A DNA stretch of 64,000 bases, from contig NC_019567.1 of NCBI RefSeq assembly GCF_000317895.1, forward strand, positions 3,658,001-3,722,000. The letters are read 5' to 3'. Positions 1 through 64,000 of this stretch are shown here, one piece after another. Source of the DNA: Bdellovibrio bacteriovorus str. Tiberius (lineage in GTDB: Bacteria; Bdellovibrionota; Bdellovibrionia; Bdellovibrionales; Bdellovibrionaceae). The first letter of the stretch is position 1, and every line of letters starts with the position of its first letter. The notes below the pieces were generated by a model. The model was not told the DNA's origin, did no database searches, and worked only from the letters and a program-made list of their open reading frames with translations. The position numbers were made by a program, and so were the translations under genes.

Positions 1-1
1 T

Positions 2-1210
2 AAAGGTTACGGCATTGGCGTGCGCGCGGCCCAGAACCTGATCCGCCCGGCCCACCTGTTCCTTTATCTGAAACAAGAACGCCTGGATAATCTGAAATCT
101 GCCACGGACTATCTGATCGACCGTCAGGTGATGAACAAAGCCTGGGACATCAAATCCAAAGGCAACGCGAAGTACGATGAAATGCTGCATGAAGTGTCCA
201 AGGCTTTCGGTGAATTCACCGCCCTGCTGGATACGGACTATATCTTTGCCTGGCTTGACTGGGACGGCGACAACGTACTGGCCGACGCCGGCATTATCGA
301 CTATGGCAGCGTTCGTCAGTTCGGTATCCGCCATGACAAATACCGCTATGATGACGTGGAAAGATTCTCGACCAATCTGAACGAGCAAAAACAAAAAGCC
401 CGTCTGATTGTGCAGGTCTTCGCGCAAATGGTGGACTACCTTAAAACCAAAAAGAAAAAGCCCCTTCGTGATTTTGCCCACCACTCGGCGGTGCAAAACT
501 TCAACAAGGTTTTCGACAGCAAACGCGCGGAACGACTTCTTTATCGCATGGGCTTTAACGAAACTCAGCGCAGCCACATTCTGGCCAAAGACGGTCTGTT
601 TGCCCGCTTTGACAAAGAATATTCCTTCTTTGAAAGATGCAAAGTCAGCGGCAACACCGAAAAAGTCGCCGATGGCGTGAATCACCCGGCACTTTACAAT
701 ATGCGCACCTTGATGAAGGACTATCCAAAGTTCCTTCAGGAAAGCCCGCTGCCATTTGAAAAACGCTGGATGACTGAAAACAGCTTCTTTAAGACCGTGC
801 TTTCCGGTTTTGCCAAAACCCGCGACGCCCGCATGGGCGAAAAACAGCGCCGTCATATTGAAAACTTCCAGTCCATTTACCGTGAACTGGTGCAGACGGC
901 AGCAGGCAAAAACAAGCCTGAGCATATTCTGAAAGGCATTTCAGACCGCGCCGAAAAGCTAAATTCTGAAAAACGTATCACCGGCAACGCCCTGATCGAG
1001 ATGGTTGAAGAAATCATCACCGAAAAGAAAAAAGGCCTTAGCATGGAGCAGATTCAGAAGATCATCGACAAGCTGGTCTTTGAACAAAACGGCATGCCGG
1101 AAATTCCAACCGGCCGTTTCTATCGGGAGCTGCAACAGACCCCGGCGGTCAAAATGGATCTTTACGCCCGACTGCTCAGTCTGGTGGAAGAACACAAGGA
1201 ATCCATCTAA
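2..1210 (+). CDS. SelO/YdiU-like protein, 3' part (5' end outside window)
   Basis: The reading frame is already open at base 2, so the true start lies upstream; the GTG at 20 is only an internal codon. The first residues resemble the SelO (YdiU) pseudokinase fold: an arginine-rich stretch beginning RAAQNLIRPAHLF, followed by a tyrosine/aspartate-rich helix, then DGDNVLADAGIIDYG, which lines up with the SelO NTDN...DYG metal-binding region. SelO transfers AMP from ATP to protein hydroxyls. Here Asp replaces the usual Asn of NTDN, and the last 250 residues do not resemble SelO as I know it. The gene ends at a strong terminator. The family call is tentative. Confidence 0.5.
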   Translation, partial: KGYGIGVRAAQNLIRPAHLFLYLKQERLDNLKSATDYLIDRQVMNKAWDIKSKGNAKYDEMLHEVSKAFGEFTALLDTDYIFAWLDWDGDNVLADAGIIDYGSVRQFGIRHDKYRYDDVERFSTNLNEQKQKARLIVQVFAQMVDYLKTKKKKPLRDFAHHSAVQNFNKVFDSKRAERLLYRMGFNETQRSHILAKDGLFARFDKEYSFFERCKVSGNTEKVADGVNHPALYNMRTLMKDYPKFLQESPLPFEKRWMTENSFFKTVLSGFAKTRDARMGEKQRRHIENFQSIYRELVQTAAGKNKPEHILKGISDRAEKLNSEKRITGNALIEMVEEIITEKKKGLSMEQIQKIIDKLVFEQNGMPEIPTGRFYRELQQTPAVKMDLYARLLSLVEEHKESI

Positions 1211-1213
1211 AAC

Positions 1214-1242
1214 AAAAAGGCACCCGACCGGGTGCCTTTTTT
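1214..1242. terminator. bidirectional rho-independent terminator
   Basis: A 7-bp perfect stem, GGCACCC/GGGTGCC with a GACC loop, is flanked by an A-run on the left and a T-run on the right. It lies between the convergent genes ending at 1210 and 1241, so it can serve both strands. Confidence 0.85.
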
Positions 1243-1885
1243 AATTCTTTCTTAAGTCAGAAAGCTGGTCACGAACCCAGCGTCTAATAATGGGATACTC
1301 TTCGTCTTTCAGAGAGTGGTCTTTGTCCATCTCGACCCATTCCACTTTCAAACCGGCATCTTTCAGTTTATCGACGCCATACTTTGTCTCTTCCAGAGGC
1401 AAAATATCATCCTGATGACCGTGCGTGAAAAGCCACGGGGTTTTCTTCGCATCCAACGAAAGGTTGTTTCTCCAGCGGGGATAGAAATTAAAATAGCCGC
1501 TGATTCCGACCACACCAGCCAGCTTCTTGGGATAATTCAAACCCACATCCGCACTGATCAAACAGCCCTGGGAAAAACCAAACAGGAAGATCTTTTTGCT
1601 GTCCCAGCCCTGATTTTCCAGATCATTCAAAAGATCAAAAAGTTTTTCGCGGATCTTCATCACGCCATTGGCCTGATACGGAGGCTCCCCGTACCACGTG
1701 TAACCATCCAGAAACTTGCGGGGCGCGTTCAGCAGCAAATAGTTCATTTCCGGCAGATTCATTTCCTCATCAAAGGAAAAGAACGGCTTGATACTGTCAC
1801 CACGACCGTGCAGAACGATCATCAGATATTCAGATTTTCTTTTTGCCGGAATAAACTTGTTCTTAAAAAGTGTCGTCGTAATCAT
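1241..1885 (-). CDS. alpha/beta-hydrolase, carboxylesterase/phospholipase family
   Basis: This 214-residue serine hydrolase has the nucleophile elbow GFSQG, an acidic residue in HGHQDD and a histidine in KDHSL, in the order of a classic Ser-Asp-His triad. LHGRGDS near the start gives the oxyanion-hole strand. It resembles the short-chain carboxylesterase/phospholipase (YpfH/EstB) group that cleaves carboxylic esters. No signal peptide is seen, so it is probably cytoplasmic. Its ATG overlaps the stop of the upstream S41 protease by 4 nt (ATGA), so the two are probably translationally coupled. Substrate unknown. Confidence 0.8.
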   Translation of the reverse strand: MITTTLFKNKFIPAKRKSEYLMIVLHGRGDSIKPFFSFDEEMNLPEMNYLLLNAPRKFLDGYTWYGEPPYQANGVMKIREKLFDLLNDLENQGWDSKKIFLFGFSQGCLISADVGLNYPKKLAGVVGISGYFNFYPRWRNNLSLDAKKTPWLFTHGHQDDILPLEETKYGVDKLKDAGLKVEWVEMDKDHSLKDEEYPIIRRWVRDQLSDLRKN

Positions 1886-3438
1886 AGCCCCGCCCTCGCC
1901 ACAGCCTTTGTACAGAAAAGAACCTGACGAGCTTTTGTCAGTTGTAAATCATCAGAGGAAACACCGTCTTCCAGATCCAGACATTCGCTGCTGGACATGG
2001 ATTGCGCCATCGCACGCACCTGACGTTCCGGCGCACGCAGAGGATTGATGAACTGCTCTGCCTCGCGCACGACAGAGATCTCTTCAAAGTTCACCGCCAC
2101 GTCAGGCTCAAGCCCCTTCATCTGAGGGGAACGACCGGATGGCAGGTAATAGAAACCTTTTGTTTCAAACAAAGCGATTTTCTTGTTCTGGGACCAGTAT
2201 TCGCCCTCTTGGAAAGAACCTTTTCCGAAAGTTCTTTCGCCCACCAGCACCGCGCGGTTCAGGTCACGCAAAGCCCCCGCAACGATTTCAGAAGCACTGG
2301 CAGAGGCCGCATTCACCAAAACAGCCATTGGCATGTCAAAGTGCTTTTCCTCACCACCATAGAAAACTTCCGCTTTCTTGCTTGGATCCAGGTAACGAAC
2401 TTCAAAGATTTTATTTTCCGGACCGACAAACAGACTGGCGATACAAGCGGCTTCTTCCATCTGACCACCTGGGTTGTCACGCAGATCCAGCAACAAGCCA
2501 CGCACGTGGGAACGCTTTACGATCTCAAGCGACTCTTTGACCTTTTCACAGGCACCACGGGCAAACTTGTTAATACCAATCACCGCGATCGGCTTGATGC
2601 CTTCAATCACTCGCGTGGAAACGGTCGCCACAGTGATTTCCTGACGGCGCAGACGGAACTTCATAGTTTCGCCGTTACGCTCGACACGGATGCGAACCAC
2701 ATCGCCAACTTCGCCTTTTAACAATTCAGAAACGCGCGGCTGCATCAGGCCTTTGACTGAAGTGCCGTTGATAGAAATCAGCACGTCCCCTTTTTGAATG
2801 CCAGAAAGCTTCGCCGGGCTGCCTTCAGTCAACTTGCGCACAACGTACTGACCTTTGTGGCTGCCCAGGGTGATTCCCAAAGTCACCGAACGACTGTCGG
2901 CTCTGGAGATCACTTCCTGGAACTGATTTACCGGCATGAAATACGTGTGTGGATCGCGGAAGACCGAGATAAATCCGTTCAACCCCAGGCCCACCATCAT
3001 GGAACTTTGTTTGGGTTGGATGTAGTCGGATTTCAGTTCTTGCCATGCTTTCAGGAAAGAGATCTGGGTGGCTTTGGCCGTGTGTGAACTGAAATATTCT
3101 TTCCAAGGCTCCAGCTGTTTTTTCTCAGAACTCATGTCGGCAGACAGAGCTTCATGAACGGGAACCAGCTCACCTTGCAGGCTCAGGCTCAAGTTATAGC
3201 GATTGGCGACAGTCAAAATCGCATTGGCACACGCCAGGAAATAGCGCTCGGAACTGCCACAGGTCTGATCCTGTAACAGGTCTTCCAAAGCCGCCGGACC
3301 CAAGCCCGTCTCGGCCCAATAGTCTTCACCAGACTTCACCTTGCTGACGTCTTTACCCGAAAGACGCACAAGATACAGGCTGGCCCCCAAGACCAAAACC
3401 ATTAATGAGATTATGAAAAAACGTGGTGAACTGAGCAC
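1882..3438 (-). CDS. S41 (CtpA/Prc-type) serine protease with PDZ domain
   Basis: A 518-residue C-terminal processing peptidase. An N-terminal hydrophobic segment (residues 7-25) anchors or exports it. A PDZ domain (KLTEGSPAKLSGIQKGDVLISING) lies around residues 190-280, and the protease core follows with SASASE (catalytic Ser) and GERTFGKGSFQ (catalytic Lys). The family trims periplasmic proteins from their C termini. The start is GTG, chosen because GGGAGGG lies just upstream and the signal anchor follows at once. About 150 residues between anchor and PDZ are not recognised. First gene of a two-gene unit with the esterase. Confidence 0.9.
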   Translation of the reverse strand: MLSSPRFFIISLMVLVLGASLYLVRLSGKDVSKVKSGEDYWAETGLGPAALEDLLQDQTCGSSERYFLACANAILTVANRYNLSLSLQGELVPVHEALSADMSSEKKQLEPWKEYFSSHTAKATQISFLKAWQELKSDYIQPKQSSMMVGLGLNGFISVFRDPHTYFMPVNQFQEVISRADSRSVTLGITLGSHKGQYVVRKLTEGSPAKLSGIQKGDVLISINGTSVKGLMQPRVSELLKGEVGDVVRIRVERNGETMKFRLRRQEITVATVSTRVIEGIKPIAVIGINKFARGACEKVKESLEIVKRSHVRGLLLDLRDNPGGQMEEAACIASLFVGPENKIFEVRYLDPSKKAEVFYGGEEKHFDMPMAVLVNAASASASEIVAGALRDLNRAVLVGERTFGKGSFQEGEYWSQNKKIALFETKGFYYLPSGRSPQMKGLEPDVAVNFEEISVVREAEQFINPLRAPERQVRAMAQSMSSSECLDLEDGVSSDDLQLTKARQVLFCTKAVARAGL

Positions 3439-3614
3439 TTCGGCCCTCCCGACCCGCTCCTAGAGAGCAACCACCGTGCCCGCCCAGATCGAATTAACAG
3501 GCTCTAGGTGCCGATTTTCACCCCGGTTTGGGAAGAAATTTCCTGTTCGCACAGGCCCTGAACAACGCCCCCGGCCTTGAGCTTTCCCATCCCATGTAAT
3601 ACCTTAAAATCACT

Positions 3615-4583
3615 ATGATTATTGTAACAGGCGCAAACGGATTTATTGGCAGTGTGATGGTGTGGGAACTGAATCAAAAAGGTCTTACCGACATCATCGC
3701 GGTGGACTCAGTAGGTCTTTCCGAACGCAATCTTCTTCGCAAACAAAAAATCACCAAGTTCCTTTTGAAAGATGACTTGTGGCCGTTCCTTGAAACCGAA
3801 GAAGCCAAGAAACAAGTCACGTGGATCATCCACATGGGCGCCTGCTCTTCCACCACGGAAACAAACAAAGAGTTCCTGTGGGAGAACAACACTTACTACA
3901 CACAAAGAATCTTTGAATGGTGCGCAGAACACGGCAAGTCCATGATTTATGCCTCCAGTGCCGCAACTTACGGCGCCGGAGAACTGGGCTTTGACGACAC
4001 GACTGATCCTGAAAAACTGCGCCCATTGAATCTGTACGGCGAATCAAAAGTTCTGTTTGATCGCTGGGCGGTGAAACAGACGAAAACGCCTCCACACTGG
4101 TACGGCCTTAAGTTCTTTAACGTCTTTGGCCCGAATGAATACCACAAGGGCGCGATGTCCAGCGTGGCGTTCAAAGCTTACAATCAAATCAAAGACACCG
4201 GCGCTTTGGGATTGTTTAAATCCGCAGACCCGAACTACAAAGACGGCGAATTCATGCGGGACTTCGTTTACGTCAAGGACGTCACCGGCTGGATGGCCGA
4301 GCTGATGGAGAAAAAACCAAAGAATGGCGTTTACAACATGGGCTTCGGAAAACCGCGCACCTGGCTGGATCTGGCCGGTGGTGTTTTCAAGGCCATGGGC
4401 ACGGACATGAAAATCAACTGGCTTGAGATGCCTGAAAACATCCGCGGTCAGTATCAGTATTTCACCGAAGCTAAAACCGACAAGTGGCTGGCAGCGGGTA
4501 TGAGCCCGGCAAAATGGCCTTTGGAAAAAGCCGTCGCTGATTACATTCAGAACTATCTGTCCAAAGACGACAAAGACCTTTAA
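3615..4583 (+). CDS. hldD: ADP-L-glycero-D-manno-heptose 6-epimerase
   Basis: This 322-residue extended short-chain dehydrogenase makes the heptose precursor of LPS inner core by epimerising ADP-D-glycero-D-manno-heptose. The NADP-binding TGANGFIGS is at residues 5-13 and the catalytic Tyr141/Lys145 pair is in YGESK. The length matches RfaD/HldD, and the active-site region GACSSTTETNK is typical of the family. There is no convincing ribosome-binding site before the ATG. Twelve bases separate it from the aromatic amino acid hydroxylase gene. Confidence 0.92.
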   Translation: MIIVTGANGFIGSVMVWELNQKGLTDIIAVDSVGLSERNLLRKQKITKFLLKDDLWPFLETEEAKKQVTWIIHMGACSSTTETNKEFLWENNTYYTQRIFEWCAEHGKSMIYASSAATYGAGELGFDDTTDPEKLRPLNLYGESKVLFDRWAVKQTKTPPHWYGLKFFNVFGPNEYHKGAMSSVAFKAYNQIKDTGALGLFKSADPNYKDGEFMRDFVYVKDVTGWMAELMEKKPKNGVYNMGFGKPRTWLDLAGGVFKAMGTDMKINWLEMPENIRGQYQYFTEAKTDKWLAAGMSPAKWPLEKAVADYIQNYLSKDDKDL

Positions 4584-4594
4584 GAAAGATCACG

Positions 4595-6337
4595 ATGGAG
4601 ACGGACTTTTTACCGCCGCACTTAAGAAAATACGTCGTAGAACAAAACTACGAAAAGTACACTCCGGTTGATCAGGCTGTGTGGCGCTATGTTTTGCGCC
4701 AGTTGAAAGCCTTTTTGTCCAAACACGCCCACGAGTGTTACGTCGAAGGCTTGAATAAAACCGGCATCGACATCGAACGCATTCCTCGCATCGAAGACGT
4801 CAGCAAAAGAATTCAGGAATTCGGCTGGCGCGCACTGCCGGTCAGCGGCTTTATTCCACCGGCGGCGTTCATGGAACTGCAGTCCCTGGGCGTATTGCCG
4901 ATTGCCTCGGACATGCGCACCCTGGATCATTTGCTGTACACCCCGGCTCCGGACATTGTTCACGAGGCCGCGGGCCATGCGCCAATTCTGATTCACCCTG
5001 AATTTTCCGATTACCTGCGCCAGTATGCTCAGGTGGCGAAAAAAGCCATCATCAGCAAAGAAGATCTGGATCTTTACGAAGCCATCCGTGACCTTTCCGA
5101 CATCAAAGAAAACCCCGCTTCCACACCTGAACAGGTGAAGGCAGCGGAAGTGCATCTGGACAAGGTCGGCAAAAGCATCAGCCATATCTCGGAAGCTTCC
5201 GAACTGTCCCGCATGAACTGGTGGACGGCTGAATACGGCTTGATTGGTGAAATCGACAATCCAAAGATCTTTGGTGCGGGTTTGCTTTCAAGTGTCGGCG
5301 AATCCAAGTGGTGCTTAAGCCAGAAGGTGAAAAAGATCCCTCTGACTATGGACTGCATTAAAACTTCCTATGACATCACTGAACCTCAGCCGCAATTGTT
5401 TGTGGCGAAGGATTTCAAAACTTTGGTGCGCGTTCTGGATGAAATGGCTGACCAGATGGCCTTCCGTATCGGCGGTCTTCAGGGTTTGCACAAGGCCATC
5501 GAAGCCCAGTCCGTGAATACGGCCGAGCTGAATTCAGGTCTGCAAATTTCCGGTCAGATCGTGGAAGCGATCACCGACAGCAACGGCGCCCTGGCTTATC
5601 TGCGTTTGCAGGGGCCTTCGCAGTTGTCCTATCAGGATCACGAACTTCCAGGACATGATCAGAAGTATCATGCCCATGGATTCGGAACTCCGGTGGGTTT
5701 CCTGAAAAGTCACCCAACCCAGTGTCCTTCAACATTCACTGCCGACCAGTGGTCTGCGCTAAATGTGATTGCGGGCAAAGAAACGCGTCTTGAATTTGTT
5801 TCTGGCGTCGTTGTGACCGGCAAGATTCAGTCCGTTCTTCAAAAAGACGGAAAGACCCTGGTGCTGGCTTTGACCGATGCCAAAGCAGAATTTAACGGCC
5901 GCGTGTTGTTTGCACCCGAATGGGGCACCTTTGACATGGCCGTGGGATCCACGGTTCCATCGGTGTTTGGCGGACCTGCCGACCGCGAGGCTTACGGCGA
6001 AACCACGGACTTTGTTGCCAAACGTGTTCCGGCACCGAAATATTCCAACGAAGAACTGCAAAGACAAAGCCTGTACGGTCAGGTTCGCAAAATCCGCGAA
6101 GACAAACTTCAAGGGACTGCTTTGACCGACTCTTTGGATAAAGTTCTGGCTGCTCACAAAACCCTGATGCCGACTGACTGGTTGTTGCTGATGGAAGCTT
6201 TGGAGCTTGTTTTGTCCCGTCACCCTGAATCGAAATTAAAAAAACAGATCGAAGACGATCTGGCGACTCTGTCCAAGAAGGATGAAAAAACCCACGGCCT
6301 TATTCAAGACGGCCTGGTATTGGCTGGAGCCCTGTAA
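4595..6337 (+). CDS. biopterin-dependent aromatic amino acid hydroxylase, long form
   Basis: The first 300 residues form the catalytic domain of phenylalanine hydroxylase-type enzymes. The iron ligands are visible: His123 and His128 in VHEAAGH, and Glu213 in WWTAEYGL. FGAGLLSSVGESKWCLS matches the conserved stretch after the Glu. The enzyme would hydroxylate Phe (or Tyr/Trp) with a pterin cofactor and O2. At 580 residues it is about twice the usual bacterial enzyme; residues from about 310 onward form an extension I do not recognise. The 4-hydroxyphenylpyruvate dioxygenase gene at 10.9 kb could take the tyrosine onward. Confidence 0.85.
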   Translation: METDFLPPHLRKYVVEQNYEKYTPVDQAVWRYVLRQLKAFLSKHAHECYVEGLNKTGIDIERIPRIEDVSKRIQEFGWRALPVSGFIPPAAFMELQSLGVLPIASDMRTLDHLLYTPAPDIVHEAAGHAPILIHPEFSDYLRQYAQVAKKAIISKEDLDLYEAIRDLSDIKENPASTPEQVKAAEVHLDKVGKSISHISEASELSRMNWWTAEYGLIGEIDNPKIFGAGLLSSVGESKWCLSQKVKKIPLTMDCIKTSYDITEPQPQLFVAKDFKTLVRVLDEMADQMAFRIGGLQGLHKAIEAQSVNTAELNSGLQISGQIVEAITDSNGALAYLRLQGPSQLSYQDHELPGHDQKYHAHGFGTPVGFLKSHPTQCPSTFTADQWSALNVIAGKETRLEFVSGVVVTGKIQSVLQKDGKTLVLALTDAKAEFNGRVLFAPEWGTFDMAVGSTVPSVFGGPADREAYGETTDFVAKRVPAPKYSNEELQRQSLYGQVRKIREDKLQGTALTDSLDKVLAAHKTLMPTDWLLLMEALELVLSRHPESKLKKQIEDDLATLSKKDEKTHGLIQDGLVLAGAL

Positions 6338-6338
6338 A

Positions 6339-7124
6339 ATGAAACGTCCTTTTGAGATTCGCATTGTTCTGGTTCGCACTATCTATGAAAGAAACATCGG
6401 CGCCACTTCGCGCGCGATGTCTAATATGGGGATTGAAAAGCTGATTCTGATTGATCCCAAGTGCGAGCTCACCTATGAAGCCCAGCAAGCGGCCGCCACC
6501 GGCCAAACCGGTCTGCAAAACCGCACGACTTATGCTTCGTGGGATGAATTCCTGAAACAAGAGCCAGAAAGTATCAAAGTGGCCTTCACTGCCCGCGATG
6601 GCAAAGGCCGTCAAGTGCGCGATGTCGATGAAGTTCTTAAAGACATCGCCGACAAAGCCCCGCAGTTCCAGGTTGAAAGCGACGTGCCTTATGTCGTTCA
6701 CTTGGTGTTCGGCCCTGAAGACTGGGGCCTTGCCGGAGAAGACCTTGAGCACGCGAACTTCTGCGCCTGCATCCCGACATTCGGTGACAACTGGAGTTTG
6801 AATCTGGCACAAGCCACACTGCTTGGCATGTACAGTCTGCGCCGCACTTGGGGTGGACAGCGCACCAAACTGGATGGCGGAAAAATTCGCCGGGCCCCTC
6901 AAGGCATCGACGGCATTGATCCCGAGGCGACACTGAAAACGTGGCTGGAAGAAATGGGCTTTGATCTGACCCGCCAAAGAAAGATCAACGTCTTTACAGT
7001 TCTTCGCCGTATGCTTTTGCAGAACACTCCGACCAAAAAAGAACTGGTGATTTTGGAAACCGTTTTGCAGCAAAGCATTCGCAAGCTGCGTGAATGGAAA
7101 GAATTCCAGAACCGCGATCGTTAG
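6339..7124 (+). CDS. SPOUT-family RNA 2'-O-methyltransferase (TrmH/TrmJ-like)
   Basis: A 261-residue SpoU-type methyltransferase. The N terminus (VLVRTIYERNIGATSRAM) is typical of TrmJ-like enzymes that methylate a tRNA wobble-region or loop ribose. The knotted SAM site is visible as FGPEDWGL and SLNLAQA. I chose ATG 6339 over the upstream in-frame ATG 6282 because 6282 lies inside the preceding gene, and homology begins at MKRPFEIRIV; GGAG lies 10 nt upstream. It starts one base after the hydroxylase stop, so the two are coupled. The exact RNA target cannot be read from the sequence. Confidence 0.85.
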   Translation: MKRPFEIRIVLVRTIYERNIGATSRAMSNMGIEKLILIDPKCELTYEAQQAAATGQTGLQNRTTYASWDEFLKQEPESIKVAFTARDGKGRQVRDVDEVLKDIADKAPQFQVESDVPYVVHLVFGPEDWGLAGEDLEHANFCACIPTFGDNWSLNLAQATLLGMYSLRRTWGGQRTKLDGGKIRRAPQGIDGIDPEATLKTWLEEMGFDLTRQRKINVFTVLRRMLLQNTPTKKELVILETVLQQSIRKLREWKEFQNRDR

Positions 7125-7197
7125 TAACAAATCTGTCATCTCTGTTTTTTAAACAGCGCCCTTACCAAGCAGGAACTCTTACCGCGATGATAATGTG

Positions 7198-8514
7198 ATG
7201 AGCACGTCACGCCGCGAGTTCCTGGGTAACGCCACCAAATCCATGCTGATATACACAAGTCTCCCCGCGGGGCTTGCTCTGGCTGGTAATGAATACCAGT
7301 CCGATCTTTACACCGGCAAAATTCCCATCTGCCAGAACATGACCAATGAAATCTCGGCGCAATTTACGATTCTGACCGAGGGAAAGAACCCTTACGCCTA
7401 TCGCGTGAAAGATTCGCAGGGCCGGGATCTGCCTGTGCGCAAATGGGATGAAGAACACCGCAGCCACTCTGGATACGGAATCGACAAACTGATCACCGAA
7501 AAACTGCAGGCTGATCAATTGTACCGCCTGCAGGTGATCGACAAGGACCGCGGCACCGTTCTGGATGAGCGGATCTTTAAAAGTTTACCTTTAAACAGAA
7601 AACAGAATCTGCGCTTTGCAATGATCAGTTGTTCCTGCGACATCTATCACAGCCAGAACAGCAACATGTGGGACCGGATGTTTGCCGAACTGCCCGAGCT
7701 GGTGTTTGTGCTGGGGGATTCGGTGTACTGTGATCTGGGCAGTGACGGCACTGAAAAAGACCTGTGGCGGCGCCACTGCGAAACCCGCATGACCTTGGCG
7801 CACTTCCGACAACCACGACTGATTCCAACCCTGGCCACTTGGGATGATCATGACTATGGCCGAAACAATGAAAACCGCCACTACGCCATGAAGTATGTTT
7901 CCAAACGGATCTTTGAATGCTTTTTTGGTTCGACGCCCGTGGCGGGCTATCGCAAAGGTCACGGTGTGGGTGCGGTGCTGACCGGGTTTGGGCAAAGATT
8001 CTTTTTAATGGATGACCGGTTCTTCCGCGATGAACCCAAAACTGGCGGCATGATGTGGGGTTCAGATCAGCAGGAATGGCTGCTTCAGACTTTAGGTGAA
8101 AATGAAAAGCCCGCGTGGCTGATGAACGGCAGTCAGTATTTTTCTTCGTATATCGGCAACGATTCGTTTCAAAAAGAATACATGCGCAATCTTTCTGATC
8201 TGGCCGGAAAGCTCCTCCGGATGGAAGCCCCGGTCGTCTTTGCCTCGGGCGACGTGCACTTCAGTGAAGTTTTAAAAATTGAGCCTCAGCTGCTGGGGTA
8301 TCGAACCTTTGAGTTCACCTCCAGCGCCATGCACAGTATTAATTATCCCACGGCCTGGTACATGCGAAACCCGCGAAGACTGACTCACACCTGGAAGCAT
8401 AATTTTATGATCATGAAATCCGAAGCCATCAAAAATGGAATTTCAACAGACCTGTACTGCCTTGGACGAACCGGCAAACTGCTGATCAGTCACGCCGGCA
8501 CCGTGCAAAGATAA
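7198..8514 (+). CDS. Tat-exported PhoD-like metallophosphatase
   Basis: The N terminus SRREFLGNATKS followed by a hydrophobic run is a twin-arginine signal, so a folded, metal-loaded enzyme is exported. The body carries PhoD-type metallophosphoesterase motifs: VFVLGDSVYCD, TWDDHDYGRNN and SGDVHFSEV. The family hydrolyses phosphate mono- or diesters (alkaline phosphatase D). A GTG directly precedes the chosen ATG; either could start. It stands alone on the plus strand and is convergent with the next gene, 9 bases away. Confidence 0.85.
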   Translation: MSTSRREFLGNATKSMLIYTSLPAGLALAGNEYQSDLYTGKIPICQNMTNEISAQFTILTEGKNPYAYRVKDSQGRDLPVRKWDEEHRSHSGYGIDKLITEKLQADQLYRLQVIDKDRGTVLDERIFKSLPLNRKQNLRFAMISCSCDIYHSQNSNMWDRMFAELPELVFVLGDSVYCDLGSDGTEKDLWRRHCETRMTLAHFRQPRLIPTLATWDDHDYGRNNENRHYAMKYVSKRIFECFFGSTPVAGYRKGHGVGAVLTGFGQRFFLMDDRFFRDEPKTGGMMWGSDQQEWLLQTLGENEKPAWLMNGSQYFSSYIGNDSFQKEYMRNLSDLAGKLLRMEAPVVFASGDVHFSEVLKIEPQLLGYRTFEFTSSAMHSINYPTAWYMRNPRRLTHTWKHNFMIMKSEAIKNGISTDLYCLGRTGKLLISHAGTVQR

Positions 8515-8523
8515 AAGATCAGA

Positions 8524-8769
8524 TCAAAGCCTGCAGGTGCGGATTTTAAACAGACGTGCATCGAAAGTGAAAAGCACCGGATCCTGGGACTTCATCGCCT
8601 TGTTCAGACACAGATACTCGGGCCCCTTGTCGACCTCCAAAGGATTATCGACACTTTCCATGCGAACCAGATAATTGTTTTTCAGGGGATTCTTTTGCAG
8701 GCTTACGACTTTGCCGGTGAAGGCAAAGTCAGCCGAAGCGATAAAGGGAAGAAGCCACATCCATCCCAT
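8524..8769 (-). CDS. small exported protein of unknown function
   Basis: An 81-residue protein starting with a short hydrophobic segment (WLLPFIASADFAFTG) that looks like a signal peptide; the mature part would be about 67 residues with two cysteines (YLCLNK and TCRL). No family recognised. Its ATG overlaps the stop of the upstream coiled-coil gene by one base (TAATG) and no separate Shine-Dalgarno is seen, so it is probably translated by reinitiation. Confidence 0.6.
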   Translation of the reverse strand: MGWMWLLPFIASADFAFTGKVVSLQKNPLKNNYLVRMESVDNPLEVDKGPEYLCLNKAMKSQDPVLFTFDARLFKIRTCRL

Positions 8770-9188
8770 TAGGATGTCAGAAGCTCCTCATTCAGTTTGT
8801 CTTCCTGTTCACGGATATTGCGAAGCTGTTTGTCCAGCTTCTGCAGGGCTTGCGCCATGCTTTGACCCAAGTCATGCAACTCGTTGATACGGAACATGGT
8901 TTCGTCCTCTTCACCACCGACCAGGCGCAGGCTTTCCAACTTCGCCGAATTCAGGTCGATTTCTTTAGACAAGGATTCCAGTTTTTGATTGAGCTTTTTG
9001 CGGTCCTCGACCAGAGCCTTGGTCATCTCGCGGATCTGTTCCAGATCCAGAACTTCCAGTTGGCCCGTGGCAAAGGCGTCTTGCGACGGTTTGGTTTCAT
9101 CAGCGTCTTCGCCCTGGAAAGCTTCCAAAAACAAAGACCATTCATTTTTCAGGGATTTTACGATCGACCTACTACTGTCATCACCCAT
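8769..9188 (-). CDS. coiled-coil protein of unknown function
   Basis: This 139-residue, highly charged protein has no signal or membrane segment. Residues 45-135 are rich in Leu/Glu/Lys heptads (LEQIREMTKALVEDRKKLNQ and QALQKLDKQLRNIREQED), indicating two long coiled-coil helices broken around VGGEEDE. It lies 5 nt after the PspC-domain gene and 1-nt overlapped with the small exported gene downstream, so the three form one unit. An adaptor for the membrane PspC protein is a guess from context only. Confidence 0.65.
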   Translation of the reverse strand: MGDDSSRSIVKSLKNEWSLFLEAFQGEDADETKPSQDAFATGQLEVLDLEQIREMTKALVEDRKKLNQKLESLSKEIDLNSAKLESLRLVGGEEDETMFRINELHDLGQSMAQALQKLDKQLRNIREQEDKLNEELLTS

Positions 9189-9193
9189 AAATA

Positions 9194-9610
9194 TTAAAAT
9201 ACTCCTGCGCTCTTTGAGCGACTTGCGGGTTCGTCAGCCTTGGGAATAAGAAAGTAACAAAGGCCGTAACCCAGGATCGCAGCACCGAAAGTGACCAGCA
9301 TGAACAGAACAAATCCCGTTCTTACTACTCCCACTTCGATGTGGTACCGTTTAGCTATTCTAGCACACACGCCCAGAAGCTTTCTATCTAGAGCTTGGTC
9401 CAGTCTGTCGACACGGGGCAAGCAAACTGCCAGGATCAAATAAAACACGATCCCACTGCCAAACCAGAGAACCGCAACCAACCAAATGACGCGCAGTATC
9501 CAAGTTTCGATACCCAAAGCGTCGCCCAAACCCTTACAAACGCCAGCTAAGGCGCCTTTGTCGGATCGAACCCAACGATAGTCTAGTTTCTGTGTGCTTT
9601 GTTCGGTCAC
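9194..9610 (-). CDS. membrane protein with two PspC-like domains
   Basis: A 138-residue protein made of two copies of a PspC-like unit. The first is GALAGVCKGLGDALGIETWILRV-type sequence followed by a hydrophobic helix (residues 17-65); the second is LLGVCARIAKRYHIEVGVVR plus a second helix pair (residues 78-125). PspC domains occur in phage-shock envelope-stress systems, in the inner membrane. The start is GTG with GGAGG at good spacing. No pspA or pspB is nearby. First gene of a three-gene minus-strand unit. Confidence 0.8.
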   Translation of the reverse strand: MTEQSTQKLDYRWVRSDKGALAGVCKGLGDALGIETWILRVIWLVAVLWFGSGIVFYLILAVCLPRVDRLDQALDRKLLGVCARIAKRYHIEVGVVRTGFVLFMLVTFGAAILGYGLCYFLIPKADEPASRSKSAGVF

Positions 9611-9639
9611 TTACGGCCTCCATCAATACAGCTTCAAGC

Positions 9640-9661
9640 AAAAAGGGGTTTTAGCACCCCT
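9640..9661 (-). terminator. rho-independent terminator of ribD
   Basis: Read on the minus strand, AGGGGT-6 nt-ACCCCT forms a 6-bp stem followed by five T residues. It lies about 23 nt after the ribD stop and before the PspC gene, separating the two units. Confidence 0.75.
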
Positions 9662-9683
9662 GCCTTTGAAAAGTAAGCTGTAC

Positions 9684-10868
9684 CTATAAGGTCCCCGTGA
9701 TCATGAAATCGTTACCGAAGGTCAGATAACGAGGGTTCTTCAGTTGGATCTTATCCGTCATGGCGGGAATACGAACGCTTTCCGTCCAAGAGCGGGAACC
9801 TCCAGAGCCCATGATGATAGGGGCCTGGAACATATAAAGTCGATTTACAAGGTGGTAACTAACAAAGGAGCTCGCCGTGAACGCGCCCCCCTCAACCATC
9901 ACAGAACGAAGGCCTTTTTTATATAGCTGCTCCAAAAGGTCTTCCAGATCCAGATCGCCACCGACGCGGGTCTTTACGTAAACCACGTCCGGCGATTTCG
10001 CCAAAGTGCCGCGCAATTTTTCAACCTTTTCACGCAGTTCTTCCGCCACACACCAGATCACATCCTCTGCCGCATGCACTTCCGAAAGCTTCAGCTTGGT
10101 GAAATTCGGAAGCAGCTCGGCTTCACCATCGACCACAATCACTTTGTTCTTTTTCGTGATCTGCGGGTGACGGATGTTCAAAGACGGATTGTCAAAATCA
10201 ATGGTGCCCTTACCCACCAGAATTCCATCATGGCAGGCACGGATGTAGTGAACGTATTCACGGGACTCAGGCCCCGTGATCCACTGGCTTTCACCCGAAC
10301 GAAGCGCCACCTGCCCATCAAGACTGGAAGCCATCTTCAAAGAAACGAAGACTTTCTTTTCACGGAAGTTCCACAAGAAAGCTTCGCAGACTTCTTCCAG
10401 TTCGGTTTTGATTTTTGCATCCAGAACCGGATTCGCGGAAGAAAACACCTCGGCCTCAATCCCCGCCTGGCGCAGGATTTCAGCCCCCTGACCGGCCACC
10501 AGTGGATTGGGATCGATCAGACCGAAGGTCACTTTTTTAAGAGGAAGTTTTGCCATCATCTTGGCGCAGGATGGAGTTTTACCTTCGTGCGCACAAGGCT
10601 CCAGCGTGACAAAGGCATGGGCGCCTTTAAGCTGCTCGGGCGAAAGATTTTTCAGGGCATTCACTTCCGCGTGGGGGCCGCCGTAAAATTCGTGATGACC
10701 GGCGGACAAAAATCCGCCCTGAGCATCCAGAACCACCGCACCCACCAGCGGGTTGGGACTGACTCGCGCTGCTCCCTTATAGGCCTCGCTGATGGCAAGA
10801 CTCATGGCTTCTTCAGCCGTAAGCTTTGTTCCAATAGCAGGCAAAGACAAAGAGCGAATCAGTTCCAT
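9684..10868 (-). CDS. ribD: bifunctional riboflavin deaminase/reductase
   Basis: RibD performs two steps of riboflavin synthesis: deamination of the diaminohydroxypyrimidine ribotide, then side-chain reduction. The N-terminal zinc deaminase has HAEVNAL and PCAHEGKTPSC ligands (residues 60-110). The reductase domain occupies about 160-390 (KMASSLDGQVALRSGESQWI, VMVEGG). The start is ATG 10868 rather than the TTG at 10871, with AGGTGA upstream. It lies 8 nt downstream of hpd and is probably cotranscribed with it, an unusual pairing. No other rib genes are in the window. Confidence 0.93.
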   Translation of the reverse strand: MELIRSLSLPAIGTKLTAEEAMSLAISEAYKGAARVSPNPLVGAVVLDAQGGFLSAGHHEFYGGPHAEVNALKNLSPEQLKGAHAFVTLEPCAHEGKTPSCAKMMAKLPLKKVTFGLIDPNPLVAGQGAEILRQAGIEAEVFSSANPVLDAKIKTELEEVCEAFLWNFREKKVFVSLKMASSLDGQVALRSGESQWITGPESREYVHYIRACHDGILVGKGTIDFDNPSLNIRHPQITKKNKVIVVDGEAELLPNFTKLKLSEVHAAEDVIWCVAEELREKVEKLRGTLAKSPDVVYVKTRVGGDLDLEDLLEQLYKKGLRSVMVEGGAFTASSFVSYHLVNRLYMFQAPIIMGSGGSRSWTESVRIPAMTDKIQLKNPRYLTFGNDFMITGTL

Positions 10869-10876
10869 CAAATCAC

Positions 10877-11935
10877 CTACGTCAAATAGCCGCGTTCGCG
10901 CTGATCGCGCTCGATCGCATCAAACAAAGCCTGGAAGTTTCCGTCGCCGAAACCATCGTGGCCTTTACGCTGAATCAATTCATAGAAGATCGGACCGAAA
11001 GTGTTTTTCGTGAAGATCTGCAGCAGGTATTTTCCTGTTTTGTCGCCATCCACCAGGATCGCGTTTTTTTCAAGACGGCTGATGTCTTCAGTCACACCCG
11101 GCACACGCTCAGGAATCATCTCATAGTAAGAGTGCGGCGGCGGAGTCAGGAACTGAATGTCGCTGCTTTTCAAGGATTCCAAGGAATAGTTAATATCGTG
11201 AGTCAGCAAAGCGATGTGCTGGATGCCGGAGCCTTTATATTCATCCAGATATTCCTGGATCTGGGATTTTTCCTCTGTCGGCTCGTTGATCGGTACAGAG
11301 AATTTTCCGCATGGGGATCTCATCGCGCGGGAAAGAAGACCTGTCTTGCTGCCGCGGATGTCGAAGTACTTCGCTTCGTAGAAGCCGAAAATGCCTTCGT
11401 AGAAGTGCTGCCACTTGTCCATCTCGCCCTTCGGCACGTTGTTAGTGAAATGATCCACCACTGTGAAACCCACACCCACCGGAGCTTTGTCTTCAGGCTT
11501 CACCTGGAAGATTTCATTATAAAGCTTGTCCTGGTTTTTCTGATCCATGAAATAGATCAAAGAGTCACCGATACCATAGATCGCCGGGAATGGAGTCGCC
11601 CCTTTTTGGTGTTCGTTGCCTTCATAAGGGCGCGCACCGCGAGCCACAGCCGTTTTGAATGCCTGCTCAGCATCCACTACGCGGAAGCCGGTTGCATTCA
11701 CGCAAGGGCCGTGAAGTTTTGCAAAGTCAGTAGCAAATGTCTGAGGTTCGCAGTTCAGGATGAAGTTGATGTCGCCTTGACGGTAAAGTTTGATGTTTTT
11801 GCCGTGAACTTGGCCGACTTCCTTAAAAGCATAGCGCTTGAACACTTGTTCAAAAAAGTGGGCGTCAGGACCGGAGTATTCAATAAAATCTACTCCGTTA
11901 AGACCCACCGGATTTTTCTCGGTAACTTGAGCCAT
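10877..11935 (-). CDS. hpd: 4-hydroxyphenylpyruvate dioxygenase
   Basis: A 352-residue vicinal-oxygen-chelate enzyme that converts 4-hydroxyphenylpyruvate to homogentisate in tyrosine breakdown. Iron ligands are seen in VDHFTNNV (His), GIQHIALLTHDI (His) and FGPIFYELIQRKG (Glu). The C-terminal helix GDGNFQALFDAIERDQ is the family signature. A GGAGGAG sequence precedes the ATG. No homogentisate dioxygenase follows; the downstream gene is ribD. The aromatic amino acid hydroxylase 4.5 kb away may feed it. Confidence 0.93.
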   Translation of the reverse strand: MAQVTEKNPVGLNGVDFIEYSGPDAHFFEQVFKRYAFKEVGQVHGKNIKLYRQGDINFILNCEPQTFATDFAKLHGPCVNATGFRVVDAEQAFKTAVARGARPYEGNEHQKGATPFPAIYGIGDSLIYFMDQKNQDKLYNEIFQVKPEDKAPVGVGFTVVDHFTNNVPKGEMDKWQHFYEGIFGFYEAKYFDIRGSKTGLLSRAMRSPCGKFSVPINEPTEEKSQIQEYLDEYKGSGIQHIALLTHDINYSLESLKSSDIQFLTPPPHSYYEMIPERVPGVTEDISRLEKNAILVDGDKTGKYLLQIFTKNTFGPIFYELIQRKGHDGFGDGNFQALFDAIERDQRERGYLT

Positions 11936-11951
11936 GGCTCCTCCTAAAACT

Positions 11952-11996
11952 TATATACGATGCGCTGACAGTAGCCCCAAATTGAGCATTATTCAA
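11952..11996 (-). promoter_or_regulatory. candidate hpd promoter with adjacent dyad
   Basis: On the minus strand a TTGGGG (11975-11980) and TATATA (11952-11957) are separated by exactly 17 nt, giving a plausible sigma-70 promoter with a very short leader to the hpd ATG. Immediately upstream lies TTGA-N7-TCAA (11982-11996), a dyad placed where an activator would bind. The rest of the 230-base gap up to 12167 shows nothing clear. Confidence 0.4.
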
Positions 11997-12167
11997 GCAT
12001 GATTAAATTTAGGTATATCAAGTACTTAGGTTGATTTTACGGGCCCAACCCAGGGGCTGGATCGGACATAAAGGCGATGTTCATTCATGTATTACAGTGA
12101 TGAAATTTCAACTACATCTGGTTTATACATTCCGAAGTAAACCCGATGAAGATTAGCAAGAGGGCTG

Positions 12168-12284
12168 ATGTCGAAAGCACCATCGAAGAAACAACCTGCC
12201 TGGTTCTACATCGTTTTGGTATTGCAAACACTGGGAATCATCATCGCCATCGGGATGCTGCGCGAACTGATGTGGATTTTTTAA
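12168..12284 (+). CDS. candidate 38-residue membrane microprotein
   Basis: An ATG preceded by AAGAGGG opens a frame of 38 codons ending TAA. The first ten residues are Lys-rich and polar (MSKAPSKKQP), followed by one strongly hydrophobic helix of about 18 residues (WFYIVLVLQTLGIIIAIGML) and a short tail. This is the layout of a single-pass small membrane protein. The Shine-Dalgarno spacing is short (about 4 nt). The end overlaps the convergent barrel gene by 4 nt. Function unknown; chance occurrence cannot be excluded. Confidence 0.45.
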   Translation: MSKAPSKKQPAWFYIVLVLQTLGIIIAIGMLRELMWIF

Positions 12285-13423
12285 TAAGCCACGTTGCTTG
12301 AGAACATAAATCCGTAGCTCGAATACTCAAATAGATTATCATCATTGGGCACCGAGGCCATGTAGTAGCCACCCAGAATCAGTTCACTTCGTCCACGCAC
12401 AATCGCAACTCCGGCACTGGTCAGATGATTTGTGCTATTATCGCTTGAAGACTGACTGTAACCCGCCATGGGCTGCCAACTTTCAAAACTTTTGTTTCTC
12501 CAGCCAACAGAATAGACAACGAACGACTCTTCATTCGAGACAATTCCATCGGCATCCCTGGAAGAAGATTCGGAGGTATAAGTCACGTCAACAAACAGGT
12601 CATTCCCGGCAAGAAGATTAAAGCCATTGGCCAAACGCAGATAGTAGGGCGATTGCTTCACCGGCTCATAAGAAACTGTCTCTTCATTCACCGTGTTCGG
12701 CGTCGCCACATAGTGAACAGCTGTATAATCAACCGCTTTTGATTCCAGCATCACAGGTACGAACTGCGCAGAAAATCCCACCGTCCAGTTTGCCACTGGC
12801 TTTATCTGAATTCCCGGCAGAACAAAAAGGCCTTTGTTCTTGTTTTCTGTTTCCGTAAACATGGTGGCATAAAGATTTCCCCCCGTGCTTATCTTGTTAT
12901 AACTGTGAGTTCTTGAATCACCCAACTGCAAGCCTGCAGAAATTCCCCAGGAAAGGCTGTCATTGACAGCCGCACCAAATGCCGCCCCGACCTTCAAAAG
13001 CTGACTGTCCAAACTGGTCAGTGTGGAAGTATTGTAAGAGCCACCCTGCGTATTCATCACGCCACCCAGGCTTAGCATCATCGGGCTTGCCACGAACACA
13101 GCCCCCGTCCCCCACTCTGTCGGATAAATTCCTGACGCCAGCAAGGGGCGCACCGAATAGTCACTGGGGCTCAAGTCACTGCTGTTACTTTTCATTTGAT
13201 GACTGGTTAATGCAGTCCCGCTGACCGAAAGTGACAACTTGTTCGTGGAGCGAAACCCCAAACCTGCTGGATTGTATAAAACATTTCCCGGCGAAGACTC
13301 CATCGCTCCGCCGGCATTACCCATAAAAGCTTCGCGATGTCCTGCGGGCAAAGGGAAATAAATAGCAAATGCAGAGGACGCTACAGAGAAAACCCCGGTG
13401 AAAAACAAAACCTTCAAAAACAT
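12281..13423 (-). CDS. outer-membrane beta-barrel protein, FadL/OmpP1-like
   Basis: A 380-residue protein with a signal peptide (cleavage near SSAFA-IYFP). It has alternating hydrophobic strands throughout and ends in an aromatic residue, as barrels do. The mature N terminus (EAFMGNAGGAMESSPGNVLY NPAGLG, with NPA) resembles the FadL/OmpP1 plug, which takes up hydrophobic compounds. The same pattern (MANTGVATTRSKAASYYNPS) is in the gene at 19799, so the two look like distant paralogues. Its ATG overlaps the stop of the helicase gene by one base (TAATG). Confidence 0.65.
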   Translation of the reverse strand: MFLKVLFFTGVFSVASSAFAIYFPLPAGHREAFMGNAGGAMESSPGNVLYNPAGLGFRSTNKLSLSVSGTALTSHQMKSNSSDLSPSDYSVRPLLASGIYPTEWGTGAVFVASPMMLSLGGVMNTQGGSYNTSTLTSLDSQLLKVGAAFGAAVNDSLSWGISAGLQLGDSRTHSYNKISTGGNLYATMFTETENKNKGLFVLPGIQIKPVANWTVGFSAQFVPVMLESKAVDYTAVHYVATPNTVNEETVSYEPVKQSPYYLRLANGFNLLAGNDLFVDVTYTSESSSRDADGIVSNEESFVVYSVGWRNKSFESWQPMAGYSQSSSDNSTNHLTSAGVAIVRGRSELILGGYYMASVPNDDNLFEYSSYGFMFSSNVAY

Positions 13424-14742
13424 TAAAGACCTTCAAACTGCTTATAAAACTGCAAAACTTTTGGATCAACGATAATGGAACGTGGATTCCACCCGATCAG
13501 GTGCAAACCCTTGGCGCTTCTAAGACGACTCAAGGCCACATACGCCTGGCCTGGTTCCCACAACTGACTTAGATCACACCACAGATCATCCAGGGTGGCG
13601 CCCTGACTTTTATGGATCGTGGTGGCGTAAGCCAGCGTCAGTGGGAACTGTTCGACCTGCGCCATGATATTGCCTTCAGCATCCTGAATGGCAAAAGAGG
13701 ATTTACTGACCTGAACTTCGCGGCCACGGTCCTTGCGCACGGTGATCTGGTCTGCCGTGATATCAACCACGGATCCGCGTGTGCCATTCACCCAGCGGCG
13801 CTGGGGATCATTTTGCAGGAACATCACCTGACAGCCGATTTTCAAAATAAGCTTTTCCGCGATTGGTGACGCTTTTTTCAAAGTTTCAATGTGACGTTCG
13901 GATCCGCTATAAATGGATTCAATCACCACTTCGGTTTCATCAATCTCGGCCAGTTTTCGTTCGTTGAACTTTTCGGCGTTGATCTTGCGCGGGAACAGAC
14001 GTGTGCCCGGATCATCTTCATCGTGATCCTGAACGTGTTCATTCAGGAATTCACGAACACGCTCAGTGACCTTGCCATGACGAACATCGCTCAGAACATC
14101 CAAAAACAAATTATCCGAAACCCGCTGATTGTGTGAAAGCATCACTGTCTGAAAACCGCTGACTTCCCAGACGCCATTTAAGAAACACCAGTCGCGCTGA
14201 CCGGTGTGGGTCACCGGGGGCAGCTGGGCAAAATCCCCCACCGCGATCACACGCATGCCACCCCAGGGAAGTTTTGATTCACGCGCTCGTTGCGATAAAG
14301 CTTCGGCGATCATCAGGGCCTGGCCGGGAATCATAGAAATTTCATCAATGATCACACCTTCAACCTTGCGCAGGCGGGACATCAGACGCTTGTCTTTGCT
14401 GGCGCGTTCATAGGTGGCATCAGCGCCACCTTCCATGATACCCAGACCAAAGAAGCTGTGAAAAGTCCGGCCACCCAACAACACGGCGGCAGCACCGGTA
14501 CTGGCCAGAATAGGCATTTCTTTCGGATCCAGTTCACGCATGAACTGGCGAATCAGAAAACTTTTTCCGCTGCCCGCCCCGCCCGTCAAAAAAACATTCT
14601 CTCCGGATCTTAAAAGATCCAAAGCAGAGGATTGTTCGGGGGAAAGCTCAACGTCGTGTACAGGCATAAGTCCTGCGATCATGCCACTTCCCAGTCTTGC
14701 GAAGCAAATATAAAAACGATAGCATTTGGACTCTGAATTCAT
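13423..14742 (-). CDS. Pif1-like superfamily 1 DNA helicase
   Basis: This helicase carries Walker A (GGAGSGKS), Walker B (VIIDEISMI), motif III (VGDFAQLPPV), and the C-terminal TIHKSQGATLD and YVALSRLRSAKGL motifs, the Pif1/RecD signature for a 5'-3' helicase. Length up to 439 residues, compact for the family. Start uncertain: the ATG at 14742 lacks a Shine-Dalgarno, while ATG 14667 (MPVHDVELSPEQ) has AGGA close by and begins just before the conserved region; ATG 14682 is a third choice. It is coupled to the barrel gene downstream, an odd functional pairing. Confidence 0.85.
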   Translation of the reverse strand: MNSESKCYRFYICFARLGSGMIAGLMPVHDVELSPEQSSALDLLRSGENVFLTGGAGSGKSFLIRQFMRELDPKEMPILASTGAAAVLLGGRTFHSFFGLGIMEGGADATYERASKDKRLMSRLRKVEGVIIDEISMIPGQALMIAEALSQRARESKLPWGGMRVIAVGDFAQLPPVTHTGQRDWCFLNGVWEVSGFQTVMLSHNQRVSDNLFLDVLSDVRHGKVTERVREFLNEHVQDHDEDDPGTRLFPRKINAEKFNERKLAEIDETEVVIESIYSGSERHIETLKKASPIAEKLILKIGCQVMFLQNDPQRRWVNGTRGSVVDITADQITVRKDRGREVQVSKSSFAIQDAEGNIMAQVEQFPLTLAYATTIHKSQGATLDDLWCDLSQLWEPGQAYVALSRLRSAKGLHLIGWNPRSIIVDPKVLQFYKQFEGL

Positions 14743-14760
14743 AACAAAGGACTGTTGTTG

Positions 14761-16749
14761 ATGTTGAAGCTTCTCTTACCCCTGCTGGTGACTCCGCTGA
14801 TGGCGCAGGCCACAAAACCCGCCCCGAAACCCACCTCTGAAATTCCGGTCAAACGTGAATTTCCCCTGAATTCAGAGATCAGCCCCTGCCAGAACTTCCA
14901 TCAGTATGTGTGCTCCAAAGCGGAATCCGCTTTCAAACTGCGTGAAGACCGCAGCCGTCACCTGTTTGCCTTCAGTGATTCCCGTGAACGCCTGCTTGAA
15001 ACCCAGATGAAATTCATGAAAGAGCTTCCGCACCAGAAAAATCTGGATGCACGCACTTCCCAGGTTCGTGATTACTATCTGGCGTGCATGGATTCCGCAG
15101 CCAAGGCCCGCGATGAAAAGGCTGAAGTCAAAGCCCTGAAAGCCGAAATGGATCAAATCAAATCCCTGGAAGAATTCATTCTTTACACCCACGCCCAGAT
15201 GCCGCGCGGCTTGGGAAGCCTGATCCGCCTGTGGCCCACGAACAATCTGGACAACCCCAAAGAAATCGACGCCATGCTGTACTCAAGCCTGATGGAGCTT
15301 CCGGATCACAAGTACTATGAACAGAAGGACTTGATGGCCGACTATGAAAAACAACTGGTGCTGTTTTTCCAGTCCGTGGATCCTAAAATCAAAAAGGCCG
15401 ACGCCGTAAAAAAGGCCCAGGCCCAAATCGCCCTGGAACAGGATTTCATCAAAGTCTTCCCGGTGACAGCAGTTCGTCATCAGCGCTGGAGCGAAAAACG
15501 TGTCGCCTCCCAGAAGGATCTTGTTAAAAAGTACCCGAACCTGAAGCTGGATGTTTTGTTCAAATATGCGCCGGAAAAGCTGGCGGTGAACACGCCGATT
15601 CCGGAATCTTTGGATTTCCTGAATGCCGAACTGCCAAAGCGTAATCTGCAAGTCTGGAAAGATGCGTATTTATATGGCGCCCTGAGCGGCATCATGGACG
15701 ACGGCTATCCGAAATTCTTTGCTTCACAATTTGCCTTTGAAAAGAAATTCTTCGGCGGCCCGGCCAAGCGCCCGGTTCGTCAGGAACGCTGCACTTCGGA
15801 AGCCACCCGTTTGTTCTCGAAAGAAATCGACGCGGTTCTGATTGAAAAAGTGTTCCCGAATTTTGATGAAAGCAAAGTCAACGAAGTGGCGTCCCGCATT
15901 CGTCAAAGCATCCTGCAAGGCCTGGAAAAGAACACCTGGCTTTCCAAGGACGGCAAAAAAGAAGCCCTGGCCAAAATCCGCACGGCACGCCTGCAACTGG
16001 TGAAACCCCACAACGATCGCGAATGGGACTTCCTGCCGGTGAAAAAGTATTCCAGCAAACAGGCCATTCAAAACTTGCGCACTTACCGCGAAGCCCGCTG
16101 GGAAAAGGCCATGCAGGAAATGCGTGAACCGGCCAACATGGACGCCTGGGGAATGAGCCCGCTGACCGTGAATGCTTACTACAGCTCGAACGAAAACAAG
16201 TTCGTGCTGCCGATTGGGATCCTGCAATTCCCATTCTATGACAAAGACGGTTCTGTGATCGAAAATCTGGGCGCTGTGGGTGCCGTTGTCGGTCACGAAC
16301 TGGGTCACAGCATCGATGACAGTGGTTCCAAATATGACTCTCAGGGACGCCTGCGCACCTGGATGACCACGAAGGACATCATGGAATTCAATCTGCGTGG
16401 CCAGAAGATGATTGATCAGTTCAACAGGGCCGACCACGACGGCAAGCTGACCTTGGGTGAAAACGTGGCCGATTTGGTTGGACTGACTTTTGCCTACAAT
16501 GCCGCTTTCCCTGAAGGCAAAGGCAGTGAAAAAGACAAAAAGGATTTCTTCGTCGCCTATGGACGCCTGTGGTGTGAGGTGATCCGCCCGGACAATGCCA
16601 AACTGTTGCGTAAAACCGATCCGCATTCTTCAGGCCTGGCGCGCATCAACGAGCAGGTAAAACAACAGCCGGCGTTCGCGGAAACCTTCCAGTGTAAACC
16701 CGGGGATCCGATGACTCTCCCGGAAAAAGACCGAGTTCAAATCTGGTAA
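14761..16749 (+). CDS. M13-family zinc metallopeptidase (neprilysin/PepO-like)
   Basis: An exported endopeptidase of 662 residues. After a signal peptide (MLKLLLPLLVTPLMAQA) comes a long alpha-helical N-terminal domain, then the zinc site: His512-Glu513-x2-His516 in GHELGHS and Glu567 in GENVADLVGL. NAYYSS matches the substrate-binding NAxY motif. The family cleaves peptides shorter than about 40 residues. Two TTG codons precede ATG 14761; the ATG is chosen from the AAAGGA 9 nt upstream. Single-gene unit, ended by a strong hairpin. Confidence 0.92.
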   Translation: MLKLLLPLLVTPLMAQATKPAPKPTSEIPVKREFPLNSEISPCQNFHQYVCSKAESAFKLREDRSRHLFAFSDSRERLLETQMKFMKELPHQKNLDARTSQVRDYYLACMDSAAKARDEKAEVKALKAEMDQIKSLEEFILYTHAQMPRGLGSLIRLWPTNNLDNPKEIDAMLYSSLMELPDHKYYEQKDLMADYEKQLVLFFQSVDPKIKKADAVKKAQAQIALEQDFIKVFPVTAVRHQRWSEKRVASQKDLVKKYPNLKLDVLFKYAPEKLAVNTPIPESLDFLNAELPKRNLQVWKDAYLYGALSGIMDDGYPKFFASQFAFEKKFFGGPAKRPVRQERCTSEATRLFSKEIDAVLIEKVFPNFDESKVNEVASRIRQSILQGLEKNTWLSKDGKKEALAKIRTARLQLVKPHNDREWDFLPVKKYSSKQAIQNLRTYREARWEKAMQEMREPANMDAWGMSPLTVNAYYSSNENKFVLPIGILQFPFYDKDGSVIENLGAVGAVVGHELGHSIDDSGSKYDSQGRLRTWMTTKDIMEFNLRGQKMIDQFNRADHDGKLTLGENVADLVGLTFAYNAAFPEGKGSEKDKKDFFVAYGRLWCEVIRPDNAKLLRKTDPHSSGLARINEQVKQQPAFAETFQCKPGDPMTLPEKDRVQIW

Positions 16750-16765
16750 CACAAGAATTCTCACA

Positions 16766-16794
16766 GAGCTGTTTCAGACTGAAACAGCTCTTTT
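16766..16794 (+). terminator. rho-independent terminator of the M13 peptidase gene
   Basis: An 11-bp perfect stem, GAGCTGTTTCA and its complement with a GAC loop (16766-16790), is followed by TTTT. It lies 17 nt after the stop codon. Confidence 0.85.
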
Positions 16795-16869
16795 AGCTTC
16801 TCGCGGAATTTACCGAGTTCTCATCGCATAAGTCTTTACGAATCTTGGACGGACTCCGAAGAGTCCAGC

Positions 16870-17826
16870 ATGACTGAACGTACTCTGCCACTGACAATTT
16901 TGTCCCTGATTTCCCTGCTGCTTTCCGCCTGCACGCTCGATCTTAAAAAAGAAGACGGCAGCACGGACGAAGACGCGGTGATCGAAGAAACTCTTTATTC
17001 CTGTCCTGACAATTATGTCTATGTGCCAGCTCCCGCCGGCTCACCCCCTCCGGGTTTCTGTGTGGCCAAATATGAAATGAAAGACGTGGGTTCCGTTGCG
17101 ACTTCGCAGGCGGGCGGGGCTCCCTGGGGCGCGATTGACCGTGATGATGCATTGGCAGCCTGTCAGGCTTTGGGTGCGGATTTTGATCTGATTTCAAACG
17201 CCCAATGGAATCAGTTGGCGCAGAATCTGGCTTCGGTTTCCACCAACTGGAATTCGGGTGCTGTGACTTCCGGCGCTCTGAACCGCGGTCACTTCAATGA
17301 TGATTTCGGATACATGCTGGCTGCGGGTGGCGATGATCACCCTTGTTATGGCCTTGATCTGGACGAAGACACAAATCCAGACAGTCTTGCCGCTTTGGAT
17401 GCTGTCTGCAGCCCAACGCTGTGGCATGAAAACCGCCGCACTCATCAGCTTTCGACGGGAAAAGTTTTGTGGGACTTTGCCGGAAATTCCTGGGAATGGA
17501 CCAAAGATGATTACTCTGCCGGCGCAGCCAGTTCGAATGTTTACATCTCGGAACTGATCACCCTGGCTGATTCTTTCACCACCTTGTTTGCTCCCTCCGC
17601 CAGCCTGCAATGTGCCGATTCCACCACCAACGACTTCTGCGGGATGGGCTTTGCGTGGATCAGCGGTCCGGGTGGGGCGGTCGCCCGGGGCGGCAGTCTT
17701 TACAACGGCACTCAGTCAGGGATTTTCTCGATCGATCTGGACAACAGTGCGTCTTATACCGCCAATCATCTGGGCTTCCGCTGTGTCTCTGCGGCCACTC
17801 CCATCCTGCCATCTGCTTCCAATTGA
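16870..17826 (+). CDS. lipoprotein with SUMF1/formylglycine-enzyme-like domain
   Basis: The N terminus ends in the lipobox LLSAC (Cys21), so the product is a lipoprotein with an acidic linker after the Cys. Residues 50-310 show the SUMF1 (FGE-sulfatase) fold landmarks in order: VAKYEM, a helix AALAACQALG-like stretch, FAGNSWEWTKDD, RGGSLYNG and the C-terminal GFRCV. Many bacterial members have lost sulfatase activation and act as binding or structural C-type-lectin-like domains; nothing here indicates catalysis. Monocistronic. Confidence 0.75.
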   Translation: MTERTLPLTILSLISLLLSACTLDLKKEDGSTDEDAVIEETLYSCPDNYVYVPAPAGSPPPGFCVAKYEMKDVGSVATSQAGGAPWGAIDRDDALAACQALGADFDLISNAQWNQLAQNLASVSTNWNSGAVTSGALNRGHFNDDFGYMLAAGGDDHPCYGLDLDEDTNPDSLAALDAVCSPTLWHENRRTHQLSTGKVLWDFAGNSWEWTKDDYSAGAASSNVYISELITLADSFTTLFAPSASLQCADSTTNDFCGMGFAWISGPGGAVARGGSLYNGTQSGIFSIDLDNSASYTANHLGFRCVSAATPILPSASN

Positions 17827-17831
17827 TTTTC

Positions 17832-17855
17832 AGGTCCTAAAACAACTTAGGACCT
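17832..17855. other. 9-bp hairpin after the SUMF1-like gene
   Basis: AGGTCCTAA and its exact complement flank a 6-nt loop, 5 nt after the stop codon. No T-run follows on either strand, so it may be a processing or stabilising hairpin rather than an intrinsic terminator. Confidence 0.5.
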
Positions 17856-17886
17856 AAATCTGCTACGCGCCGAGCCTGACTGGTTC

Positions 17887-17915
17887 TTGCTGTATTTTCC
17901 GGCAGGTGCTATGGT
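17887..17915 (+). promoter_or_regulatory. candidate sigma-70 promoter for the rhodanese gene
   Basis: TTGCTG (17887-17892) and TATGGT (17910-17915) are separated by 17 nt. A transcript from about 17922 would have a leader of roughly 30 nt ending in the strong GGAGGAAG ribosome-binding site at 17937-17944. Confidence 0.45.
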
Positions 17916-17952
17916 TAGAGTCTTGGCTCTGATGCCGGAGGAAGACGTGACA

Positions 17953-18312
17953 ATGAAATTCGTCAACTTTACTTCAAAAACTGAAAATCCTCATTTTGAG
18001 GGAATCTACGATATTGGCCCTGCCGAACTTCAGCAGAACATGGCAAACGTTGTGATGATCGACGTGCGCCAGCCTGACGAATACGTCGGTGAACTGGGTC
18101 ACGTTGAAGGCTCTTCCCTGATGGTTCTGGACACTCTCCCTGAGCAACTGGGCACCCTGCCCAAAGACAAAACTGTGGTCTTTATCTGCCGCAGTGGCGG
18201 TCGCTCTGCCAAGGCCACAGCCTTTGCCAAGATGAACGGCTTCGAAGAAGTATACAACATGCAAGGGGGCATGCTTCTTTGGAATGATCTGCAGCTCCCT
18301 GTTACTAAGTAA
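17953..18312 (+). CDS. rhodanese-domain protein
   Basis: A single-domain rhodanese of 119 residues with the active-site loop CRSGGRS (Cys79), the persulfide-carrying cysteine of sulfurtransferases, and VMIDVRQPDEYVGELGHV typical of the fold. I chose ATG 17953 because GGAGGAAG lies 8 nt upstream; the longer in-frame opening at 17887 overlaps the likely promoter. No signal peptide, so cytoplasmic. It lies 11 nt before the 5'-nucleotidase gene, probably cotranscribed. Confidence 0.85.
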   Translation: MKFVNFTSKTENPHFEGIYDIGPAELQQNMANVVMIDVRQPDEYVGELGHVEGSSLMVLDTLPEQLGTLPKDKTVVFICRSGGRSAKATAFAKMNGFEEVYNMQGGMLLWNDLQLPVTK

Positions 18313-18323
18313 GAAAAGAAAAT

Positions 18324-19697
18324 ATGCCTGGAAAAGTATTTGTTAACAGAACATTGAATCTGAAAAAAATCCGCTACATCGGCGTGGACATGGACCACAC
18401 ATTGGTTCGCTATAACAGTGAAAACTTTGAGCGTCTGTCCCACACCACGATGATCGATAAACTGGTAAAACGCGGTTATCCTGAAACTTTGCGCAAGCTG
18501 GTCTTCGACTATAACTTTGCCATCCGTGGTCTGGTTATCGACCGCAAGATGGGAAATCTGCTGAAGCTGAACCGCTACACGGCGATTCGCGCCAGCTATC
18601 ACGGCCTGAAGCCGCTTGATTTCAAAAGTCACCAGAAGCTTTACAAGTCCACTTACATCGACTTGTCCAATTCCGACTATCTGGCGGTGGACACTTCTTT
18701 CTCGATCTCTTTGGCGAATCTGATCGCTCAGATCGTGGAATTGAAAGACTCTGACACAGCCAACAAGTATCCAGAATACGCGCAGATTGCTGACGACGTG
18801 CTGGATGCTTTGGATGAAGCTCACCGCGACGGTTCCCTGAAAGACGTCGTGAAACAGAACCTGGATCATTTCATCATCAAAGATCCAACTCTGGTGCACA
18901 CACTGGAAAAATTCCGTCGCCACGGGAAAAAGATCTTCGTTTTGACGAACTCTGATTTCCACTACACGAAATTACTTCTGGACTATGCGATTCAGCCATT
19001 CCTGAAAGAGCACAAGTCCTGGGAAGACCTGTTTGAATTCGTAATCACGTTTGCTTCCAAACCGAAGTTCTTCTATGAAAACCAGAAGTATCTGCGTGTG
19101 AATCCGGCAGATGGCACCATGACCAACATGGAAGGCAAGCTGACTCCGGGGATCTATCAGGGCGGTAACGCGAAGAAATTCACAGCCGATCTGGATCTGG
19201 CCGGTGATGACATCCTTTACGTGGGTGACCATATTTACGGCGACATCCTGCGCTTGAAAAAAGACTGCAACTGGAGAACCGCGATGGTTATCGAGGAACT
19301 TGACGTTGAGGTTGAAAACAACAAGCAGGCTGAACCTCTGAATCAGGAAATCGAAACCCTGATGAAGAAAAAAGAGCCTCTGGAAGACGAACTGACCGAC
19401 ATCATGACCCGCAAAATTGAAAAAGCGGTGGCCGCGAATGAACCTCAGATCGAGACTTTGCAAAAGACTATTTCTGAGATCGACGCCCAAATCAGCCAGC
19501 TGATCAAAAAACAGCAGGCGATGTACAACGGCAACTGGGGTCAGCTGATGAGAGCCGGCAACGAAGAAAGTTACTTTGCTTACCAGTTGGATCGTTATGC
19601 CTGCGTTTACATGCAGAAGCTGAGCGATCTGCTGGATCTGTCTCCAAGAACATACTTCCGTGCGCCTCGCCGTCCGCTGGCCCACGAAATCTTCTAA
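18324..19697 (+). CDS. HAD-IG family 5'-nucleotidase
   Basis: A 457-residue HAD-superfamily phosphatase related to cytosolic purine 5'-nucleotidases. Motif I is GVDMDHTLV with Asp22 and Asp24. Motif II is FVLTNSDF, and the C-terminal motif is LYVGDHIYGDI with the metal-binding Asp. Residues about 335-400 are charged and probably a coiled coil inserted near the C terminus, as in this family. It would dephosphorylate IMP/GMP-type nucleotides. Followed by a strong terminator. Confidence 0.88.
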   Translation: MPGKVFVNRTLNLKKIRYIGVDMDHTLVRYNSENFERLSHTTMIDKLVKRGYPETLRKLVFDYNFAIRGLVIDRKMGNLLKLNRYTAIRASYHGLKPLDFKSHQKLYKSTYIDLSNSDYLAVDTSFSISLANLIAQIVELKDSDTANKYPEYAQIADDVLDALDEAHRDGSLKDVVKQNLDHFIIKDPTLVHTLEKFRRHGKKIFVLTNSDFHYTKLLLDYAIQPFLKEHKSWEDLFEFVITFASKPKFFYENQKYLRVNPADGTMTNMEGKLTPGIYQGGNAKKFTADLDLAGDDILYVGDHIYGDILRLKKDCNWRTAMVIEELDVEVENNKQAEPLNQEIETLMKKKEPLEDELTDIMTRKIEKAVAANEPQIETLQKTISEIDAQISQLIKKQQAMYNGNWGQLMRAGNEESYFAYQLDRYACVYMQKLSDLLDLSPRTYFRAPRRPLAHEIF

Positions 19698-19733
19698 AAG
19701 GTTCCTGGTTCTTTTTCAGGTCCCTGCTGCGTC

Positions 19734-19763
19734 AAAGCCATCCCTTCGGGGATGGCTTTTTTA
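19734..19763 (+). terminator. rho-independent terminator with UUCG tetraloop
   Basis: GCCATCCC-TTCG-GGGATGGC (19737-19756) is an 8-bp perfect stem closed by the exceptionally stable UUCG loop on a C-G pair, followed by six T residues. It closes the rhodanese/nucleotidase unit. Confidence 0.92.
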
Positions 19764-19798
19764 TTTTCTTTGCCCACGCCCCAAAGTACCATTTTCAC

Positions 19799-20908
19799 AT
19801 GAAGAAAAGTCCCTCGCAGATTCTGATGAAGTCCGTTTTATGCATTCTGCTTTTTCTTATTTCATCAACGGCTGTGGCGCAAATCCTGCCGGTCGGTCTC
19901 TATGAAGGCCTGATGGCCAACACCGGTGTCGCGACCACACGGTCCAAAGCCGCTTCTTATTACAATCCCAGTTTGCTTCGTCAACGACAGGACAATGCCT
20001 TTAGCCTGAACGGCAACTCGATCGGGGCCATCAATTCCAAAAACGAAGGACAGACATTTTCATCGTCTCTGGGCCTTGCGCCCTCTTATCTGAGCAATCT
20101 GGTGGTGGGCGAGGATCTGGTGCATGAATTCTTTGTCGCCAATACTTTGCAGGGTCTTTTTTCCTGGCAGTCCAGCAAGAACGAAACGTCCTTTGATGCC
20201 GAGGCGAACATCAGTCGCATGGTCTCCGGATATTCAATGGCGTTTAAGTCCATTCCATTTGCCATCCAGTTTCTGGCCCGCTACTCAGAGGCAAAGACTT
20301 TCGGGGTTGGCGAAAGCTCTTTCCCCGCGCAGGATATCTATGTGGTTTCCAAAACCAAGTCCGAATACAAGAATCTGAACGTTGCCCTTGGGCTTTCCAC
20401 GCACTTTCAGTTTGAGCACTATTCATTAGGCGTGAACTTCAACTCGCGCGGCCTGTCCTTGTACAACCAGAACAAAGGTTCATCGAGAATATTCACTCAC
20501 GGCTCACCTCCCGGAGATTTCACCGTTACTGAAGATGATGACGCCAGATCCAGTGTCACCAATGAGGAAGGCAAACTTTTGATTGGTCATGGATTCAAAG
20601 TGGGGCATCACGAATTTCTGACTGATTCCTCGTTTGTTGAAGTCTCGGGAAACCTGGATCGCTACACATTCTCGCAAAGTTTTGGCTATCGTTACGGAGC
20701 CGCCGACGGCCATCAGCTTCTGTGTGGGATTTCCCACCGCTTTGGTTCGGATGTGGATTACTTCGGTCAGAACTTTAATACATCCGTGGGGTACTCGTGG
20801 AAAACGCGGGCCCTGCGTTCCGCCATCGGCTTCTACTATGGCAAAGAAAGCACCACGGTTGAAAACTCCACGGTCGGCGTTGTCTTCGGAAGTGAATACG
20901 AATACTAG
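19799..20908 (+). CDS. outer-membrane beta-barrel protein, distant paralogue of the 12281 gene
   Basis: A 369-residue exported protein (signal ending STAVA-Q) with alternating strand pattern and a C-terminal aromatic residue (SEYEY). The mature start (LYEGLMANTGVATTRSKAAS YYNPSLL) has the same Met-x-Asn...Asn-Pro layout as the other barrel at 12281. A FadL/OmpP1-like transport fold is likely; the ligand is unknown. Monocistronic, between a terminator and the binding-protein gene 18 nt downstream. Confidence 0.6.
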   Translation: MKKSPSQILMKSVLCILLFLISSTAVAQILPVGLYEGLMANTGVATTRSKAASYYNPSLLRQRQDNAFSLNGNSIGAINSKNEGQTFSSSLGLAPSYLSNLVVGEDLVHEFFVANTLQGLFSWQSSKNETSFDAEANISRMVSGYSMAFKSIPFAIQFLARYSEAKTFGVGESSFPAQDIYVVSKTKSEYKNLNVALGLSTHFQFEHYSLGVNFNSRGLSLYNQNKGSSRIFTHGSPPGDFTVTEDDDARSSVTNEEGKLLIGHGFKVGHHEFLTDSSFVEVSGNLDRYTFSQSFGYRYGAADGHQLLCGISHRFGSDVDYFGQNFNTSVGYSWKTRALRSAIGFYYGKESTTVENSTVGVVFGSEYEY

Positions 20909-20926
20909 ACCTGGGCGAATTTCAAT

Positions 20927-21733
20927 TTGCCGGATGCTTTCGGCTTAATCACAATAATCTTCATGATCCTGCTGAATGTCCTTTTTGCGATGATGTTTGC
21001 GCATGCCAATGACCTTTGCGAAAGGCGCTTCGTTCTGGCCTTTATGGACAACGAGCCTTCTTATTTCGTCGAAAATGGAGTTAAAAAAGGTCATTCGTAT
21101 GTTTTGTTGACCGACGTTGTAAAGCAGCTTGAATGCCGTGAAACTGAAATCCCGGGCTCGTATGCCGCCAATAAAGAAAAGTTGATCAAAAACCGCGTCG
21201 ACATCATGGGCCTTGCGATCCGCGACGCTGAAATGGACAAAGTCGCGGAATTCATTCCCGCCTATCGTGTTCCGCGCATGCTGATCGTTGATAAGAAGTC
21301 CTACAACCCGGCCTACAAGATCGAAGACTATCTGAAAAGCTCCAAAGCCGTTTTCTCCACCCTGATTGGGGCCGGCTTCTTTATGTCGGAACCAGAACGG
21401 GAAATTCTGTTCAAACAAAAACGTCTGTTTGAAGTCCCGGGCCCTGGTGACATTTTTGCCAATCTGATTAAAGGACGGGCGCAAGCGACGTTCTCTACCC
21501 CGCTGTTCACGCACTACTATCTTTCACGCAAAGGTCAGGACCAGAGCTTTGTGATTTTACCGGATCCCAATCAGGCGCAGGATCTGGGCATCTATGTTTC
21601 CAAAGCGCGCGTGACTGAAAAAGATCGCAACAAGATCAAAGACATCATCAAACGCATGAAATCCGACGGGTCCATGGCTCGTTCTGCCAGGGATTATGTC
21701 CGTGCGGAAGATTTGAAATACTACAGGGATTAA
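20927..21733 (+). CDS. periplasmic binding protein, SBP_bac_3-like, orphan
   Basis: The protein starts with a hydrophobic export segment and then reads as an amino-acid-type solute-binding fold: a VDIMGLAIRDAEMDKV strand-loop at about residues 90-110 and the C-terminal GIYVSKARVTEKDRNKIKDI helix. It is a paralogue of the gene at 38421, which ends in the same GIYVS-x-x-RV...MK-x-DG pattern. No permease or ATPase gene is adjacent. ATG 20963 (MILLNVLFAMMFAHA) is an equally good start and gives a more normal signal peptide. Confidence 0.7.
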   Translation: MPDAFGLITIIFMILLNVLFAMMFAHANDLCERRFVLAFMDNEPSYFVENGVKKGHSYVLLTDVVKQLECRETEIPGSYAANKEKLIKNRVDIMGLAIRDAEMDKVAEFIPAYRVPRMLIVDKKSYNPAYKIEDYLKSSKAVFSTLIGAGFFMSEPEREILFKQKRLFEVPGPGDIFANLIKGRAQATFSTPLFTHYYLSRKGQDQSFVILPDPNQAQDLGIYVSKARVTEKDRNKIKDIIKRMKSDGSMARSARDYVRAEDLKYYRD

Positions 21734-22444
21734 TTACCAAGTCAGACTTTCGCCATCCTGGAAGAAGCCGCCATTGGGACCGCCCTTCGGCAGCGTTGCC
21801 GCCCAAAGAAGACCTTTGATCCCTTGTTCAACAGAACGATCCGCATGCGGGCCGCCCATATCTGTGCGCACCCATCCTGGCGACACGGAATTCACACAAA
21901 TGTCTTCGCCGGAAACTTCCGAGGCAAAAAGATTCGTGACCATGTTCAGAGCCGTTTTAGAGATACGGTATGACGCCGAGGCATTCTGTTTTTCAGAAAG
22001 CCGGGCCATGCCGCTGGAGACATTCACGATGCGCCCATAGCCTTCCTGCTTCATCAGCGGGAAGATCTTCTGGGTCAACAGGAACGGTCCCATGGTATTG
22101 GTGACAAAGGACTTTTGTAGCGTAGAGGCTTTGGTTTTCAACAGCGAGGAATTTCCGCCGTCTTCACTGTCGATCAGGATGCCGGCGTTATTTACCAGCA
22201 CATCGACGAAACCGTATTCGCGTTTGATCACTTCAACAAAGTCCGTGATGCTTTTTTCCTGGGACAGGTCGAGCTTCATCGGCACGACATCCAGCCCCTT
22301 CATGGTCAATCCATTCAAAGTCTTTTGCGCCTTATCGGGATTTCTCATGGCCATCAGAACCTTGAAACCCCTTTGCGCCAGGGACTCGCTCAAAGCAAGG
22401 CCCAAACCACGATTAGCACCAGTGACAACAGCGATCTTTTTCAC
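21734..22444 (-). CDS. short-chain dehydrogenase/reductase
   Basis: A classical SDR of 236 residues: TGANRGLGLA cofactor loop near the N terminus, NNAG at the end of strand 4, an active-site serine in IVNVSSGM and the catalytic Tyr/Lys pair in SYRISK. It resembles carbonyl-reductase-like SDRs that act on ketones with NADPH; the substrate cannot be read. Its stop abuts the stop of the convergent gene at 21733 with no intervening base. Confidence 0.88.
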   Translation of the reverse strand: MKKIAVVTGANRGLGLALSESLAQRGFKVLMAMRNPDKAQKTLNGLTMKGLDVVPMKLDLSQEKSITDFVEVIKREYGFVDVLVNNAGILIDSEDGGNSSLLKTKASTLQKSFVTNTMGPFLLTQKIFPLMKQEGYGRIVNVSSGMARLSEKQNASASYRISKTALNMVTNLFASEVSGEDICVNSVSPGWVRTDMGGPHADRSVEQGIKGLLWAATLPKGGPNGGFFQDGESLTW

Positions 22445-22455
22445 GAAGAAATCCT

Positions 22456-23016
22456 TTAGTTCGGACGAGGCACCGGACGTTCACCTGTCGGGAACAGTTC
22501 ATTCGTCACCCAATTGCGCTGATTGATCACGCATTCTGAAGAAATGACTCTCCAGCGTTCAATCGGGTAAGAATAAACCGTTTCAACCCAGCCCCAGCCG
22601 TTCCAATCAATCACACGGCGATAGTGGCGCCCGCCGTTTCCATCACGCACAGAGCGCGTTTCGCGGTGGAAGGTCAAAAGAGGATAATGAACTTTCAAAG
22701 TGCCATCGACTGTTAGCTGCATTTGTGCGTGTTCATCAAACACGCAGCCATAATAACCGTCCAGGCTGCGCAGACGGCCCTGAATTGTTTCACCCGGGCG
22801 CACATCGCGCCCTTCCGGCATCCAGAATTCAAAGAAGTAATCAGAAGGTGCGCCATTCGGATAATAGCTGCGCGTGTTCAGCGTCAGCATGCCGTTGAAT
22901 TCAACGAAGCGGACAATCGCACGACCATCGGCAGATTGCCAAGGTTGCTCAAGAACGCTGCGGGCTTCAGCAGTGAAGCCTGCCACTAGAGATAAAACCA
23001 AAATCATCGCTTTCAT
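22456..23016 (-). CDS. exported protein of unknown function
   Basis: A 186-residue protein with a signal peptide (MILVLSLVAGFTAEA) and a strong AGGAGAT site upstream. The mature part is rich in aromatic residues and predicted strands (RSYYPNGAPSDYFFEFWMP, DWNGWGWVETVY), with two cysteines (YYGCVF and SSECVI) that could form a disulfide. No family recognised. It lies 11 nt upstream of the SDR on the same strand. Confidence 0.65.
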   Translation of the reverse strand: MKAMILVLSLVAGFTAEARSVLEQPWQSADGRAIVRFVEFNGMLTLNTRSYYPNGAPSDYFFEFWMPEGRDVRPGETIQGRLRSLDGYYGCVFDEHAQMQLTVDGTLKVHYPLLTFHRETRSVRDGNGGRHYRRVIDWNGWGWVETVYSYPIERWRVISSECVINQRNWVTNELFPTGERPVPRPN

Positions 23017-23069
23017 CGAACATCTCCTCGTTTAATGCACTGTAGACCCGAAAAAGAACCGGGAACCTT

Positions 23070-23804
23070 TTAGCGGGGGCTGGCGTTGCGGTTCAGTAGC
23101 ACGATATAGTCTTTGGCGCCGGTTTGTTCCATCATGCCTGAGTATTTGTTTTCTTCAAATTTCTTGCGGTACGTTTTGCGCGCCACTTCGATCACCATGC
23201 AGCCCAGATGTCCGGTGCCTGCAAGATCTCTTGTGCCGTCCAGATCACACACCGGCAGGAAGCTTTCTTCCTGCTCGCGCGTCACCGGGAACTTCATGAC
23301 CGAGAAACTGGTCACATCCATTTTGTACTCTTCCTTCAGGCGGTTGGCAGGGCCTTTTTTCACAAGTTGCGAAGAATAAATGTACGGGACAATCACGGCC
23401 ACTCGCAGGCCTTGCGCGCGAGCGTTGTTCACACCCTCAACAAAGCGGGCCATTTCATTTTGGACATCAAGTCGCATGGTGGAATTGAAAACTTCCACGT
23501 AAGGCAGCTGGGGATCCACGACAATCACGTCGTACTTGGAACCCTGTTCCTGATTGGCTTCCATAAAGCCTCTCCACAGTTCCAAATCTTCAATCTGCCC
23601 TGGAGTCACGCCCAGGAAAACGATCGGCGCATTTTTGATTTCCATGCGCAGGCGATCATAGATGCCTTTGCCCATTTTTTCGGGAACTTCAACCTGAGAA
23701 AATTTGATTTTGGGAATTGAACGTTCCTGAATCTGAAAATTCATGGAGAAAAACACACCCAATGCAATCACAGCGACGGCGCTGACCCAGTACAAGTATT
23801 TCAT
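23070..23804 (-). CDS. membrane-anchored exported protein of unknown function
   Basis: A 244-residue protein. I chose ATG 23804 (MKYLYWVSAVAVIALGVFF), which puts an N-terminal hydrophobic anchor directly after the start. The rest is a mixed alpha/beta domain with Rossmann-like strands (PIVFLGVT, YDVIVVDPQLP, LRVAVIVPYIYS), suggesting a periplasmic alpha/beta fold such as a binding or SGNH-like domain; I see no catalytic signature. It diverges from the pantothenate operon. Confidence 0.6.
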   Translation of the reverse strand: MKYLYWVSAVAVIALGVFFSMNFQIQERSIPKIKFSQVEVPEKMGKGIYDRLRMEIKNAPIVFLGVTPGQIEDLELWRGFMEANQEQGSKYDVIVVDPQLPYVEVFNSTMRLDVQNEMARFVEGVNNARAQGLRVAVIVPYIYSSQLVKKGPANRLKEEYKMDVTSFSVMKFPVTREQEESFLPVCDLDGTRDLAGTGHLGCMVIEVARKTYRKKFEENKYSGMMEQTGAKDYIVLLNRNASPR

Positions 23805-23952
23805 GAGCGGAACTTTACTTAGTTTAAGAGCTAAGTCCAGCGCCCACGGCCGCAATTACGCATATTGGCAAGAATCGTTGAAATCTGATAGAATTATGTT
23901 AGGTTGCGAACATTACAGAGGACTTGATCCCGCAAAGGACAGGTACCCACAT

Positions 23953-24672
23953 ATGAATGCGACAAAGACTGTACCTACATTTCTTATTATTGGCTCTGGC
24001 CGTGTCGCCCGACATGTTGCCCACTATTTCCATTTACTCAATTTAAAATACCAGACCTGGGATCGCAGCGAGGACATCTCTGCTTTGGCCGGCAAAGTTT
24101 CTTCGTGCTCGCACATCCTGCTGGCGATCAGTGACAGTTCTTTGCAGGCCTTCTATCAAGAGCATCTGGCACAACATGAAGACAAAACGCTCGTGCATTT
24201 CTCAGGCGCTTTGTACTTCAAAGGAATGATTGCAGCGCATCCGCTGATGACCTTTGGTCCGGACCTGTATGATCTGGCGACCTATCAGCAGATTCATTTT
24301 GCGCTGACCGGATGCGATTCCCTGATTGATGCCCTGCCGGGGCTTTCCAATTCCTATTCCAACATCTTCGCCTTTGAAAAAGCCCGCTATCACGCCTTGT
24401 GTGTGCTGGGCGGAAACTTCACGACTCTGTTGCTTGCCAAGATGCTCGAAGGCTTTGCCGAGATGAAAATACCGCAAAGTGCTGCCAAGCCCTATATTGA
24501 AAGAGTGATCCAGAACACTTTGGCGAACCCTGAAGATGCCTTCACCGGACCGCTGGCGCGTAAAGATGCCGCCACTGTCGAAAAGAATCTGCAGGCTTTG
24601 AACGATGATCCTTATCAGGCTGTGTACAAAGCCTTTCTAGAAACCCTTTGGCCTGAGTATCCGCGAAAGTGA
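23953..24672 (+). CDS. Rossmann/DUF2520 reductase-like protein, first gene of the pantothenate operon
   Basis: The N-terminal NAD(P)-binding motif IIGSGRVARHV is followed by a 6-phosphogluconate-dehydrogenase-like helical half, the architecture of DUF2520 proteins. Context is telling: 7 nt later comes panB, and panC, coaBC, coaX and panD follow, while no panE is present. A ketopantoate reductase role (as for PanG-type enzymes) is inferred. ATG 23953 is chosen because the region upstream overlaps the divergent gene and homology starts at VPTFLIIGSG. Confidence 0.75.
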   Translation: MNATKTVPTFLIIGSGRVARHVAHYFHLLNLKYQTWDRSEDISALAGKVSSCSHILLAISDSSLQAFYQEHLAQHEDKTLVHFSGALYFKGMIAAHPLMTFGPDLYDLATYQQIHFALTGCDSLIDALPGLSNSYSNIFAFEKARYHALCVLGGNFTTLLLAKMLEGFAEMKIPQSAAKPYIERVIQNTLANPEDAFTGPLARKDAATVEKNLQALNDDPYQAVYKAFLETLWPEYPRK

Positions 24673-24679
24673 GGGCCCC

Positions 24680-25471
24680 ATGAAAACCATCCTCGATTTC
24701 CACGACAAGAAAAGCAAAAAGCAAAAGATCTCAATGATCACCTGCTATGACTATTCCTTCGCCCGCATTGTGGCCGACAGTGATATCGACTGCATTCTGG
24801 TCGGCGACTCTTTGGCAATGGTGATGCTGGGGCATTCCACCACGTTGGATGTGTCTGCCGGGGTTATGGCTCACCACACAGCAGCTGTCGTTCGCGGCGC
24901 GAGTGATAAGTTCGTGATCGCCGATCTGCCGTTCATGAGCTACCGCAAAGGCCTGACCGCCAACATGACGGCTGTTGAAAAAGTGATGAAAGCCGGTGCT
25001 CACGCTGTGAAGCTGGAAGGCGCTGCCGGAAATCTGAAACTGGTTCGCCATCTGGTGGATTCCGGCGTGCCGGTGATGGGGCATTTGGGCCTGACTCCGC
25101 AATCAGTCAATCAACTGGGTGGGTTCAAAGTTCAGGGCCGTGATGAAAAAGCGCAGAAAAAAATTCTGGAAGCCGCTTTGCAATTGCAGGACGCCGGGGC
25201 TTTTTCCGTCGTGCTTGAATGTGTTCCTTCAAAACTGGCCAAAGAAATCACGGCGGCGCTTGAGATTCCGACTATCGGGATCGGTGCGGGCGTGGATTGC
25301 GACGGACAGGTGCTTGTTTTACAAGACATGCTGGGCATGAATCAGGGATTCAAACCGAAATTCGTGAAAACGTACCTTGATGGCTTTAACACCATCAAAG
25401 GCGCATTGAACCAGTACCATCAGGAAGTCAGCAGCGAAATCTTCCCGTCCGAGAAAGAGAGCTATTCATGA
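24680..25471 (+). CDS. panB: 3-methyl-2-oxobutanoate hydroxymethyltransferase
   Basis: PanB transfers a hydroxymethyl group from methylene-tetrahydrofolate to ketoisovalerate, giving ketopantoate. The 263-residue length and the motifs MITCYDYSFARI, VGDSLAMVMLG, VKLEG, VMGHLGLTPQSVNQLGGF and IPTIGIGAG are diagnostic. Mg ligands Asp (GDS) and Asp (IADLPF) are present. The stop overlaps the panC ATG by 4 nt. Confidence 0.97.
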   Translation: MKTILDFHDKKSKKQKISMITCYDYSFARIVADSDIDCILVGDSLAMVMLGHSTTLDVSAGVMAHHTAAVVRGASDKFVIADLPFMSYRKGLTANMTAVEKVMKAGAHAVKLEGAAGNLKLVRHLVDSGVPVMGHLGLTPQSVNQLGGFKVQGRDEKAQKKILEAALQLQDAGAFSVVLECVPSKLAKEITAALEIPTIGIGAGVDCDGQVLVLQDMLGMNQGFKPKFVKTYLDGFNTIKGALNQYHQEVSSEIFPSEKESYS

Positions 25472-26223
25472 CACAAGTCCTGCGCTCTCCTGCTGAATTT
25501 CAAGCCTGGCGCCGCAAGCAATCCGGCACAGTGGGTTTTGTTCCCACCATGGGCGCTTTGCACACCGGGCACGAGGAACTGATCAAGCAAGCCCGCAAGA
25601 ACAACGACCTTGTGGTGCTTTCCATCTTCGTGAACCCCACGCAGTTTAATGACCCAAAAGATCTGGAAAAATATCCCCAGACCTGGGATCAGGATCTGGC
25701 GATGGCCGAACGAAACAACGTCGACGCGATCTTTTTCCCGCGCTATCCGGAAATGTACCCGGATAATTATCGCTATAAAGTTTCTGAAAACGACTATTCC
25801 AATTTGCTGGATGGCGCGCACCGCCCGGGTCACTTTGATGGTGTGCTGTCGGTGGTGATGAAACTTTTCAATGTGGTTCGCCCGACCAAGGCGTACTTCG
25901 GCGAAAAGGACTTCCAGCAATTGACCCTGATTCAAGGCATGGTGGAAAGCTTCTTTATGGATCTGGAAGTCGTTCCGGTTCCCACTGTGCGTGAAGAAGA
26001 CGGTCTGGCAAAAAGCTCGCGCAATCTGCGTCTAAGCCCGGAAGAACGCGAGAAAGCCCCGGCCATCTTTAAAGCCATTACGAAAAGCAAAACCGCTGCG
26101 GAAGCTGCGGCTTCTTTGTCAGCTCAAGGATTTATCGTGGATTATGTGACGGATGTGGGAAACCGCCGCTTCGTCGCCGCCAAACTCGGTGAAGTGAGGT
26201 TGATCGACAATGTCCAAATCTAA
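25468..26223 (+). CDS. panC: pantoate--beta-alanine ligase
   Basis: PanC joins pantoate and beta-alanine with ATP to make pantothenate. GFVPTMGALHTGHEELI contains the ATP-binding HxGH; FVNPTQF, FGEKDFQQL and LAKSSRNLRLS are the other family signatures. At 251 residues it is slightly short at the C terminus compared with the usual 280. The start overlaps panB by 4 nt and the end overlaps coaBC by 14 nt. Confidence 0.97.
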   Translation: MTQVLRSPAEFQAWRRKQSGTVGFVPTMGALHTGHEELIKQARKNNDLVVLSIFVNPTQFNDPKDLEKYPQTWDQDLAMAERNNVDAIFFPRYPEMYPDNYRYKVSENDYSNLLDGAHRPGHFDGVLSVVMKLFNVVRPTKAYFGEKDFQQLTLIQGMVESFFMDLEVVPVPTVREEDGLAKSSRNLRLSPEEREKAPAIFKAITKSKTAAEAAASLSAQGFIVDYVTDVGNRRFVAAKLGEVRLIDNVQI

Positions 26224-27481
26224 AGTTCTTTTCATGATGACAGGCTCTATTGCCTGTTACAAAGCCTGTCATGTGGTTTCCCGTCTGGTGCAGAATAACT
26301 GTGACGTTCAGGTTGTGGCCTCCCCGTCGGCTTTGAAATTTGTCGGCAACGCCACCCTGGAAGGCCTGACTGGAAAACCCGTCATCAGTGACATGTATGC
26401 CACCGGCAACGTCATGGATCATATCCACCTGATGCGCTGGGCGGATGTGATTTTGGTCGCCCCTGCCACGGCGAACTTCATAAACAAGGCTGCTCAAGGC
26501 GTGGGTGATGATTTGCTGCAGACTTTGTTCCTGGCTCACGACTTTAAAAAGCCATTCCTGGTGGCTCCGGCCATGAACACCAGTATGTATCTGCACCCGG
26601 TGACACAAAAGTCCCTGACCGCTCTTAAAGAAATGGGCGTGCAAATCCTGGACACCGCTTCCGGCATTCTGGCCTGTGGCGAAGAAGGCTGGGGCAAACT
26701 GCTGGAACCGGATCTGATTCTGAAAATGACTTTGGAAGCACTTCACAAGCCAGCGCAGGATACCGCGGCGGTTTCTGTGGCGCCAAAGTCCTCTGCCCTT
26801 TCCAAAGTGAAAATCCTGATCACTGCCGGGGGCACGCAAGAACCCATCGACACGGTTCGCGTAATCAGCAATCTTAGCTCGGGCCGCACCGGCATCGCGC
26901 TGGCGGAATACATGACCCAAATGGGCTTTGATGTGACCTTGCTGCAAGCCCATGCTTCACCCAAGTCTGAACACGTCACCCGCCGTGATCTGTTCGTCAG
27001 CTTCGCGACTTTGGATGAAAAAATGAAACACTATCTTTCCACCGAAAACTTCACCCACGTGATTCACGCTGCGGCCGTCAGTGATTATTCCATTGATCAT
27101 CTGGAAGTGGATGGACAGTCTTTCCGCCCGTTTGAGGTGAAAAAAGTCAGCTCGGAATCCGACAAGATGAGCATTCACCTAAAGCGCAACCACAAGATTG
27201 TGGACCGTCTGAAGGAATATTCCAAAAACAAGGACTTGAAAGTGATTGCGTTCAAACTGACCAGTCACGCCAGTCCTGAACAACGCACACACGCAGTGGA
27301 AAAGCTTTTTGCCAATTCCCACGCCGACTTCGTCGTTCACAATGATTTAAGCGAAATTGATATCGTCAACCGCACCCACAAATTCACCCTGTTCAATCAC
27401 GAAGGCTTTGTTGCCTGTGAAAATCTGGATCAACTGACCAGTGAACTGATTCGTGTGGTTCTGCCAAAGGATACTGTATGA
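26210..27481 (+). CDS. coaBC: bifunctional phosphopantothenoylcysteine decarboxylase / phosphopantothenate-cysteine ligase
   Basis: The N-terminal flavoprotein half (CoaC) has [10 protein letters not shown], a His near MDHIHL and the PAMNTSMY substrate-binding clamp. The C-terminal half (CoaB) begins at about residue 200 with [16 protein letters not shown] and NLSSGRTG, and contains the AAVSDY nucleotide site. It couples cysteine to phosphopantothenate and then decarboxylates the product. It starts inside the last 14 nt of panC. Confidence 0.96.
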
Positions 27482-28248
27482 TTTTATGTCTTGATGTGGG
27501 TAACACCCAGATTTACGCTGGACTTTTTGACAAGGACAAGATGGTTCTTTCCTTCCGTCGCAGTTCCAAAAGCGGAGCTTCGTCAGATGAAACCGGAATT
27601 TTCCTGCGTACGGCAATCCGTGAAAACGGTTTTGACCCGACCAAGGTAAAACAAATCGCCATCTGCAGTGTTGTGCCGGAAGTGATCTATTCCCTGCGCG
27701 GCGCCTGCATGAAGTATTTCGATATCAATCCGTTCATCCTGCAGGCCGGGGTTAAAACCGGTCTTAAGATCAAGTACAGAAACCCACTGGAAGTCGGTGC
27801 GGATCGTATCGCCAATTCCATTGCGGCAACTCACCTGTATCCTGGGAAAAACCTGATTCTGGTGGATCTGGGAACCGCAACCACCTTCTGCGCAGTCAGC
27901 AAGGACAAGGACTATCTGGGTGGCAGTATTGTCGCCGGTATGCGCCTGTGCATGGAGGCTTTGGAAAGCAAAACGGCCAAGCTGCCATCTGTGGAAATCG
28001 TGTCCATGCATGAAGCTCTGGGCCGCGCGACCATCGAAAGTATCCAGTCCGGTCTGTACTATGGCCATCTGGGCACCATCAAGGAACTGACCGAAAGAAT
28101 CACCAAAGAATGTTTCCAAGGGGAACGTCCGATGGTGATTGGCACCGGTGGCTTTTCCTATTTGTTTGAAAAAGAAAAAGTATTCGACGAAATCGTGCCG
28201 GACCTTGTTCTTAAAGGCATGCTGATCGCTCTGCAACACAACGCTTAA
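27478..28248 (+). CDS. coaX: type III pantothenate kinase
   Basis: CoaX phosphorylates pantothenate, the first committed step to CoA. The ASKHA-fold phosphate loop [13 protein letters not shown] opens the protein; [11 protein letters not shown] and [11 protein letters not shown] are the adenosine/Mg motifs, followed by GGSIVAGM. Its 256 residues fit the family. The ATG overlaps the coaBC stop by 4 nt. Confidence 0.96.
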
Positions 28249-28258
28249 GGATTTATTT

Positions 28259-28633
28259 ATGAATATTTCATTGCTTAGAACCAAAATTCACCGCGCCACC
28301 GTTACCGGAGCAGATTTGAACTATGAAGGCTCCGTCAGCATCTGTCCGGATCTGATCAAAGCCTCTGGTTTGCTGCTGAACGAACGTGTGGATATTTACA
28401 ACTGCAACAATGGGGCTCGTTTTTCCACCTACGTGATCAAGGGTAAAAAAGGCGAAATCTGCCTGAACGGGGCTGCCGCCCGTCACGTGCAAAAAGGGGA
28501 TCTGGTGATCATCTGTTCTTACTGTGGTCTGAGCCTGGATGAAGCCAAGAAACATGAGCCGACAGTGGTTTTTGTAAACGCAAAAAACAAAGTCACTGAA
28601 AAGCGCAAAGAAGACCGCAAGAACAACAAGTAA
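28259..28633 (+). CDS. panD: aspartate 1-decarboxylase
   Basis: PanD makes beta-alanine for PanC. It is a self-processing pyruvoyl enzyme: cleavage between Gly24 and Ser25 (YEGSVSI) produces the cofactor. Lys9 and Tyr22 near this site and the NGAAARHVQKGD motif agree with the family. The C terminus carries a short lysine-rich tail. Last gene of the operon, 10 nt after coaX. Confidence 0.96.
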   Translation: MNISLLRTKIHRATVTGADLNYEGSVSICPDLIKASGLLLNERVDIYNCNNGARFSTYVIKGKKGEICLNGAAARHVQKGDLVIICSYCGLSLDEAKKHEPTVVFVNAKNKVTEKRKEDRKNNK

Positions 28634-28646
28634 GCCAATAAAAGCT

Positions 28647-28673
28647 CGGGAAGCCCGCCAAATGGCCTTCCCG
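28647..28673 (+). other. hairpin at the end of the pantothenate operon
   Basis: CGGGAAG (28647-28653) pairs with CTTCCCG (28667-28673), lengthened by an internal GCC/GGC pairing. No T-run follows, so termination is uncertain. The hairpin covers the alternative upstream ATG (28662) of the next gene and argues against that start. Confidence 0.4.
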
Positions 28674-28712
28674 CTCTTGACCCCGCGACGAAATTCCTTC
28701 AGTTTAGGCCGT

Positions 28713-30545
28713 ATGGCTATCACTCTTCTGCAACTGCAATCCGGCCACAAGGCCTTTGGCGCCAAAGTTCTCTTTGACGATGCCACTTTCGCGATCAACG
28801 AAGGTGAACACGTCGGCGTTATCGGTCCCAATGGTGCCGGAAAATCCACTCTGTTTAAAATTCTGGTCGATCAGGAACATCTTGATGAAGGGATCGTGAC
28901 CAAATCCCAGCAACTGCGTCTGGGTTATCTGGAACAGGAATCCGACTGGGATGTCGATCAAAAGGTCGAAGAATATCTGGAAAAGAACTGCATCAAGCCC
29001 CTGTGGGAGCTGAAACAGTTCGGTCTGAAGCTGGGATTGACAGAAGGTCACTTCCAATCTCATCTGAAACAGCTTAGCGGTGGGTACCGCATGCGCGTGA
29101 AGCTTTTGTACCTGATCGGTCAAGAGCCGAACCTGCTGTTGCTGGATGAACCGACGAACTTCCTGGATCTGGAAACCCTGCTGGTGCTGGAAAGCTTCCT
29201 GCAGGAATACAAAGGTGCGTTCCTGCTGATTTCGCACGACCGCGAATTCCTGCGCCGGGTGACGGATCATATTCTGGAAGTCGAATCCGGCGACATCGTG
29301 AAGTTCCCCGGAAGTCTTGATGACTACTTCGAACAAAAGCAAATGCTTGCTGAAATTCTGCAAAAGCAGGTTCTAAGCCAGCAAGCCAAAAAGAAATCCA
29401 TCATGGACTTTGTCACCCGTTTCGGAGCCAAAGCCACCAAAGCCCGCCAGGCGCAAAGCCGCCTGAAGGCCCTGGAAAAAATGGAAGTCATCGAGGTCAA
29501 AGCCGCACCTACTCATTCGCACATTTATATTCCACCGGCCTCCCCGACCGGGAAAATGATTCTGGAAGTGGAAAATGTGGAATGTGGCTATGGCGACAAG
29601 GTGATCCTGAAAGATGTAACCCTGCGCCTTGAGCGCGGCAATCATCTGGGCATCGTCGGACTGAACGGAGCTGGCAAGTCCACTTTGCTGAAGTCCCTTG
29701 GCGAGCAGATTCCGCTGGTTCGTGGAGACATCAAATGGGGTCATCAGGTCAGCCTGTCCTATTTTGCACAGCACACTCCGGAATCTTTAAACCCTGACCA
29801 TTCGGTTTTGGAAGCCATGGCTTCTGCCGCCCACAAAGAAGTGACCCAACAGGATGTGCTGAACATCGCCGGCAGTTTGCTGTTCTCGGGTGACAATGTT
29901 CACAAGAAAGTGAAAGTCCTTTCCGGTGGCGAAAAGTCCCGCGTGGCTTTGGGACAGATTCTTTTGCAGAAATCGCCGTTGCTATTGCTGGATGAGCCCA
30001 CGAATCACCTTGATTTTGACACGGTCGAAGCGTTGACCACGGCTTTGGAAAAATACGAAGGCACCATCATCACGGTCAGCCACGATCGTGGTTTTATCGG
30101 CCGCGTGGCCAACAAAATCTTAGAGGTGAACCACGGGAAGCTGACTTTGTATCCCGGCACCTATGATGAATACGTCTGGAGTCTGCAAAAAGGCTTTCTG
30201 GCAGAACGTGACCTAACTGAAGGCGCAACAACGCAAAAAGTCAGTTCCGAAAAAGCCGCTGAAGCTCCGAAATTCAACTATAAGGAAGAACGAAAGAAGC
30301 TAGAGACCCAGATCAAAAAGGCCCAAAAACTGATTGAAGACTGTGACAAGAAGATTGCCGATCTCACGAAAAAGAGAGACGCTTTAAATGAAAATCTGAT
30401 GACCGCGGCCGGAGACAAAGCCGCAGGCCTTGCCAAAGAGCTGCATGAACTCAGCGGGGCCATTGAAGAGCTGGAATCCACCATGCTGCAAGCCATGGAA
30501 GACCAGCAGAATTTTGAAAACGAGCTGAAACAGCTTGTGGGGTAA
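28713..30545 (+). CDS. ABC-F family ATPase, Uup-like
   Basis: A soluble protein with two ABC cassettes and no membrane segments. Cassette 1 has GPNGAGKST and LSGGYRMR; cassette 2 has GLNGAGKST and LSGGEKSR; both have LLLDEPTN. The linker around residues 230-290 is the charged P-site tRNA interaction segment of ABC-F proteins. The last 80 residues are a Lys/Glu coiled coil like the Uup DNA-binding tail. ABC-F proteins act on ribosomes. ATG 28713 is chosen because the conserved protein starts at AITLLQLQ. Confidence 0.9.
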   Translation: MAITLLQLQSGHKAFGAKVLFDDATFAINEGEHVGVIGPNGAGKSTLFKILVDQEHLDEGIVTKSQQLRLGYLEQESDWDVDQKVEEYLEKNCIKPLWELKQFGLKLGLTEGHFQSHLKQLSGGYRMRVKLLYLIGQEPNLLLLDEPTNFLDLETLLVLESFLQEYKGAFLLISHDREFLRRVTDHILEVESGDIVKFPGSLDDYFEQKQMLAEILQKQVLSQQAKKKSIMDFVTRFGAKATKARQAQSRLKALEKMEVIEVKAAPTHSHIYIPPASPTGKMILEVENVECGYGDKVILKDVTLRLERGNHLGIVGLNGAGKSTLLKSLGEQIPLVRGDIKWGHQVSLSYFAQHTPESLNPDHSVLEAMASAAHKEVTQQDVLNIAGSLLFSGDNVHKKVKVLSGGEKSRVALGQILLQKSPLLLLDEPTNHLDFDTVEALTTALEKYEGTIITVSHDRGFIGRVANKILEVNHGKLTLYPGTYDEYVWSLQKGFLAERDLTEGATTQKVSSEKAAEAPKFNYKEERKKLETQIKKAQKLIEDCDKKIADLTKKRDALNENLMTAAGDKAAGLAKELHELSGAIEELESTMLQAMEDQQNFENELKQLVG

Positions 30546-31363
30546 TGACGATGTTGCGTGTATTGGTATTGACGGCAATGGCATTTCAATTGGCGGGTTG
30601 TGCAAGCTACTTCAAAAAGAAAGACTGCGAATCTATCAACTGGTTTGAACACGGACAAAAAGTAGCCATGCGCGGCCAATGGCTGAATGCCGACCCCGTG
30701 GTGAACGAATGCCGCAAGGTCGAGGCCGACATCCAGGAATCCCAGCTGGACAAGGGCTTCAAAAGCGGCGTTGAAAAGTACTGCACGAACACCAACGCCT
30801 ACATCATCGGTAAAAGCGGTGACTTCTTCTCTCGCGATATCTGCGAAGGGCCACAGATCAATGTTTTGGTTGCTGAACACCGCAAAGGCACCGTGGATTA
30901 CTGTGCCAAATCCAACGGATTTGTGGCGGGCACCTCGGGCAAAAAATATCAGAACGTCTGTCCAAAAGAACTTGAACCCGTCTTCCTGACGGAATACCGC
31001 AAAGGTCGCAAAAAATACGTGCAGACTCTGATCGACAGCAAATCTTCAGAAGTCCGCAGTCTTGATATGGATATTCTGCACAAACGCAACAACCTGAGTT
31101 TTGCACGCAGCAGGCTTAGCGCCATGGAAGCTGAAAAAAGCGGCCTTGAATCCAGCAAGTCCTCTGCCATGCTCAACCAGCAAAGCCAGCTGGTGACTCA
31201 CTTCAATTCTCAGATTTCGGTGCTGGATACACATATCAGCAGCAAAAAATCAGAGGTCTTTTCTTTGCAAAGTGATTTAAGCAGTCTGGAAAACAACCGG
31301 GACAAACTGCAAAAAGACATCTCGGCCTTCAAGGAAGAGCTGCCAAGCCTGGACAACCCTTAG
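30545..31363 (+). CDS. DUF2799-type lipoprotein
   Basis: The short signal ends in the lipobox LAGC, so it is a lipoprotein. Residues 60-160 carry two copies of a roughly 40-residue unit: YCTNTNAYIIGKSG...AEHRKG and YCAKSNGFVAGTSGKKY...TEYRKG, characteristic of DUF2799. Residues 165-265 form a coiled coil (SAMEAEKSGLESSKSSAM, SLENNRDKLQKDI). The ATG overlaps the ABC-F stop (TAATG). Its end overlaps the convergent gene by 4 nt. Function unknown. Confidence 0.75.
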   Translation: MTMLRVLVLTAMAFQLAGCASYFKKKDCESINWFEHGQKVAMRGQWLNADPVVNECRKVEADIQESQLDKGFKSGVEKYCTNTNAYIIGKSGDFFSRDICEGPQINVLVAEHRKGTVDYCAKSNGFVAGTSGKKYQNVCPKELEPVFLTEYRKGRKKYVQTLIDSKSSEVRSLDMDILHKRNNLSFARSRLSAMEAEKSGLESSKSSAMLNQQSQLVTHFNSQISVLDTHISSKKSEVFSLQSDLSSLENNRDKLQKDISAFKEELPSLDNP

Positions 31364-32913
31364 TTCGGAACGCGGAACCACTCAATAGCATCGACATAGG
31401 CCTTTGGCTGATAAGCATTGGCCTGCTCACTCCAGTGAACCTCGCGCCAGCCCAGACTCTTGAACGACGGGCTTTCCACATCGCGCTTCTGAATGAATTC
31501 AAAGACATTTGAAACCTGCTCAAGCTCGGCCTTCTTCATCAACAAAGATGGCAGATGGAACTGCACAAATGCGGTTCCCTTGTTCTGCGCACCAAAGCCT
31601 TCAGCACCTTCCGACAGATAGCGGGAATACTGAATTTCTTTTTTGGCGTCACAATGATCCACGACCAGCAGCTTTTCGGTCTCTTCCGCATAGTCCATGA
31701 CATAGCTGAAGTTGTAACCACCGCACTTTTCCACAACGGTGCGAACCGACTTGATCTGACCAAAAGACTTCACCGGCACCGGATAACGGGATGGTAACAT
31801 CCACAAGTTAGCACCATCACGCACAGCCATCTGAAGTTTTGGCTGGGCTTTGGCAATTTTCATAAACTGCTGCAGCACTTTGGATTTTTCAGTCAGTTCT
31901 TCCTGCGCCACATACAAAACATCAAAGGACGCTTCGGCAAAGGCATCATGGAACCCGTTCATGCGAAGCTCATTGGTGAAATTCGCCAGAAACAGACGAT
32001 GAGTTTCAGAATCCTTGATGGCATTGGTCTTTGATACAAACAAATTCACGTTCTTGATGGCTTCCGCCGCTTTCATCAAAGCCGTATCGGACATCATGGC
32101 CTCGGCACTGCCCACGATCGGCAAAGGCTCGGAATGATCGGCTCGCAGCAGTTGCGGCAGATTCTGCGTGAATTCGAAACGCTCTTTCATCGTCAGCTGA
32201 CGGTAAGCATTCACCCAGCTGGTGACAAGCAGCGGGCGCAGACTCATCTCGACCACCTGCTGATTCAGTTCATGAGCAGCTTCAGCCTTGTTCTGACAAA
32301 GAGCAAAGTGTTCAGACTGCTTCCACGGTGAATCACAATAAGCCGCCACCGACTTCAGAACAAACGGCCACTTCACTTTGCGAAGCGCAGTTTTTAGACG
32401 CGTGTCCGGATCACCGATATCCAGATCGCCCAGATCCAGATACACCAGGAAATCGGTGAAGACTTCCTCCATCAGATCCTGCTGCACAAATAAAGAATCA
32501 TTGCGTTCATGATACCAGACTTTTGCCAGCGCCTTTTCCAGATGCCCCGGAGCTTCCAGCATCTTCTGTCCAATAAAGATGTGCTGTCCTTGAACACGGT
32601 ACAAGTACGGACGATCCGGGAAGATCGTCAGCTGCACCTTACGACGGAAAGGCTCAAAACTTTCCAACAGACGTTCGGTCTTTTGAATACGATAAGTCAG
32701 GTCCCGGCTTTGCTCCCCAAAATAGGTGCTGTAAGCGGTTTCCCGGTTCACAGCACAACGATAGATGGTGTCCGTCGACTGAGGACCCAGTCTGTCGATT
32801 CTTTCGACAACCTTGGATTCAATACAGAGCGGCCTTCTTGTCATCTGAACGACAAAAAGGCTAAGTAGGCCAAAACACACAAAAGATAGAACGGTGAACC
32901 AACGAGCAAACAT
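31360..32913 (-). CDS. large membrane-anchored protein of unknown function
   Basis: A 517-residue protein with one N-terminal hydrophobic segment (VLSFVCFGLLSLFVVQM) and no other membrane span, so most of it is probably periplasmic. The body is mixed alpha/beta with several cysteines (CIESK, YRCAV, YCDSP, FALCQ, EKCGGY, DHCDA). I recognise no family. ATG 32913 is preferred to the upstream TTG; neither has a clear ribosome-binding site. Convergent with the DUF2799 gene. Confidence 0.65.
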   Translation of the reverse strand: MFARWFTVLSFVCFGLLSLFVVQMTRRPLCIESKVVERIDRLGPQSTDTIYRCAVNRETAYSTYFGEQSRDLTYRIQKTERLLESFEPFRRKVQLTIFPDRPYLYRVQGQHIFIGQKMLEAPGHLEKALAKVWYHERNDSLFVQQDLMEEVFTDFLVYLDLGDLDIGDPDTRLKTALRKVKWPFVLKSVAAYCDSPWKQSEHFALCQNKAEAAHELNQQVVEMSLRPLLVTSWVNAYRQLTMKERFEFTQNLPQLLRADHSEPLPIVGSAEAMMSDTALMKAAEAIKNVNLFVSKTNAIKDSETHRLFLANFTNELRMNGFHDAFAEASFDVLYVAQEELTEKSKVLQQFMKIAKAQPKLQMAVRDGANLWMLPSRYPVPVKSFGQIKSVRTVVEKCGGYNFSYVMDYAEETEKLLVVDHCDAKKEIQYSRYLSEGAEGFGAQNKGTAFVQFHLPSLLMKKAELEQVSNVFEFIQKRDVESPSFKSLGWREVHWSEQANAYQPKAYVDAIEWFRVPN

Positions 32914-32959
32914 AGCGAAGCTGGAACATTGCAAAGGGTGGGCCCCGTTTTAGCGGGCC

Positions 32960-34489
32960 CTATCGGATCTCCAAAACCGCCTCGACTCCGATGTTTTGCA
33001 GGAATACTTCATCGTGGGATACCACCAGCAACGCCCCGGCATATTCCCCCAAGGCTGACTCCAGAACCTTCAGACTGGCCAGATCCAGATTGTTGGTCGG
33101 TTCATCCAAAATCAGCAACTGCGGCACCGGCTGAGACAGAAGGATTTTCGCCAAAGAGGCCTTCAGCTTTTCGCCTCCGCTCAAATCCCGGGTCTTACGC
33201 TGAACCATATCACCAAAGAACTGAAACTGAGCCAGACGGTTGCGAGTCTCAATCAGATCAAACCTTGATTTTTCCATCACATTTTCAAGCACCGAATGAT
33301 CCGCATTCAGCAGGGAATACTTTTGATCCAGCACCTGCACGGGCACTTCACCCAAGCGACAGACCCCTTCTGTGCGCACAGCCTGCGAACGGCTGAGCAA
33401 GCCATCCAGCAGCGAGGTTTTTCCGGCGCCGTTTCTTCCGTACAAAGCCCATCGGCGTGGTCCGCGCATCGCGCAGGTCAAGGGTTCTTCCCAAAGGAAA
33501 GAACCCTCTGACGAATAGCTTATGTTGAAGTGATCCAGCTCAAAGACAAGCTTTCCTTCCGGCAGGGCCGCGGCGTCCAAATCCAGTCCCAGCCGGCTTT
33601 CCAGCTTCTGGGCCTGTACCAGTTCACGTAAGTTTTCCTGCGACTTTTCCACACGCTTTTCCTCATTCACGTTGATGCGGGCGTGGGTTTCCTGCGCCCG
33701 GCGCTTCAGTCCTCCGACAATAATCCGGGGAATCCCGCCCTTGGCGGCTTTGGCATCACCTGCGCGCATGCGCTTTTCCTGAGATTGCAGCTTGTCGTGA
33801 TGTTCACGCTCCAGCTTCTTTTTCTCGCGTCGTGCCCGGTCGATCTTTTCTTCGAGCAATTCCCGCTCGTGCTCTTTTTGTGCTTCGTAAAAGGAATAGC
33901 TGCCGCCATAACTTGAAAGCCCCTGACTGGAAAGCTCCCAGATACCGTCGACTTCTTCCAACAATTCACGGTCGTGACTGATCAGAAGCAAACAGCCCGG
34001 ATATTCGCGCACAAAACGGTACACCAGTTCGCGCGCCTCGCGATCCAGATTGTTCGTGGGCTCATCCAGGATCAGCAAACCACCACCACGGCCCAGGGCT
34101 TCGGCAATGCGCACACGAGTCCACTGGCCTCCGCTCAGGGATTTAAGGTTTTGTTCCAGCGGAATATCCTGAAGCAGCAAGCCCCACACGGCGGGGTCAG
34201 CCACCGGGCTTTCCCACAGACCCATCAAATATTCACCGACAGTTTGATCCGTCGGTTCACTGACCTGCTCCAGATACACAACCCCTTGCGAACAGCGCAG
34301 CTCGCCGCTTTTGGGTTCCAGAACCCCGGCCAGAATTTTTGCCAGCGTGGTTTTTCCCACGCCATTGGGACCGACCAGGGCGCACCGACGAAAATTCCAC
34401 GTAAATGAAATGTCATTCAGAAGCTTCGCCCCGTGGGGAAGCTCATAGAACAGGGACCTTCCGGTCACCTGAAATAAATTGTTTTGCAT
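32960..34489 (-). CDS. ABC-F family ATPase, compact type
   Basis: A second ABC-F protein, 509 residues, without membrane segments. Cassette 1: GPNGVGKTT and LSGGQWTR; cassette 2: GRNGAGKTS and LSGGEKLK; LILDEPTNNLD occurs twice. The interdomain linker (residues 190-290) is long, basic and coiled, with a KAAKGGIPRIIVGGLKRRAQ stretch. This layout resembles self-contained regulatory or resistance-type ABC-F proteins more than Uup. ATG 34489 is chosen over the TTG at 34522; GGACGGA lies upstream. Confidence 0.85.
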   Translation of the reverse strand: MQNNLFQVTGRSLFYELPHGAKLLNDISFTWNFRRCALVGPNGVGKTTLAKILAGVLEPKSGELRCSQGVVYLEQVSEPTDQTVGEYLMGLWESPVADPAVWGLLLQDIPLEQNLKSLSGGQWTRVRIAEALGRGGGLLILDEPTNNLDREARELVYRFVREYPGCLLLISHDRELLEEVDGIWELSSQGLSSYGGSYSFYEAQKEHERELLEEKIDRARREKKKLEREHHDKLQSQEKRMRAGDAKAAKGGIPRIIVGGLKRRAQETHARINVNEEKRVEKSQENLRELVQAQKLESRLGLDLDAAALPEGKLVFELDHFNISYSSEGSFLWEEPLTCAMRGPRRWALYGRNGAGKTSLLDGLLSRSQAVRTEGVCRLGEVPVQVLDQKYSLLNADHSVLENVMEKSRFDLIETRNRLAQFQFFGDMVQRKTRDLSGGEKLKASLAKILLSQPVPQLLILDEPTNNLDLASLKVLESALGEYAGALLVVSHDEVFLQNIGVEAVLEIR

Positions 34490-34659
34490 AATAAATAATC
34501 CGTCCAAGCCCGATGGGGCCAATGTGAGTTCTTAAAAAAAGAATAAGATGACGGATTAATTTCTCATAGACGCCGGATTTAGAGCCCGACAAGAACTACT
34601 CTACACCATCTAAGCCCTTCCCACAATAGCCCTGCCGGGCATTGACTTAAAATTGGATT

Positions 34660-35289
34660 ATGAGAAGGTCTAAGGGCTTGAAACTTAAACTTTGGATCCT
34701 ATTATCAGTTATTTTGCATCTGCTGGCGGTCACAGCCCTGCAGTGGGGTGCCTCGCCGATGTCCCCGGATCTGGGAACCGTGGTGGATCTGACTGTCACT
34801 AGCCCCGCGGGTGTTTCAGGCCTGCCGCCGGGACCTGCGGCTTCTGTCAGCAAACCTGCACCGACTGTTCCGGCGGAGTCTGCAAAAATCCAAACCGGCG
34901 AAACAACCGCCGTCGCCGCGACTAACACAGACAACACGACAGCCACCGACACCACAAATACCGGCACTGATGGTGGCGGCGGGGATTCCACCGCCCCGGT
35001 GGGTTTCAGCGAAATCACCCGTTTGCCCAAAGTAAAACGGGAATTCAAAGCCCAGTATCCGGAAGAAGCCAAGAAAGCCGCCGTGGACGGGCCCGTCATT
35101 CTGGAAATTCTGATTGATCGCGAAGGCAAAGTCCGTCACGTGCAGGTTCTGAGCGGACCGGGTCATGGCTTGAATGAATCGGCAGTGGAAGCCCTGAAAA
35201 AGTTCGAATTTCAACCAGCTTTCAAAGGCGAAGAATCTGTTGCTGTTAGGATCCGTTACACCTATAGATTTAAGTTGGAAGTAAATTAA
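34660..35289 (+). CDS. tonB: TonB-family energy transducer
   Basis: A 209-residue inner-membrane protein with a single N-terminal helix (LWILLSVILHLLAVTAL), a Pro/Thr/Ala-rich periplasmic linker (residues 45-115) and a C-terminal TonB domain (AKKAAVDGPVILEILIDREG ... VEALKKFEFQPAFKG). It transmits proton-motive force to outer-membrane receptors. The receptor gene starts 28 nt downstream. No exbB/exbD in the window. No Shine-Dalgarno precedes the ATG. Confidence 0.88.
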   Translation: MRRSKGLKLKLWILLSVILHLLAVTALQWGASPMSPDLGTVVDLTVTSPAGVSGLPPGPAASVSKPAPTVPAESAKIQTGETTAVAATNTDNTTATDTTNTGTDGGGGDSTAPVGFSEITRLPKVKREFKAQYPEEAKKAAVDGPVILEILIDREGKVRHVQVLSGPGHGLNESAVEALKKFEFQPAFKGEESVAVRIRYTYRFKLEVN

Positions 35290-35317
35290 ATCTTGCACCG
35301 GTTAAAAGGATTTATCA

Positions 35318-37150
35318 GTGAAATATTCAGTTCTGATCGCCAGCCTGTTCCTGGGTTTGGCCGCTCACGCTCAAGAAGCCGTTCCCAGTTTTGAAACCGT
35401 TGTTGAGGATGTTGTCTTTAACACCTCCAACAAAGTTGTCATCGACGAAAAAACCATCAAGGATTCCCGCGCTCCGAATATCACCAGCCTGCTTTCAAGC
35501 CAGGCCAACATCACCGTCGTCAGCACCCCATTCCAGCCAAACTCCATCTTCATTCGTGGCGGTGATTCTGGACACGTGATGATCATCGTTGACGGCGTTC
35601 CGTTCTATGATGCATCCACAGTACAAAGAACCTTCAATCTGAATTCTTTGGATATCAAATCCGTTCGCCGCATTGAAATCATCAAAGGTGGCCAGACAGT
35701 GCTTTACGGCGGTCAGGCTTTGTCTGGCGTTATCAAAATCGACACCATTCCTCAGGAAATCAAAAGCCAAAGCTCCCTGCAAGGTCAGCTGGGCACTCAG
35801 AACTTCCGTGACGTGACTGTCGGTCACACAGAAGCTTTGAATGACAACAACGCCCTGGTAGTGCGTGGTCATGGCGCATGGAGAGACGCGGAATCCCCAG
35901 TGCTTGATTCCACCGAAACTTATTCCCGCAACAACTGGAACGCCGAAGGTGCCTATGTATGGAAGGGCGCTGTTGATGGAAATCTGAAAGCCCTGTTCCT
36001 GCAGGACTTCAACACGTCTCCTACCACGGATCGCACCACCAATCAGGTGATGGACACCGAGGACCTTGAAATGTTCACCCGTCAGATTGGCGGTTCCACT
36101 TACATGAAGTTCAACGAACTTCCGTTCGAACCACGCCTGGCTTTGAGCATGCAAAACAGCTTGCGCACTTATGAGTGGCCCGTTGTTCCGGTGCAGAACC
36201 CAACCGGCACTGACCAGAAATATGGCGCGAATCTTCGCACAGCCCGTCTGGATCTGACTCCGTACAAGTCTGAAAAGATCAGCGTGGCCGCAGGTCTAAG
36301 CTATCTGTATGAAGATTTCACTTACCGCGACAAGGGCGTTGAGTCCGTGAACACGTTCTCTGAGCAGCGTGGTGTTTTTGCCAAGGCTGACTATGAATTC
36401 CATCCGGGCTTTTCTTTGGCCGTTGGCGGTCGCGTGGAAAACTGGGCCGATCAGGACGCGGTCAGTACTTACCAAATTGGTCTGACGTTGTTTGAGCACA
36501 CCAAACTGGAAGTCGCGTCCGGATACAAGATTCCTTCCCTGTTCCAGCTGTATTCATCTTATGGAAATCCTGATCTGAAAGCCGAGCGTGCGGTTCAGTA
36601 CAGCTTGATGCAGGAATTTGAGATCTCGGAAAGCCAAAGCGCCTCTATCACGTTCTTCCGTTCTGATTTCACGGATCTGATCCAGATTTCCGGTTCCTTC
36701 CCAAGCATTAAGTACGAAAACGTTTCCAAAACCGAAACCCGCGGTGTGGATATCAGCTACACTATCCGCCCCTGGACTGGTGGTACATTCATCGCGACTT
36801 ACGGTTATCAAGAACCACGTAACGTCGACACCGGCACGTGGTTGCTTCGTCGTCCACTTGTCAATGGCAGCCTGAAATACATCCAAAACCACGACAAACA
36901 CACCGCTGCTTTGGAACTGGTGGGTGCTGGCGAACGCATGGATAACGGCGCACCGATCTCCATGACGGCCTATGCCTCCACTTCTATTCCGGGTTATGTG
37001 ACTGCCAATGCTGCTTATTCCTATCAGTGGAATAACAACATCAATGTCTTCACCCGCCTGAACAATCTGGCAGACCACCGCTATGAAGAAACCTACAGCT
37101 TCTATTCAGAGGGCTTCTCTGGCTCTGTGGGTGCGGAATACCTGTTCTAA
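35318..37150 (+). CDS. TonB-dependent outer-membrane receptor
   Basis: A 610-residue receptor: signal peptide ending AHA, a possible TonB box (ETVVEDVV) soon after, a plug domain from about residue 40 to 145 (SIFIRGGDSGHVMIIVDGVP, IEIIKGGQTVLYGGQALSGV), then a 22-strand-type barrel ending in phenylalanine. It resembles BtuB/CirA-size receptors; the substrate cannot be assigned, and no cobalamin riboswitch-like box is seen upstream. The start is GTG with AAAGGA upstream. Cotranscribed with tonB. Confidence 0.92.
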   Translation: MKYSVLIASLFLGLAAHAQEAVPSFETVVEDVVFNTSNKVVIDEKTIKDSRAPNITSLLSSQANITVVSTPFQPNSIFIRGGDSGHVMIIVDGVPFYDASTVQRTFNLNSLDIKSVRRIEIIKGGQTVLYGGQALSGVIKIDTIPQEIKSQSSLQGQLGTQNFRDVTVGHTEALNDNNALVVRGHGAWRDAESPVLDSTETYSRNNWNAEGAYVWKGAVDGNLKALFLQDFNTSPTTDRTTNQVMDTEDLEMFTRQIGGSTYMKFNELPFEPRLALSMQNSLRTYEWPVVPVQNPTGTDQKYGANLRTARLDLTPYKSEKISVAAGLSYLYEDFTYRDKGVESVNTFSEQRGVFAKADYEFHPGFSLAVGGRVENWADQDAVSTYQIGLTLFEHTKLEVASGYKIPSLFQLYSSYGNPDLKAERAVQYSLMQEFEISESQSASITFFRSDFTDLIQISGSFPSIKYENVSKTETRGVDISYTIRPWTGGTFIATYGYQEPRNVDTGTWLLRRPLVNGSLKYIQNHDKHTAALELVGAGERMDNGAPISMTAYASTSIPGYVTANAAYSYQWNNNINVFTRLNNLADHRYEETYSFYSEGFSGSVGAEYLF

Positions 37151-37165
37151 GCAACGCTCTTTACA

Positions 37166-37194
37166 TCTGAGGGGTCCAGTGCCCCTCAGACTTT
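37166..37194 (+). terminator. probable terminator of the tonB-receptor unit
   Basis: TCTGAGGGG and its exact complement CCCCTCAGA flank a 7-nt loop (37166-37190), 15 nt after the receptor stop. Only CTTTCC follows, so the T-run is weak. Confidence 0.6.
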
Positions 37195-37270
37195 CCCGGA
37201 ACAGGACCTTCCCCGCCATTTGACAGAAACTGGCCTTAAATTCAGAGTCTTTTTCATTTAAATTAAGACT

Positions 37271-38416
37271 ATGAGACCGTTCATTGTTGGCGCTTCAATA
37301 TTTCTGTTACAAGCAGTCAGTTATGCATCCACCGAGGCGGTCATGCCTATCGGGGCTTTGCCAAAGAATTCTTCGGTGAAACTTCAGGCCGTCAAAGAGG
37401 GCACACGCTTTATCACCCCTCAGTACGAAGGCAACAGCGGCTTCCTCAAAGACGTGGATCAAAACTCTCTTTATCAAGTCACCGATATCAGCGGCACCGA
37501 AGACACTTCCGACAACGCCGACTTGCAGGCCCTGGCCAAATCCTCAAGCCTGGTTGTGCAGAAATCTGATTTGGGCTCTGACTCTGCGACCTGCTCCAGC
37601 GGTGATGGCACCACCAACTGTACTTTAACCAGCGATGTTCCAGCCTACAAAACCGGAAGCTTCAACCTGATCGACTGGTTCCTGAATCTGTTCGGCTTGG
37701 GATCCAAACCCCAGTCACTGGTAACTCCAAGCAAAGGGACCGAAGTGGCGGAAGCTGATGCCATGGCTTCAGCGATGACTGAAAAGATCGACAGCACCAA
37801 CCGTCTGCTGAATTCCCGCAATGCCACTGCCAATTGTGATGAAAAGAAATTCCCTGAAGCCATTCAGAACGACAAGACTCTGAACTGTGGTTTGAAGCAG
37901 GCCATGGAAGCTTTGAAAAAGAACAAAGACAAGGTCAATCAGGACAAATTCATCTTCAATGACTTCTCAAGCGGCGGCGTCATGGGGAAAATGTGGATTC
38001 TGAATGCCGATGGCTCCATCGCCAACGTCATTGATAAGAATCCTTTGTGGGTGTCCCGTGGTGAAGGTGGATTTGGTAACGGCCGGGGCTCACTAAAGAC
38101 TCCAAACGGTGCGATCATGACCAAAGCTTACAGTCCTCCGCGAGGTGGTAACATCCGTGATGGCATTGAACTGGTGGGCCTGGAGCCGGAAAATCAGGAC
38201 ATTCACAGTCGTGGGGTCTTGCTGCATGGCTGGGATCCTTACACTCCAACACAAGGCTGTCTGGGAGTTGCCGGCTCACTGGATACAAGTCGCCGCGGTC
38301 GCAGCAAACTGGGAGCACCACCCCCTTATTTGGATCAGTTGAAGCAGGGCTTTCTGAAAGAGGGCGGCACGATGATTTACAACTTCACCCCATCCAAAGT
38401 GAAATCCTGTCAGTAA
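37271..38416 (+). CDS. exported L,D-transpeptidase-like (YkuD_2) protein
   Basis: A 381-residue exported protein. The C-terminal part (about residues 215-375) has the YkuD-type signature: His319 in VLLHGWDP and Cys330 in TQGCLGV, the catalytic pair of L,D-transpeptidases that remodel peptidoglycan peptides. GNGRGSLKTPNGAIMTKAYS matches the murein L,D-transpeptidase catalytic-domain family. The N-terminal half is low-complexity and not recognised. In a predator such an enzyme could act on its own or prey wall; that is inference. Confidence 0.75.
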   Translation: MRPFIVGASIFLLQAVSYASTEAVMPIGALPKNSSVKLQAVKEGTRFITPQYEGNSGFLKDVDQNSLYQVTDISGTEDTSDNADLQALAKSSSLVVQKSDLGSDSATCSSGDGTTNCTLTSDVPAYKTGSFNLIDWFLNLFGLGSKPQSLVTPSKGTEVAEADAMASAMTEKIDSTNRLLNSRNATANCDEKKFPEAIQNDKTLNCGLKQAMEALKKNKDKVNQDKFIFNDFSSGGVMGKMWILNADGSIANVIDKNPLWVSRGEGGFGNGRGSLKTPNGAIMTKAYSPPRGGNIRDGIELVGLEPENQDIHSRGVLLHGWDPYTPTQGCLGVAGSLDTSRRGRSKLGAPPPYLDQLKQGFLKEGGTMIYNFTPSKVKSCQ

Positions 38417-38420
38417 CCTT

Positions 38421-39227
38421 CTATTCGAAGGTCACTGACGACATCTGATCTTTCGTTAGATATTTGGAAATGATTCTTTCGATTGTTCCGTCTCTTTTCA
38501 TCTTACGGACAATACCTTCAAGTCTTTCGCGCTCTTCCTCGCGTACCCGCTGGCGCGAAACATAGATACCCAATGATGTGGTAAAGCTTCGATCCGCCAC
38601 CAAAGTCACATCACTTTCAATCTTCAAATCCTTGACCAGATAGTTATTCAAAAGCGGAGTCGCAATAACTGCATCCGTCCGGCCCTTTTGAATCAGCGCA
38701 TAGACTCCAACGGCATCCGGCACCTGAATAATTCGACTGTCTTTAAGCAACATTTGATATTCAGACTCGGTCATCACCGCGCGCGATCCAATCAGGTTCC
38801 CGAAGATGACTTTCTTGTTTCCGAAAACATCCGCGACCGTCTGACCTTTTTTGTATTTCGATTTGCGCACAACCAGTTCACGCACAGAACGGAACAAAGG
38901 AATAAAATCGGCGCCGCCATCTGAATAGATATTGTTTTCAGCCACCAGCATAATCAGATCCAGCTGACCACGTTTTAAAGATTCCACCGCCGCGGGCCGG
39001 GACATGCCCCGTGAATTGTATCCACAATCCCGGCGAGCCATGATCGCTGCAATCAGATCTTCATCGATTCCGCCGGCTTTGCCGCCAGAATTTCGAAAGT
39101 ACATGGGCTGATAGTTGTTCGTGCCCACAATAAACTGCTTAGAGCAGACGTCCTTGGCGAAGACGAATTCACCAGTCAGAACCATCGCGATGACCAAAAG
39201 CGCTTTCCAGAAATGCATGACGTCCAT
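38421..39227 (-). CDS. periplasmic binding protein, SBP_bac_3 family, orphan
   Basis: A 268-residue protein with a signal peptide (VIAMVLTGEFVFA) and an amino-acid-binding-protein fold: FIVGTNNYQPMYFRNSGGK at the start of lobe 1, a DLIMLVAENN hinge strand, and GIYVSRQRVREEERERL near the end. It is a paralogue of the protein at 20927. No ABC permease or sensor domain is adjacent, so its partner is unknown. Convergent with the transpeptidase-like gene, 4 nt apart. Confidence 0.82.
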   Translation of the reverse strand: MDVMHFWKALLVIAMVLTGEFVFAKDVCSKQFIVGTNNYQPMYFRNSGGKAGGIDEDLIAAIMARRDCGYNSRGMSRPAAVESLKRGQLDLIMLVAENNIYSDGGADFIPLFRSVRELVVRKSKYKKGQTVADVFGNKKVIFGNLIGSRAVMTESEYQMLLKDSRIIQVPDAVGVYALIQKGRTDAVIATPLLNNYLVKDLKIESDVTLVADRSFTTSLGIYVSRQRVREEERERLEGIVRKMKRDGTIERIISKYLTKDQMSSVTFE

Positions 39228-39342
39228 CTTAGTCAGTTCGTCTCAATCTGACACGTTTCAAATCCAATTAAACACAATTCGAGCTGCTAATTGCTTAGCC
39301 GCCAAAGGGTACGGTTACTGCAGTTAAACCTCTTTAACAACT

Positions 39343-40965
39343 ATGCAGAAAAACCGGTTTAAGACTTTATTAATGATTTCAAGCACCTTCGCCATGACCC
39401 TGGCGGCGGCAGGTTGCTATTTCGATGCCGGTTTTGGGCAGCTGTTACAAAATGTACATGCCAGCCCCACCCCCGTTTCCCAGGAACATAAAGAAGCCGC
39501 CGAGCTCTTTATTCAACTGAATGAAAAGCACAACTTCTTTGCCGCCCGCTATAAAGGCTGTCATATCGAACGCAATGCCGTTCTTTGCAAAAGCTTCTAT
39601 AAAGACAAATCCGCAGCCGAGAAAAACAAAGATTCCCGTCTGAAAGCAGCCCAGCTGACAAAGCTGATTCGTCAGCAGAAATGGACCGAGCTTTCCAACA
39701 CTTCTGAATCTGAAAGTGTGCGCTCCATTGGAGGTCTTTCAAATAAAGACCGTCAAAACCTGACCGAGCATATTCTGAACGACAAAACTTGCATTTCCCC
39801 GCACCTGGCAACGGCAATGGCCTTCAAACTGGAAGAAAAACTTCCCGATGCAAAAGTGCTTTCCACTGTGCGCGCACTGTACGCCCGTACTTTGGAATGC
39901 AGCACAGATAAAGAATTCAGTGACCTGGGTCTTTACCGTGGGGGTCTGTTTGAAATCTGGCAGGACAATCCTGAACAGGCCACAGTCTTCCTGAAAAAAC
40001 TTTCCAGTCTTTCCAAAGACATCGCACTGACTTCCCGTGCACAGTTCTGGATGAATCATGCCGCACGCGAGCAGGGTAAATCCGTATCTGCCAACACCAT
40101 GGAAGATCATTTCACCAGCTTCCCACTGAGCTATCATATCCTGACAGACTACGCGACGATGGCAGATGGCCCTTATCAGACGGTTTCTGACTTGCGTGAA
40201 CAGCGCATTCAGACCCGCAGCTCGTATGAAGATCTGAACGGCGCCATTCAGCTGGTTGAGCACTTCATGGCTCAGCAAAAAGACTCGTTGGCTAAACGCA
40301 CGCTTGAATTTATTGATTACGCTGAACTGACCGAAGCAGAACCGGGCTTCCAGCTTTATGTGGCAACACTGCTGGCAAAATTCGACGACATGAACCACCA
40401 GCGTTTCATGGTGCTTAGCCGTTTGTTCCAGAATCATCCCCAGTTCAAAACACTGAAAAATCTGAATATCTATTATCCCCTGGCGTTTGAAGATCTGGTG
40501 ATCAAACATCACCGCGATCAGGATCCGTTCCTGCTGCTGTCCTTGATCCGTCAGGAAAGCTCATTCAATCCGAACACGAAAAGCCCGGTGGGTGCGACAG
40601 GCTTGATGCAGATCATGCCAAGAACAGCCAAGGACATGAAAAAACGCGTCGTCACCGACAAAGAGCTTTTGGATCCTTCCAGCAATATCCAGCTGGGTTC
40701 GCGTTACTTTGCAGCGCTGGTCAGGGAATTCAAGAATGATCACATGAAAGCCCTGGCGTCCTACAATGCCGGCAGCGGCAACGTGCGCAAGTGGATGAAA
40801 CGCTATCCGGTGGACAATCAGTTGTTATTCGTGGATTTGATTCCGTTTGATGAAACCCGCGAATACGTCGCAGGCATCCTGCGCAACCAGTACTGGTATT
40901 CAAAACTGTATCCGGAACTGCTTGTGACACCGCAAATGGCATCACAAACATCAGCTCAGAAATAG
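39343..40965 (+). CDS. lytic murein transglycosylase (SLT domain)
   Basis: A 540-residue exported enzyme. The N terminus ends in LAAAGC, a weak lipobox, so it may be a lipoprotein. A long helical solenoid (residues 60-370) is followed by the SLT catalytic domain, with Glu405 in IRQESSFNP, GLMQIMP and ALASYNAGSGNV. This is the Slt70/MltC-type arrangement, cleaving glycan strands to 1,6-anhydro ends. Convergent with the leucine operon, 14 nt away. Confidence 0.9.
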   Translation: MQKNRFKTLLMISSTFAMTLAAAGCYFDAGFGQLLQNVHASPTPVSQEHKEAAELFIQLNEKHNFFAARYKGCHIERNAVLCKSFYKDKSAAEKNKDSRLKAAQLTKLIRQQKWTELSNTSESESVRSIGGLSNKDRQNLTEHILNDKTCISPHLATAMAFKLEEKLPDAKVLSTVRALYARTLECSTDKEFSDLGLYRGGLFEIWQDNPEQATVFLKKLSSLSKDIALTSRAQFWMNHAAREQGKSVSANTMEDHFTSFPLSYHILTDYATMADGPYQTVSDLREQRIQTRSSYEDLNGAIQLVEHFMAQQKDSLAKRTLEFIDYAELTEAEPGFQLYVATLLAKFDDMNHQRFMVLSRLFQNHPQFKTLKNLNIYYPLAFEDLVIKHHRDQDPFLLLSLIRQESSFNPNTKSPVGATGLMQIMPRTAKDMKKRVVTDKELLDPSSNIQLGSRYFAALVREFKNDHMKALASYNAGSGNVRKWMKRYPVDNQLLFVDLIPFDETREYVAGILRNQYWYSKLYPELLVTPQMASQTSAQK

Positions 40966-40979
40966 TTCAGCGAAACAAT

Positions 40980-41915
40980 TTACTTTTGAACTTTACCCAA
41001 AGGTTTCAGACGGCCGACTTTGCCGACCTTTGATGGCAGTGGATGCTGGATTTTTTCCGCCATCCACGGGTTGATTTCAATCAGCTTGTCCAGATTCAGA
41101 CCCGTCTTCACACCCATACCATGGAACATGTAAACCACATCCTCGGTCGCAACGTTGCCTGTTGCCCCCGGAGCGTAAGGGCATCCACCCAAGCCACCCA
41201 GGCTGGTATCAAAGACGTTGATCCCCAGTTTGTACGCCGCAAGGATGTTGGCCAAGGCCTGCCCGCGGGTATCGTGGAAATGCCCGGCAAGCTTTTTCAC
41301 CGGAACCACTTTTTTCAATTTTCTAAACAGGGATTCCACCTGACCCACATCCGCCACACCGATGGTGTCGCCGACGGAAAGCTCGTACACACCAAGCTTG
41401 TGCATGCGCTGAGCAAGCTTCACCACTTTGGCTTCAGACACTTTGCCTTCAAATGGACAACCAAAGCACGTGGACAGATAACCGCGCACTTTGATCTTGT
41501 GCTTCTTTGCCAAAGCCATCACCGGCTCAAAACGTTTGAAGCTTTCGTCGATAGAACAGTTGATATTTTTCAAAGAGAAGGATTCAGAGCACGCCGCGAA
41601 GATCGCCACTTCCTTCACTCCCGCCGCGATGGCGTCCATCATGCCGCGTTCGTTGGGAACCAGAACCGAAAATTCAGTTTTCTTGGGAATAGATCCGGAC
41701 TTTACCTGAGCAAAAGTCTTTTGCACCACTTCCGCAGTCCCCGCCATTTGCGGAACCCAGGTCGGGGAAACAAACGCACCGATTTCAACACGCTTGGTTC
41801 CAGCCTGAATCAGTCGTCGTGCGAACTCGACACGCGTGTCGGCATCCAGAACTGTTTTTTCGTTCTGAAGACCGTCTCTTAATCCCATTTCCACAATGAC
41901 AACTGACTTTTTCAT
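40980..41915 (-). CDS. hydroxymethylglutaryl-CoA lyase
   Basis: A 311-residue TIM-barrel lyase that splits HMG-CoA into acetoacetate and acetyl-CoA, the last step of leucine breakdown. VEMGLRDGLQNE near the N terminus and GGLGGCPYAPGATGNVATED with the catalytic Cys are diagnostic; GHFHDTRGQ supplies metal ligands. Last gene of a six-gene minus-strand operon, 5 nt after the biotin carrier gene. Equivalent to mvaB/liuE. Confidence 0.93.
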   Translation of the reverse strand: MKKSVVIVEMGLRDGLQNEKTVLDADTRVEFARRLIQAGTKRVEIGAFVSPTWVPQMAGTAEVVQKTFAQVKSGSIPKKTEFSVLVPNERGMMDAIAAGVKEVAIFAACSESFSLKNINCSIDESFKRFEPVMALAKKHKIKVRGYLSTCFGCPFEGKVSEAKVVKLAQRMHKLGVYELSVGDTIGVADVGQVESLFRKLKKVVPVKKLAGHFHDTRGQALANILAAYKLGINVFDTSLGGLGGCPYAPGATGNVATEDVVYMFHGMGVKTGLNLDKLIEINPWMAEKIQHPLPSKVGKVGRLKPLGKVQK

Positions 41916-41920
41916 AGGCC

Positions 41921-42301
41921 CTATTTATCGGATGCTGGTTTGATTTTCACAAGGGCTTTACCCAATACCACTTGCTCGCCGACGGCGCAGTTCACACTGT
42001 CGATAGTGCCGGCGATCTCTGCCTTTAAAGTGTACTCCATTTTCATGGCTTCCATCACCAAAACCGCCTGGCCTGCGGCCACGGCCGCTCCTGGCGCCAA
42101 AAGCAATTTGGTCACTTTGCCCGGCATAGGCGCCACGATCTGATCCGAAGAACCGCCCGCGCCGCCTTTTTTACGGGACTTACGTCCAGTGGTGGCATCC
42201 TGAGTGAAAACACGGCCGTTATAATGAACCCACAAAGTCCCGGCGATCAGCTGGGCTTGGGCTTTATGATCAACACCGTCGATTCTTACTTTCACTTCCA
42301 T
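41921..42301 (-). CDS. biotin carboxyl carrier subunit of acyl-CoA carboxylase
   Basis: A 126-residue protein whose C-terminal 75 residues form a biotinyl domain with Lys87 in EAMKM as the biotin site. In most methylcrotonyl-CoA carboxylases this domain is fused to the biotin carboxylase; here it is a separate gene. A basic linker (GRKSRKKGGAGG) precedes it. The start is ATG 42301, overlapping the biotin carboxylase stop by one base (TAATG), so the two subunits are coupled. Confidence 0.9.
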   Translation of the reverse strand: MEVKVRIDGVDHKAQAQLIAGTLWVHYNGRVFTQDATTGRKSRKKGGAGGSSDQIVAPMPGKVTKLLLAPGAAVAAGQAVLVMEAMKMEYTLKAEIAGTIDSVNCAVGEQVVLGKALVKIKPASDK

Positions 42302-43779
42302 TAGATACCTCTCCAGTAAGAACCCCAAGGGGATGCGGAAGCTTTCGCTGTTTCACCAGCGCCCCCGCGAAGTTGCAACAATGCACCCGCCGCCACGGTT
42401 TTTTCAATCTCTGTCAAAGCCGGTTCTTTCAATGATTCACTGAAGTAAGTTTCAATAAATCGGGTCGTCATCGTGCCCATGACGAATTCTTTGTGAGAAA
42501 GAATTTCGATCAGGTACGGGATGTTCGTGTGAACACCAAACACCACAGAATCCTTCAATACGCGGATCATTTTCTGAATCGCACGCGGGCGGTTTTCATC
42601 CCACACGATCACTTTTGCGATCATCGGGTCATAATACGGGGTGATGGTGTCGCCGGAATCAAAGCCGTACTCATAACGGCGTCCCGGGCCTTCTGGCCAT
42701 TCCACATGACCCAAAAGGCCTGTGGAAGGAACGCCACCCATAAATGGATTTTCAGCATAGATACGGCATTCGATGGAATGACCCTTCGGTGCGCGGATCT
42801 GTTTGTTGTCGTGAACGAAATCACCTTGCGCAGTCAGGATCTGCATTTTCACCAGATCCACACCCAGAACTTCTTCCGTCACCGGGTGTTCTACCTGCAA
42901 ACGTGTGTTCACTTCCAAAAGATAGAACTCCCCGTCTTGCAGCAGGAATTCCACTGTGCCTGCCCCTTTGTACTTGCCCATGGTGGCAATCGCACAAGCA
43001 GCTTCACCCATACGGCGGCGCAGATCATCGGTCAAAGAAGGCGATGTGGCCTCTTCGATGATTTTCTGGTGACGGCGTTGAACAGAACATTCACGGTCAA
43101 AGAAATGCTGTACATTCCCAGTGCTGTCACCGAAGACCTGGAATTCAATGTGTTTGGCGCGATCCAGATATTTTTCCAGGAAAACTTTCGGAGAACCAAA
43201 CGCCGACTGGGCTTCACGCTGAGCTGATTCAATCAGCTCGTGCGCTTCCGCGGAAGACTTCAAAAGTTTCATCCCGCGGCCACCACCACCAGCAGCGGCT
43301 TTCACGATCACCGGATAGCCGATTTTTTCAGCCTGCATGATCAGATGAGCCACATCCTGATTTTCGCCCTGATAACCCGGCACCAGAGGCAAACCCGCCT
43401 GCTTTGCCAGCTCTTTACAGTGAACCTTGTCACCCAAGGCACGGATCGCTTCCGGAGAAGGACCAATGAAGGTCAAACCGGCTTTGTTCACCGCTTCGGC
43501 GAAATCGGCATTTTCAGAAAGGAAACCAAAGCCCGGATGCACCGCCTGCGCACCACCGGCCAAAGCGCCGTTGATATTTGCTGGGATGTTCAGATAACTT
43601 TCCGCCGTTGCCGCAGGCCCCACGCAGATGGTTTTGGTCGCCATGCGGTAAGCGCGCGTGTTGATATCGGCTTCTGAATGCAGAAGCACAGTTTCAATAC
43701 CCATTTCTTCGCAGGCTTTGATAATACGAACAGCCACTTCACCGCGATTGGCGATGGCAATACGTGTGAACTTTTTCAT
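42301..43779 (-). CDS. biotin carboxylase subunit of acyl-CoA (methylcrotonyl-CoA) carboxylase
   Basis: A 492-residue ATP-grasp enzyme that carboxylates biotin. IAIANRGEVAVRI opens the protein; AAAGGGGRGM is the glycine-rich ATP loop and EVNTRLQVEHPVTE the catalytic stretch. It ends soon after the C-terminal BC subdomain and lacks the BT and BCCP domains normal for an alpha subunit. ATG 43779 overlaps the stop of the hydratase gene by one base. Context points to methylcrotonyl-CoA rather than acetyl-CoA. Confidence 0.92.
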   Translation of the reverse strand: MKKFTRIAIANRGEVAVRIIKACEEMGIETVLLHSEADINTRAYRMATKTICVGPAATAESYLNIPANINGALAGGAQAVHPGFGFLSENADFAEAVNKAGLTFIGPSPEAIRALGDKVHCKELAKQAGLPLVPGYQGENQDVAHLIMQAEKIGYPVIVKAAAGGGGRGMKLLKSSAEAHELIESAQREAQSAFGSPKVFLEKYLDRAKHIEFQVFGDSTGNVQHFFDRECSVQRRHQKIIEEATSPSLTDDLRRRMGEAACAIATMGKYKGAGTVEFLLQDGEFYLLEVNTRLQVEHPVTEEVLGVDLVKMQILTAQGDFVHDNKQIRAPKGHSIECRIYAENPFMGGVPSTGLLGHVEWPEGPGRRYEYGFDSGDTITPYYDPMIAKVIVWDENRPRAIQKMIRVLKDSVVFGVHTNIPYLIEILSHKEFVMGTMTTRFIETYFSESLKEPALTEIEKTVAAGALLQLRGGAGETAKASASPWGSYWRGI

Positions 43780-44558
43780 TAATTCAGTCTCCATGCGGGC
43801 TCACGCTTTTCAAGGAAGGATTTCAGACCTTCCTGCCCTTCATTGCTGGCACGACGTTCTGCGATCACCGTGGTTGTGCGGCTGCGCTGATCGGCCCAGT
43901 TCAAGGTATCAATATCATTCAAAAGTTTTTTGGTTTCACGAACCGCATCCGGACCGCACTGCATGTAGCCGTGCAGAACCTTTTGCAAAGCCGTGTGGCC
44001 TTCGCCCACTGGAACCACTTCTGTTACCAGACCGGCCTGTTGAGCGATGTGCGGGTTAAACACCACACCTGAAAGCATCAGCGGACGAACTTTGCCCGCC
44101 ACAGCTTTTTTATTCACAAAAGCACTGATCACCGCTGGAGCAATCCCCAGTTTCACTTCACTGAAACAGAACTGCGTGTTTTCTTCAGCAATGACTTCAT
44201 CACAAACTGCCACCAGCCCCAAAGCGCCGCCGAAGGCCGCCCCGTGAATCATGCCAATCACCGGCAGACTGCACTGAGCGATAGCTTCAAACATACCGAA
44301 AAGCTTCAAAGAATCCTCACGGTTTTGCTCAAAAGAAAAATTCACCATCTCTTTCATCCAGTTCAGGTCAGCTCCGGCACAGAAGACTTTGCCTTCCCCT
44401 TGTAGAACCACGGCACGCAGATCTTTGCGCGCTTCCAGATCAGTAAAGATCCTGGTCAACTCAGCGATCATCTCCGGGTTGAAAGAGTTACGCACTTCGG
44501 GCCTGTGAAGTTTCACATAGGCCACCTGATTCATTTCTGTAACTACAACAAAAGACAT
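43779..44558 (-). CDS. enoyl-CoA hydratase/isomerase (probable methylglutaconyl-CoA hydratase)
   Basis: A 259-residue crotonase. The oxyanion-hole strands are visible in FCAGADLNWM and IHGAAFGGALGLVA, and a catalytic Glu in FCFSEVKLGIAP. Between a carboxylase beta subunit and a biotin carboxylase, and upstream of HMG-CoA lyase, it most likely hydrates methylglutaconyl-CoA to HMG-CoA (LiuC role). The assignment to that substrate is from context. It starts 2 nt after the beta-subunit stop. Confidence 0.88.
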   Translation of the reverse strand: MSFVVVTEMNQVAYVKLHRPEVRNSFNPEMIAELTRIFTDLEARKDLRAVVLQGEGKVFCAGADLNWMKEMVNFSFEQNREDSLKLFGMFEAIAQCSLPVIGMIHGAAFGGALGLVAVCDEVIAEENTQFCFSEVKLGIAPAVISAFVNKKAVAGKVRPLMLSGVVFNPHIAQQAGLVTEVVPVGEGHTALQKVLHGYMQCGPDAVRETKKLLNDIDTLNWADQRSRTTTVIAERRASNEGQEGLKSFLEKREPAWRLN

Positions 44559-44560
44559 AA

Positions 44561-46168
44561 TTACATCCTGAAGACGCCCTGAGTTTTTTCACCCCAGGAC
44601 TTGTTAAGACTTGCCGAAATCCCCAGCGCCAACACACGACGGGTGTCTGCCGGATCAATGATCCCGTCATCCCACAGGCGCGCCGAGGAATAATAACAAG
44701 CACTTTCTTTTTCGTATTTTTCCAAAGTCGGACGTTTAAACTCGGCCTGTTCTTCAGCAGACATCGTTTGTTTTTTCGCCGCCATCTGATCCATTTTCAC
44801 GGTCAGAAGAACGTTTGCCGCCTGCTCGCCACCCATCACGCTGATCTTGGCGTTAGGCCACATCCACAACTGACGAGGCTGGAAGGCGCGACCGCACATA
44901 CCATAGTTGCCAGCGCCGTAAGAGCCACCAATCACCACGGTGAATTTCGGCACATGGGCGTTGGAAACGGCCATAACCATTTTCGCCCCGTGTTTGGCGA
45001 TACCTTCGTTTTCATATTTTTTACCGACCATGAAGCCGGTGATGTTTTGCAGGAAGATCAAAGGCACTTCGCGCTGCTCACACAATTCGATAAAGTGCGC
45101 GGCTTTCAAAGAGCTTTCGCTGAACAACACACCGTTATTCGCAATGATGCCCACGGGCATTCCCCAGATGTGAGCAAACCCCGTTACAAGAGTTTTACCG
45201 TACAGCGGTTTAAATTCATGGAAACGAGAACCGTCCACGATGCGCGCGATAACCTCACGCACATCAAATGGAGTGCGGCTGTCTTTCGGGATGACCCCGT
45301 AAAGTTCCTTCTGGTCAAACAATGGCTCTTCCACCGGAAGGGTTTTCAACTGCACCGCACGTTTGTGGTTCAGGTGAGCCACGATCGAACGCGTGATTTC
45401 AATGGCGTGTTCGTCATCTTCAGCAAAGTGATCCGTCACACCGGAATTTTCACAGTGCACTTGCGCCCCACCCAGTTCCTGAGCATCAACAACTTCGCCC
45501 GTTGCCGCTTTCACCAAAGGAGGCCCACCCAGGAAGATGGTTCCGTTTTCTTTCACGATCACGGTTTCATCACTCATCGCTGGAACATAGGCGCCACCCG
45601 CGGTGCAAGAACCCATCACCACCGCAATTTGCGGGATGTTGGCGGCCGACATGCGCGCTTGATTGTAGAAGATTCTGCCGAAGTGATCACGATCCGGGAA
45701 CACATCCGCCTGCATTGGCAGGAAGGCGCCGCCGGAATCCACAAGGTAAATACAAGGCAGACCGTTTTCAAAAGCGATCTCTTGCGCACGCAAGTGCTTC
45801 TTCACGGTCATCGGGAAGTAAGTGCCGCCTTTGACCGTCGCATCGTTCGCCACGATCACGCACTCAGTGCCGTGAATGACACCGATACCGGTGACCACGC
45901 CCGCACCCGGTGCCTGGCCTTCGTACATGTCCCAAGCCGCAAGGGTTGAGAACTCCAGGAACGCGGTTCCGCCGTCAACCAAAGCCTCGATACGCTCACG
46001 CGCTGTCAACTTGCCACGGGATTTGTGTTTTTTAGTCGCGTCTTCGCCGCCACCTTGTTTGACAAGGTTTACGCGTTCACGCCATTCGTTGACGATACCA
46101 AGCATGGCCTCGCGGTTGAGCTTGAAATCACTGGAACTGGAATCAATGTTTGTCTCTAAAATTTCCAT
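44561..46168 (-). CDS. acyl-CoA carboxylase beta subunit (probable methylcrotonyl-CoA carboxyltransferase)
   Basis: A 535-residue carboxyltransferase that moves CO2 from biotin to the acyl-CoA. Family landmarks are [56 protein letters not shown] and [15 protein letters not shown]. The last two are typical of the methylcrotonyl-CoA branch. It has no zinc finger and so is not AccD. It follows the thioesterase-fold gene by 11 nt. Confidence 0.93.
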
Positions 46169-46179
46169 AGAACCTTGTA

Positions 46180-46815
46180 CTATCCCTCACTGCCAGGCAA
46201 AGCCGGAGTGTGTTTAAAACTCAAATGCAAACGGAACTCTGCCACGGCTTGATCGTTGCTGTCGAAAACCTTCAGCTCCACCTCGGCTTTGGCTTCGCGG
46301 TGATCGCGGACTTCCGCCAGGACCACTTCGCGCACTGTTTCTGGAAGCTCCATGCGAACACGGCATTCTTCACTGGTGACTTTGAACAATTCAGACTCAA
46401 GACGGGTCACGTTGATTTCAAAAGAACCCATCGGGGCATGGCGCATCCACAGCAGTTTGGCCGCCTCAATCGCCGCCGTCACCAAAGCACCCTCGTGCAT
46501 GGTTTTGACTTCGTTCAGGTTGCGGGTGCGGGCCGGAACCACCATTTCTACCTGAGTATCGGACAAGCGAGAGATTCTCAGACCCATGCCTGCCGAGAAG
46601 GGGCGCACGATATCCAGCGCATAACTAAGCGCAGCATGAGAGGCCTTCGGAGAAACCTCTTCCAGCAAGGCTGCCAAGTCCGCGGCACTCAGACGAATGC
46701 CCCGTTCTTCAAGCTGAGATTTCAGCCCGTCTTTGGCGTTTTGCAACTGCTGACGCAGGTTTTGCTCCAGCTCAATCCCCTTTGACATTAAGATTGTCAG
46801 CCATTGTTGGTTCAT
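46180..46815 (-). CDS. hotdog-fold thioesterase-like protein (DUF4442/PaaI type)
   Basis: A 211-residue protein whose last 130 residues form a hotdog domain: [20 protein letters not shown], then [20 protein letters not shown], the helix with the usual HxG(A)xxxA pattern. The first 75 residues are helical and charged. It probably hydrolyses or binds an acyl-CoA. ATG 46815 is chosen because AGAGGG lies 7 nt upstream. First gene of the leucine-type operon, so it may release a stalled acyl-CoA; that role is inference. Confidence 0.72.
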
Positions 46816-46916
46816 GAGATACCCTCTCTGTGCGAGTGTTGAAAAAAACTGAATATCATGCTCGGATAACGATGTCAGTTTTATCACACTGAGTAAATGG
46901 AGAGAGGACTCTAGAG

Positions 46917-47417
46917 ATGAAGAAAATTGTAAGCCTGGTTATTTTCATTGCTGCCTTGGTTTGGACCTGGAATGTAATCCACACTTCCCAAGCCGTTGGA
47001 TTTGAGACGCACTCCGGCATTCAGGTGAAATTGGCTGAACTTATCACTCAAACTTTGGCTGCTAAAAAGCCACACGCCAAAGACCTTTCCATCTCTCGTT
47101 TGTGGACTGAAACCCTGAGCGACAACAAGGTTCGCGCGGTGTTTGCTTACAAGTTCACTGACGTGACTGAAGACGGCGAATCCATGGAACAAGTGATCGA
47201 AGGTGAAGCGGTTCTTTACCGTGATGTTTCTGATCAGGAAAACGTGGATAAATGGGTTCTGCAATCCGTAAAAACCACCAATGACATCGTGGTTTTCTCT
47301 GAAGGCTCCACTATCACTCCGGGCACTGACGAAGTAACAACTGAAGCTGCTCCAGAGGCGACTCCGGCAGCCACTGCGACTCCGACTCCTGCTCCGACAG
47401 CGACCCCTGGCCACTAA
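46917..47417 (+). CDS. exported protein with Ala/Thr/Pro-rich tail, unknown function
   Basis: A 166-residue protein with an N-terminal hydrophobic segment (IVSLVIFIAALVWTWNVI) that could be a signal or anchor. Residues 30-130 make a small domain with many strands; residues 140-166 are a low-complexity Ala/Pro/Thr tail such as crosses the wall or a linker. No family recognised. Its stop overlaps the ATG of the methyltransferase gene by one base. Confidence 0.65.
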   Translation: MKKIVSLVIFIAALVWTWNVIHTSQAVGFETHSGIQVKLAELITQTLAAKKPHAKDLSISRLWTETLSDNKVRAVFAYKFTDVTEDGESMEQVIEGEAVLYRDVSDQENVDKWVLQSVKTTNDIVVFSEGSTITPGTDEVTTEAAPEATPAATATPTPAPTATPGH

Positions 47418-48454
47418 TGGCAATTCCCACAAATTTCATCCAAATTGATGAAGAGGGTTTTGCTCTGAGCCGTGAGGTTCGCATTCAAGACCCGATTGTG
47501 GGACAAGAAATTCTGCAAAATCTGAAAATTCACGAAGGTGGCACTCTGCTTTCCACCTTCGGCGATGTCGCGGTGATCGTTGAAGCCTTCGACGAACCTT
47601 ACGTAGCCGCTCAAGTAAATCTGAAAGACGACAAAACCTGGGAAATCCTGCTTCCGTATGGCGTGCATTATGCCTTCGAACTGGAATCCTTGTCTTTGGA
47701 TGAATGGGACCGTTTTCACGGTTATGCCGCAAATAAAATTCCGTTCGTGATGTCCCGCAAGGCCCAGGCCACGTTCTTCAACCTGCTTGAAGAATTCGGT
47801 GACGACTTCATCGAATTTAACGGCAAAACCTACGACATTCCGGCTTACTGGCCATCCCACAAAGACGTCGAAAAAGAAACTTACTGGAGCCAAATCTACC
47901 AGCAGGAAGAAAACCCGGGCTGGAATCTGGGCGAGCCTGCCGAGGCCCTGAAGGACATGATTCCCCGACTGAAAATCAGCCGCTCCCGCGTGCTGGTTTT
48001 GGGCTGCGGTGAAGGCCATGATGCGGCTTTGTTTGCAGCGGCCGGACACTTTGTCACGGCTGTCGACATCTCTCCGGTGGCTTTAGAACGTGCCAAAAAA
48101 CTGTACGGCCATCTGCCGACTTTGACTTTCGTACAAGCCGACCTCTTCAAGCTGCCGCAAGACTTTGACCAGTCCTTTGATGTCGTGTTTGAACACACTT
48201 GTTACTGCGCCATCAACCCGGAACGCCGCAAGGAACTTGTCAAAATCTGGAACCGCGTGCTGGTACAAGGCGGCCATTTGATGGGTGTGTTCTTCGCCTT
48301 CGAAAAACGCCAGGGCCCGCCTTACGGTGGCACCGAATGGGAACTGCGCCAACGTCTGAAAAACCATTATCACCCGATCTTCTGGGGTCGCTGGCAAAAA
48401 TCAATCCCCCGCCGCCAAGGCAAAGAGCTTTTCATCTACACCAAAAAGAAGTAA
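47417..48454 (+). CDS. TPMT-like SAM-dependent methyltransferase with N-terminal extension
   Basis: The C-terminal half (about residues 145-345) is a class I methyltransferase of the thiopurine methyltransferase type: YWSQIYQQEENPGWNLGEPA, then motif I VLVLGCGEGHDAALFAAAGH, acidic VTAVDIS and FDVVFEHTCYCAI. TPMT family members methylate thiols or small anions. The first 140 residues are an extra domain I do not recognise. Coupled to the upstream exported protein by TAATG; a long inverted repeat follows. Confidence 0.8.
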   Translation: MAIPTNFIQIDEEGFALSREVRIQDPIVGQEILQNLKIHEGGTLLSTFGDVAVIVEAFDEPYVAAQVNLKDDKTWEILLPYGVHYAFELESLSLDEWDRFHGYAANKIPFVMSRKAQATFFNLLEEFGDDFIEFNGKTYDIPAYWPSHKDVEKETYWSQIYQQEENPGWNLGEPAEALKDMIPRLKISRSRVLVLGCGEGHDAALFAAAGHFVTAVDISPVALERAKKLYGHLPTLTFVQADLFKLPQDFDQSFDVVFEHTCYCAINPERRKELVKIWNRVLVQGGHLMGVFFAFEKRQGPPYGGTEWELRQRLKNHYHPIFWGRWQKSIPRRQGKELFIYTKKK

Positions 48455-48456
48455 CT

Positions 48457-48531
48457 AAAAGGTACCTGCTTACTTTTGCATAAACGTAGCGTCTAGCGCA
48501 GTGCTTATACAAAAGTAAGCAGGTACCTTTT
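48457..48531. repeat. 22-bp perfect inverted repeat forming a long hairpin
   Basis: The left arm (48457-48478) and right arm (48510-48531) are exact reverse complements over 22 bases, each containing GGTACC and TAAGCAGG. After one mismatch, four further bases pair (48480-48483 with 48505-48508), leaving a loop of about 21 nt. It lies 2 nt after the methyltransferase stop, and the GGGAG ribosome-binding site of the next gene begins one base after the right arm. It may be a terminator, a REP-like palindromic element, or a MITE relic. No second copy was noticed in this window. Confidence 0.85.
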
Positions 48532-48541
48532 GGGAGTTTCT

Positions 48542-49066
48542 ATGCATATTGAATTTACTCAGGCTGATTCTAGTCATGTTGAAGATCTTGTTGAGCTGGT
48601 TAACTCTGCTTATCGCGGGGAAGACTCCAAAGAAGGCTGGACGACTGAGGCGGATCTTTTGGATGGCCAGCGCATTGATGCTGCCGGCATTCAGGCGCTG
48701 ATCGACAAGGAAGAATCTGTGATTCTGGTCGCGGAAGACGACGACAACGGCGATCTTCTGGGTTGTGTTCACGTCGAAAAACAAGGTTCAAAAATGTATC
48801 TGGGCATGCTGACGGTGGCTCCTGAATTACAGTCGAAAGGACTCGGAAAATTGTTGCTCAATGAGTCAGAGGCTCTTGCGCAATTCTGGGATTGTACTAC
48901 CATTTTCATGACAGTGATTTCCGTTCGCACAGAGCTGATCAAGTGGTACGAAAAGCATGGCTTCCGAAACACCAAGGAAACCAAGCCGTTCCCTTACGGC
49001 GATGAACGCTTCGGGATTCCGAAAGTCGAAGGACTGCAGTTCACAGTTCTGGAAAAGAAAGTTTAA
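48542..49066 (+). CDS. GNAT-family N-acetyltransferase
   Basis: A 174-residue acetyltransferase. The acetyl-CoA loop is LTVAPELQSKGLGKLLLNE (Q-x-x-G-x-G), followed by the C-terminal WYEKHGFRNT motif typical of GNAT enzymes. The substrate is unknown. ATG 48542 is set by GGGAG at 48532-48536, directly after the long hairpin, so folding of that hairpin could affect translation. Confidence 0.87.
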   Translation: MHIEFTQADSSHVEDLVELVNSAYRGEDSKEGWTTEADLLDGQRIDAAGIQALIDKEESVILVAEDDDNGDLLGCVHVEKQGSKMYLGMLTVAPELQSKGLGKLLLNESEALAQFWDCTTIFMTVISVRTELIKWYEKHGFRNTKETKPFPYGDERFGIPKVEGLQFTVLEKKV

Positions 49067-49111
49067 TTCAAGAGCTCTTCACTGACGAGGGGCCTTGCAA
49101 GGAGCACAAAA

Positions 49112-49918
49112 ATGATCAAGGGATTGATCCTGGCCCTGACCCTGTCCGTGTCCTCTTACGCGTTCGCCGAAGAGGTTAAAAACGAAATTCCCGCAGACAA
49201 AGACGTCCACACCCAGTTTGGCCAATGCCAACACGACTTCCTGCCATCCAATTTTGACTTGTTCGTCTGGAACATCAAAAAAGCCGAAGCCAAGGACCGC
49301 TGGGCCCGTGACTTTGAATACTTTGTTCCCAAGAACGATCTGATCCTGATTCAGGAAGGCATGATTGATTCATATGTTCCCAGCGTGATCCTGCGCCAGA
49401 AAAACTATTGCTGGGACTTTGCCACAAGCTTCCTGGAAAAAGACGGCGATCAGACCGGAGTCATGAATGGATCTTACGCCCGCCCTTCCATGGTTCACTT
49501 CCTGCGCAGCCCGGGTCGCGAGCCGGTGATCAAAACCCCGAAAATGGTTCTGGTCAGCGAATACGCCATCGCCAACAGCCCGTTCACATTGTGGATTGCG
49601 AACATCCACGGTTTGAATTTCGTGGCCAACAAACACAACCGCGAACAGATCGAACAGGTCGCGGCCTTCCTGAAAAAGCACGATGGTCCGCTGATTTTTG
49701 CCGGAGACTTCAATTCCTGGAACAACGAACGCCTTGGCTATCTTGATGAAATCCTTGGAAAACTTAAGATGAAGAAGCTGCCGTTTGCCAACGACAACCG
49801 CAGGTTCAAATTGGATCATATCTACGTCCGCGGCCTGGAAGCCACTTCCACAACCCTGCACAACAATATCGAAACCTCTGATCACAAGCCGCTTTCCGCC
49901 TCGTTCCGTCTGAAATAG
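49112..49918 (+). CDS. exported endonuclease/exonuclease/phosphatase-family protein
   Basis: A 268-residue protein with a signal peptide (LILALTLSVSSYAFA). The EEP fold is shown by FVWNIKK at the first strand, LILIQEG (metal Glu), IHGLNF, FAGDFNSWNN, LDHIYVRG and the terminal SDHKPLSA. The family includes DNases, sphingomyelinases and phosphodiesterases; all active-site residues seem present. In a predator a secreted nuclease would fit, but the substrate is not known. A GC-rich hairpin follows. Confidence 0.85.
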   Translation: MIKGLILALTLSVSSYAFAEEVKNEIPADKDVHTQFGQCQHDFLPSNFDLFVWNIKKAEAKDRWARDFEYFVPKNDLILIQEGMIDSYVPSVILRQKNYCWDFATSFLEKDGDQTGVMNGSYARPSMVHFLRSPGREPVIKTPKMVLVSEYAIANSPFTLWIANIHGLNFVANKHNREQIEQVAAFLKKHDGPLIFAGDFNSWNNERLGYLDEILGKLKMKKLPFANDNRRFKLDHIYVRGLEATSTTLHNNIETSDHKPLSASFRLK

Positions 49919-49924
49919 CTCCCC

Positions 49925-49971
49925 GGGCCGGCTTCGTTATGCGCGGTCGGCCCCCGGTTGATTCATTTTTT
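49925..49971 (+). terminator. probable terminator after the EEP gene
   Basis: GGGCCG (49925-49930) pairs with CGGCCC (49948-49953) across a 17-nt loop, and a run of six T residues follows about 12 nt later. The stem is GC-rich but the spacing to the T-run is loose. Confidence 0.45.
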
Positions 49972-49999
49972 GTATAATAAGTTCTTTTGTATGTATTAA
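49970..49999 (+). promoter_or_regulatory. candidate promoter of the 50045 gene
   Basis: TTGTAT (49970-49975) and TATTAA (49994-49999) lie 18 nt apart in an AT-rich stretch, ahead of a leader that ends in a perfect AGGAGG (50034-50039). A TATAAT at 49973 is also present but has no -35 partner. Confidence 0.4.
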
Positions 50000-50044
50000 A
50001 AGTTTCCTCGATTTCGGAGCATATTCACCTCACAGGAGGTTTCT

Positions 50045-50575
50045 ATGTCTTTGAAAACTGCACTCACAGCACTTTTGGGGCTATTCGTTTCCTCTTTTGC
50101 TATGGCTGATCAGATGGGCCCGAACGGCGACAAATTCTACGAAGATGCGGCTCACTATGAGCACGCTTGCCAGACTCAGCCGTGCAAATCCAACTATTCC
50201 CACCAGATCGTTTACAGCCAAAAAACCCGCATGAACAAACTGAACGACCCAACTCGCGACAACTTGAAAGCCATCGCGGTTGAACAGGCGCAAGTTTGGG
50301 GCGACACCATTTTGGAAGGCGACTATCACGCTGCGGGCCGCACTCGTTTGGATGAAGTACTGGCGTTCTACAAAGGTGCTCGTCTGATCGGATACAAAAT
50401 CAAGTATTCCGAAAAAGCCTGGTACGTGGGTGACTGCGACTATAACGGCAAACGCGAGTCTTTGAAGGATTGCAAAACCGGCCGTATTATTGAGGGCAGC
50501 TATGTCTCTGCAGACCAGAAAACATTCTTCAGTGATGAAGAACGTTACGCTGAGTTTTCTTTCATCAACGAGTAG
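50045..50575 (+). CDS. exported protein of unknown function
   Basis: A 176-residue protein with a clean signal peptide (ALTALLGLFVSSFAMA) and one of the strongest ribosome-binding sites in the window. The mature part has four cysteines in two pairs (HACQTQPCKSN and VGDCDYNGKRESLKDCKTG), which suggests two disulfides. The central helix MNKLNDPTRDNLKAIAVEQA precedes a strand-rich C-terminal half. No family recognised. The ABC exporter genes begin 21 nt downstream and may be cotranscribed. Confidence 0.7.
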   Translation: MSLKTALTALLGLFVSSFAMADQMGPNGDKFYEDAAHYEHACQTQPCKSNYSHQIVYSQKTRMNKLNDPTRDNLKAIAVEQAQVWGDTILEGDYHAAGRTRLDEVLAFYKGARLIGYKIKYSEKAWYVGDCDYNGKRESLKDCKTGRIIEGSYVSADQKTFFSDEERYAEFSFINE

Positions 50576-50596
50576 TTCTAGGTTATAGTCGCCGAC

Positions 50597-51427
50597 ATGG
50601 CGATAGTAATTGAAACCACCGACCTTTCCCGCGTCTATCAGACTTACCAGAAGCCCGAAGGATTCATCAACTCCCTGAAGGGCTTCGTCAATCGTAAGCA
50701 CGTTTCCAAAGTTGCTTTGGACAAAACCACATTAAAAATTGAATCCGGACAGATCGTCGGTCTGGTCGGCGCCAACGGCGCCGGCAAAACCACTTTGCTG
50801 AAAATGCTTTCCGGCCTGGTCACGCCGACCAGTGGCGATGCCCGTGTGCTGGGCTTCAGACCCTGGGAAAGAAAAAACGAATTCTTGCGCCAGATCAGCA
50901 TTCTGCTGGGTCAGAAGAATCAGCTGTGGTGGGATATTTCCCCGGCGGATTCTTATTCTTTACTGGCGCGTATCTATGATCTGGATCCCGCTCAAGCAAG
51001 AAAGCGCGTGGACCATTTAGCCGAGATGCTTCAGTGCACGCACGTCCTGCACACGCAGCTTCGCCGCCTCAGCCTTGGCGAGCGCATGAAAATGGAAATC
51101 ATCGGCGCCCTTTTGCATGAACCCAAAGTTCTGTTTCTGGATGAACCGACCATCGGTCTGGACATCGTGGCCCAGGAAACCATCCGTGAGTTCCTGGATC
51201 AATACGTGAAAGAAAAAGAACCCACGGTCATTCTGACCAGTCACTATATGGACGATATCGCCAAGCTTGCTGACAAGTTGCTTCTTATCAGCAAAGGCAA
51301 CATCGTCTATCAGGGCACGGTTCCTGATTTCGTAACCAAATCCAACACTGAACTGGCTGAAAACGAAGAGGTCGATTTTGAAGATGTCATCCGCCGCTTT
51401 TTGGAAGCGGAATCTCGCGTTCGCTAA
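50597..51427 (+). CDS. ABC-2 exporter ATP-binding protein
   Basis: A 276-residue ATPase with Walker A GANGAGKTT, signature LSLGERMK (LSLGE rather than LSGGQ), Walker B VLFLDEPT and the switch His in ILTSHY. QNQLWWDISPADS is characteristic of the ABC-2 exporters paired with ABC2_membrane_6 permeases. It drives the two permeases encoded next. The cargo is not known. Its end overlaps the first permease gene by 44 nt. Confidence 0.92.
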   Translation: MAIVIETTDLSRVYQTYQKPEGFINSLKGFVNRKHVSKVALDKTTLKIESGQIVGLVGANGAGKTTLLKMLSGLVTPTSGDARVLGFRPWERKNEFLRQISILLGQKNQLWWDISPADSYSLLARIYDLDPAQARKRVDHLAEMLQCTHVLHTQLRRLSLGERMKMEIIGALLHEPKVLFLDEPTIGLDIVAQETIREFLDQYVKEKEPTVILTSHYMDDIAKLADKLLLISKGNIVYQGTVPDFVTKSNTELAENEEVDFEDVIRRFLEAESRVR

Positions 51428-52196
51428 ACTCGCGATTCTGTCCAATCTTGAATACCGGCTGAACTACTTCGTTGATGCGATTCTTCAGCCGACACTGACC
51501 ACGGGGATTGAAGTCCTTTTGTGGTTTGCCGTCTTTAAAGGGGCTGGCGCCACAGAAATCGCCGGCTTCGGTCGTGAATACTATCTGGCCTATGCCATGT
51601 GGGGCGCGTTCTTTGCGCGCATCTGCACCAGCTGGATGTATGAATACCGCATGATTCAGGAAATCGATTCCGGAAGCATCAACAGCCTGCTGGTGCGCCC
51701 GATGAGCTTCTATGAATACTATTTTTCGCAGTTGATGGGATATAAGTTCATCACCACCTTGGTGTCGATGCTGATCCCGTTCATCGCGATCTTTATCTTT
51801 GACCTGCCGACCAAGTTTGAACGCCTGCCTTTGGCTTTTGCTTTGGAATTTTATTACCTGATTCTGGTGCATTCGATCAGCTTTGTGATCGCAGCCTGCG
51901 CATTTTACCTGAACAAGGTCTATGCCGTGACCGGAGCAAAAAATCTGGCCCTGTGGCTGATGACCGGGGAATTGTTCCCGCTGGATCTGATGCCGGAACC
52001 GGTAAGGTCCATCATGATCGCCCTGCCTTTCAGTGCCGGGGTTTATGTTCCGGTGGGTTATCTGACCGGGCGTCTTGAAATCGGCACCGTTTGGCAATCC
52101 TTTGCCTCGGTCACTGTCGGCATCGTCGTGGTGAATTTAATCGGCGCTTGGATCTGGCGAAAAGGTGTTAACGTATACACCGGGACGGGGGCTTAA
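51384..52196 (+). CDS. ABC-2 type permease (first)
   Basis: A 270-residue membrane protein with about six hydrophobic helices and an amphipathic N terminus (WKRNLAFAKLAILSNLEYRL). SWMYEYRMIQEIDSGSINSL is the family motif of ABC2_membrane_6 permeases. ATG 51384 is used rather than the TTG at 51378; it lies inside the ATPase gene, so the two are coupled. Forms a heterodimer with the next permease (inferred). Confidence 0.9.
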   Translation: MSSAAFWKRNLAFAKLAILSNLEYRLNYFVDAILQPTLTTGIEVLLWFAVFKGAGATEIAGFGREYYLAYAMWGAFFARICTSWMYEYRMIQEIDSGSINSLLVRPMSFYEYYFSQLMGYKFITTLVSMLIPFIAIFIFDLPTKFERLPLAFALEFYYLILVHSISFVIAACAFYLNKVYAVTGAKNLALWLMTGELFPLDLMPEPVRSIMIALPFSAGVYVPVGYLTGRLEIGTVWQSFASVTVGIVVVNLIGAWIWRKGVNVYTGTGA

Positions 52197-52994
52197 ATGT
52201 TTCAGACGTTGAAAAAGTACCTGTCTTTGTACGCCGCCCTTTTCCGCACCAGCTTTATCGCGGATCTTGAATACCGTGTGAACTTCATCACCCGTATTGC
52301 AACAGATATCTTCTGGTATCTGGCGCAGATCATGACCTTTGAGGTTTTGTTCCGCCATACGCCGAAAATTGGCGACTGGAACCTGGAACAGATGCGCGTG
52401 TTCCTGGGCGTGGTTTTTGTCGTTGATGGTCTTTACATGATCATTCTGTCCGAAAACCTGGATCAGTTTTCTGAAAAAGTGCGCAAAGGCGATCTGGATC
52501 TGCTGCTGGCAAAACCCATTAATTCGCAGTTCATGATTTCATTGCAAAAGGCGTCCACGGCAATGATCGGGAATCTGATCATCGCTTCCAGCTGGTTTAT
52601 CTATAGCATTTTGCAGCTGTCAAACTTCGAATGGCTGCGTCTGTTCTGGCTGCTACTGCTGATTCCGTGCGGACTGGTGGCCTTGTATGCCATGAGATTC
52701 TTTATGGCTTCCACGGCGGTGATCTTTGCCCGTTCCGAGAATTTGCAGTTTATCTGGTATCAGATCTATCGTCTGGGCATGCGCCCGGATTCAATCTATG
52801 TGCCGTGGTTTAAATGGATGCTGCTAACCGCCCTGCCCGTGGGGGTGATTGCCAGCGTGCCGGCCCGCGCCCTGCTTGAGCCACCGGATTTCGCCCTGTT
52901 TACGTGGGTGGTGCTGCTTTCAGGTATTTTGATTTATCTAACAAACAAGTTTTGGAAATTTGCCCTGAGATTTTATTCCAGCGCAAGTTCCTAA
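52197..52994 (+). CDS. ABC-2 type permease (second)
   Basis: A 265-residue paralogue of the preceding permease, with NFITRIATDIFWYLAQIMTF at the N terminus, SEKVRKGDLDLLLAKPINSQ as the shared coupling motif, and about six membrane helices. It starts directly after the first permease stop with no gap. Together with the ATPase it completes an ABC-2 exporter. Confidence 0.9.
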   Translation: MFQTLKKYLSLYAALFRTSFIADLEYRVNFITRIATDIFWYLAQIMTFEVLFRHTPKIGDWNLEQMRVFLGVVFVVDGLYMIILSENLDQFSEKVRKGDLDLLLAKPINSQFMISLQKASTAMIGNLIIASSWFIYSILQLSNFEWLRLFWLLLLIPCGLVALYAMRFFMASTAVIFARSENLQFIWYQIYRLGMRPDSIYVPWFKWMLLTALPVGVIASVPARALLEPPDFALFTWVVLLSGILIYLTNKFWKFALRFYSSASS

Positions 52995-53006
52995 GGAGAT
53001 ATTCAC

Positions 53007-53633
53007 ATGATTAAAATCTACGGATCCCCGATGTCCAGCGCCGGCCGCTGCTACTGGATGCTTGAAGAACTGGGTCTGCCTTACGAGCAGATGCCGATGA
53101 ACATGCGCGAAAAGCAGCACAAGTCCGCTGACTTTTTGAAGATCAACCCGAACGGCAAGATCCCGGCCATCATCGACGGTGAATACGTGCTGTGGGAATC
53201 CATGGCGATCACCAACTATCTGGCTAAAAAGCACAACAGCCCTCTGGCACCACAGAACTTGGACGAAGAAGGCCACATCATGCAATGGAGCTTCTGGGCC
53301 CTGGTGGATTTGCAAACTCCGGCAGTGAACTGATTGATTCAGGCTTTGTTTGTTCCGGATGAATTCAAAAATCCTAAAGTCATCGAAGACGCGAAAAAAG
53401 TTCTGCCAAATTATCTGAACACTTTGGAAGCCGGCCTTAAAGGCAAGACTTACCTTGTCGGCAACCGTTTCACCGTGGCGGATCTGAACGTGGCTTCCGT
53501 GGCAGGTTTGCTTTACGCTCTGAAATTCGACATGTCCCCGTATCCGGAAATTAACAAGTGGATGGGACTTTGTACCAGCCGTCCGGCGGCTCAAAAGCTG
53601 GACAAACTGCGCGCAACTGCTCAGGCGCACTAA
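53007..53633 (+). pseudogene. glutathione S-transferase interrupted by an in-frame TGA
   Basis: The N-terminal thioredoxin-like domain (residues 1-80: GSPMSSAGRCYWMLEELGL, NPNGKIPAIIDG, ESMAITNYL) is followed, without frame change, by the C-terminal helical domain (YLVGNRFTVADLNVAS). Between them, codon 109 is TGA (53331-53333), in the sequence PAVN-stop-LIQALF. A Trp there (TGG) would restore a normal 208-residue GST. No SECIS-like hairpin is seen. A recent nonsense mutation or a sequencing error is most likely; TGA readthrough is possible. AAGGAG precedes the ATG. Confidence 0.8.
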
Positions 53634-53643
53634 AAATGCGGGA

Positions 53644-53675
53644 GGCCTTAAAGAGATGCATTTTTCTTTGAGGCC
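53644..53675 (+). terminator. probable terminator after the GST locus
   Basis: GGCCTTAAAGA (53644-53654) pairs with TCTTTGAGGCC (53665-53675), an 11-bp stem with one G-T wobble and a 10-nt loop. Some T residues follow (AGTTTTATTG). It lies 10 nt after the GST stop. Confidence 0.6.
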
Positions 53676-53744
53676 CCATTAGTTTTATTGATTTGTTTTA
53701 ACGCCTCTTTTCGCCGATCTTAAAGATCACCAAAGGAGGTCCAA

Positions 53745-54314
53745 ATGGCATTGCATGAAACCCGCACCATTCAACTGAAAAACGGCGATTCCATCATTAT
53801 GAGGCCTGCTTTGGTCAGTGAAGCCGAAGCCTTACTGACCGCCTTTCTGGAAATTCTGCCCACTTCCCCCTACATCCTGAGCACAGCGGAATCCGCGGCA
53901 AGGAAAACCGTGGAAACTCAAATGAAGTGGATCACCGATGCCAACGAAGACCCTAAGGGTGCTTTGATCATCGCTGAACACCAAGGTCGCATCATCGGCA
54001 TCACCAACATGGTGGCGTTCAAAGACAGCAAACGCAGCCACCGCGCGGGCTTGGGAATGTCAGTGCATCACGATTATCGCGGACAGGGATTGGGCGAAGC
54101 TTTATTGCGTCGTCTGATTGAAGTCGCACAAAACATTGAAGGCCTGAGCTTTCTGGAACTGAACGTGATGAGCGCGAATCAACCGGCGTTCAAACTGTAT
54201 GAAAAACTGGGATTCCAGCAGGTGGGCTATTTGCGCGAAGCATATCGCCAACCCGATGGGGTTTTCACCGATGACATTTCCATGTCACTGGATCTAAGAG
54301 CTCGCCCTAGCTAA
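53745..54314 (+). CDS. GNAT-family N-acetyltransferase
   Basis: A 189-residue acetyltransferase with the acetyl-CoA loop VHHDYRGQGLGEALLRRLIE and the C-terminal NQPAFKLYEKLGFQQVGYLR motif, close to the RimI/PhnO-like group that acetylates amines or protein N termini. An AAAGGAGG site precedes the ATG. The 3' end overlaps the convergent M3 peptidase gene by 8 nt. Not closely similar to the acetyltransferase at 48542. Confidence 0.9.
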   Translation: MALHETRTIQLKNGDSIIMRPALVSEAEALLTAFLEILPTSPYILSTAESAARKTVETQMKWITDANEDPKGALIIAEHQGRIIGITNMVAFKDSKRSHRAGLGMSVHHDYRGQGLGEALLRRLIEVAQNIEGLSFLELNVMSANQPAFKLYEKLGFQQVGYLREAYRQPDGVFTDDISMSLDLRARPS

Positions 54315-56100
54315 GGGCGAGTTTTTCGAATTCTTCAATCTTGCGATTAATGACCGCGATGGATTTTCTCCAGAACTCTGGCTTGCGAATGTCTTCGCCC
54401 AGGTGCTTTTGCACCAGATCTTCCGCGGTCATGCGGCCGGTGTCGCGCAGGATGTTGACGTAAGTCTTCATGAAGTCCTTACCCAATTCTTCACGACGGG
54501 CGTAAACACTGATGCTGAACAGATAACCGAAGGTGTACGGATAGTTATAGAAGCTGATTCCCGACATCGAGAAATGCAGTTTGGTTGCCCAGTACATTTT
54601 GTCATTTTCGCTCAAGGTGCTGCCGTACCATTTGCTCCACGCCTCGTCGGTCAGCTTGCTTAGCTCATCGGCGCTGACAGTGCGCTTTTCACGCATCTCA
54701 TAGAAGCTTTTTTCAAAGTCATAACGAGCCGGGATATTCAGCAGGAACGCCGTTGCTCGGTCCATCTCGCCCCACGCAAATTCGATTTTTTCTTCACGGG
54801 ATTTGGCATTGGTCAAAAGCACGTCGTGCAAAAGGGTTTCCGAGAAAATGCTGGCCGTTTCAGCCAACGTCATCGGATAACCACATTCAGCGATGGGCAT
54901 GTCGCGCATCACCCAAGAATGATAGGCATGGCCCAGTTCGTGCGCGAGTGTTGAAATATCACTGTTAGAACCCATGTAGGTCATGAACACACGGGGTTCA
55001 CGTTTTTTACGGAAACCGGTGCAATAAGCGCCGTTGCGTTTGTTCGGAAGAACTCGCGCTTCAATCCAGTGCTTATCAGCCATCATATCCACAAACTGCG
55101 CCATGTCCGGTGAAGCCTGAGCAAAGGCATCCTTGATCATTTTCAAGCCTTCTTCATAGCTGCGCTCTGATTTGGAAGCCGAAATCGGGCTTTGTGCCAG
55201 CAAGTCCCAAGGGTCCAGAGACTTTTTACCCATCAGCTTTGCCATCGCCAGATTCGCACGGCGGGACATATCGACATTTTCATAACAAGCCGTCAGCATC
55301 GCATCCAAAGTTTCTTGAGTGATACGGCTATAAAACAGGGACTGATCCAGATAGTGGGCCGGCTTCACTTGCGAACGTTTCTTGATCACCTCGTGGCGCC
55401 AGCCAGCCAAGGCATTCAAGATCGAAGAAGCTGTTTCTTTGTGCGTGGTCCATGCGTTTTGAATGGACGTCCACGCCACACGACGGGTTTCCTCATCCTG
55501 ACTGCGAATCAATGCCGATGCTTTCGCCAGACCCACAGTTTCCGTGCGGTCTTTGAATTTCATTTCACAGCGCATGGTTCCGCTTAAGTTAGTATATAGC
55601 TCGCCCCACGCATGCAAGCCCGGCATTGAAAGTGCCTGCAACAAAGTTTCTTCTTCATCCGAAAGCATGAATGGCTTTTGTGTGCGTTCCTGGCTCCAGT
55701 CAAACTTCGCCGGCGTCAGTTCCGGGTGGGAAAGGATCTTGTTCAGAATTTCTTCTGAACAGCGTTTCATGAAGTTATCCACCGGGATCAGGATCTGCCA
55801 CATACGGGAATTAAGCGCCATCACCTCTGATTTTTTGGCTTGAGCCTCGTTCAAAGTGCTGTCCACCGACAGATGACAATTCAAGAAGGTCGACATATTA
55901 CCAACCAAAACTTGGGTCGCTTCCACGTCGATCCAGATTTTTTGGATCTTTTCCACTTCGTTTTCAAACGGAGTCTTCAGGGATTTGACGTCCTTTTCCA
56001 GCTGATCCACCTGGGATTTCACCAGATCAAATTCAGCCTGAAATTCAGGAGAGTTGTAAGAAGGATATTCAGATTCTAGATTCCAGGCCATTTTTTCCAT
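54307..56100 (-). CDS. M3-family oligoendopeptidase F
   Basis: A 597-residue cytoplasmic metallopeptidase. The zinc site is AHELGHAYHSW (first His about residue 387) with a downstream Glu in ETASIFSETLL. The N-terminal helical domain and the C-terminal FSISVYARREELG helix fit PepF, which trims oligopeptides of about 7-23 residues. The start is uncertain between ATG 56100 and ATG 56091 (MAWNLES, preceded by GGAAAA); the longer frame to 56133 is unlikely because it crosses the upstream gene's terminator. Confidence 0.9.
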   Translation of the reverse strand: MEKMAWNLESEYPSYNSPEFQAEFDLVKSQVDQLEKDVKSLKTPFENEVEKIQKIWIDVEATQVLVGNMSTFLNCHLSVDSTLNEAQAKKSEVMALNSRMWQILIPVDNFMKRCSEEILNKILSHPELTPAKFDWSQERTQKPFMLSDEEETLLQALSMPGLHAWGELYTNLSGTMRCEMKFKDRTETVGLAKASALIRSQDEETRRVAWTSIQNAWTTHKETASSILNALAGWRHEVIKKRSQVKPAHYLDQSLFYSRITQETLDAMLTACYENVDMSRRANLAMAKLMGKKSLDPWDLLAQSPISASKSERSYEEGLKMIKDAFAQASPDMAQFVDMMADKHWIEARVLPNKRNGAYCTGFRKKREPRVFMTYMGSNSDISTLAHELGHAYHSWVMRDMPIAECGYPMTLAETASIFSETLLHDVLLTNAKSREEKIEFAWGEMDRATAFLLNIPARYDFEKSFYEMREKRTVSADELSKLTDEAWSKWYGSTLSENDKMYWATKLHFSMSGISFYNYPYTFGYLFSISVYARREELGKDFMKTYVNILRDTGRMTAEDLVQKHLGEDIRKPEFWRKSIAVINRKIEEFEKLALS

Positions 56101-56123
56101 GGAACAGATCTTACCGCATAGGC

Positions 56124-56153
56124 TGAAAAACAAAAAGGGCCATTCGGCCCTTT
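56124..56153 (-). terminator. rho-independent terminator of the exported-hydrolase operon
   Basis: On the minus strand AAAGGGCC-GAAT-GGCCCTTT is an 8-bp stem with a tetraloop, followed by TTTTTG then more T residues. It lies 7 nt after the phospholipase-family gene stop and ends the three-gene operon. Confidence 0.88.
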
Positions 56154-56159
56154 AAGATT

Positions 56160-58214
56160 TTAACGCTTTTCGATGTCGTCTTTGGCTCTTAGCACCGTAG
56201 AGCCCAGATCATTGATGATCTTGCTCAGTTCCGGCGACAGGGTTTTTCCCATCACCTGCAGTTGCAAATGCTCGCCCTCATAGAATGGCCCAACCAACTT
56301 GTCGTCATTCCAAGCCTGCACGAATTCATCTTCAAAGCCACCGATGACTTTTTGATCAAACAGCTGCGCTCCGAATTCACGGAAGCTGCCTTGCAAAGTG
56401 TCCGGATTCAGGTTGGAAGAACCCACCAGCATCACTTTGCCATCCACAGAAGTGATCTTTCTGTGATTTTCCTGGTGATAGCCTTGTGTTTTGCCATTTG
56501 GGAATTTCGCTTCGATACCCAGTGTACGACGGGCACGAACTTCAACCCCATGGCGCAGCAGCTGATCCAAGTACAACGTATTTGGCAATCCACCCAGGCT
56601 GAAATTGCCATTGTGGTCAGCCAGTATGCGGATCTTCAAACCCGGAACCTGAGCTTTACGCTTCATCAACGCATCGTTGATGTACTTGTCATAAATGAAC
56701 AGATGCTCCATATAGATGTGGCTTTCAGCCTTCATGATCATATCCACCAGCATATTGCGAGTGTCTTTGATCTTCCCATCCACATTGGCTTCTGCCAGGC
56801 GCACGGACTGATTACCCACCGCCGGGAAGCTGGATCTATCAACACGGAACCAGGAAAGAATCTGATCGCGGTTCTTCAGGTAGGCTTCATTGCCGTAACC
56901 TTCTTCCTTATAGAAAAACCACTTCTTTTCATTCGGGTCCGTCGTCAAAGCCGCTTCCACGTCATCGTAGTAAGCCGCCTGCACCAGCGCCGCCGCCGGG
57001 CCTTTCACGTAAAGAGCATTATCATAGTAATAGCCACCACTGTGATCCGACCAGTTCTTGGAACCAAAGTAAGCCTGAGGCGCGTCCGATTCCGGGTCCA
57101 CCACAATCACCTTACTGTGATCGATCTTGGATTCGTAATAAGTATTGCGCTTTTCCAGAGCCTTGAACGTCTCTTCCGTTTTAGGCACCAGGTTGGTGAT
57201 ACCAAAAGGGATCCCCGGTGGATGGCGCTGAATATTGGCCTGAAGCAGATACACCGAACCTTTCAGGCCCGGATCCGTCGCCGCGCGATCTTTAATATAT
57301 TTAAAGATCGGCATCATCTCGTCCTTCATGTTGTAGTTCGTCGCATAGTCATGCAGCATCAACACCTTGAAGTTCGGATTGGCCTTTTTCTTTTCCACCG
57401 CCTGATCCAGCAGGAACTTGCTGAGTGTGCCACCCATCGTCCCCCCGAAAAGGAAGATATCAATGAACACGGAATCTTTCGCAGAAAGAATCATGTCACG
57501 GATCTTGGCAAACATCGGATCTTTGAAAGACGGATGTCCTTCATCGTCCTTGTGCAAAGGCATCTTCATATAAGGCTGATTGAAATCCAACACCCCGCCG
57601 GCAAAGATCACACGGTCATTAAACCACTGGATTCTTTCCGGAGAGATCTCATTATGACTGACCAGCTCAACAATGTTGCCCGGGACAAAACCCCCGGCAG
57701 ACAACGAGTACGGGTCCATCTGTGGGAAACGCTTCTGCAGATTTTCTGTCAGCTCGCGGCTGGTCAGATTCAAGTTCGTTGCACCCGCCCAGGAATTCAT
57801 CAAAGAACGGGCTTCATTCTGAGAAGCTTTGTCCTTTATCAGTGGATTGTCAGCATAATCACGCAAGGACTGTAAACGCATCTGCAACCAGTACTGCATC
57901 ACCTTGGCTTCGTTAGCAGAATTCTTTTTAACAAACTTCCAGTATACCAGTGGCAACAGAATCTTTTCCGGAACCACTGCATCGTTTGTCTTTACAAAGG
58001 CACGCGCTTTGGTCTGTTCTGCGGCAGGCAATTTTTTGATTTCCTGAAGCAAAGCCTCCGGACGACGGCAGGCTTCGGCCGCAAACATCATGTCGTGATT
58101 ATTCTTATAATAGTCCATGGCGGCCAGACGTTCCTTCAGGGACACCTGCGCGGTTTGCGCCATCGCCGTTGAAGCCATCACTACGGAACTCAAAATCATC
58201 AGCGTCTTTTTCAC
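56160..58214 (-). CDS. exported phospholipase D-family protein with two HKD motifs
   Basis: A 684-residue protein with a signal peptide (MILSSVVMASTAMA). Both HxKx4D active-site motifs are present: HSKVIVVD (His366, Lys368, Asp373) followed by GSKNWSDHSGG, and HRKITSVD (His584, Lys586, Asp591) followed by GSSNLNPDT. The two halves would form one PLD-type active site acting on a phosphodiester (phospholipid or nucleic acid). The first 200 residues are helical and not recognised. It overlaps the preceding gene by 4 nt. Confidence 0.88.
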   Translation of the reverse strand: MKKTLMILSSVVMASTAMAQTAQVSLKERLAAMDYYKNNHDMMFAAEACRRPEALLQEIKKLPAAEQTKARAFVKTNDAVVPEKILLPLVYWKFVKKNSANEAKVMQYWLQMRLQSLRDYADNPLIKDKASQNEARSLMNSWAGATNLNLTSRELTENLQKRFPQMDPYSLSAGGFVPGNIVELVSHNEISPERIQWFNDRVIFAGGVLDFNQPYMKMPLHKDDEGHPSFKDPMFAKIRDMILSAKDSVFIDIFLFGGTMGGTLSKFLLDQAVEKKKANPNFKVLMLHDYATNYNMKDEMMPIFKYIKDRAATDPGLKGSVYLLQANIQRHPPGIPFGITNLVPKTEETFKALEKRNTYYESKIDHSKVIVVDPESDAPQAYFGSKNWSDHSGGYYYDNALYVKGPAAALVQAAYYDDVEAALTTDPNEKKWFFYKEEGYGNEAYLKNRDQILSWFRVDRSSFPAVGNQSVRLAEANVDGKIKDTRNMLVDMIMKAESHIYMEHLFIYDKYINDALMKRKAQVPGLKIRILADHNGNFSLGGLPNTLYLDQLLRHGVEVRARRTLGIEAKFPNGKTQGYHQENHRKITSVDGKVMLVGSSNLNPDTLQGSFREFGAQLFDQKVIGGFEDEFVQAWNDDKLVGPFYEGEHLQLQVMGKTLSPELSKIINDLGSTVLRAKDDIEKR

Positions 58215-59422
58215 AGGACACCTCCGTTCACCAGAGCATCCAGATTCAGGAACTTCTCCATTGAGGACTCACACTTTTTCAAATATTGGATACGGGCGGA
58301 ATAAAGCGCCTGCGTTTCGTTGGCCGTACTGTCCTGATCGCGCGAGGAATAGTAATTCACAAGCTTCACGCGGGAACGGTCACGGTCGAGCTTTTTCTCT
58401 TTCAAATCATAAACGATCTTTTCAAGGTTGAAGCTGATTTCCTCAGTAAAGGATTTCTTACTTTCCACAACGAACTGACCCGTCGGAATGGATTTTCCGG
58501 TTTTTTCATATTTATCCGGCATCAGCTCGTTGCGGCCTTCATTGTTTGAAGCCACAAGGCCCGGGAAAACTTCGATGGTTTCTTCCGTCGGGATGATGTT
58601 TTTCAAGCTGAAATTCTTGTACAAATCCACGGTGTAGAACAACGGCACACCCGGGCCGGACTTTTTAGCCGACAGCGTGTAACCTTCACAGGACACGGAT
58701 TTTTGCACTTCGCGGTTCAGGCGATAATAGCGGCGATAACGGGCAAAGCCCTTCACACCGTTCTTTTTAATGCTTGGCAGACCGAATTTAGGGCGGGTAT
58801 CCAGAATCTCGACATAGAAGGTCACAGTGCCACCGATATAATCGGCCTGGCCTTGAGTGGCCGGGATCAATACCGAGTTATTATAAACAGTGCCGGTGTC
58901 CGTGGCTTTTTCAAGTTGTTCCCATTTAGAGCTTAACGCCCCGGTTTCATTAAAGCGCACCAGTTGGTTGCTGTTAAGCTCTGCCGCATAATCGTTTCTT
59001 TGGTTCGGCTGTGGCAGGAACGTCAGGTCCACCTGCAAGCCGGTGTTGATGATCTTGTAAACACGCATGGTCTTTACAAAGTTTTCAATCATCGCGTCTT
59101 TCAGATTTCCGGCAGCCAGTTTAGCAAGGCCCTGTTCCGGATTTTCCACACCCAGAGTTTCAATGATCGCCTGATTCAGTGCCTTGCGGGCTGTTTCAGA
59201 CAAATACTTTTGATCACCGTTTGTATGGAACGAGATTTTCATTGGATGACGATAAGGTTTTAGCGGAGAATCGCCTCCGATCAGATCGGCCAGCGCCTGC
59301 GTCTGACCATCTGAGATCGTGTATTTCTTTTCACTGGCTGGCTCGCGCATCTCTTTGTGGGTGCAATGCACAGCCATCAGGGCTGCCCAGGCAATCAAAG
59401 CGGATTTCATCGTCATCTTCAT
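58211..59422 (-). CDS. exported protein of unknown function in the PLD operon
   Basis: A 403-residue protein with a short hydrophobic start ending in AVHC. The Cys suggests a lipoprotein, but His at -1 is not a normal lipobox. The body is mainly beta: repeated strand pairs such as GGTVTFYVEILDTRPKFGLP and FARYRRYYRLNREVQKS. Residues 330-403 look helical with SARIQYLKKCE near the end. No family recognised. Lying between two exported hydrolase-like genes, it may be a partner for them. Confidence 0.65.
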   Translation of the reverse strand: MKMTMKSALIAWAALMAVHCTHKEMREPASEKKYTISDGQTQALADLIGGDSPLKPYRHPMKISFHTNGDQKYLSETARKALNQAIIETLGVENPEQGLAKLAAGNLKDAMIENFVKTMRVYKIINTGLQVDLTFLPQPNQRNDYAAELNSNQLVRFNETGALSSKWEQLEKATDTGTVYNNSVLIPATQGQADYIGGTVTFYVEILDTRPKFGLPSIKKNGVKGFARYRRYYRLNREVQKSVSCEGYTLSAKKSGPGVPLFYTVDLYKNFSLKNIIPTEETIEVFPGLVASNNEGRNELMPDKYEKTGKSIPTGQFVVESKKSFTEEISFNLEKIVYDLKEKKLDRDRSRVKLVNYYSSRDQDSTANETQALYSARIQYLKKCESSMEKFLNLDALVNGGVL

Positions 59423-59431
59423 GATTACTTC

Positions 59432-61015
59432 CTACAGATTCTGGAATTTTTTGAATTCAGAGTAATGTTGATCGTCGGCTTTCAACAGAAGGCCCAAGGA
59501 ATAAGGCAGATCCTTGTAAACGCGTTTACCGTCGTAATACATGATCACCGGCTCAAAAGTTCTTTGGTTGCCGATCGCCAGCTGAGCCACGTTGTCCGGG
59601 CTGATGGTGTAACGGCGCAAAGTTTCCTCCAAAGGCCATTTCACGTCACCAAAGACCACGTAAGCAATCTCGGAACAAACGATACGCGTGTGCGTGTGAA
59701 CATCGAAGTTGAAGTCATACTCTTTGCCGATCTGGGCAATCGCCTGCAAAACGGCCTTGCGACGATATTCATCCGTGATGTTGGAACGAGTGTCACGCAC
59801 CACCAGGAAGTCGTCGATATTCAGGAAGTGCTCCAAAGTGTTCAATTCCACACCCGGACGCAAAGCTTCCACGATGCGGTGACCAGCACGGATTTTCGCC
59901 TGAATTTTGGCTGGGATCTGATCCCAAACCTGCAGCTCTTTCAATTGCTCTTCGGTTCCCAACCAGATGGCCACGTGACCATAGTGGCCCGGGATCATCT
60001 TGTCAGTCAGACGGAATGGAGTTTTCTCCATCAGAATGTCCAAAGGTTTCATTTCCCCAATCAGGTTGGCTTTTTCAGATTCAGACATGTTGTAAAGAAA
60101 ACCTTTACGGGTTTCCACCAGGCCGACCATGTTACCAAAGCCCATGCTCACACCGTAAGACACCGCACGAACACCGCGCTTACCACGCAAAGTCAGGCGA
60201 TTCCACAAATTGGCAATGGCGTCTTTGAAGCCTGTACCCGTCTTGTCGTTTTTAACAGCCAGATACCAGATACTGGATTGAGTCAGAGTATAAAGCTGAG
60301 CTTCTTCCGGACTGGTTTTTTCACCATTAGCGCGACGCCAAGCCATCACAGAGTCGATGAACTTGATGGCGTCCTCGATCTGATCACGACGGTGTGTGGA
60401 GGAATAGGAATCGGCAATTGCCTGCAATGCACGCTTCTGAGGAACATCATAATTCAGAACATAGCGCAAAGAATCGTTGTCATTGAATGGCTGGATCGCC
60501 ACCAGATAGTTGTCCATCAAAAGCAACGCTGAAGCCAAAGCCATCTGCATGCGGAAGATCTGCTTTTCACCTTGCGCGTCTTTTGGATCCACATTCAAAA
60601 CATTATAAGTTTCGTACGTGTCCTTACGAACATGGCGATCTTTCTTTTCAGTCCTGGTGCCTTTGTAAGGGGCAAGCTTCACCTGATTTTTGCCAGAGAA
60701 GTATTCACCTTCAGCAATCGCCAGATCCAAGAGTTTTTTGCGTGTTTCCAGGTACTTCGCACCCATATCACGAACCCATTCACCCTCAGAACGGCTTAAA
60801 GACACATCACCCGTCTGGCCCAGCTTCTTTTCATCAGCAAAGCGCAAGGCTGTTGCGCGGAAATCCAAAGCTTCCGCCATCAAAACCTGCAGGTCATAAT
60901 ATTGAGGATCTACATAATAGGTAGCCGCTGGCGTTCTTTCCGTAGAAGATTTGAACGAAGAACAAGCGCCAACAAATGCTGTGAGTGCACACAACAGAAC
61001 AATAGCGAAACGCAT
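59432..61015 (-). CDS. lipoprotein with YiiX/NlpC-P60-like papain-fold domain
   Basis: A 527-residue lipoprotein (lipobox FVGAC). Residues 320-500 match the permuted papain-like YiiX/YebB group: His347 in HYGHVAIWLG and the nucleophile Cys447 in RIVCSEIAY, with a conserved EYDFNFD just before. Such enzymes hydrolyse amide or ester bonds in wall or lipids. The N-terminal 300 residues are helical and unknown. ATG 61015 is chosen because the earlier ATG at 61030 lies within its GGAGGG ribosome-binding site. First gene of the operon. Confidence 0.78.
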   Translation of the reverse strand: MRFAIVLLCALTAFVGACSSFKSSTERTPAATYYVDPQYYDLQVLMAEALDFRATALRFADEKKLGQTGDVSLSRSEGEWVRDMGAKYLETRKKLLDLAIAEGEYFSGKNQVKLAPYKGTRTEKKDRHVRKDTYETYNVLNVDPKDAQGEKQIFRMQMALASALLLMDNYLVAIQPFNDNDSLRYVLNYDVPQKRALQAIADSYSSTHRRDQIEDAIKFIDSVMAWRRANGEKTSPEEAQLYTLTQSSIWYLAVKNDKTGTGFKDAIANLWNRLTLRGKRGVRAVSYGVSMGFGNMVGLVETRKGFLYNMSESEKANLIGEMKPLDILMEKTPFRLTDKMIPGHYGHVAIWLGTEEQLKELQVWDQIPAKIQAKIRAGHRIVEALRPGVELNTLEHFLNIDDFLVVRDTRSNITDEYRRKAVLQAIAQIGKEYDFNFDVHTHTRIVCSEIAYVVFGDVKWPLEETLRRYTISPDNVAQLAIGNQRTFEPVIMYYDGKRVYKDLPYSLGLLLKADDQHYSEFKKFQNL

Positions 61016-61067
61016 GGGTTTTCCCTCCATACGATCAGATTATCTGAGCTGGGCTAACTTCTCGCTT

Positions 61068-61144
61068 TAAACATGTTTAGCGACAGTAAATCTGGTCCAG
61101 AGGCCCAGTGCGAAAGGATACCGATATTCATGTCGCTGGACCAG
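61068..61144. promoter_or_regulatory. dyads in the divergent intergenic region
   Basis: TAAACATGTTTA (61068-61079) is a perfect 12-bp palindrome, and flanking CGC/GCG bases pair with a small bulge. Then CTGGTCCAG (61092-61100) and CTGGACCAG (61136-61144) form a 9-bp inverted repeat, while AGCGACA (61079-61085) can pair with TGTCGCT (61131-61137), overlapping the second arm. The two pairings exclude each other. The region sits between divergent exported-protein units. Confidence 0.45.
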
Positions 61145-61211
61145 GTAACAAAGGTGAGTTGGTAAACCTAGACCACTGTAATTTCCGCGACTGAATTGTC
61201 CACGCTCTTTC

Positions 61212-61237
61212 GATTGATAAACTTTGATTTATCAATC
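61212..61237. promoter_or_regulatory. 26-bp palindrome just before the ribosome-binding site of the 61252 gene
   Basis: GATTGATAAA and its exact complement TTTATCAATC flank a 6-nt centre. The right arm ends directly before AGAGGAG, the ribosome-binding site. It could be an operator or an RNA hairpin controlling translation. Confidence 0.55.
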
Positions 61238-61251
61238 AGAGGAGACATCCC

Positions 61252-63300
61252 ATGAAGTCCTGGACCGCGGCCCTTCTTGTTCTGGCTCTTTCACCTTTGG
61301 CTTTGGCCCAAACCAAACCCACAAAGACTCGAGTGTGGCCCCAAGAACTTAAGATAACCGGCAATCAAACCGTCGAATTGTACCAACCCCAAGTTGAATC
61401 GCTCGCCCAAAACGACATCAAGGCACGGGCCGCGTTTAAACTGACCCGCGACGGCAAGGACTATTACGGCAGCTGTAAAATAGAAGCCAAAGCCGAAATC
61501 AACAAAGAATCCGACCTTGTTGAATTAAGCCGGATCCGTATCAAGAACCTTCAGGCACCCACCGCGAATATCACCAACAACGACTTGCAAACCGAAATCG
61601 AAAAGCAACTGGATGGGAAAACCGTGTCCTTTTCTTACAGAGCTTTGGTCGATAACCTTTCGCTGGCTGCCGGTTCCCACATCAAACAACCCGATCTGCA
61701 CAATGCACCGCCTGACTTCGTATTTGCATCGGAACCCTCGATCTTGATTATGATCTCTGGCGAACCACAATGGACTGATTCATCCGGCGCCAAGGAAGTG
61801 AAACGTATCCTGAATTCCAGTGCGCTTTTCCTGCATCAAAAGGATTCAAAGGACTTCTATCTTTGGGCCCTGGGAAAATGGTTCCAATCTGCCGACCTTA
61901 AAGGTCCCTGGCAGGTGTCGAAATCCGGTCCGACATCAAAATTTGTGATGATTAAGGATAAACTGGTCAAAGATAAAAAAATTGATCCGCTGGAGGGTAA
62001 AGGCCCTGACGGTAAACCTTTGTACCAGCCCGGAGTCACTCCAAAAATCATCGTCGCAACAAAACCCACCGAACTTTTGCAATCCACCGGTGAACCCAAG
62101 TATTCGGCAGTCGAGGGCACGGCTTTGCTTTATATGTCGAATTCGCCCAATTCCATCTTCATAGATTCCAAAGATCAGAATTACTATACTCTTGTATCCG
62201 GGCGATGGTTCCGTTCTGCCAGCCTTCAGGGAACGTGGAGCTATGTCAGCGGCAAACAACTGCCAAAAGACTTTGCAAAGATCCCGGTGAAAAGCCCCGT
62301 GGCCGAGGTGCTGGTCTCTGTTCCCGGCACCCCTCAGGCAAAAGAAGCAGTTGTTGTCAGCCAGATTCCCCAGACCGCACAAGTAAAAAGAGACCTTAAA
62401 CCCAAAGACATATCCTGTGACGGCAAGGTAAAGTGGCAATCCATCCCGGGAACTAATTTGAAGTTCGCGCAAAACTGCAACAGTCCGCTGATTGAAGTCA
62501 CTGCGGAATCATTCTATCTGGTTCAGGATGGCGTGTGGTTCACGGCGACCTCGGCAAAAGGCCCTTGGCAAGTGGCTTTGGCAGTCCCGGAAGAAATCTA
62601 TAAAATTCCCGCATCATCCCCGCTTTACTATGTCACTTATGTTCACGTCTATGGCTCCACATCAGACATGGTCACAGTGGGATATACGCCGGGCTATCAC
62701 GGAACCTTTGTATCTGCCGATGGCACAATCGTTTATGGAACCGGCTACAACTATGACTCTTACACCTCAGGCAATCAGTGGTATCCCGCCCCAAGCACAT
62801 ATGGCTTTGGTGTCGGCTATGGCTGGGGCTATGAGGCCGGATTCTTTATGGGGTTTTCAATGGGTTCGCTGATGTATCCCTGGGGTTGGGGATACTGCTG
62901 CTACGGCCCCACCTTTGTTAACATCAATATCAACAACACCTACACCAACTGGGGTCGCCACACCGTCATCTCTGGACCGGCTGGCCACGGAATCACCACC
63001 AACACCATAGGACAAACAAAATTCATCCGCGGCAACGACAGTTCCAACATCTATGCCACACATGATGGTCAGGTCTATCGCCGCACGGATTCCGGCTGGC
63101 AAAAAAATATCGGCCCGGGATCCTGGGAAAATGTCGATCGCAAGAACACCGCGGATCTGGATCACATGCACGGTTCCCGGGATATCAACCGAGATGTGGC
63201 CCGACCACCCACAGGACGTGACTTTTCAGGGCGCCCCCAACTGCAAGGAGGAGGAGGCTTCCGCGCAGGTGGTTTCCATGGCGGTGGTTTCCGCAGATAA
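61252..63300 (+). CDS. large exported protein with three Trp-rich repeats of about 110 residues
   Basis: A 682-residue protein with a signal peptide (LVLALSPLALA). Three related units are spaced about 110 residues apart, each with the core aromatic-x-x-x-x-x-G-x-W-F-x-(S/T)-(A)-x-x-x-G-x-W: FYLWALGKWFQSADLKGPW (from 202), YYTLVSGRWFRSASLQGTW (311) and FYLVQDGVWFTATSAKGPW (421). Each ends with a Pro-containing loop. Residues 500-560 are rich in Gly/Tyr/Trp, and the tail is Gly/Arg-rich. This resembles proteins labelled carbohydrate-binding family V/XII; ligand and location are unknown. Confidence 0.7.
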   Translation: MKSWTAALLVLALSPLALAQTKPTKTRVWPQELKITGNQTVELYQPQVESLAQNDIKARAAFKLTRDGKDYYGSCKIEAKAEINKESDLVELSRIRIKNLQAPTANITNNDLQTEIEKQLDGKTVSFSYRALVDNLSLAAGSHIKQPDLHNAPPDFVFASEPSILIMISGEPQWTDSSGAKEVKRILNSSALFLHQKDSKDFYLWALGKWFQSADLKGPWQVSKSGPTSKFVMIKDKLVKDKKIDPLEGKGPDGKPLYQPGVTPKIIVATKPTELLQSTGEPKYSAVEGTALLYMSNSPNSIFIDSKDQNYYTLVSGRWFRSASLQGTWSYVSGKQLPKDFAKIPVKSPVAEVLVSVPGTPQAKEAVVVSQIPQTAQVKRDLKPKDISCDGKVKWQSIPGTNLKFAQNCNSPLIEVTAESFYLVQDGVWFTATSAKGPWQVALAVPEEIYKIPASSPLYYVTYVHVYGSTSDMVTVGYTPGYHGTFVSADGTIVYGTGYNYDSYTSGNQWYPAPSTYGFGVGYGWGYEAGFFMGFSMGSLMYPWGWGYCCYGPTFVNININNTYTNWGRHTVISGPAGHGITTNTIGQTKFIRGNDSSNIYATHDGQVYRRTDSGWQKNIGPGSWENVDRKNTADLDHMHGSRDINRDVARPPTGRDFSGRPQLQGGGGFRAGGFHGGGFRR

Positions 63301-63325
63301 ATAAAATAATAAAAAGGAGTGCACC

Positions 63326-63895
63326 ATGAATATGAAAAGGATTTTCTGCTATCTGGCTTTGACTCTGTTTGCTTCCAACTCGATGGCGGCCATGGACTGG
63401 GGTATTGAACTGGGTGCCCGTCAACAGGCGGGCGATGTGGGTGGCTTGAATTTTTCGGCCAACTCCCAGGTCGGATTCCAGGGCGGTGTCTTTGTCCATG
63501 TGCCGATGGAACAGGGCCCGGTTCATTTCCGCACGGGTCTTTTATACACCCAAAGACCGCTGCAATCGGAAAGTGATATCACCGGGCAAACCATTGACTA
63601 TCACCTGGATTATCTGGATATCCCCGTGGATATTCTGATCAAGTCCGGTGAAAACTTTGGTATGTACATGGGCTTTCATACCAGCATCAACATTTCCAAA
63701 TCCTGTTCCGGCAATGATTCCTGCCAGGTGCAGGATGTGGACACGCCAACTTTTCCGATTATCTTTGGTGTGCTGTTTAAAGCCACGCCTAAGTTCGGAT
63801 TCAATTTCTATATCGACGGTGCGAATGGTGCCATGGCCAAGGGTCTTGGCAACTATAAAGCCGTGGGTCTTAATCTGACCTATTCGATGGACTGA
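63326..63895 (+). CDS. small outer-membrane beta-barrel protein
   Basis: A 189-residue protein with a signal peptide (YLALTLFASNSMA) and a strand pattern of an eight-strand barrel: WGIELGARQQ, FQGGVFVHVPM, HFRTGLLYTQR, YHLDYLDIPVDILIK (the typical central motif of PorT/outer_membrane beta-barrel proteins) and FGFNFYIDGANGAM. Two cysteines in SKSCSGNDSCQV probably form an extracellular disulfide. AAGGAG precedes the ATG. It is 25 nt after the repeat protein and probably cotranscribed. Confidence 0.78.
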   Translation: MNMKRIFCYLALTLFASNSMAAMDWGIELGARQQAGDVGGLNFSANSQVGFQGGVFVHVPMEQGPVHFRTGLLYTQRPLQSESDITGQTIDYHLDYLDIPVDILIKSGENFGMYMGFHTSINISKSCSGNDSCQVQDVDTPTFPIIFGVLFKATPKFGFNFYIDGANGAMAKGLGNYKAVGLNLTYSMD

Positions 63896-63901
63896 TTCCT
63901 T

Positions 63902-64000
63902 ATGATCAGCAGAATCGGATTCGCTATGCTGACGATTCTTTTTTCCTGTTCGGTGCGGGGACAAGAGCCTGCCACCGAACAGGAACCCGCTATTCAATGG
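63902..64000 (+). CDS. exported protein, 5' end only (cut by window end)
   Basis: ATG 63902 opens a frame that stays open for 33 codons to the last base. It begins with a signal-like segment (MISRIGFAMLTILFSCSVRG) and then QEPATEQEPA, an acidic Pro/Glu-rich start of a mature exported protein. It follows the barrel gene by 6 nt, so it is in the same operon. No family can be assigned from this length. Confidence 0.6.
   Translation, partial: MISRIGFAMLTILFSCSVRGQEPATEQEPAIQW

Follow-up and report, generated by a model that had tools for sequence, protein, structure and literature searches.

Background

Among the described systems closest to the locus studied here, the phospholipase D (PLD) effectors of T6SS (Tle5) combine a two-HKD PLD with the product of a cognate neighbouring gene, and they have immunity proteins. 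Lipases that depend on the lipase-specific foldase Lif represent another arrangement, in which a secreted lipid enzyme is accompanied by a membrane-tethered periplasmic partner encoded adjacent to it. In the predators themselves, enzymes acting on the prey wall and one self-protection protein are already known (PMC4686830). Of the proteins relevant to the first gene of our locus, YiiX has been described as possessing a hydrophobic pocket (PMC3142127), Tox-Act1, a permuted NlpC/P60 enzyme, as cleaving PG and PE (PMC12994826), and LnsAB as N-acylating lipoproteins (PMC7387801).

The locus bears on how these predators break the membranes of their prey and yet spare their own. The window, a stretch of 64,000 nucleotides from Bdellovibrio bacteriovorus str. 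Tiberius, contains three consecutive genes for exported proteins: a Peptidase_C92 lipoprotein (C92), a protein that we call X, and a PLD-family enzyme (PLD). We propose, with a probability of roughly 45%, that in Bdellovibrionota predators they form part of an exported unit directed against lipids, in which X would serve as a membrane-tethered holder or chaperone of PLD.

Results

Organization of the locus

The three open reading frames (ORFs), predicted originally as one unit of exported proteins, were confirmed in position, strand and the order C92, X, PLD, with 9 nt between the first two and a 4-nt overlap between the last two (Table 1). Export signals are present on all of them, as had been claimed: a lipobox in C92, a hydrophobic segment ending at Cys20 in X, and a signal of the signal-peptidase-I type (AMA/QT) in PLD. 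The "one strong terminator" of the original prediction corresponds to a stem site after the PLD stop codon; 17 terminator-like sites were counted where shuffled sequences gave 10.1 +/- 3.2, so that a single site is weak evidence. A search for a good promoter found none (5 sites against 8.2 expected). Oligoendopeptidase F (54307-56094), considered as a fourth gene of the operon, was rejected as an inconstant neighbour separated by the terminator-like site: it follows PLD on the same strand in the window, in L036-L039 and in L044 (there after a fragment), and not in L040, L041 or L043.

Table 1. Genes, predicted functional residues and signals of the C92-X-PLD locus
Feature	Position	Strand	Basis or remarks
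C92 lipoprotein gene	59432-61015	minus	ORF, 527 aa
C92 domains: helical N-terminal part (about 40-275) and catalytic domain (about 326-480)			helices from poor model, pLDDT 49
C92 lipobox Cys18 (VGA-C18)	60962-60964	minus	invariant in 8 Bdellovibrio sequences
C92 post-anchor R-x-P-A-A motif (R27-A31)	60923-60937	minus	motif count
C92 predicted catalytic His347	59975-59977	minus	kept 28/28; role by analogy with YiiX/BcPPNE (PMC3142127)
C92 predicted catalytic Glu383	59867-59869	minus	kept 28/28; role by analogy (PMC3142127)
C92 predicted catalytic Tyr433	59717-59719	minus	kept 28/28; role by analogy (PMC3142127)
C92 predicted catalytic Cys447	59675-59677	minus	kept 28/28; phmmer alignment with YiiX CSE residues, E 0.52
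X gene	58211-59422	minus	ORF, 403 aa
X lipobox Cys20, end of hydrophobic segment	59363-59365	minus	invariant in 8 Bdellovibrio sequences
X post-anchor R-E-P-A-S motif (R26-S30)	59333-59347	minus	R26 nearly invariant, 40 X sequences
X R-Y-R-R-Y block (228-232)	58727-58741	minus	R230 invariant, Y232 nearly invariant, 40 sequences
PLD gene	56160-58214	minus	ORF, 684 aa, GTG start
PLD HKD motif 1 (H366-x-K368-x4-D373)	57096-57119	minus	intact in window protein
PLD HKD motif 2 (H584-x-K586-x4-D591)	56442-56465	minus	intact in window protein
Intrinsic terminator-like site, just 3' of PLD stop codon	56134-56153	minus	8-bp stem, then TTGTTTTTCA

Conservation and gene fusions

X was found in 44 of 290 Bdellovibrionota genomes, and in 43 of these PLD lies directly downstream of it; in the remaining genome (G084) X reaches the end of a contig, and the contig carrying PLD starts with an X fragment. 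A 45th X, also beside PLD, was seen in G168 only with a wider profile. Because the unit recurs across the phylum, it is not a chance array. The 5' neighbour of the pair varies between C92, peptide deformylase-like and TsaA-like genes (names from our reading of the sequences), and since the gene contexts differ, the adjacency of X and PLD is not a matter of general synteny. The deformylase-like and TsaA-like upstream genes of family f18 were considered as members of the unit and set aside; they differ between genera and are read as context.

C92 is directly upstream of X in 16 of the 44 genomes, leaving 28 pairs without an adjacent C92, and in G016 it is present but unlinked, which makes the linkage of all three genes less strict than that of X with PLD. 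C92 also occurs in fusions: with X in a single protein of 941 aa (L127), and, in five genomes of one genus (L157-L161), with another two-HKD PLD in proteins of about 1000 aa, whose C-terminal half, considered as a candidate X, turned out to be a PLD. The predicted co-conservation is borne out and strengthened. Distance matrices of X and PLD are correlated (r 0.62 over 35 loci, with none of 2000 permutations as high), a value that also reflects shared ancestry. Within the genus Bdellovibrio X is absent from 16 of 24 genomes, and a genome presumably belonging to B. exovorus JSS, an epibiotic predator, lacks it as well, which argues that X is not needed for predation generally. The idea of a coordinated envelope-attacking system is partly supported, by co-conservation and fusions, but not as a general requirement of predation.

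The two enzymes

C92 matches the Pfam family Peptidase_C92 over residues 326-480 (E 9e-23; 81.6 bits against a curated cut-off of 27), and the domain is, as judged from its sequence, of the permuted NlpC/P60, YiiX-like type. With the set of catalytic residues taken from the description in PMC3142127, the predicted H/E/Y/C tetrad is intact, in the permuted order, in each of the 28 sequences spanning it, out of 29 aligned.

PLD matches PLDc_2 in two stretches (E 2.1e-19) and the PLDc active site (E 1.1e-5), preceded by an N-terminal domain (about 20-220) without family assignment. It scores at most 34.6 bits with the equivalogs for cardiolipin synthase, ClsB, NucT and PssA-like proteins, against NCBIfam cut-offs of 211 to 787. 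Both HKD motifs are kept in 36 of 45 relatives covering them, a count in which the partial frames L044 and L155 are included but L118 and L131 are not; the other nine have lost HKD residues, which implies that what selection maintains is not in every case catalysis. X stays beside PLDs with lost HKD residues, and well-supported branches force at least three such changes. The aligned PLD set (A5) comprised 37 of 47 frames, without the near-copies L036 and L039, the frames at contig ends L118, L131, L155 and L152, the fragment L044, the very divergent L132 and L134, and L135.

The anchored partner

X matches no family in searches of Pfam, NCBIfam or the PDB. It is probably a second lipoprotein, judging from the conserved Cys20, with a non-canonical His at position -1; many X sequences of family f18 carry an N-terminal hydrophobic anchor without Cys. 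The original prediction had gone no further for X than noting its export signal and calling it unknown. The comparison set (A4) comprised 40 of 44 frames, with L036, L039, L122 and L134 left out and L127 trimmed to its X part; neither ankyrin repeats nor the Lif family matched any of these 40 sequences at E 0.1. The post-anchor motif was counted in 14 of 28 C92, 25 of 39 X, 0 of 46 PLD and 11 of 328 other anchored ORFs. The structure model of X is poor (pLDDT 56); with it, Foldseek gave nothing at E <= 0.001 (best E 0.13), and VIA gave chains at Z 3.1-5.1, several of which we take to be chains of the TULIP lipid-binding fold (a long curved sheet with a wrapping helix), mixed with uricase rows of equal Z. 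Because of this mixture no fold is claimed for X, and nothing can be concluded from folds that the VIA list lacks.

Counterpart in HD100 and killed prey

By position, the HD100 counterpart of the PLD gene is Bd3603, because the same genome carries, in the order expected, Bd3459 (which aligns to PDB 5cec over all its 446 residues), a transglycosylase fitting Bd3575 and a nuclease fitting Bd3586, and because PLDc_2 matches nothing else from 2.3 Mb to the genome end. Literature searches for the operon genes returned one relevant mention: mass spectrometry of prey killed without invasion (empty bdelloplasts) revealed PLD-like enzymes, Bd3603 among them, and the study names it as a candidate for damaging prey (PMC11003981). 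This detection fits a prey target.

Discussion

Proposed mechanism and alternatives

In the preferred reading, X would be produced just before PLD from the overlapping frame and would hold or fold PLD, as its dedicated membrane-tethered partner, at the predator's own envelope until release. PLD, made with a cleavable signal, would enter the periplasm in free form and, in HD100 at any rate, go on to reach the prey and cleave the phosphodiester bonds of phospholipid head groups. The C92 lipoprotein may act on lipids at the same site, breaking their acyl-ester or acyl-amide bonds. Our analysis contributes the operon, co-conservation, fusions, conserved catalytic residues and anchor types; to these we join, from print, the presence of Bd3603 in killed prey and the lipid activity of permuted NlpC/P60 enzymes, and from the whole we infer the substrates, the holder or chaperone role and the timing.

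X could instead be a self-protection (immunity) protein, anchored in the envelope and blocking PLD until the enzyme leaves for the prey, as Bd3460 does for Bd3459 and Bd0816. This adjacent gene pair offers a direct precedent within the genus (PMC4686830), X is the faster-diverging of the two in 579 of 595 pairs, and an anchored X facing a released PLD would suit such a role. However, X is kept beside PLDs that have lost HKD residues, where there would be nothing to block, which disfavours a purely protective function, and X has no ankyrin match; we regard immunity as somewhat unlikely.

That the unit remodels or recycles lipids of the predator's own envelope, and appears in prey by leakage or carry-over, is improbable in our judgement. 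C92 and X are membrane-anchored by sequence, and the published bdelloplast sample also contained some proteins from broken predators (PMC11003981), but the same source names Bd3603 as potentially damaging to prey, and in a pattern-limited contig scan nearly all record titles were of Bdellovibrionota type. It is most doubtful that PLD is a nuclease digesting prey nucleic acids instead of a phospholipase, as NucT models of NCBIfam match it weakly (E 2e-5, far below cut-off) whereas its best NCBIfam match is a cardiolipin synthase model (1e-8, also below cut-off), the PDB proteins that its profile picks up are phospholipases D and a phosphatidylserine synthase (3.7e-6 to 5e-4), and it is linked to the lipid-type C92 domain.

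The holder reading can be extended, in a form that we consider rather unlikely as a whole, to X as the founder of a new Bdellovibrionota family of membrane-tethered proteins that hold PLD-type enzymes. A post-anchor tag (R-x-P-A/S-S) would be common to X, C92 and further anchored enzymes of these predators, marking them for, or docking them to, a shared lipid-attack machine, and in Halobacteriovorax-like lines PLD would repeatedly have become a catalytically dead but still selected, perhaps lipid-binding, subunit.

Significance and comparison with known systems

With a conserved PLD, its obligate anchored partner and, linked by fusion, a lipid-type cysteine enzyme, the locus provides a short list of candidate genes, and Bd3603, one entry of a published prey-corpse protein list, becomes a testable system. 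Lines in which PLD has lost its HKD residues and X is retained offer a natural test of the purpose of X.

Like Bd3459/Bd0816 with Bd3460, secreted endopeptidases with ankyrin-type self-protection, the locus would combine a prey-directed enzyme and, from the adjacent gene, a cognate partner that is likewise exported; unlike there, the enzyme is of PLD type, and the partner gene precedes it and encodes a membrane-anchored protein that matches no known family. X and Lif would both be tethered partners of a lipid enzyme, but the enzyme class differs here and none of the 40 X sequences matches the Lif family. Tle5, likened by description only, shares the two-HKD PLD with a cognate neighbour, whereas here PLD carries a Sec signal peptide. 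Finally, although C92 is a lipoprotein encoded in an operon, with a long N-terminal helical part and a Sec signal, in which it differs from the T6SS effector Tox-Act1, both have a permuted NlpC/P60 core, and by this analogy an activity of C92 on acyl bonds of lipids is plausible.

Organization of the operon

The operon comprises three minus-strand ORFs (56160-61015), encoding C92, a lipoprotein with a permuted NlpC/P60 (Peptidase_C92, YiiX-like) domain, the anchored protein X, and PLD, a secreted two-HKD protein of the PLD family. The layout, with a gap of 9 nt and an overlap of 4 nt, was found as claimed in the original prediction, while a search for a convincing operon promoter yielded none; the genome itself is a single contig of 3,988,594 bp. 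C92 matches the Pfam family Peptidase_C92 with an E-value of 9e-23 and PLD matches PLDc_2 in two stretches (E 2.1e-19), X of the window has no match in Pfam, and the matches of PLD to NCBIfam equivalogs (cardiolipin synthase and similar enzymes) fall far under the cut-offs. Divergent from the operon, the plus strand encodes a 682-aa exported protein (61252-63300) with no Pfam match.

Features of the operon in the window (window positions)
Feature	Positions	Strand	Type
C92 lipoprotein	59432-61015	minus	ORF
Post-anchor motif in C92	60923-60937	minus	
Protein X	58211-59422	minus	ORF
Post-anchor motif in X	59333-59347	minus	
PLD-family protein	56160-58214	minus	ORF
Terminator-like site	56134-56153	minus	

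Conservation of the unit

The three-gene unit is real and conserved, and it is probably a working unit. Searches of 290 genomes of the phylum gave 44 with X, 101 with C92 and 77 with PLD-type matches, the latter two counts taking in paralogues. Among the 44 X genes, all of whose neighborhoods were examined (window included), 43 are directly followed by a PLD frame and 16 are immediately preceded by C92, one fused C92-X frame counted in, which partly supports, as far as gene order is concerned, the proposal of a coordinated envelope-attacking or envelope-remodelling system, possibly directed at the prey membrane. In G084, the contig stops within X, and a fragment of X and then PLD stand at the start of another contig; a wider profile added one further X, adjoining the PLD of G168. 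At loci devoid of C92 the gene upstream of X varies by genus (in our reading, deformylase-like or TsaA-like products), hence it is X and PLD that are conserved as a pair.

Named genomes, many of which overlap with the 290, were also scanned by pattern; this second scan detected X directly upstream in 28 of 32 PLD loci, one of these X being a fragment at a contig edge. The remaining four comprise two loci that begin at a contig end, a fragment in strain kdesi, and L194, titled Lentisphaeria, which has no X in the fetched flank and carries X elsewhere in the same assembly; all other record titles are of the Bdellovibrionota type or bear the old name Deltaproteobacteria. Exported PLD-family proteins of 806-848 aa also occur in other families of the order (L046-L049), with neither X nor C92 in the fetched surroundings.

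Of the 39 relatives searched, 8 carry X, and each of these belongs to the window's genus, which is represented by 24 genomes. The same 8 contain full-length PLD and C92; G002 has, in addition, a piece of C92 at the end of a contig. The three genes stand in a row in 7 of the 8; in G016 X-PLD lies on one contig and C92 in the interior of another. Mean within-genus identity is 55% for X, 74% for C92 and 76% for PLD. Most members of the genus do not need the unit. In kdesi (G015; L044 7373-8452, L190) the PLD gene is reduced to its 3' half, a remnant of the unit, and no match to X or C92 was found.

The strongest argument for joint action of C92 and PLD is provided by gene fusions. Frames of about 1000 aa (L157-L161), found in five genomes of one genus in the same family, combine a full-length relative of this C92 with a C-terminal two-HKD PLD. 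Since the latter belongs to a different subfamily than the operon PLD (profile E 4e-6 to 0.02), the two have probably been joined more than once. C92 is also fused to X, in a 941-aa frame of G103.

Catalytic residues and the role of X

The predicted C92 tetrad H347, E383, Y433 and C447 is kept in all 28 sequences that cover it. Both HKD motifs are intact in 36 of the 45 PLD frames covering both, and HKD residues are lost in nine (L119, L123, L125, L129, L132, L134, L139, L153, L154). In a tree of 37 PLDs, seven degenerate members need four changes, at least three of them forced by well-supported branches. The degenerate frames are open, without stops, and in the tested pairs that include them the codon positions differ in the order 3 > 1 > 2, so these proteins look selected.

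X adjoins all nine degenerate PLDs (in L154 as a contig-edge fragment), which argues against X acting as an immunity protein only, although the losses may reflect relaxed or recent change. Because of these degenerate PLDs we prefer X as a tethered holder or chaperone, with immunity a close second. Judging from its N-terminus, X is membrane-anchored: by a lipobox Cys in Bdellovibrio and, in many sequences of family f18, by an apparent Cys-less transmembrane segment at the N-terminus. Apart from an R-Y-R-R-Y block, the 40 X sequences have few residues in common, and they gave nothing beyond chance against Pfam and NCBIfam; the best PDB match of the X profile had an E-value of 0.2. An AlphaFold model from 8 sequences was weak (pLDDT 56) and had no significant match in Foldseek, while a second structure comparison returned lipid-binding TULIP-type chains and uricases, both with Z near 5, a likeness that we take as a lead and no more.

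A motif following the anchor

The motif R-x-P-[AS]-[SATN] occurs soon after the anchor in 25 of 39 X, 14 of 28 C92 and none of 46 PLD; among 328 other anchored ORFs it occurs in 11, in seven of which it forms, in our reading, the active site of a cytosolic, phosphatase-like protein. In a 400-kb sample of the HD100-type genome it was found in 2 of 151 anchored ORFs. One encodes a PLD-family lipoprotein at a position consistent with Bd1516, the other a lipoprotein that matches Zn-peptidases weakly. The motif might serve as a signal for sorting or docking. RAPAA also follows the anchor of an exported protein immediately upstream of a solo C92 (L164 4382-5599), and a lipoprotein metallophosphoesterase carries RMPSS (L124 1812-3299).

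Proposed function and comparison with known systems

The permuted NlpC/P60 enzyme Tox-Act1 has been reported to cleave PG and PE (PMC12994826), YiiX to possess a hydrophobic pocket (PMC3142127), and LnsA, a relative, to be required for lipoprotein N-acylation (PMC7387801). By analogy with such action on lipids, and given the two-HKD PLD, a single exported unit might combine acyl cleavage by C92 with head-group cleavage by PLD.

Mass spectrometry has identified the PLD-like proteins Bd1257, Bd1516 and Bd3603 among predator proteins in empty bdelloplasts (PMC11003981). In the HD100-type genome G005, Bd3459 (aligned to PDB 5cec over all of its 446 residues) at ~3.369 Mb is followed by a transglycosylase fitting Bd3575, named in PMC7137782, at 3.476 Mb and an exported nuclease-like gene fitting Bd3586 at 3.485 Mb; the PLD, which is the sole PLDc_2 match beyond 2.3 Mb, lies at 3.497 Mb. 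From this gene order, rather than from database identity, we infer that the G005 PLD corresponds to Bd3603. Delivery to prey and attack on lipids are the likely role of the unit. The genus offers a precedent in Bd3459/Bd3460, an enzyme sent to prey and its cognate exported partner (PMC4686830), and the arrangement proposed here for PLD and X would be of the same kind, a prey-directed enzyme with an exported cognate partner.
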